DNA from: a virus
Reading direction: 5' to 3' (one strand)
IMG/VR virus record: IMGVR_UViG_3300002538_000028
Location: 1 to 21,479 of that record
Length of the DNA stretch: 21,479 nt
Each line of letters begins with the position of its first letter. Position 1 is the first letter of the stretch. The notes beneath the pieces were generated by a model. The model did not search any database and was not told the origin of the DNA. It saw nothing but the letters and a program-made list of their open reading frames with translations. The translations under genes and the position numbers were made by a program. Positions 1 to 21,479 of this stretch are shown here, piece by piece.

Positions 1-599
1 TTAAATATGACCGCGATACCATGACTCCTACCGATATGGCGTGGGGTGAGCTGGACGTTCGTGCAGCCTTGGCTATATGCAATGTCCTAGGTGTCCCTGC
101 GCAAAAACTGAATATTCCCGGTTCGGAACAGTACGCGAATAAGGAACAGAGCGAAGAGAGCTTTGTTACTGATAGTATATTGCCTGTTTTGACTAGGGTT
201 CAAAGACACTTGCAGCATTGGCAAATTCCCAAGATGCTTGCTAAGCCAATGATGAGTCATTATCCGCCAAACTTACGGATAGCATTTGACACAGAAGCTA
301 TCAGCGCGTTGCAGGAAGATAGAGACGCACTTTACGCCCGCACTATCGAGGCCGTAGACAAGGGAATTATCACCCTTCAGCAGGCTTGTGACACACTCGG
401 CTACGATTGGGATGAGATTGGCACCCGCCTTGTGGACGGCGACCGCCAAACACTCGAAACTGTGCTGAATGAAGTCTCGCAACCAGACAAAACAGGGGCA
501 AGCCGCGTTGTGGTAGCCCCCGGAAGTGTTCCCGATAATAATAAGCCAGCAGTAGCAGAGGAGGCAACTAATGCCACAGCAAACAATACTCAAAAATAG
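1..599 (+). CDS. Phage portal protein, C-terminal part (5' truncated by window)
   Basis: The reading frame is already open at the window edge (phase from base 3, residues KYDRDT before the first ATG at 21), so this is the tail end of a larger gene, not a 192-residue protein. The residues 'AICNVLGVPAQKL', 'YANKEQSEESFVTDSILPVL' and the following amphipathic helices match the C-terminal half of HK97/lambda-type portal proteins, where the pattern is 'fgVPp..l...yaN.eqa...f...tl.P'. Portals form the dodecameric ring at the capsid vertex through which DNA enters and on which the connectors assemble. The last ~40 residues are a hydrophilic Ala/Asn/Thr-rich tail. The gene overlaps the next by 29 bases, and the Shine-Dalgarno of the protease lies inside it. 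The family call also rests on position directly before a prohead protease and capsid gene. I am confident of family; subfamily is open. Confidence 0.85.
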   Translation, partial: KYDRDTMTPTDMAWGELDVRAALAICNVLGVPAQKLNIPGSEQYANKEQSEESFVTDSILPVLTRVQRHLQHWQIPKMLAKPMMSHYPPNLRIAFDTEAISALQEDRDALYARTIEAVDKGIITLQQACDTLGYDWDEIGTRLVDGDRQTLETVLNEVSQPDKTGASRVVVAPGSVPDNNKPAVAEEATNATANNTQK

Positions 600-1728
600 G
601 CATAACATTGTGACTGAGATTAGTTTGGGCGTGAGTGATTCCGAAGAGGGAATTATCACCGGAACAGCTCACGTCTGCGGAGTGCTGAACTCAACTAACC
701 CTCCGATGGTGCTGCTGGCCGGTTCGTTTACAAAGACGATTAACGAAGGTGGGCAAAAGGTTCCCATTGAGATAGACCACGGTTCGGGCATTATGAAAGA
801 GGTCGGCATAGGAGAGTTTTCCTATGATGGCAACGTTTTGACGCTCACTCGTGGTATGTTGAACATGGATTCTACCTATGTCCGTGAAGAGGTTTACCCG
901 CGTTTGAAGCACCGCGCCGAACATGGCATGGCTACCGGCCTGTCCGTTGTTGTGGAGTTGCCGAAAGGTAAAGCCACATTCAAAGATGGGGCCTACCACG
1001 TAAGCGAAGTTATCCTCAAGAAAGTTGGCATTGTTGACGTACCTGCTAATGAGCCGTCCGTTATCACCACAGTTATGAGCGAAGAGAAACCTGATACTGA
1101 AGTAGCCGAAAATATCACGTTAGCGAAAACCTTTAACGATATTCTCAATGAGATTGAAGTACGTGAAGAAGAGCGAGACCTTGATAGTGAACGCTACAAA
1201 CTCGACAGTGCTTTATCTTCACTGATTTACCAGCTAACCGACGACGATACGCTCACCCCGATACAGGTTAAGGCCGCCGTGACACAGGGATTGAGCGACT
1301 ACGCAACCGCAATGCTGACTTGGTTAGATGCATTACTCGCATTGAAGGCAACGGAGCCAGCAGAGAGCGACACAGAGGGGTCTAGCGGGGCACAGGAGGC
1401 CGAAGTCGAGTACGATGGCGCAATGATGGGTCGTGGCGATAAAGCTCGTAACACGGCGGCAATGGCGGGGATTCATTCCCGTGTTGTCAAGTGCGCGTCT
1501 GAAATCCAAACCCACATGAAGACACTTCGAGGAATGATGAACGACACCCCCGCAAAAATGGGGGCAACCACAGAAAATACTATAGATGAGCCGGAGCCGG
1601 AGACCACTGCTTTGTCGCAGCCGGAAACCACTACCACTCAGCAAGTAGATAACGTTTCAATGTCGGCAGAGTCTGCCGCATCTATCGCTGCAAATCTACA
1701 ACGCAGCATAGATATTCTCACAAAGTAA
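571..1728 (+). CDS. HK97-family prohead protease with long C-terminal extension
   Basis: The first ~165 residues fit the S78/U35 prohead protease family, which cleaves the capsid protein's delta domain and itself during head maturation. Visible hallmarks are 'GSFTKTI' (51-57), 'VPIEIDH' with the probable catalytic His70, 'GLSVVVE' with the probable nucleophile Ser125, and 'SEVILKKVGIVDVPAN' (145-160), the typical closing strand with Glu146. HK97 protease is about 225 residues; this one is 385. Residues ~170-385 add an acidic helical stretch, a low-complexity segment (~258-285), a second helical segment and a Thr/Gln/Pro-rich linker. The extension could be an internal scaffold or targeting domain, but I recognise no family. 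GAGGAGG precedes the ATG. It sits between portal and capsid genes, as in HK97-type head modules. Confidence 0.88.
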   Translation: MPQQTILKNRHNIVTEISLGVSDSEEGIITGTAHVCGVLNSTNPPMVLLAGSFTKTINEGGQKVPIEIDHGSGIMKEVGIGEFSYDGNVLTLTRGMLNMDSTYVREEVYPRLKHRAEHGMATGLSVVVELPKGKATFKDGAYHVSEVILKKVGIVDVPANEPSVITTVMSEEKPDTEVAENITLAKTFNDILNEIEVREEERDLDSERYKLDSALSSLIYQLTDDDTLTPIQVKAAVTQGLSDYATAMLTWLDALLALKATEPAESDTEGSSGAQEAEVEYDGAMMGRGDKARNTAAMAGIHSRVVKCASEIQTHMKTLRGMMNDTPAKMGATTENTIDEPEPETTALSQPETTTTQQVDNVSMSAESAASIAANLQRSIDILTK

Positions 1729-1741
1729 GAGGAGCAATTAA

Positions 1742-2899
1742 ATGGATGAATTAGTACAAAAGGTAGAGGAGCTTGCTGCTACTACCGCAGAGTTCAAGCG
1801 CACAAACGATGAGCGGCTTGCTACCATCGAGGCTACGGGCAAAGAGTCTGTCATACAGACTGAAAAACTGGGGGCGATTGAGGCAGAATTGATTCGCCTT
1901 GAAGATTCTATCACTAAGCTGAATCGCACATCCGCTGGCACTACCGCCGACGCGAAGGACGCGAAGACAGAAGCCTTTTTCGCTGGTATTCGCATGGGGT
2001 TGTCCCCGGATATGCCTTCCGAAATCAAGATGGGGATGACCGTAGCCAACGACACGACTGGTGGCTATCTGGCAAGCCCAGAGTACCTGTCCACAATCAT
2101 GCGTAACATTAACGAGTACAGCGATGTGCGCGGCCTTGTTACCGTAAAGCCCACTACGAAAAAGGAAATCTCCTGGCCGACACGCACGCAGGGAACCGTG
2201 GCCCGGTTCGTCGGCGAGACTGAGCTCCGCACAGAGAGCCAGAACCCCCTGTATGGGCGCGATAAGATTCTCACTCGTGAGATGTATGCGATCATCGACG
2301 TGTCCAATGAAGACTTGGAAGATAGCGATTATGACCTCGAAGGTATGATTCGCGACGAGATCACCGAGAGCTTCACCCTGCTGGAAGGCACGAGTGTTGT
2401 GTCCGGCACTGGTATAAACGGAGCGCCGTTCGGGTTCATGAATGCGGCTGGTATCGCTGAAGTCGTGTCTGGCGCTGCTACCACGATCCCTTCTGCCGAC
2501 CCGCTTATTTCTTTGATGTACAACATCAAAGACGTATATCAGCGCAATGGCGTTTGGGCTTTTAATCGCTCTACGTTGTCTGCTATCCGAAAACTGAAAG
2601 ACGGGAATAACCAGTATCTGTGGGCACCGGGCATTGCTGGCGCAATCCCGAATACCATTCTTGACCGTCCGTATATCATTGTGCCGGATATGCCGAGCAT
2701 TGGCGCTGGTCTGTACCCGGTCGTGTTCGGCGACCTCAAACGGGGTTACTGGCTAGTGGACCGCACTCAGCTCACCTTCACCCGCGACATCTATACACAG
2801 GCAACTTCTGGCTACGTTCGCATCCTTGCCCGCAAGCGCATCGGTGGCAACGTGGTTCGCGCAGAGGCCTTTGCTAAACTGAAAATCGCCGCTTCCTAA
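1742..2899 (+). CDS. HK97-fold major capsid protein
   Basis: This 385-residue protein builds the icosahedral shell. Residues ~1-65 form a charged coiled coil ('MDELVQKVEELAATTAEF' onward), the typical delta domain that scaffolds the prohead and is removed by the protease encoded just upstream. From ~105 on, 'GGYLASPEYLSTIM', 'ISWPTRTQGTVARFVGETE', 'ISNEDLEDS'-like 'VSNEDLEDSDYDLEGMI' and 'GTGINGAPFGFM' are the N-arm, E-loop/spine-helix and P-domain signatures of HK97 capsid proteins. The segment 'YPVVFGDLKRGYWLVDR' and the closing 'YVRILARKRIGGNVVRAEAFAKL' are the usual C-terminal P/A-domain strands. Length is normal for a protein that still carries its delta domain. AGAGGAG stands about 6 bases ahead of the ATG. 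The cleavage site cannot be fixed from sequence but should fall between about 65 and 105. Confidence 0.95.
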   Translation: MDELVQKVEELAATTAEFKRTNDERLATIEATGKESVIQTEKLGAIEAELIRLEDSITKLNRTSAGTTADAKDAKTEAFFAGIRMGLSPDMPSEIKMGMTVANDTTGGYLASPEYLSTIMRNINEYSDVRGLVTVKPTTKKEISWPTRTQGTVARFVGETELRTESQNPLYGRDKILTREMYAIIDVSNEDLEDSDYDLEGMIRDEITESFTLLEGTSVVSGTGINGAPFGFMNAAGIAEVVSGAATTIPSADPLISLMYNIKDVYQRNGVWAFNRSTLSAIRKLKDGNNQYLWAPGIAGAIPNTILDRPYIIVPDMPSIGAGLYPVVFGDLKRGYWLVDRTQLTFTRDIYTQATSGYVRILARKRIGGNVVRAEAFAKLKIAAS

Positions 2900-2911
2900 G
2901 GAGAGTAAATT

Positions 2912-3361
2912 ATGGCTAACGCAGGAACACTAATCGACATGAAGAATGTCGATGGCGTTAATATCCAAACAATACAGGATAGCGCCATTTATAATGTGGG
3001 CGGGGTTGACTACACGGGGGCGGCGATTGGTGCGATACTGGCTAATCAATTCCCCGCTGGCGTAACCGCCACCGCAGCGCAAATCAACAAGCTGGCCGCT
3101 GTTACCCCCGGTACGGTGGCCGCAAGCAAGGCGCTTGTCGTTGACGCACAGAAAACGCTCAACGAGCTTACCGTAACAGCACTGACCACGGGGGCTACCG
3201 TCACTATCGGGACAATCCCACTGGTGGCACTCACTGTGGCCGTAACCGCCAATTCCACTACCACGGCCCTCGCCGCAGGAACCTACGCCATTACCAGTAA
3301 CGCTACTGGACTTGGCAAACTGTTCTATAGCGACGGTAGCAAGTGGCAGGTGGCCGCCTAG
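2912..3361 (+). CDS. Capsid decoration / head-fibre-like protein
   Basis: A 149-residue Ala/Thr/Val-rich protein following the capsid gene by 12 bases, with AAGGAGA as ribosome site. Residues ~48-80 contain 'GVTATAAQINKLAAV' and 'VAASKALVVDAQKTLNEL', a motif widely seen in phage head-fibre and surface decoration proteins. The second half alternates hydrophobic and Thr-rich segments ('ATVTIGTIPLVALTVAVTA') and ends 'LGKLFYSDGSKWQVAA', which suggests a small beta-rich fold. Position directly behind the capsid gene, compactness and composition all suit a protein that binds the capsid exterior. A minor head or neck protein is an alternative. The role is inference; the motif is what is seen. A strong hairpin follows the gene. 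Confidence 0.6.
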   Translation: MANAGTLIDMKNVDGVNIQTIQDSAIYNVGGVDYTGAAIGAILANQFPAGVTATAAQINKLAAVTPGTVAASKALVVDAQKTLNELTVTALTTGATVTIGTIPLVALTVAVTANSTTTALAAGTYAITSNATGLGKLFYSDGSKWQVAA

Positions 3362-3371
3362 TAATCAATAC

Positions 3372-3395
3372 GGGGTGGGGGTAACTCCTCACCCC
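3372..3395 (+). terminator. Intergenic hairpin, possible weak terminator
   Basis: A ten-pair stem (3372-3381 with 3386-3395; eight Watson-Crick pairs and two G-T) closes on a TAAC loop and is followed by TTTCGTT. The U-tract is short, so it could be a leaky terminator or a 3' stabiliser of the capsid/decoration mRNA. It fills the gap between the two decoration-like genes. Confidence 0.45.
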
Positions 3396-3419
3396 TTTCG
3401 TTCATAAGGAGAAAATAAC

Positions 3420-3857
3420 ATGCGTGATATTTATCACAACACAGGAGATACAATACTGCTGGAGCCGCAGGACTTGGCCCATACTAATACGTTGTCTGCA
3501 ATAATTGACACCGTTGGTTTCGCAGGCGTTGACCTCAAGGTTATCGTTAGTGCGCTGACCGGCGTTGACGGCAGCAACTATCTGACCATTGTCGCTCAAG
3601 AGAGCGCCACTACCGCAACGGGCGCATTCACTACCGTCGCCGCTGGTGACCTACTGGGCGCGTTCACCGTCATTAACAGCACCAGCAAAGATAGCTTGGA
3701 GCAGAAAGTCGGATACATCGGCAACAAGCGGTACGTCCGCATTAGCCTGGTGTACACCGGCACGACTATCAGCGCCGGAGTTGTCGGCGTTATCGCCACC
3801 GTCGATAGTGCAAGTACGGCCCCGGTAACAGCACCAGCCATCACCGCCACCACGTAA
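3420..3857 (+). CDS. Conserved phage head-region protein, probable capsid accessory/decoration
   Basis: A 145-residue protein with AAGGAGA about 7 bases before the ATG. The sequence follows a pattern I associate with small proteins in HK97-type head modules: a central 'TIVAQESATTATGAFTTVAAGDLLGAF' (extended strands around an 'F..V...DL.G' turn) followed by 'KVGYIGNKRYVRISLVYTG' and a hydrophobic strand 'AGVVGVIATVDSAS', ending in a Pro/Thr/Ala-rich tail. The 'YiG.kRYvR' signature is the most diagnostic part. There is no signal peptide or membrane segment. Such proteins lie next to capsid genes and are usually left as hypothetical; a capsid-surface or vertex role is likely but inferred. It is followed by a GC-rich hairpin and the connector gene. 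Confidence 0.55.
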   Translation: MRDIYHNTGDTILLEPQDLAHTNTLSAIIDTVGFAGVDLKVIVSALTGVDGSNYLTIVAQESATTATGAFTTVAAGDLLGAFTVINSTSKDSLEQKVGYIGNKRYVRISLVYTGTTISAGVVGVIATVDSASTAPVTAPAITATT

Positions 3858-3870
3858 GGCGAACAGGCAA

Positions 3871-3897
3871 TCCCCGCGTGGTTATGCTGCGCGGGGA
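3871..3897 (+). other. Intergenic GC-rich hairpin
   Basis: TCCCCGCG (3871-3878) pairs perfectly with CGCGGGGA (3890-3897) across an 11-base loop. No U-tract follows (GATTAAGGGGG), so it is not a standard intrinsic terminator. It is more likely a 3' mRNA stabiliser, or a processing site ahead of the connector gene. Confidence 0.5.
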
Positions 3898-3912
3898 GAT
3901 TAAGGGGGTAAT

Positions 3913-4503
3913 ATGAAACTTACGCGAATCAGTGATAGCAGCGTAGAACCTGTGTCCTCCGCGCTAGTAAAGGCCCATCTCGTAGACGTTAATTCAAGCG
4001 ACGACACACTATTAGCCATGTATATCCGGCGGGCAAGAATGGCGCTGGAAGTTTTGTCCCGTTCAGCATTATGCGTGGGAACTGACACTCAAACATGGAA
4101 AGCCGTGTTTACATATCAAGAATGGTTGGACGCGCAGGACGTCGATGGCACGATCACGCTCGGTTACGGCCCGATGAGTGCAGTAACAAGCATCATAGAA
4201 AGACGCAAATCAGCCACTACCACAACCGTCAGCACTGATGTATATACCACTGACCCTTCCACAAATAGGATTCTTTTGAAAGATGATCAACTGTGGCCTG
4301 ATATATCTGGTACGCATACAGACTGCCTAGGATTTACAATCACATATACGGCAGTTAATACTGCACTACCGGATTGGGCCGCTGACGGGGTGTGTCGCCT
4401 TTGTGGTTATCTTTTTGAGCGTAGGGGTGATAGTGAGCCTGATAATATATTTGCTGTTGCGGGCCAGCTTGTTCCTGACGCTATTTCGTATGATGATTAT
4501 TGA
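3913..4503 (+). CDS. Head-tail connector protein (gp6-like)
   Basis: This 196-residue protein resembles the gp6-like head-tail connector family (HK97 gp6 / phiE125 gp8 type), which forms the ring docked under the portal. Visible features are an N-terminal helical region 'VSSALVKAHLVDVNSSDDTLLAMYIRRARMALEVLSRSAL' (the family's 'v...lk.hL.vd..~dd.li..~i..Ar...E...~r.l' pattern), then 'QTWKAVFTYQEW' and 'GYGPMSAVTSI' (the 'l..~P...v.si' turn), then a beta-rich part and a C-terminal helix 'WAADGVCRLCGYLFERRGD'. Length is in the normal range for the phiE125 gp8 form. The ribosome site is AAGGGGG, a G-run variant. Its stop codon overlaps the -35 box of the first HNH cassette, so the cassette abuts this gene with no lost coding sequence. 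Confidence 0.8.
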   Translation: MKLTRISDSSVEPVSSALVKAHLVDVNSSDDTLLAMYIRRARMALEVLSRSALCVGTDTQTWKAVFTYQEWLDAQDVDGTITLGYGPMSAVTSIIERRKSATTTTVSTDVYTTDPSTNRILLKDDQLWPDISGTHTDCLGFTITYTAVNTALPDWAADGVCRLCGYLFERRGDSEPDNIFAVAGQLVPDAISYDDY

Positions 4504-4529
4504 CAAAACCAGGCGCAACATGTTATACT
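4500..4529 (+). promoter_or_regulatory. Sigma70-type promoter with extended -10 for HNH cassette 1
   Basis: TTGACA (4500-4505, a perfect -35) is followed after 18 bases by TATACT (4524-4529), preceded by TGT, making an extended -10. This is the best promoter match in the window. It overlaps the stop codon of the connector gene and lies about 70 bases before the HNH start, so it can transcribe the endonuclease independently of the late operon. Confidence 0.8.
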
Positions 4530-4543
4530 ACCAAAAGTAATTA

Positions 4544-4598
4544 CCCCGCACAAAATCTGATTGTACGGGGCGTATGAAATACCGATAGGAGGTATTGC
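4544..4598 (+). promoter_or_regulatory. Structured leader of HNH gene 1 with RBS-masking hairpin
   Basis: The leader holds a stem of 10 positions with one C-A mismatch (4544-4553 with 4561-4570, 7-base loop). A GTAT/ATAC mini-hairpin follows (4572-4575 with 4579-4582). A competing AATACC/GGTATT hairpin (4578-4583 with 4591-4596) pairs part of the AGGAGG ribosome site at 4587-4592. The ATACC segment can pair only one way at a time, so the leader could switch ribosome access. The same layout precedes the second HNH gene. Confidence 0.6.
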
Positions 4599-5297
4599 AT
4601 GAGAACTAGTATACAGCGATTCAAAGATGGCGTCAATTACACGCTAGGCACTATGCCTGCCGGCATGAGATGGGGTAGGGGCACAGTTCAGAACCGTACA
4701 CCTAGCCCATTTGGCGATCGCAAACCACGATATTCTTTACTGTGCGATTGTGGAAATATTTATATCGCATTTGGGCGTGATATTGTAAGTGGTCACACAA
4801 AATCTTGCGGGTGTTATAAGCAGGCAATGATTAAAGTCTGGTCGACAAAGCATGGATATAGCTTACCTACTAGTGAATATTATAGGTTGTATAAGTGCTG
4901 GATACACATGATTAGCCGCTGTTACGATATGAATGATTCTGGTTACAACGCTCATGGAGGACGCGGCATCACTGTTTGCAATGAGTGGCGAGATAATCCA
5001 GAAGTATTTCAAAGGTGGGCTATAAGTAACGGATATTCTGACACCCTAACTCTCGACCGTTACCCTAACAACGACGGCAATTACGAACCTTCAAACTGCC
5101 GGTGGGCGACACGTAAGCAGCAGAATAGAAACACTCGGTCTAATCGCCTTATTATGGCATTTGGCGAGACGAAGTGTATTTCTGCATGGGTAGAAGATTC
5201 CCGCTGCGTTGTTTCCTATGCAACTTTATGGTACAGACTAAAGAGTGGAATGGATACCGAAGACGCGATGACAAAACCTTCCCGGCGTAGCAAGTAA
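4599..5297 (+). CDS. Free-standing HNH-type (homing) endonuclease, copy 1
   Basis: A 232-residue predicted DNA-cutting protein, probably a selfish homing endonuclease. The N-terminal part carries a Cys cluster (C49-D-C51 and S-C70-G-C72 in 'SGHTKSCGCY') typical of phage HNH/AP2-type proteins. The core has 'HGGRGITVCNEW' (119-130), 'LTLDRYPNNDGNYEPSNCRWAT' split over 150-171 with the probable metal-site Asn residues, and 'RKQQNRN'. The C-terminus 'AFGETKCISAWVED...TLWYRLKSGMDTEDAMT' is a helix-turn-helix-like DNA-binding tail (187-224). AGGAGG lies 6 bases before the ATG. The gene interrupts the order connector to head closure and has its own promoter and terminator. It is clearly paralogous to the HNH gene at 9110 over its full length. 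The family is confident; mobility and target are inferred. Confidence 0.88.
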   Translation: MRTSIQRFKDGVNYTLGTMPAGMRWGRGTVQNRTPSPFGDRKPRYSLLCDCGNIYIAFGRDIVSGHTKSCGCYKQAMIKVWSTKHGYSLPTSEYYRLYKCWIHMISRCYDMNDSGYNAHGGRGITVCNEWRDNPEVFQRWAISNGYSDTLTLDRYPNNDGNYEPSNCRWATRKQQNRNTRSNRLIMAFGETKCISAWVEDSRCVVSYATLWYRLKSGMDTEDAMTKPSRRSK

Positions 5298-5311
5298 CTA
5301 CTTCACGATGT

Positions 5312-5348
5312 AAAAAAGAACTCTCAAATGAATCGGGGGTTCTTTTTT
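5312..5348 (+). terminator. Intrinsic terminator of HNH cassette 1
   Basis: AAAAAAGAAC (5312-5321) pairs perfectly with GTTCTTTTTT (5339-5348). Four more pairs (two G-T) extend the stem inward to a 9-base loop, and the hairpin ends in six Ts. The A/U-flanked form could work in both directions. It closes the HNH transcription unit but also lies inside the structural operon. Confidence 0.85.
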
Positions 5349-5373
5349 GTGCCATCTTTCGAGGATGTGACTT

Positions 5374-6087
5374 ATGGCTTATACACCAATATCATCGGCA
5401 CAATGCCGCTATACAGCTACCATACTCACCCCGACGCTTATTACTAGCCCGGCGACTACCGGACAGGTTACGTGGGGCAACCTCGGCTCAACGCCGACTT
5501 GCAGAGTTGCGGTAGCGTGGCCGTCACTCGCGAGCTTAAATCATATAACCAACGCCGATAACGGAAGTGTTGCCACACTCACAACAAGAAAACGGGCAGA
5601 CGTTATCGTAGGCCACATGATTCAAGTGGTCATGGACGCCGTGACCAGAACCTTTGACATTATGGCGATAGTTCCACACCGCGCCGCTGGCTGGATGGAA
5701 ATAACCGGCAGGGAAGTTACCCGGCCTTCAATTATGTACACAATGACCGTGCAAAGACAGACCATCGGGAATAGTGCTTTCGGTGACGGCATGGGGGGAT
5801 TTACTTCCGCATCAGGCACAAGTGGGTACGCTACTACAGGGGTAACGCTAACAGGAATTCTCAACAGTATCGACGCCACAATCAGATACACGCCCGCAGT
5901 TAATGGGCAACTAATCTCGCACGAATTTCACATACCTTATCGCAATGACTATAACACTGTTATCACCGCTGCTGACCGGCTGGTCATAGGCACCCGCAGC
6001 TTTTATATCGTTGGGATTGATGATATGAATGAGCATCACACCGAGATATGCGTCTATCTTAACGAGTTGAAGCAAGCAGGTCAGTGA
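5374..6087 (+). CDS. Probable head-closure (stopper/adaptor) protein, possibly two-domain
   Basis: A 237-residue protein in the slot where head-tail joining (stopper) proteins sit, between the connector and the gp10-like neck protein. Members of that family are usually ~100-120 residues. This protein appears to have two comparable halves. Residues ~10-120 contain 'GQVTWGNLGSTPTCRVAVAWPSL...TTRKRADVIVGHMIQ...RTFDIMAIVPHR'. Residues ~160-237 contain 'ATIRYT...HEFHIPYRNDYNTVITAADRLVIGTRSFYIVGIDDMNEHHTEICVYLNEL', the better match to the stopper pattern ('h.i.iRYr.d......vi.g.r.y.I..v.d.......l.l.e'). The two are joined by a Gly/Ser-rich linker ('SAFGDGMGGFTSASGTSGY'). It may be a tandem duplication or a fusion of stopper and accessory domain. 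GAGGAT precedes the ATG. Function rests mainly on position and the second half. Confidence 0.6.
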   Translation: MAYTPISSAQCRYTATILTPTLITSPATTGQVTWGNLGSTPTCRVAVAWPSLASLNHITNADNGSVATLTTRKRADVIVGHMIQVVMDAVTRTFDIMAIVPHRAAGWMEITGREVTRPSIMYTMTVQRQTIGNSAFGDGMGGFTSASGTSGYATTGVTLTGILNSIDATIRYTPAVNGQLISHEFHIPYRNDYNTVITAADRLVIGTRSFYIVGIDDMNEHHTEICVYLNELKQAGQ

Positions 6088-6088
6088 T

Positions 6089-6565
6089 ATGCGAGTAATT
6101 GGCGTTGACAAACTATCTGGCTACTTCGCGAAGAAGCAAGCCGCTATCGAAGAAAAGGTAAAAGAAGCATTGATGCTGCGGGCAAAGGTTATACAGGACA
6201 AGGCAAAGTACCTTGCAGCTCCGCCGCCTAAAGTTTGGAGATTCACTCGCTTACCAACCGGGGGCAGGAGTCGTACCGGACAACCAAATACGCCGGTTCC
6301 TTCAACTTCCGATAGCATTGCTGATATGATAGAGATTATCCCATTAAATGGCGGGCTTACCATTCGCATTGTCAGCAGGCACTGGGTAAGTCTTTGGTTT
6401 GAGTTTGGCACGGGTGATACGGCAAGCACCGGCCCATTTCCGAATCCTCCGCATAATAGGTCATTCAATCGCGGCATGTACGCTTCACCGTTTATGGTTC
6501 CTGCGCTAGAAACCTCGCGAATGGGCACAATACGGGCGGTTAAAGCCGCACTAGGGGGTAAGTAA
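6089..6565 (+). CDS. HK97 gp10-like neck/tail-completion protein
   Basis: A 158-residue protein matching the HK97 gp10 family of minor head-tail joining proteins. It has an N-terminal 'VIGVDKLSGYFAKKQAAIEEKVKEALMLRAKVIQDKAKYLA' helix (pattern 'i.G.d.l...l..~...~..~v.~al...a~.i...Ak'), the central variable loop, and the signature 'VSLWFEFGTGDTAS' (y..~vEfGT) followed by 'SPFMVPALETSRMGTIRAVKAAL' (~PFm.PA...). The loop after EFGTG carries an unusual 'TGPFPNPPHNRSFNRGM' insertion. The start codon lies one base after the stop of the preceding gene with only a weak AGGT site, so it is probably translationally coupled. The stop TAA shares its last base with the next ATG. Confidence 0.8.
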   Translation: MRVIGVDKLSGYFAKKQAAIEEKVKEALMLRAKVIQDKAKYLAAPPPKVWRFTRLPTGGRSRTGQPNTPVPSTSDSIADMIEIIPLNGGLTIRIVSRHWVSLWFEFGTGDTASTGPFPNPPHNRSFNRGMYASPFMVPALETSRMGTIRAVKAALGGK

Positions 6566-7014
6566 TGCCAACAGAAACCGGATTCAGTATTCCGTTTGCT
6601 GCAATACAAGCTGGGATTTACACGAAACTCAATGCCGCCGTGACTTATGGCGGAGTCGCCGTTCCCGTGTTGAGCAGTCCGCCAATGGAGTTTACGCCAA
6701 GGCGCATCGAAATTGGCGAAGACACCGCAGATGCCTTCTGGGGCAAGGATTTCAAGGGCTGGTACACGACGACGACTATTCATGTCTGGGACAGCGGTGG
6801 TAGCCGCGCACCCGTGTTAAGTATCATGGATTCTGTGTCGAAACTACTCACAAAATTCAGTAGCCCAATTTCACTGGGCACGGGATTTTACAACATCGCA
6901 ACTTTTCCCGGAGCAACGCTTTGTATCCGCGACAGTTTCGACGAAGTCCTCAAGCTACCCGTATATCACGGAGTTTTGAGACTTAAGCTATATATTCAGC
7001 AGGCTACGGCCTAG
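6565..7014 (+). CDS. Tail terminator / tail completion protein (DUF3168-like)
   Basis: A 149-residue protein with the layout of the DUF3168/gpU-type tail terminators that cap the tail tube and set the head-tail joint. An N-terminal helix is seen in 'PFAAIQAGIYTKLNAAVTYGGVAVPVLSSPP' (pattern 'i...i...L.a...~...V.~...'). The central 'EIGEDTADAFWGKDFKGWYTTTTIHVWDSGGSRAPVLSIMDSVSKLL' has the family's 't~~i~vws...g...~~.i~~~i~~lL' section. The C-terminal strands are 'YHGVLRLKLYIQQ'. The start overlaps the preceding stop (TAATG) and AGGGGG lies upstream, so translation is coupled to the neck protein. Its position immediately before the tube gene supports the call. Confidence 0.72.
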   Translation: MPTETGFSIPFAAIQAGIYTKLNAAVTYGGVAVPVLSSPPMEFTPRRIEIGEDTADAFWGKDFKGWYTTTTIHVWDSGGSRAPVLSIMDSVSKLLTKFSSPISLGTGFYNIATFPGATLCIRDSFDEVLKLPVYHGVLRLKLYIQQATA

Positions 7015-7032
7015 CACTAAAGGAGAAAGAAA

Positions 7033-7881
7033 ATGCCAACACCAACACTTGTTGCCGGCAAAAACCTAAACATTGGGCCGCAGACTGCGGGCGTAGTAAC
7101 GCCATTAAAGTTTTCGCGCGGCGGTGATATATCTATCACCGGGACTACCTTTGATGGCGCTCACAAGGGCGACCCATCAACCCCGAACTTCGTCGGCTAT
7201 ACCGAATGGAACGCCGCCGTTAGTGGAGTATTAGACGATACAGCCGCAGAGGTGTCGGGCATCAAATGCACACTCACCCGTGCAGGCGGACTCGTTTTCT
7301 GCGGCGACGTCTCCATTGACATTAATATGGGGTTCGCCAGTGCGAAGGTTCACGACCTGTATCCCAATACGGTTTTCGCTCCGACGCAGTATACGTGGAG
7401 TGCAACAGCAAATACCTTTTGGACTTCTGACGGCACCCCTTCAGAACTGACCGCCGAATTGTTGGCGGCATTGGAAGGCACTGATTTCCCCGCCGATGAT
7501 GGCATAGAGGTGGTTTTCACCATTGGTTCTGCCATAACACTGACAGGCAACGGGAAAATTCATTCGTCTAAAACTTCTGGCGGGCACACCGACTTCGTGA
7601 AGAACGACTTCTCTATCATCGGAGATGGCGTGCTTACTCCGGTTATTACTGGAGCTTCACAGTTAGTGGCCGTTCTGACACCATTACTCGCGGGCACAGT
7701 TATTGCTATTGGGGTAAACGTTGGCGGGACAGGGTCTCCACTTACGGGCGGGAATGTCCTGGTTGGCAACAGCTACGGCAAGTCTGTCAAGATCAGTGCT
7801 CCAGTCGATGGCATCGCTACCTTCGACATCGCACTTCAGGGAACTGGGGCACTTGGCCCGTATGTCCCAGTAATACCGTAA
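7033..7881 (+). CDS. Major tail tube protein
   Basis: A 282-residue beta-rich protein expected to polymerise around the tape measure into the tail tube. It lies between the tail terminator and the chaperone pair, the standard place for the tube gene, and has one of the strongest ribosome sites here (AAAGGAGA). The N-terminal half contains 'ISITGTTFDGAHKGDPSTPNF' (split for length: residues ~33-53) followed by 'GYTEWNAAVSGVLDDTAAEVSG', the pattern of TP901-1/lambda-type tube proteins in which a target loop is followed by a W-containing strand. The C-terminal ~80 residues ('VAVLTPLLAGTVIAIGVNVGGTG' onward) are Gly/Val-rich and may be an extra outer domain, as in lambda gpV, although I see no clear Ig signature. 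Two hairpins follow the gene. Confidence 0.78.
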   Translation: MPTPTLVAGKNLNIGPQTAGVVTPLKFSRGGDISITGTTFDGAHKGDPSTPNFVGYTEWNAAVSGVLDDTAAEVSGIKCTLTRAGGLVFCGDVSIDINMGFASAKVHDLYPNTVFAPTQYTWSATANTFWTSDGTPSELTAELLAALEGTDFPADDGIEVVFTIGSAITLTGNGKIHSSKTSGGHTDFVKNDFSIIGDGVLTPVITGASQLVAVLTPLLAGTVIAIGVNVGGTGSPLTGGNVLVGNSYGKSVKISAPVDGIATFDIALQGTGALGPYVPVIP

Positions 7882-7933
7882 TTGTGTGGTAAGTAACCAC
7901 ACAAGCACTGGTGGGGACAATTCAGTCCCCACC
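7882..7933 (+). terminator. Tandem hairpins after tail tube gene
   Basis: The first hairpin is TTGTGTGGT/ACCACACAA (7882-7890 with 7896-7904, 5-base loop), beginning at the base after the stop codon. The second is GGTGGGGAC/GTCCCCACC (7910-7918 with 7925-7933, 6-base loop). Both stems are perfect nine-mers. Only a weak U-rich stretch (CTACATTTCAGTTTT) follows, so they may attenuate transcription or protect the abundant tube mRNA. Confidence 0.6.
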
Positions 7934-7964
7934 CTACATTTCAGTTTTATAAGGGGGAAATTAG

Positions 7965-8504
7965 ATGGCTAACATAGGCAAAAGAGCAAAGCCAACACTC
8001 GCGCCGGTGGCTCCGGTAGAAGTTCCGCAAGCCGACGTATTCACCACGAATGGTGACGTAGAAGTTTACGTTCCCGGGATGGAACGCACGGGGTACTTCC
8101 AGTTAAACGCACGCTCAATCAGCAACCTCCAGCGCAAGTTTGGTAAGTCGATCAAGGATTTATACGCTGACATTGCGATGAAGGCAGAGGGCGACATTCT
8201 TTCTGCTGTCCTTGTGGAAGGCTTTAACGCCCCGATTGAGCGTGACAAATACAACGCAAGCAAGGGCAGGCCGGGGCCGCTGGCTGACGAAGAGTTATGG
8301 ACAGAGGACGACGTTCTCTACAACATCAATACCAACAACATTGGCTACTTGAGTGAACAGCTCGTGACCGGATTTGGAAAGGCATTCGGGGTGGATATCC
8401 CCCAAATATTGCGCCTGCTCTCCACATTAACGGAGGCGGGCAAGGAGATGGAGACAGCGATGGCGGCGTCTGGAGCAGTACTAGCTGGTATCGACAATAT
8501 TTAG
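7965..8504 (+). CDS. Tail assembly chaperone (gpG-like, upstream frame)
   Basis: A 179-residue protein in the slot between tail tube and tape measure, where long-tailed phages encode chaperones that bind the tape measure before tube polymerisation. It starts at an ATG with AAGGGGG upstream. After a low-complexity N-terminus, residues ~30-150 carry a compact fold ('DVEVYVPGMERTGYFQLNARSISNLQRKFGKSIKDLY...') and a long helical C-terminus ending 'LAGIDNI'. I recognise no specific subfamily, so the call rests on position and on the overlapping reading frame in the -1 phase that continues to 9043 without a usable start of its own. That arrangement is the hallmark of the G/G-T pair. Confidence 0.75.
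   Translation: MANIGKRAKPTLAPVAPVEVPQADVFTTNGDVEVYVPGMERTGYFQLNARSISNLQRKFGKSIKDLYADIAMKAEGDILSAVLVEGFNAPIERDKYNASKGRPGPLADEELWTEDDVLYNINTNNIGYLSEQLVTGFGKAFGVDIPQILRLLSTLTEAGKEMETAMAASGAVLAGIDNI
8375..8403 (+). promoter_or_regulatory. Candidate -1 ribosomal frameshift site
   Basis: T-GGA-AAG (8375-8381) is in the correct phase and resembles lambda's G-GGA-AAG. Lys-tRNA could re-pair AAG to AAA, while the Gly-tRNA re-pairing is imperfect at its first base. Six bases downstream, GGGG (8388-8391) can pair with CCCC (8399-8402) around a 7-base loop. It is the best candidate between 8357 (last stop in the -1 frame at 8354-8356) and the stop at 8502-8504. I found no canonical XXXYYYZ in phase there. 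It lies about 40 codons before the upstream stop, further than usual. Confidence 0.4.
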
Positions 8505-9043
8505 TTGCGGGTGGCGACCCCGACATTGAAGCCTTCGGGTTCCTAATTCCATGGGAGATATCCGAGTTTGTTGGGGCGTATAGCCTGCGAAAGAATGAGG
8601 CGATACTGCTCGAAGATGAGCGATTCGCTAGGAGCCTGTGGTACACGTTAAACTGTGGAACTATGGGCATCAGTGAGAAGAGTAGCTGGCTGAAAGTCGA
8701 AGACCTGCGCATGTTCAACCGCGATGGCGACAAGCAGGAAATTGACGAGAAGAAAGTTGCCAAGCCTAAACGCCTGACCCGCAAACAGAAGATAGCGGCA
8801 GAGCGTGCGAGACGCAAACAATGGGCATCCTTTGCTGTTTCAATACCTTCATTAGCAGAAACACAATCGCGCCTGTACGAAATATCGCAACTGCCGAACA
8901 CTGACGTTTCCTGCTATGAGACATGGACAGAGTTGAACAAAGAGCGACTGGCAAAAGCGAAACTTAGTGACGCACAACGACTAAAGGCGTTGATAGACGA
9001 TAAGACCCGCTTGCACAACAATCCAGTTTGTGGTATACTATGA
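8381..9043 (+). CDS. Tail assembly chaperone extension (gpT-like, -1 frame)
   Basis: The -1 frame is open from 8357 to 9043. Between 8357 and the in-frame ATG at 8663 it already encodes protein-like sequence ('DPDIEAFGFLIPWEISEFVG', 'LRKNEAILLEDERFARSLWY'), which suits the T part of a frameshifted chaperone. The ATG at 8663 has no Shine-Dalgarno (TGGAACT), so the expected product is a fusion of the upstream chaperone with this extension. If slippage occurs at 8375-8381, the fusion is 139 plus 220 residues. The C-terminal third is strongly basic and helical ('KPKRLTRKQKIAAERARRKQW'), plausible for tape-measure binding. The promoter of the second HNH cassette overlaps the last codons. The true slip point, and so the 5' boundary given here, is uncertain. 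Confidence 0.65.
   Translation, partial: GIRGGYPPNIAPALHINGGGQGDGDSDGGVWSSTSWYRQYLVAGGDPDIEAFGFLIPWEISEFVGAYSLRKNEAILLEDERFARSLWYTLNCGTMGISEKSSWLKVEDLRMFNRDGDKQEIDEKKVAKPKRLTRKQKIAAERARRKQWASFAVSIPSLAETQSRLYEISQLPNTDVSCYETWTELNKERLAKAKLSDAQRLKALIDDKTRLHNNPVCGIL
9011..9039 (+). promoter_or_regulatory. Extended -10 promoter for HNH cassette 2
   Basis: TATACT (9034-9039) is preceded by TGG, giving an extended -10 identical in its hexamer to the one ahead of HNH gene 1. A poor -35 (TTGCAC, 9011-9016) stands 17 bases upstream; extended -10 promoters can work with weak -35 boxes. It lies inside the last codons of the chaperone extension. Confidence 0.65.
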
Positions 9044-9052
9044 ATAGAAAGT

Positions 9053-9109
9053 GCCCACCGCAAAGACTAATTGCGGTGGGCGTATGAAATACCTAGAAGG
9101 AGGTATCGC
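9053..9109 (+). promoter_or_regulatory. Structured leader of HNH gene 2 with RBS-masking hairpin
   Basis: A perfect 11-pair stem (9053-9063 with 9071-9081, 7-base loop) is followed by GTAT/ATAC (9082-9085 with 9089-9092). A competing ATACC/GGTAT pair (9089-9093 with 9102-9106) occludes the end of AAGGAGG (9097-9103). The big stem has a different sequence from the one in cassette 1 but the same position, length class and loop size. A nine-codon leader frame (9084-9113) ends in ATGA, overlapping the gene start. Confidence 0.62.
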
Positions 9110-9796
9110 ATGAGACCTAGTATAGCACGAGTCAAAGACGGAGTCAACTACACGACGGACAACATGCCCGTAGGTATGGTTTGGAATTGGCTCACAGTCA
9201 AAGAGCATGAAGTAGAGAGAATCAAGGGACATTTAAGGCATTTCTATATTTGCGTCTGCGAATGTGGAAACATTTGCCGCGTAGAAGGCAATAATTTAAT
9301 CAGTGGCCATACCAAGTCATGCGGGTGTTATCGGCGCGAGGTAATTACTACGCACGGCGACCGTGTGGTGGGTAGCGAGTATTTTAGACTGCATCAGTGC
9401 TGGGCAGCTATGATGAATCGTTGCTACAACAAAAACAGTGACAGTTACCATACTCATGGCGGGCGCGGTATTACAGTTTGTGTGGCATGGAGAGATAGCT
9501 CGGTATTCAAGGAATGGTCTCTCGCTAATGGCTATTCGGATAAACTCACCCTTGATAGAGAAAATAACGAAAGTGGCAACTATGAACCATCCAACTGCAG
9601 GTGGGCTACAGCGAAGCAACAGGCGAGGAATCGACGGGATAATCACATGATTACTGCTTTCGGAGAAACCAAGTGTATCGCTGAATGGGCTGAAGACGTC
9701 CGCTGCGTTGTTGCTGCTGGCACTTTGCGTATGAGACTAAAGCGCGGCATGGAACCCGAAGAAGCGATGACTAAATATAGCAGGCAGAGCAAATAG
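9110..9796 (+). CDS. Free-standing HNH-type (homing) endonuclease, copy 2
   Basis: A 228-residue paralogue of the HNH gene at 4599, alike from the first residues ('MRPSIARVKDGVNYT' against 'MRTSIQRFKDGVNYT') to the last ('AMTKYSRQSK' against 'AMTKPSRRSK'). It keeps the Cys cluster (C50-E-C52, C71-G-C73), 'HGGRGITVCVAW' (116-127), 'LTLDRENNESGNYEPSNCRW' (146-165), 'AKQQARN' and the DNA-binding tail 'AFGETKCIAEWAED...TLRMRLKRGMEPEEAMT'. The region ~31-45 between the two blocks diverges most and may carry target specificity. The ATG at 9110 is chosen because AAGGAGG lies 6 bases upstream; a longer reading starting at TTG 9071 would translate the leader hairpin. It sits between chaperones and tape measure, with its own promoter and terminator. 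Confidence 0.88.
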   Translation: MRPSIARVKDGVNYTTDNMPVGMVWNWLTVKEHEVERIKGHLRHFYICVCECGNICRVEGNNLISGHTKSCGCYRREVITTHGDRVVGSEYFRLHQCWAAMMNRCYNKNSDSYHTHGGRGITVCVAWRDSSVFKEWSLANGYSDKLTLDRENNESGNYEPSNCRWATAKQQARNRRDNHMITAFGETKCIAEWAEDVRCVVAAGTLRMRLKRGMEPEEAMTKYSRQSK

Positions 9797-9817
9797 CGAT
9801 TTCACATCTAAAATATT

Positions 9818-9849
9818 AGAACCTCTCATATAATGGGGGGTTCTTTTTT
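9818..9849 (+). terminator. Intrinsic terminator of HNH cassette 2
   Basis: AGAACCTCTC (9818-9827) pairs with GGGGGGTTCT (9835-9844; two G-T pairs) around a 7-base loop and runs into a six-T tract. The stem resembles the terminator after HNH gene 1 (GAACTCTC...GGGGGTTC). It lies upstream of the tape-measure start, which rules out a longer N-terminus for that gene. Confidence 0.85.
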
Positions 9850-9889
9850 ATGCGGCGCGTTTGCCTCAAAATACCCAAAGGGGGAATTT

Positions 9890-12800
9890 ATGGCTGAAGA
9901 TGGTATGGACGTAGGAGGCGGAGGAATTTACGTTGAAATCGGTGCGACCCTCATAAAATTGCAAGAAGACCTCAAAGTTGCCAAAGGAATGGTTGAGAAG
10001 TTTGCTGCTGACGTATCTACAGACGTAGTAACAATTCGCACTAATCCGGCTATGCTAGAGCAGTTGGAGGCAAAAATTGCCGCGCTCGAAGCGCAGGTAA
10101 AGACGCTCTCGGCACAGGTAGTTACCCCGCAAGTCAACATGGCGGAGTTGACCGCACTTCGCGCCGAGTTTACCGCACTGCAAGCGCAGATGGCCGCGTT
10201 GTCGGCAAAACCCGTTGTTATTGACGTGGTAACAAAGACCACTTCCGTTGGGGCAGGGGCGGCAGTAGTCAGTGGCAAGCCAATGCCACAACCTAGCGCA
10301 AAACTTCGCGAGTTGAATGAATGGAACTCTAGAGCTATCGCCAATGGTGGCGAAGCAATTTATACAAAAGACAATAGTGCTGTCTATGCAAAAGAGCAAG
10401 CAAAGTATGAAGCCGCACTAGCCAAAAGAGCTGCTGCTGACGAAAGAGCTGCTGCAAAAATAGTAGCGGCACAAGCAAAAGCTGACGCAGCCCTTGATTC
10501 TCAATATGCAAAGTGGACAGCAAAACAAGAAAAATGGGTAGCTCAAAAAGAAGCGGGAGAACAAAAAGTCGCTATTGCATCACAGACCGCTCGTGAAGAA
10601 GAAGCCGCTGGGCTTGCTAAAGTTGAGCAGATGAACGCGCAACTTGAAGCTTCTGATACCGCTCGCATGGAAAAGAGCGTTGCCAATGTCCGTAAACTCG
10701 AAGCGGTGCAGGCAGACGCTTTAGCAAAGCAATTAGCGGCACAGGCCAAACTTGACGCAGCAACAGTTGTCGCTAACGCAAAACTCGCTGCCCGTGTAGA
10801 AGCGTTCAATATCCAAAAGGTAGGCGTCAATGGTGCGCCAATATTTTCAGCAGCAGATGCACCCGCGCTCAATGCGGAAATGGCAAACCTAAAAGAGCAG
10901 CAGGCTTTACTTTCTGCACAACGCGGTGAGTTAGTAGCGCAGTCAGCGGCATGGAAGGAAATTGACGCCGAAGTAATGGCCGTTGGTGAGCGAATCAAGG
11001 CACTTTCGCCCGCGCAAGCATTTGTTAATGGCCTCGTCAAAGAGCAGTTAGCATTAGAAAAGGCAGTAGCCACCGCAGCTACAGCAAAGACCAAAGAAGG
11101 CACTGCCCTCGCTGCTCAAAACATCAGAAATGAAGCGCAAACTTACGCGCAAAACATAACAGGACTGCAGGGCGTTACCCCCGGCGGAGTATTCGCTAAC
11201 ACCTTTACAATTCAGAAGAGCATGGTTCTTATGTCTGCGGAGTTGCAGAAGCTCACCATCGACTTGAATAATATGGGTCCGAGTAATGCCGCTTACGAGA
11301 TGACCAAGGCGAAAATCGACGCAATTGCTGGCCGTCTTCGGGCACTCCGGCAGGCCGCTGGTGAGATGAAAGCCGCGATGCAGCAGCTCGGAAGCACGTT
11401 GCAGGGCATTGGCATGGGCCTTGTAATGGCCGGTGCTGTAGGCGCAGCAACTATATTCGGCATTGGCAAAATTCAGAGTCACATCGACCAGACAAGGATT
11501 TCTCTCGCATCGTTATTCGGCAGTATGGATGCTGGTCTCGCGTTTATGAAGAAACTACGTGACTTCAGCGAGAATACTCCGTTCAAGTTTGATATTCTAT
11601 TGAATGGCGCAAAGGAACTGAAGGCGTTTGGATATTCGGCAGAAGAACTAATCCCGACGATGCAGATAATCGCCGACAAGGTAGCACAGATTGGCGCTGA
11701 CCCCGAAATGATGCAGCGAGTTATCACCATTTTCGGTAAGATTCGCAATGAAGGCAAAATAATGGGGCGCGAGTTGCTACAACTCGAAAAAGCCAATATC
11801 CCCGTTATCAAGTACCTGACTGAATATACCGGCGAATCATGGGAATCGTTATCAAAGCGGATGCGAAACCCGGATATGACAATATCAGCGGACGTGGCCT
11901 TGCCCGCGTTTACGCAGGGGATGAAGAAGGACTCCAGTGGTGTAGCAAAAGCACAGGAAATGGAATCTCTGTCAGGCAAGCTTTCTAACGCGGCAACTAA
12001 CTTCCAGATGGCGATCACTAAACTCGGCGACGCTATGAAGGGTAATCTGATGAAGATTATCGACTGGGGCGTTAGCGTGCTTCATGCAATCGAAAACCTG
12101 TCTCCGGCAACGCAGAAGGCGATTGGAGATTTCCTGTTGTTCGGTTCGGCGGGCGCTGTTGTGACCGGCGTACTTGCATTGCTCGCGTCTGGAATTATAA
12201 GCATTGATGCTAAATGGGGGCAGTTCGCAGGGGTACTGGCAAAGATTCCGAATATTGCGGTAGTAGGCCCGATAGTGGCACTCATAGCCGCATTCGTGGG
12301 CTTGAGCCTTGCTACCGAGGATGGCCGCAAAAACCTGCAAGCTATCGGGGCTAACCTGATGGCCGTCGGCAAAAACTTCATGGACTTCGCGAAGCAAGTC
12401 TGGAGTGCCGTAGCGGGTGCCGGGGGAATCTTACAGCCGGTCATTCAGATGATTGGTGGGTTCCTTAAGTCTATCACCGGATTACTCGCTGCAAACGGAA
12501 TTGGGGCAACAATACTGGCGTTTGCTTTATCGTTCAAGGCTTTGTCAGCAGTGTTACCTGTGGTAGTTACCGGCGTGGCCACACTGAGCCGGTCATTATC
12601 CGCACTTGGTTTTGGGTTTGCCTTAATCAAGGCCGAAGCAGTTGCGGCAGCAGCAGGAGCAACAGGGTTTGCGGCAGCAACAAATATAGCTTCCGTATCA
12701 GTCGCAGGACTGTCTACAGCAATCAAAGCCGCCTTTGCTACAAATCCGTTGGGGTGGATTATTTTAGGATTATCCGCTGTTGTCGCTGGTACTATGGCAT

Positions 12801-15484
12801 GGAATAATGCTAATGAGTACGCGGCAAATGCTGGTGTTCGCAAGGCTACAGAGGCCGTACAGTCGCAGGAAGCGGCACTTGTAGCACTAAAGGGCAAACA
12901 GGCCGATGAAGTTACCCAGATAACAAAGAACATCGACACCTACGAGAAGCTGAAAAAAGCACAAGTTGGCACAGGCACAGTATCGGGGGAATTAAAAACG
13001 GTACAAGATGCCCTTGCGGCAAGTTTCAAGTACATGGCCGAACAGGTCGGGGATTCATCGACTACATGGGACGAGAATGTTGACTCTGTTAAAAAGATGA
13101 CAACGCAGTATCTGGAGATGAATAAGGCTATTGAAGAGTCGAATATTAAGATACTGGAGCAAAAGGCAGCAGTAGCTGAAGCGTCATTAGACAAAACGTT
13201 GAATGCTTATCTAAAACCTGGTGAAATCGCAGGTGCAAGAAAAACCCTAGATTCGGGTGGAACAATCCAACCTACTTCTTCCGATCAAGCATGGCGAGTG
13301 AGACTATACAATTCGGGACGCGGAAGATGGGATAAGACAAATCAAACAAGTCCAGACATGACTGAGGAAATGAATGCCGCCAGTGTGGCTCGTAACCAGG
13401 CACAGCTAGACCTGACTAAAGCGAAGAACACTTCAGCATTGAAAGAGACCACTCCCGATAAAGTCGGTTTTGGCGATGTCAAAAAAGCGGATGCCGACGC
13501 GAAGGCACTTGAGAAAATCAATGATGAATATGCGCGAAGCGTAGCGGATACGGCGCAGACTGTCTCACAACTCCAGTATGAAGCATCAAAGGAAACCGAC
13601 GACATCAAGCGTGCAGAGTTGCAGATGAAGGTGTCAGAGAATCAATTCGAGGCAACTCTAAATGAAAAATACGTCACTGAGCAACGGTCACAATATGCTA
13701 CCCTTCTGAGCATGAAAGAGGAAGACCGCGATGCTCAGCGCGACATCATGGACAAGGTGCTTGGTGACCTAAACTCCAACAACAAGCGGAAACTTGACGC
13801 CCAGAAGTGGGCTGACGCGCAAGCAATCAAGGCCATGGAGAACTACCGGAAGGCGCAGGCAGAGGATGCCGCATTAGCAGATACTCGCGCTGCAAATGCC
13901 CGTAATAAAGCGAATGCAGATAGTGACCGAATCCTTGCGCAGAAAAAACAAGCTGCCAAAATCCAGTCTGAGACCAATGGCACTTCTAGTGGTATGGTAC
14001 AGGCAGTCATAGGTAGTGCTGAACAAGACGCACTAGAGGCAATAAAAAAGAGAGAAGATGAAGAGGTGCTTGCCGCGTTTAGAATTGCTGCTAAACAATT
14101 GGACATAGACAAAGCATCACAAGCAGTGAAGGACAAACTCTTTTGGGAAGCTGACGCGAAATTGCAAGGCAATGCAGACCGAAAGAATGCCGGTATTCAG
14201 CAAATCCATTTTGCAATCGATGACGCCACTCGTGCCGACGCAACGTTGCGAAGACTGGCTGAAATCGCATATGGATATACTAAAGCAGACCGTGCCGCCG
14301 CCGCATATAACCGTAGCGTAAGCGATATGGGGGAGATTCAATCAAAGGCAAGTTCAGTCATCGCTGATGCTATCGGGGGTATTTATGCCGCACAGATGGC
14401 AATGCAGGATAAATTGGCAGCAAACGGAATTGCCAAAGCACAGGAAATAGAGGCAATACGAGTTAAGACAGAGCGAGATATTGCCGCGTTAGGTGTTGGC
14501 CCTGACGTATTGATAAATACTAACAAGCTCAATGAAGAGGCTAATGCTGCATACGATGAAATTCAGGCGCGGTTCAGCAAGGAAGCTATCCTCGTTAAAC
14601 TCGACTTCCAGAAGTCGGCAATAGAGGATGCAAAGAAGGCACTACTCGATAGCGTGTCTGGCCTCGACTTCAAGGATGCGCGTTGGCAAAAGGGGTTCAA
14701 GGCTGGCTTGGATGCCGGTATGATAAAGGCGTTCGGATTGATGGGCGGAGACCCCAAACTGGTTGCCGAGGGGTCAAAGAACGGCGATTGGGGCGCGTTA
14801 ATTAAAGGATTTACCGGGGCGCAAAACATGGCCGGGATGATAAACGGTACGGGGGCCAAAGGTGGGGCTACAGCATTTGCAGGAGCAAATACTACGGCAC
14901 TAGGGGCAAACACTACAGCCTTAAATCATGTAGCAACAGCACTAGGCTATCTTTTTACTACTCAGAATATGATTATTAAAGGCGAGCGACATATACAGGG
15001 GCCAGACGACGTATGGAAAGTAACCCCATTGCCACCGCAGCAGATAGGTATAAAACCTTATACTTCCCATCGAGGAATCCCAGAGGCGGAAATACCTGCA
15101 AAACCAGCATCAGGCATTGCATCAATGGCGGAATGGTTCTTAAAGAAAATAGCGGACTCAAATGCTGAACAGGCACTAGCGAAAAGGTTGCGTAACCCAA
15201 TCCCCCCTGCATTTATGGGATTGCCGAACCTTTCTCCTCCACGTAGTCTGTTGTCGCAACTCATGCCGTCACTAAACGGTGGGTTCAACGGGCCGCAACT
15301 CGCTATGGCAGGAGCAGGCGTGGGCGGTGGGCAAACCGTCATTGTTATTAATGACTCGACACTTGCCGATGTTCGCATACGCGGGCAGGCAATCAAAGTA
15401 CTGCAGGAAGATAGGCGTGCAGCGGCGTCGGGGTTCATAGGCCCAAGCAATAACGACGGGCGCAGAATCGGCGGCGCGAAGTAA
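9890..15484 (+). CDS. Tail tape measure protein
   Basis: At 1864 residues this is by far the longest complete gene, as expected for the protein that sets tail length and is ejected ahead of DNA. The ATG at 9890 has AAAGGGGGAA upstream; an extension to 9833 would run through the HNH terminator. Residues ~1-480 are Ala/Lys/Glu-rich and largely coiled coil. Residues ~500-640 hold the tape-measure core ('LASLFGSMDAGLAFMKKLRDF', 'AKELKAFGYSAEELIPTMQII', 'GRELLQLEKANIPVI'). Hydrophobic, possibly membrane-spanning segments follow near 747-772, 788-808, 872-900 and 951-972 ('NPLGWIILGLSAVVAGTMAW'). Residues ~985-1600 are again helical and charged. The last ~250 residues are Gly/Pro-rich. I see no lysozyme or HExxH peptidase motif. 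Confidence 0.95.
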   Translation: MAEDGMDVGGGGIYVEIGATLIKLQEDLKVAKGMVEKFAADVSTDVVTIRTNPAMLEQLEAKIAALEAQVKTLSAQVVTPQVNMAELTALRAEFTALQAQMAALSAKPVVIDVVTKTTSVGAGAAVVSGKPMPQPSAKLRELNEWNSRAIANGGEAIYTKDNSAVYAKEQAKYEAALAKRAAADERAAAKIVAAQAKADAALDSQYAKWTAKQEKWVAQKEAGEQKVAIASQTAREEEAAGLAKVEQMNAQLEASDTARMEKSVANVRKLEAVQADALAKQLAAQAKLDAATVVANAKLAARVEAFNIQKVGVNGAPIFSAADAPALNAEMANLKEQQALLSAQRGELVAQSAAWKEIDAEVMAVGERIKALSPAQAFVNGLVKEQLALEKAVATAATAKTKEGTALAAQNIRNEAQTYAQNITGLQGVTPGGVFANTFTIQKSMVLMSAELQKLTIDLNNMGPSNAAYEMTKAKIDAIAGRLRALRQAAGEMKAAMQQLGSTLQGIGMGLVMAGAVGAATIFGIGKIQSHIDQTRISLASLFGSMDAGLAFMKKLRDFSENTPFKFDILLNGAKELKAFGYSAEELIPTMQIIADKVAQIGADPEMMQRVITIFGKIRNEGKIMGRELLQLEKANIPVIKYLTEYTGESWESLSKRMRNPDMTISADVALPAFTQGMKKDSSGVAKAQEMESLSGKLSNAATNFQMAITKLGDAMKGNLMKIIDWGVSVLHAIENLSPATQKAIGDFLLFGSAGAVVTGVLALLASGIISIDAKWGQFAGVLAKIPNIAVVGPIVALIAAFVGLSLATEDGRKNLQAIGANLMAVGKNFMDFAKQVWSAVAGAGGILQPVIQMIGGFLKSITGLLAANGIGATILAFALSFKALSAVLPVVVTGVATLSRSLSALGFGFALIKAEAVAAAAGATGFAAATNIASVSVAGLSTAIKAAFATNPLGWIILGLSAVVAGTMAWNNANEYAANAGVRKATEAVQSQEAALVALKGKQADEVTQITKNIDTYEKLKKAQVGTGTVSGELKTVQDALAASFKYMAEQVGDSSTTWDENVDSVKKMTTQYLEMNKAIEESNIKILEQKAAVAEASLDKTLNAYLKPGEIAGARKTLDSGGTIQPTSSDQAWRVRLYNSGRGRWDKTNQTSPDMTEEMNAASVARNQAQLDLTKAKNTSALKETTPDKVGFGDVKKADADAKALEKINDEYARSVADTAQTVSQLQYEASKETDDIKRAELQMKVSENQFEATLNEKYVTEQRSQYATLLSMKEEDRDAQRDIMDKVLGDLNSNNKRKLDAQKWADAQAIKAMENYRKAQAEDAALADTRAANARNKANADSDRILAQKKQAAKIQSETNGTSSGMVQAVIGSAEQDALEAIKKREDEEVLAAFRIAAKQLDIDKASQAVKDKLFWEADAKLQGNADRKNAGIQQIHFAIDDATRADATLRRLAEIAYGYTKADRAAAAYNRSVSDMGEIQSKASSVIADAIGGIYAAQMAMQDKLAANGIAKAQEIEAIRVKTERDIAALGVGPDVLINTNKLNEEANAAYDEIQARFSKEAILVKLDFQKSAIEDAKKALLDSVSGLDFKDARWQKGFKAGLDAGMIKAFGLMGGDPKLVAEGSKNGDWGALIKGFTGAQNMAGMINGTGAKGGATAFAGANTTALGANTTALNHVATALGYLFTTQNMIIKGERHIQGPDDVWKVTPLPPQQIGIKPYTSHRGIPEAEIPAKPASGIASMAEWFLKKIADSNAEQALAKRLRNPIPPAFMGLPNLSPPRSLLSQLMPSLNGGFNGPQLAMAGAGVGGGQTVIVINDSTLADVRIRGQAIKVLQEDRRAAASGFIGPSNNDGRRIGGAK

Positions 15485-15495
15485 CTAAAACGTAT

Positions 15496-15513
15496 GTACT
15501 TAGTAACAAGTAC
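15496..15513 (+). other. Short hairpin after tape measure gene
   Basis: GTACTT (15496-15501) pairs with AAGTAC (15508-15513) around a 6-base loop, 11 bases after the tape-measure stop. The stem is AU-rich and no U-tract follows, so its role is doubtful. The rest of the 92-base gap holds only the ribosome site of the next gene. Confidence 0.3.
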
Positions 15514-15576
15514 CTACACTTTGTAAACAGCATGTTGCCGAAACGGATTTCAGGAACACCTTCAGGGGGAACAATA

Positions 15577-15999
15577 ATGTCGCTAGACCCAAAGTTTATG
15601 AGCAGTTTCGGTTCCCAGTTTGGCGAAGCTGTTGTCGCCTACTGCGATCCAGCTGACCATAAAATGTATATCAAGTTCGATGCAGAGACGGCTATCCCCG
15701 TGAACACAGGTACAATTGCGTCACCTGTATACCTCACATTCACGGGTACATCACCGGACAGGGATGTTACCATTTTCGAGGATGTTATTGACCAATTTTA
15801 CCTCGTATATCAGGATAACGCACTAGCAACAATAACGTTAAGGTCCAAGGACAGGGGCGCGACATGGGTTATATGGACTACACAGGCATCAGGGGCTACG
15901 GTGGTTACAGGGACTCCAGATGTTGCAGGGGTTAATACAGCCACTATTGTTGTTGTTAACACCCCCCCTGTTACAGGTATCCAGTACGCCACGGAATGA
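15577..15999 (+). CDS. Small tail-region protein with one Asp-box
   Basis: A 140-residue protein of unknown function. The ATG at 15577 is preferred over 15532 because CAGGGGGAA lies just upstream. The sequence is beta-rich ('EAVVAYCDPADHKMYIKFDA', 'VTIFEDVIDQFYLVYQDNAL', 'TATIVVVNTPPVTGIQYATE'). It contains one Asp-box, 'SKDRGATW' (residues 90-97), the turn motif of sialidase/BNR-type propellers; four more occur in the fibre at 18778. One Asp-box cannot make a propeller alone, so this may be a small tail-tip or adhesion accessory protein, or a domain that pairs with another. Distal-tail protein is an alternative by position, but I see no Dit signature. Near the 3' end a run of seven Cs (15962-15968) gives an in-phase slippery heptamer. 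Confidence 0.7.
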   Translation: MSLDPKFMSSFGSQFGEAVVAYCDPADHKMYIKFDAETAIPVNTGTIASPVYLTFTGTSPDRDVTIFEDVIDQFYLVYQDNALATITLRSKDRGATWVIWTTQASGATVVTGTPDVAGVNTATIVVVNTPPVTGIQYATE

Positions 16000-16014
16000 C
16001 CTAACCAGCTTGTT

Positions 16015-16049
16015 CGCCGACGGTGTGTTCCCCCTTCGCACCGTCGGTG
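16015..16049 (+). terminator. Hairpin after the Asp-box gene, possible terminator
   Basis: An 11-pair stem (16015-16025 with 16039-16049, including one G-T) encloses a C-rich 13-base loop. It is followed by GGCAATATCATTATTATACC, AT-rich but without a clean T-run. It could end the tape-measure transcript ahead of the promoter at 16191, with modest termination efficiency. Confidence 0.5.
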
Positions 16050-16094
16050 GGCAATATCATTATTATACCAAAGGGGGGCTATTCCTTCATCATT

Positions 16095-16176
16095 CGGGCG
16101 GTATTAGCCCGTTATCGGCATAATATCGGTAATATCGTAAGATTTATCGGCAATGCCATAACATTGTCGTAAGATT
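16095..16176 (+). repeat. Iterated TATCG motifs and 10-base direct repeat upstream of promoter
   Basis: A small hairpin CGGGC/GCCCG (16095-16099 with 16107-16111) is followed by TATCGG at 16113, 16124 and 16145 and TATCGT at 16133, spaced 11, 9 and 12 bases. TCGTAAGATT occurs exactly twice, at 16135-16144 and 16167-16176, 32 bases apart (about three helical turns). The phasing and closeness to the promoter at 16191 suggest a protein-binding site array, possibly for activation. This lies in the 244-base stretch without a gene (16000-16243). Confidence 0.5.
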
Positions 16177-16190
16177 ACACATCTTCATAC

Positions 16191-16219
16191 TTGACAGAAT
16201 CCTCCGCTAGTGCTACTCT
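16191..16219 (+). promoter_or_regulatory. Sigma70-like promoter for the second tail transcript
   Basis: A perfect TTGACA (16191-16196) is followed after 17 bases by TACTCT (16214-16219), a poor -10 hexamer helped by an upstream TGC (extended -10). A weak -10 beside a perfect -35 and upstream repeats would fit an activator-dependent or regulated promoter. It lies 25 bases before the start of the large tail gene. Confidence 0.6.
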
Positions 16220-16243
16220 TTTATCAGAAAGGGAGGATTGAAC

Positions 16244-18706
16244 ATGAACAACATCACATGGGGCGCACGTGCCCTCACAATGGCCATTACGTGCATCGTA
16301 GCACTATGGGGGACTACCACTATGGCACTCGGAGCACCGACAGCAACAAATAACCTGTATGAGGTAGCCCCTGTCTCTGAACTGTTGCCGGGACCTACCG
16401 ATGGTATTACTAGGGCGGGAGCGACATTCTCATACAGCCGAGATGGGGAAGGTTTTATATTTCCAGTCGCTACAGCAGACGACGACATTGCCGGACTTAT
16501 GGGCAACGACCTATTAAAATCGGTACAGCTGGAAGCGTATTCTGACAAGGATATTCAAACCGACGCCGCACTGTCTGACTTTACGGAGTCAACCGACGGT
16601 ACTGCATACTCACTTGTCACCCCGATAAGTCAATCGGGTAATGTCAACCATAAGTGGTTGCGCAACAAAGATGCGTCTTTCGGGTATGGGGATAAGACAT
16701 TAACGGGCGATGCGACACATAGGACATATGGCGTGGCCGGGGCCGGGAATACATTTCAATCAAATTCCTGCTTGCGTATCGGCTTGCAGTTCGCCACACC
16801 ACCGCTTGGAACTGTTGATGCAGGCCCACCAGTTATTACGGGTATGCAGGCACCCACTGTCTCTTTCACTATGGCAGCTATACCTGCTGATGGGTTTGAC
16901 ATTTATCCGTCACCGCAGGTCAATGTTAGTTGGAACAGCGATGGACTTACGCTTTCTTATTCAAAATTTACTTTTGAAGGATTTGAGACACTATATACGA
17001 AACACAACAAGTGGGAAGCTGACGACTGGAGCAAAACTGTCGGCCCGGCCACCTACTACTGCGATTGGCGGATAACTGACCGCGTAATTTACTTCTATCA
17101 TGGCGCAACTGGCAAAGTGTATACTTTGAGCGTGTATGACAAAACAAATGCCGGGGCATCTCCTGCTGATAGGTTTCAAGTAAAGACTTACACTGTCAAT
17201 GCGTCATTTACAAATGCCGGTGCCTTTGCATTCAACGTTTCGCAGCAACTATTCCATACTGAAGGCACATTCAAAACCGACTGGATGACACTGTCTCGTG
17301 AGACTACCACTGCAGAAACACCCGTATTGACGGCATGGCCTACAGGTTCGACAGACTATCTCAACCTGCAGATAGAGGGCGACCAGCCGTTTGTGCGGGA
17401 CGGCAATCGGGAACGTTATAACATTCGGATGACAGCTACTTACCCAGATAGTGGGCACTTACCCGACGGCACAACACAGGCGGCGTGGAACCCGTGCCCA
17501 TTAGAAGTATTCCATGTTGACTATCCGAGCGACTGGCCTGCACTTGAGGGTTACGATGGCACATCTTTCGGTACGGCCATAGCCAAGTGCGAGGAGACAG
17601 GCAACGAAGACCCACTGAGCCGTTCAATGTCGTTCGACTTGCAATTGAGTGACCCCACTATTGAAGCGGCGCAACCGGCATATGACGGCCTACCGTGGTA
17701 TCGGCAAGTTGTAGCTATTAACTTCATGCAAGTAGGGACACCTAGCGTACTACGACTTACTGCTTTCACTAATAGCATAGATGAGCCGGTGTTCACCGCT
17801 AACGGCAATGAGCACACAGTGAGAATCAACGCCGTGTCACAGGCAATGCTTTGGTCGAAGCAATCCATGATGGGTTGCAAGCCTTTATGGGGGATGACGA
17901 TTCAGACGGCGGTAGAGACGATACTCGATTACCTTGGGATACACCCCGACAGGGTAGACACTTCCGGCGTAACTGCAAGTATCACCATAGAGGATCCACT
18001 TTTCAGCTACGATGAATCAAAGTACGGTACGCAGATGGGGAATATGGATGGCCTGCGTCTTATCAAGGATTTAGTCTATGACTACGGATGCGTACTGCAA
18101 GACCGTGGCAACCCTACCGTAAACATGAGCGGGTTTTACCTTGTCCCCAAACCTGTAGCAAAAACTGGTGGCGCAATTTTAGCACTTCCGTTAATCACAG
18201 ACGACACACCGGCCACGGGTGATGAGACCTTCAGCACGCTGAGTTTCAGAAGGAATTGCACAGAAGCCTATACGGGGATTATAGTGTCAGCTACCGATTC
18301 GGCAGGGAAAACCATTACTGCATCTGCCAACGTGACAAGCCCGCAATTACCGTTCCCACAGGTGTTGCATATCGACTTATCCCAAGCCACTTCGGAGCAG
18401 CAGAAGGCACTTGGCCTATGGAACCGGGGAAGAGTCGTTACGCAGGTGCAACTCAACGAAATCGCAAAGCACGAGCTTAGGTGGGTTTCGCAAGGTCGCA
18501 ATGAGTTGATTGTTAAGAACACCGCCTATGGGCTAAATACGCTCTATAGCGGCGACCTAGTGCGCGTTACAAGCGCGAAACTTGGTTACACAAACGAACA
18601 ATTCCAGGTCGTGAATATCAATATCACGCATGACAGCAAGGAGCTAGGGTTTAAGTATCCCGAAACCACTCTGACACTTCGAGCGCCGGACCCCACCGTC
18701 GAATAA
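16244..18706 (+). CDS. Large tail-tip / baseplate hub-like protein with signal-like N-terminus
   Basis: An 820-residue protein. The ATG at 16244 has an excellent site (AAAGGGAGG, 7-base spacing), and the gene has its own promoter. Residues 1-35 look like a Sec signal peptide: 'MNNITWGAR', hydrophobic 'ALTMAITCIVALWGTTTMAL', then a possible cut 'ALG|AP'. That is odd for a phage virion protein; an alternative start at Met27 (ATG 16322 with GGGGGA upstream) would remove it. Residues ~190-350 are beta-rich and may be lectin-like ('VNVSWNSDGLTLSYSKF', 'DWRITDRVIYFYHGATGKVYTL'). Residues ~540-820 ('MTIQTAVETILDYLGI', 'NMDGLRLIKDLVYDYGCVL', 'GLNTLYSGDLVRVTSAKLGYT') recall baseplate hub/tail-associated proteins, where a helix pair is followed by strands. 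The hub role is inferred from position between tape measure and fibre. Confidence 0.6.
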   Translation: MNNITWGARALTMAITCIVALWGTTTMALGAPTATNNLYEVAPVSELLPGPTDGITRAGATFSYSRDGEGFIFPVATADDDIAGLMGNDLLKSVQLEAYSDKDIQTDAALSDFTESTDGTAYSLVTPISQSGNVNHKWLRNKDASFGYGDKTLTGDATHRTYGVAGAGNTFQSNSCLRIGLQFATPPLGTVDAGPPVITGMQAPTVSFTMAAIPADGFDIYPSPQVNVSWNSDGLTLSYSKFTFEGFETLYTKHNKWEADDWSKTVGPATYYCDWRITDRVIYFYHGATGKVYTLSVYDKTNAGASPADRFQVKTYTVNASFTNAGAFAFNVSQQLFHTEGTFKTDWMTLSRETTTAETPVLTAWPTGSTDYLNLQIEGDQPFVRDGNRERYNIRMTATYPDSGHLPDGTTQAAWNPCPLEVFHVDYPSDWPALEGYDGTSFGTAIAKCEETGNEDPLSRSMSFDLQLSDPTIEAAQPAYDGLPWYRQVVAINFMQVGTPSVLRLTAFTNSIDEPVFTANGNEHTVRINAVSQAMLWSKQSMMGCKPLWGMTIQTAVETILDYLGIHPDRVDTSGVTASITIEDPLFSYDESKYGTQMGNMDGLRLIKDLVYDYGCVLQDRGNPTVNMSGFYLVPKPVAKTGGAILALPLITDDTPATGDETFSTLSFRRNCTEAYTGIIVSATDSAGKTITASANVTSPQLPFPQVLHIDLSQATSEQQKALGLWNRGRVVTQVQLNEIAKHELRWVSQGRNELIVKNTAYGLNTLYSGDLVRVTSAKLGYTNEQFQVVNINITHDSKELGFKYPETTLTLRAPDPTVE

Positions 18707-18735
18707 CCCTACCCGCAACTACATAAACCACGCAT

Positions 18736-18763
18736 GGCCACTCCTTTGGGGGTGGCCTTTTCT
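18736..18763 (+). terminator. Intrinsic terminator between tail protein and fibre genes
   Basis: GGCCACTCC (18736-18744) pairs with GGGGTGGCC (18749-18757, one G-T) around a four-base loop TTTG and runs into TTTTCT. It is compact, GC-rich and typical. The fibre gene starts 15 bases after it and has no visible promoter, so readthrough or processing must supply its transcript. Confidence 0.75.
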
Positions 18764-18777
18764 ATGGGGGAACTTCA

Positions 18778-21479
18778 ATGCCAACGCAGATTCCAGACAC
18801 TCAAAGACCTTCAACGATGGATAAGAACGGCTATGGGGCAATCCTTAATCGCATTATTGACGCCTTTAATGGCCCCTTCGCCAACCTCGCGAATGACCCT
18901 GCAACCACGACAGATTTGACATGGGGGTATCAGGCGGGCGATGTAGGAGGGGTAACAGTTCCCGCTGGCACCATCGGTTTAACGGATAACTCCGTCAATT
19001 ATGTTTATGTGGATACAACGTCGGGCGTAGTTTCGGCGAACACAGTGGGCTTCCCCCCCGGCGCACATACATCGCCATTAGCAACAGTGACAACAGCAGG
19101 CGGTGTAATAACCACTTTTACCGATATGCGTTCGTGGTTAGGCGGGACGCCGGTAACAAAACTGGCAGAATTGTCCGATGTGGCGATAACCAGCCCCGTT
19201 GCGGACGACATGCTGTTGTGGGATGATGATTTAGAGCAGTGGGTAAATGCGCCATATGTGGACGGGTTCTATAACTCCAATGTTGACGCGACGCGGCCAC
19301 CTACTGTCAGGGATGATGCATCTGGTATTGTTACAGCGGCAGGTTGGACTCCGTTGTCGCCCACTGGTATTGGTATATCGTATGGGCTTTGTTGTTCTTC
19401 TAACGGCACGGTGATTTATGCTGGAAAATATACCTCAGGACAGATTCAGAAAAGCGTCGACGGCGGCGCGAACTGGTCAGACCTGACGGTAGGGTCGTCA
19501 TTCGCTACAGCGTTTACTATCCACTGCTCGGACTCCGGTGCGGTGGTAGTTGTCGTCGATACCAGTAATGGAATATATGTTTCAACAGATTCCGGCGCTA
19601 CATGGATACAACGTCAGACAGGGACACAATGGCAGGACGCAGGGGTATCGGGCGACGGGACAAAAATGATTGCCTATCGCGACGGTACAACAGGGTCAGA
19701 GGATGGTAAAGGGTGTTATCTCTCAACCGATTCTGGCGCATCATGGAATCTCTCATTTGGATATGCCAGGGGGTGGGCGTGTGCTATCTCAGATGATGGC
19801 CAGATATTATTCGCAGTTATGCATGTTGACGCTACCAGTGTCACGTCACTGTTGAAATCATCAAATGGCGGGACTTCATGGACAGTTATTTCGACAGGTG
19901 TAGTACTGGGGCCAAACGTGGCATGTTCGGCGAATGGACAGTATATTCAATGGGGCAACAAATATTCGGACAATTCCGGTGTGTCGTTCATAAACATTTT
20001 AACAGGAACGAGTTTCCCGCGTGCTAGTGTCAGTGATGATGGGAAAAATATTGTATATACCTATTCATATACTGGCGGTACGTTATATTCTATAAATCTT
20101 ATCGCAGATGGTTTGACAACATACCCATATCGATTTGACGGTTATGCAACAGCCGTGGTGGTCTCCGGTGATGGCACGGTATTCTATAGTTTAGCAGGAG
20201 CAACTGCCAGTACAGATTTTACCGTTAGAAAATATCACCCTGCTCAGAATGGAATCTTTGAAGAGGGAAAATCGGAATGGGTGATGCCGAAATCACTCAC
20301 GAATCTGATTGAGAGGATATGGCTTTGCATAGACGACACGCCGGGGGCGGCAGTGTGGGTGGAGTATTATCCGCAGGAAGCATTGGCAATCGGTATCCCC
20401 GAAACAATTCACGCGGCCACCACGAAGATGCCTCCGATTGGACCGGATGAGTTCTGTTTTTGGGATTCGATCACCGGGTTGCTGCGGAAATGCACGTTCA
20501 CTAACCTTGCAGCGGCGATTCAGACAGTATTTAACACCGTGTTTGCGAAAGTGGACCTGTCGAACCTCGGCACTACCGCTGTCAATGCGGATGTCCTGCC
20601 CGACGCGAATGACACGCGGTCGCTGGGCACGCTGCTGAAGGCGTGGCTGAATGTGTACGCGAATAAAACGTACACCAATGTGATCGCTCCTCACGCTGAC
20701 GGGACGCAGGCTATCCTGCTAACGAAAGCCGACGGCACTACCGTTATTGTCACTTTCGACAGTACAAACGGCAGGCTAGGGATCGGTGGGCAGCCATTAG
20801 AAAAACTGCATGTTATTGACGGAAAAATACAGGTCAGCGGAACTGGGGCAGGGTTCAAAATCGGCGAAGCGATTCTGCAAAATGGTGCGAATGTCTACCA
20901 GTTAAATACATCTGCTCACTTTTCCACAACGGGTTTATTTGCGGTAGGAACCACCCCGGTAGCTAATCGCTGTATTAACGTACTGGACAAAAACGACATA
21001 GATGTTTCTGCATACCTAGCAGGTCTATTAACTAAAACTGGTGATTATATAACGTGTATAGTGCCAGGATATTACGTAACCGCAAGGATAACGGCACTTG
21101 GTGGGGCGTATTTTAAGGATAAAGTGGGTGTCGGGATAACTTCTCCTACCGCCCGCGTGGACCCAGCAGCAGGTTCCGCAGGTGCTGGTACTGCGCCATA
21201 TTGTCTACGCTCTGGAGTGTTGAGTACAGTGCCGGTGGCGGGGGAGTTGAGTGCAGATAGTGGGTTTGTGTACTGGGTCAATGCGGCTGCGGCGCGACTA
21301 AAATTCCTGTTCGCAAACGCGGCGATAACGCCGGGCACCAAAACAAAGATAACCTACGATGCAAACGGCTTGGTAACGGCGGGGGCAAACGCTACGACCG
21401 TTGATATTGCGGATAGCACGGGCAAACGGTACACCCCTGATGTGACGGCTCCGGCGGCGGGCAATTTGGCCGTACTGGC
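18778..21479 (+). CDS. Tail fibre / receptor-binding protein with Asp-box propeller (3' truncated by window)
   Basis: The frame from ATG 18778 (GGGGGAA upstream) has no stop to the window end, giving at least 900 residues. Residues ~45-120 ('GGVTVPAGTIGLTDNSVNYV' and 'ITTFTDMRSW') match phage fibre N-terminal attachment regions, followed by 'LAELSDVAITSPVADDMLLW' (129-148). Residues ~195-490 form a probable beta-propeller. Asp-boxes at 226-233 (SVDGGANW), 269-276 (STDSGATW), 316-323 (STDSGASW) and 361-368 (SSNGGTSW) are spaced 43, 47 and 45 residues, with 'S.DG' turns between and after them. Then come 'NDTRSLGTLLKAWLNVYANK' (~605-624) and two GIG-type motifs ('LGIGGQPLEKLHV' ~667, 'VGVGITSPTARV' 783). 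The end 'TKITYDANGLVTAGANATT' is common in fibre C-termini. It probably binds, and perhaps cuts, a surface glycan; no catalytic residues can be assigned. Confidence 0.85.
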   Translation, partial: MPTQIPDTQRPSTMDKNGYGAILNRIIDAFNGPFANLANDPATTTDLTWGYQAGDVGGVTVPAGTIGLTDNSVNYVYVDTTSGVVSANTVGFPPGAHTSPLATVTTAGGVITTFTDMRSWLGGTPVTKLAELSDVAITSPVADDMLLWDDDLEQWVNAPYVDGFYNSNVDATRPPTVRDDASGIVTAAGWTPLSPTGIGISYGLCCSSNGTVIYAGKYTSGQIQKSVDGGANWSDLTVGSSFATAFTIHCSDSGAVVVVVDTSNGIYVSTDSGATWIQRQTGTQWQDAGVSGDGTKMIAYRDGTTGSEDGKGCYLSTDSGASWNLSFGYARGWACAISDDGQILFAVMHVDATSVTSLLKSSNGGTSWTVISTGVVLGPNVACSANGQYIQWGNKYSDNSGVSFINILTGTSFPRASVSDDGKNIVYTYSYTGGTLYSINLIADGLTTYPYRFDGYATAVVVSGDGTVFYSLAGATASTDFTVRKYHPAQNGIFEEGKSEWVMPKSLTNLIERIWLCIDDTPGAAVWVEYYPQEALAIGIPETIHAATTKMPPIGPDEFCFWDSITGLLRKCTFTNLAAAIQTVFNTVFAKVDLSNLGTTAVNADVLPDANDTRSLGTLLKAWLNVYANKTYTNVIAPHADGTQAILLTKADGTTVIVTFDSTNGRLGIGGQPLEKLHVIDGKIQVSGTGAGFKIGEAILQNGANVYQLNTSAHFSTTGLFAVGTTPVANRCINVLDKNDIDVSAYLAGLLTKTGDYITCIVPGYYVTARITALGGAYFKDKVGVGITSPTARVDPAAGSAGAGTAPYCLRSGVLSTVPVAGELSADSGFVYWVNAAAARLKFLFANAAITPGTKTKITYDANGLVTAGANATTVDIADSTGKRYTPDVTAPAAGNLAVL

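Follow-up and report, generated by a model that had tools for sequence, protein, structure and literature searches.

In this study, two HNH endonuclease genes of a phage and three of their paralogs in the same genome appear to form homing-type cassettes, each with its own promoter, a leader that masks the Shine-Dalgarno (SD) sequence, and a self-specific antisense RNA of about 69-70 nt. We put the probability of this reading, which is built on sequence comparison and folding, at roughly 0.62. More tentatively, and at slightly less than even odds, these units may represent a class of phage HNH homing cassettes in which a cis-encoded, copy-specific antisense RNA arises inside the gene and stops at a leader hairpin whose minus-strand form is kept in HNH leaders of unrelated phages. 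To enter a new genome, a free-standing homing endonuclease has to avoid both spoiling the expression of nearby genes and over-making the nuclease.

Both genes lie on an IMG/VR virus record that is called the window here and has a length of 21,479 bases. The window overlaps IMGVR_UViG_3300025864_000016 over 14,181 bases with 0 mismatches, and the overlap wraps round, with positions 14055-14181 of the window matching the first 127 bases of that record. This 127-bp match closes the phage genome into a circle of 62,332 bp. Seven intact HNH paralogs are found in it: A and B (proteins P0001 and P0002) in the window, and C (start 45309, plus strand), D (14018, plus), E (28994, minus), F (17596, minus), and H (20922, minus) in IMGVR_UViG_3300025864_000016. 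Paralogs A-E are leader-bearing, with a terminator in A, B, and C and none seen in D and E, while F and H are leaderless. In a tree of 207 homologs, all seven fall into one clade (SH support 96). The position of F and H nested inside this clade suggests that they have lost the leader.

The five leader-bearing paralogs occupy unrelated sites, with different neighbors at each. Cassette A sits between a head-tail adaptor-like gene and a head-closure-like gene, and B directly precedes the tape measure gene. C is flanked by DNA methyltransferase and terminase genes, D has a deoxyribosyltransferase-like gene upstream, and E is located within an operon on the opposite strand. The original prediction had placed units A and B exactly between structural genes. 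This is the case for A, whereas the ORF upstream of B (8663-9043) ends inside the promoter region of the cassette, its stop codon (9041-9043) falling after the -10 box. The ORF upstream of cassette E (G001 28994-29327, equivalent to L056:8994-9327, minus strand) likewise runs through promoter and hairpin 1 and stops within the leader. In the window, ORFs 7965-8504 and 8663-9043 occupy the usual place of tail assembly chaperones ahead of the tape measure gene, with no informative family match. The further idea of a cassette inherited together with its regulation finds support in that gene and leader appear to have spread together, as five paralogs at five unrelated sites. An obligatory block from promoter to terminator does not hold, since two paralogs are leaderless and the terminator is confined to A, B, and C.

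HNH endonuclease A (4599-5297, plus strand, 232 aa) and HNH endonuclease B (9110-9796, plus strand, 228 aa) share 58% protein identity and both belong to PHROG 374 (E 2e-54 and 1.9e-54, respectively). The AlphaFold2 model of B reaches a mean pLDDT of 90.8. The profile of the HNH family matches the homing endonuclease I-HmuI (PDB 1u3e; E 9e-4). The HNH core and the C-terminal region are common to the proteins described here, the PHROG 374 and 3377 HNH endonucleases, and I-HmuI, whereas the N-terminal part differs in being cysteine-containing (CxCG...CGCY), and the majority of the PHROG 374/3377 homologs lack the leader seen here. Searches of Pfam and NCBIfam gave no match, a fold search of the protein gave no significant match, and an Rfam search gave no group I intron match. 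A and B are thought of here as free-standing, homing-type HNH genes, which, judging from their family, would home by cleavage of HNH-less relatives. Searches for such empty-site relatives with the major capsid protein (MCP) and the adaptor returned no close relatives of this phage; Rhizobium phage RHph_X2_25, a distant relative only, has no HNH gene between its connector and head-tail joining genes.

The two units of the window, at 4500-5348 (A) and 9011-9849 (B), had been described as matched, and promoter, leader, HNH gene, and terminator could all be located in both. The sense promoter of A (4500-4529, plus strand) combines a -35 element TTGACA (4500-4505) with an extended -10 element TGTTATACT (4521-4529), matching the consensus at 11 of 12 positions with the TG in addition. 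That of B (9011-9039, plus strand) has a weak -35 element TTGCAC (9011-9016) and an extended -10 element TGGTATACT (9031-9039), and overlaps the end of ORF 8663-9043. The leader then forms hairpin 1, with a 7-nt loop, at 4543-4571 in A and 9053-9081 in B. On the minus strand, it is the proposed 3' terminator hairpin of the antisense RNA, an assignment that draws in A on the fold, a terminator-like appearance on that strand, and covariation, and that in B coincides with the first-listed minus-strand terminator-like site. The plus-strand string CGTATGAAATACC, shared by both leaders, follows at 4571-4583 (A) and 9081-9093 (B). Hairpin 2, recognized by its folds and by both-side changes among the paralogs, lies on the plus strand over AGGAGG and the start codon; it spans 4573-4601 in A (AGGAGG 4587-4592, ATG at 4599) and 9083-9112 in B (AGGAGG 9098-9103, ATG at 9110). 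The predicted TATACT-to-ATG distances of 75 (A) and 76 (B) were confirmed. Intrinsic terminators close the units on the plus strand at 5318-5348 in A (−11.2 kcal/mol plus vs −6.5 minus, followed by T6) and 9818-9849 in B (−14.9 vs −7.1 kcal/mol). Related terminators are thus present in both, as anticipated, but their 5' arms, GAACTCTC (A) and GAACCTCTC (B), share no single literal GAACYCTC.

The leaders of A-E are homologous over 66-70 nt, with alignment z-scores of 3.3-9.1 against dinucleotide shuffles, while their stem sequences differ. All five follow the same order of an extended -10 element TG[TGC]TATA[CA]T upstream of two hairpins and the SD, with 66-70 nt from the end of the -10 element to the start codon, and the full layout occurs in this phage genome only at these five HNH genes. 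In each of the five leaders, hairpin 2 pairs the SD; in A, B, and D it takes in the start codon as well. Changes on both sides were found in 7 of 12 leader stem pairs, compared to 2.9 ± 1.3 in shuffles (1 in 500 as high) and 0-2 with slid partners. A MAFFT alignment of the whole leaders misplaced the arms, so the arms were matched up by hand according to the folds before the pairs were counted; hand alignment is biased towards structure, which the slide and shuffle controls address only partly. Both the leader alignments and the stem covariation indicate that the likeness of the units exceeds chance.

Two features went beyond the original prediction: the minus strand gives the best fold of hairpin 1, and a reverse promoter is present at the start of the gene. 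An A-C mismatch on one strand is a G-U pair on the other, so that the working strand of a hairpin can be read from its exceptions. Within the seven-pair stem of hairpin 1, three cells are unpaired (two in A, one in C), and all are A-C on the plus and G-U on the minus strand. The folding energies for A-E are −18.2, −21.6, −15.4, −19.5, and −14.6 kcal/mol on the minus strand and −11.7, −20.7, −10.4, −14.6, and −14.2 kcal/mol on the plus strand, an advantage for the minus strand of 6.5, 0.9, 5.0, 4.9, and 0.4 kcal/mol. The opposite is true of the terminators at the 3' ends of A, B, and C, which favor the plus strand by 4.7-7.8 kcal/mol.

The reverse promoter, TTGAC[GT]-17-TATA[CA]T, is located on the minus strand within the first ~13 codons of A-E. 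In A it spans 4608-4636 (-35 TTGACG at 4636-4631, 17-nt spacer, -10 TATACT at 4613-4608), and in B 9119-9147 (TTGACT at 9147-9142, 17-nt spacer, TGCTATACT with the -10 at 9124-9119, which adds an extended -10). It matches 10, 10, 10, 10, and 11 of 12 consensus positions in A-E, compared to 9 in F and 6 in H, the leaderless copies. Among 212 outside homologs, no score of 10 occurred within the first 60 nt, later windows reached it in 0.5%, and the leader-bearing outside homologs have no strong reverse promoter comparable to that of A-E. Cassette E retains the promoter despite its divergent N-terminus, which indicates that the promoter is not merely a reflection of conserved protein. Under the promoter, the conserved Ser, Ile, and Val are each encoded by a single codon in A-E (AGT, ATA, and GTC), whereas the codons of the intervening Asp and Gly vary. 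Such uniformity applies to 3 of 3 columns under the promoter and to 6 of 53 comparable conserved columns elsewhere, at about p = 0.0015, a product of column frequencies that serves as a guide rather than a strict test, as the columns were chosen with the promoter already known and the copies are related by descent. The common ancestry means that A-E are not five independent cases, a problem that the codon test lessens but does not remove, and the codon constraint at the gene start could have other causes.

It is conceivable, but in our view less likely, that the genes follow the usual pattern of free-standing HNH homing genes in T4-like phages, with a promoter and an SD-masking 5' hairpin leader; hairpin 1 would then stabilize the 5' end of the mRNA or adjust its translation, and codon use would have produced the reverse promoter incidentally. 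Hairpin 1 indeed begins no more than about 10 nt from where the transcript is predicted to start, and recoding yields an equally good reverse promoter in 3-7% of cases per gene. However, hairpin 1 of A-E pairs more stably on the minus strand, unlike the plus-strand terminators, and the codons under the reverse promoter are uniform where comparable ones are not. Moreover, T4 late transcripts lack the 5' arm of the hairpin, whereas the promoter here lies upstream of both hairpins.

The minus-strand pairing bias and the terminator-like site on that strand, combined with a plus-strand terminator at the 3' end, would also suit a leader that is only a two-way transcription boundary, where hairpin 1 blocks antisense transcription towards the upstream gene and the HNH mRNA is not regulated. 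We regard this as improbable, as it accounts neither for hairpin 2, with its pairing of SD and start codon and its both-side changes, nor for a conserved reverse promoter opposite the start codon. A guide-like or ribozyme RNA that partners the HNH protein, either of the HEARO/IscB kind or left over from a group I intron, is suggested by a structured RNA immediately upstream of an HNH gene but can practically be dismissed given that the leaders have just 66-70 nt and match no known Rfam family up to E 5, that the protein is a 228-232-aa PHROG 374 HNH, and that intron-borne homologs, including the phiCDKH02 locus, looked different.

Under the antisense reading, the extended -10 promoter would start the mRNA just upstream of the two hairpins. 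Hairpin 2, whose structure and covariation are observed, pairs the SD, extending to the start codon in three leaders (A, B, and D), and would keep translation low. The reverse promoter in the first codons would give rise to an antisense RNA of about 70 nt starting opposite the start codon. This RNA would run back over the SD as far as hairpin 1, where the better pairing of the minus strand may end it. The predicted product is about 69 nt in both cassettes of the window, from the minus strand at 4533-4601 in A and 9044-9112 in B. It folds with z-scores of −6.1 (A) and −7.5 (B), compared to −1.9 and −4.7 for the sense leaders. The U-tract is not a perfect one (TAATTACTTTT, ACTTTCTATT), and those of D and E are weak. 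Pairing with the own leader is predicted at −80 to −96 kcal/mol and with non-self leaders at −4 to −28 kcal/mol. Since self pairing is far stronger than pairing with paralogs, the prediction is that every copy represses itself, in the manner of RNA-OUT and SymR. Where the unit sits in the structural-gene region, an intrinsic terminator closes it, and leader and gene have spread jointly to five sites of the genome.

Outside this phage, only the leader architecture recurs, in about 5% of homologs. Exact leader patterns searched in IMG/VR had real matches only in this phage; two further matches (L063, L064) were discarded as chance, with no HNH gene present. A loose leader scan was barely above control (24/204 outside HNH leaders vs 62/700 control genes), and a stricter one gave odds ratios of 0.6-2.6 with p from 0.026 to 1.0 depending on the cut-off. 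An automated two-strand scan found a -10 element with a strong hairpin in 11/204 outside HNH leaders vs 7/600 other genes on the same contigs (p = 0.0012, to be read as the third of three successive scans on the same homologs). Here, the minus strand was preferred over the plus strand 8:2 in outside HNH leaders and 2:5 in control genes, a bias that by itself is not significant (binomial 0.11, Fisher 0.058). Leaders favoring the minus strand include L009, L012, L014, L070, L105, and L106; the plus strand is favored in L074 and L136.

Individual loci outside this phage showed further variety. Two phages that are 75% identical in the region (L105:1391 and L106:3925) both keep the HNH leader hairpin, and the sole stem change between them is A-C on the plus and G-U on the minus strand. 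At L134:3914 (plus), L134 6757 (reverse strand), and L122:3944 (plus), the loop of the HNH leader hairpin is complementary to the SD (for example CCCTCCAAGG with CCTTGGAGGG), a pseudoknot-type masking that, judged by eye, differs from that in the window. RHph_X2_25 has two annotated homing endonucleases, one of them Seg-like, with a -10-like box, a strong hairpin, and an RBS (L065:15241-15371 and 16706-16836); at the first locus, the 5' arm of the hairpin is repeated in the SD region, making an alternative pairing possible. The HNH-rich phage CB7 is a contrasting case, its genes mostly abutting and without such a leader. The Clostridioides phage phiCDKH02 (L232:1371-2635) was considered as a cassette with an empty relative in phiC2, whose shorter locus lacks the HNH homolog, and was set aside because, by eye, it looks like the insertion of a group I intron.

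Several known systems share parts of this design. Short antisense RNAs over the RBS of a mobile gene's enzyme are found in IS10 RNA-OUT and other transposase controls; IS10 is a transposon with terminal repeats, and no such ends were identified at the HNH cassettes. To our knowledge, antisense control is not known for homing nucleases, and no report of it was found in a literature search of titles and abstracts, with few subscription papers covered. SD-masking hairpins on homing endonucleases have already been described, whereas the antisense unit appears to be new. If true, the presence of seven related copies in one 62-kb phage would be explained by a portable control unit that includes a self-specific antisense brake.

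The closest likeness is found in the T4-type homing endonucleases. According to the available part of a T4 review, segB and Aeh1 mobE, as well as I-TevI/II/III, have SD-sequestering hairpins, some with their own promoters, and a late promoter is placed so that late transcripts escape the hairpin; antisense transcripts are mentioned there only as a possible side effect of insertion (PMC2988022). As far as that account goes, both designs combine an HNH or GIY-YIG gene between phage genes with an RBS held in a hairpin beside a promoter (PMC2988022). The cassettes described here differ in that A-E have no hairpin-escaping promoter, they have an additional hairpin, hairpin 1, whose pairing is better on the minus strand, and their first codons contain a reverse promoter. 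Antisense RNA acts on a toxin or nuclease gene in SymR on SymE and through the EcoRI reverse promoters (PMC3874152). As here, the reverse promoter lies inside the toxin or nuclease gene and yields a short antisense RNA, which in SymR covers the SD; these are toxin-antitoxin or restriction rather than homing systems, with different proteins, and no common origin is claimed (PMC3874152). If the antisense reading is true, it would connect homing genes to other systems that rely on this device, namely transposons, restriction systems, and toxin-antitoxin pairs.
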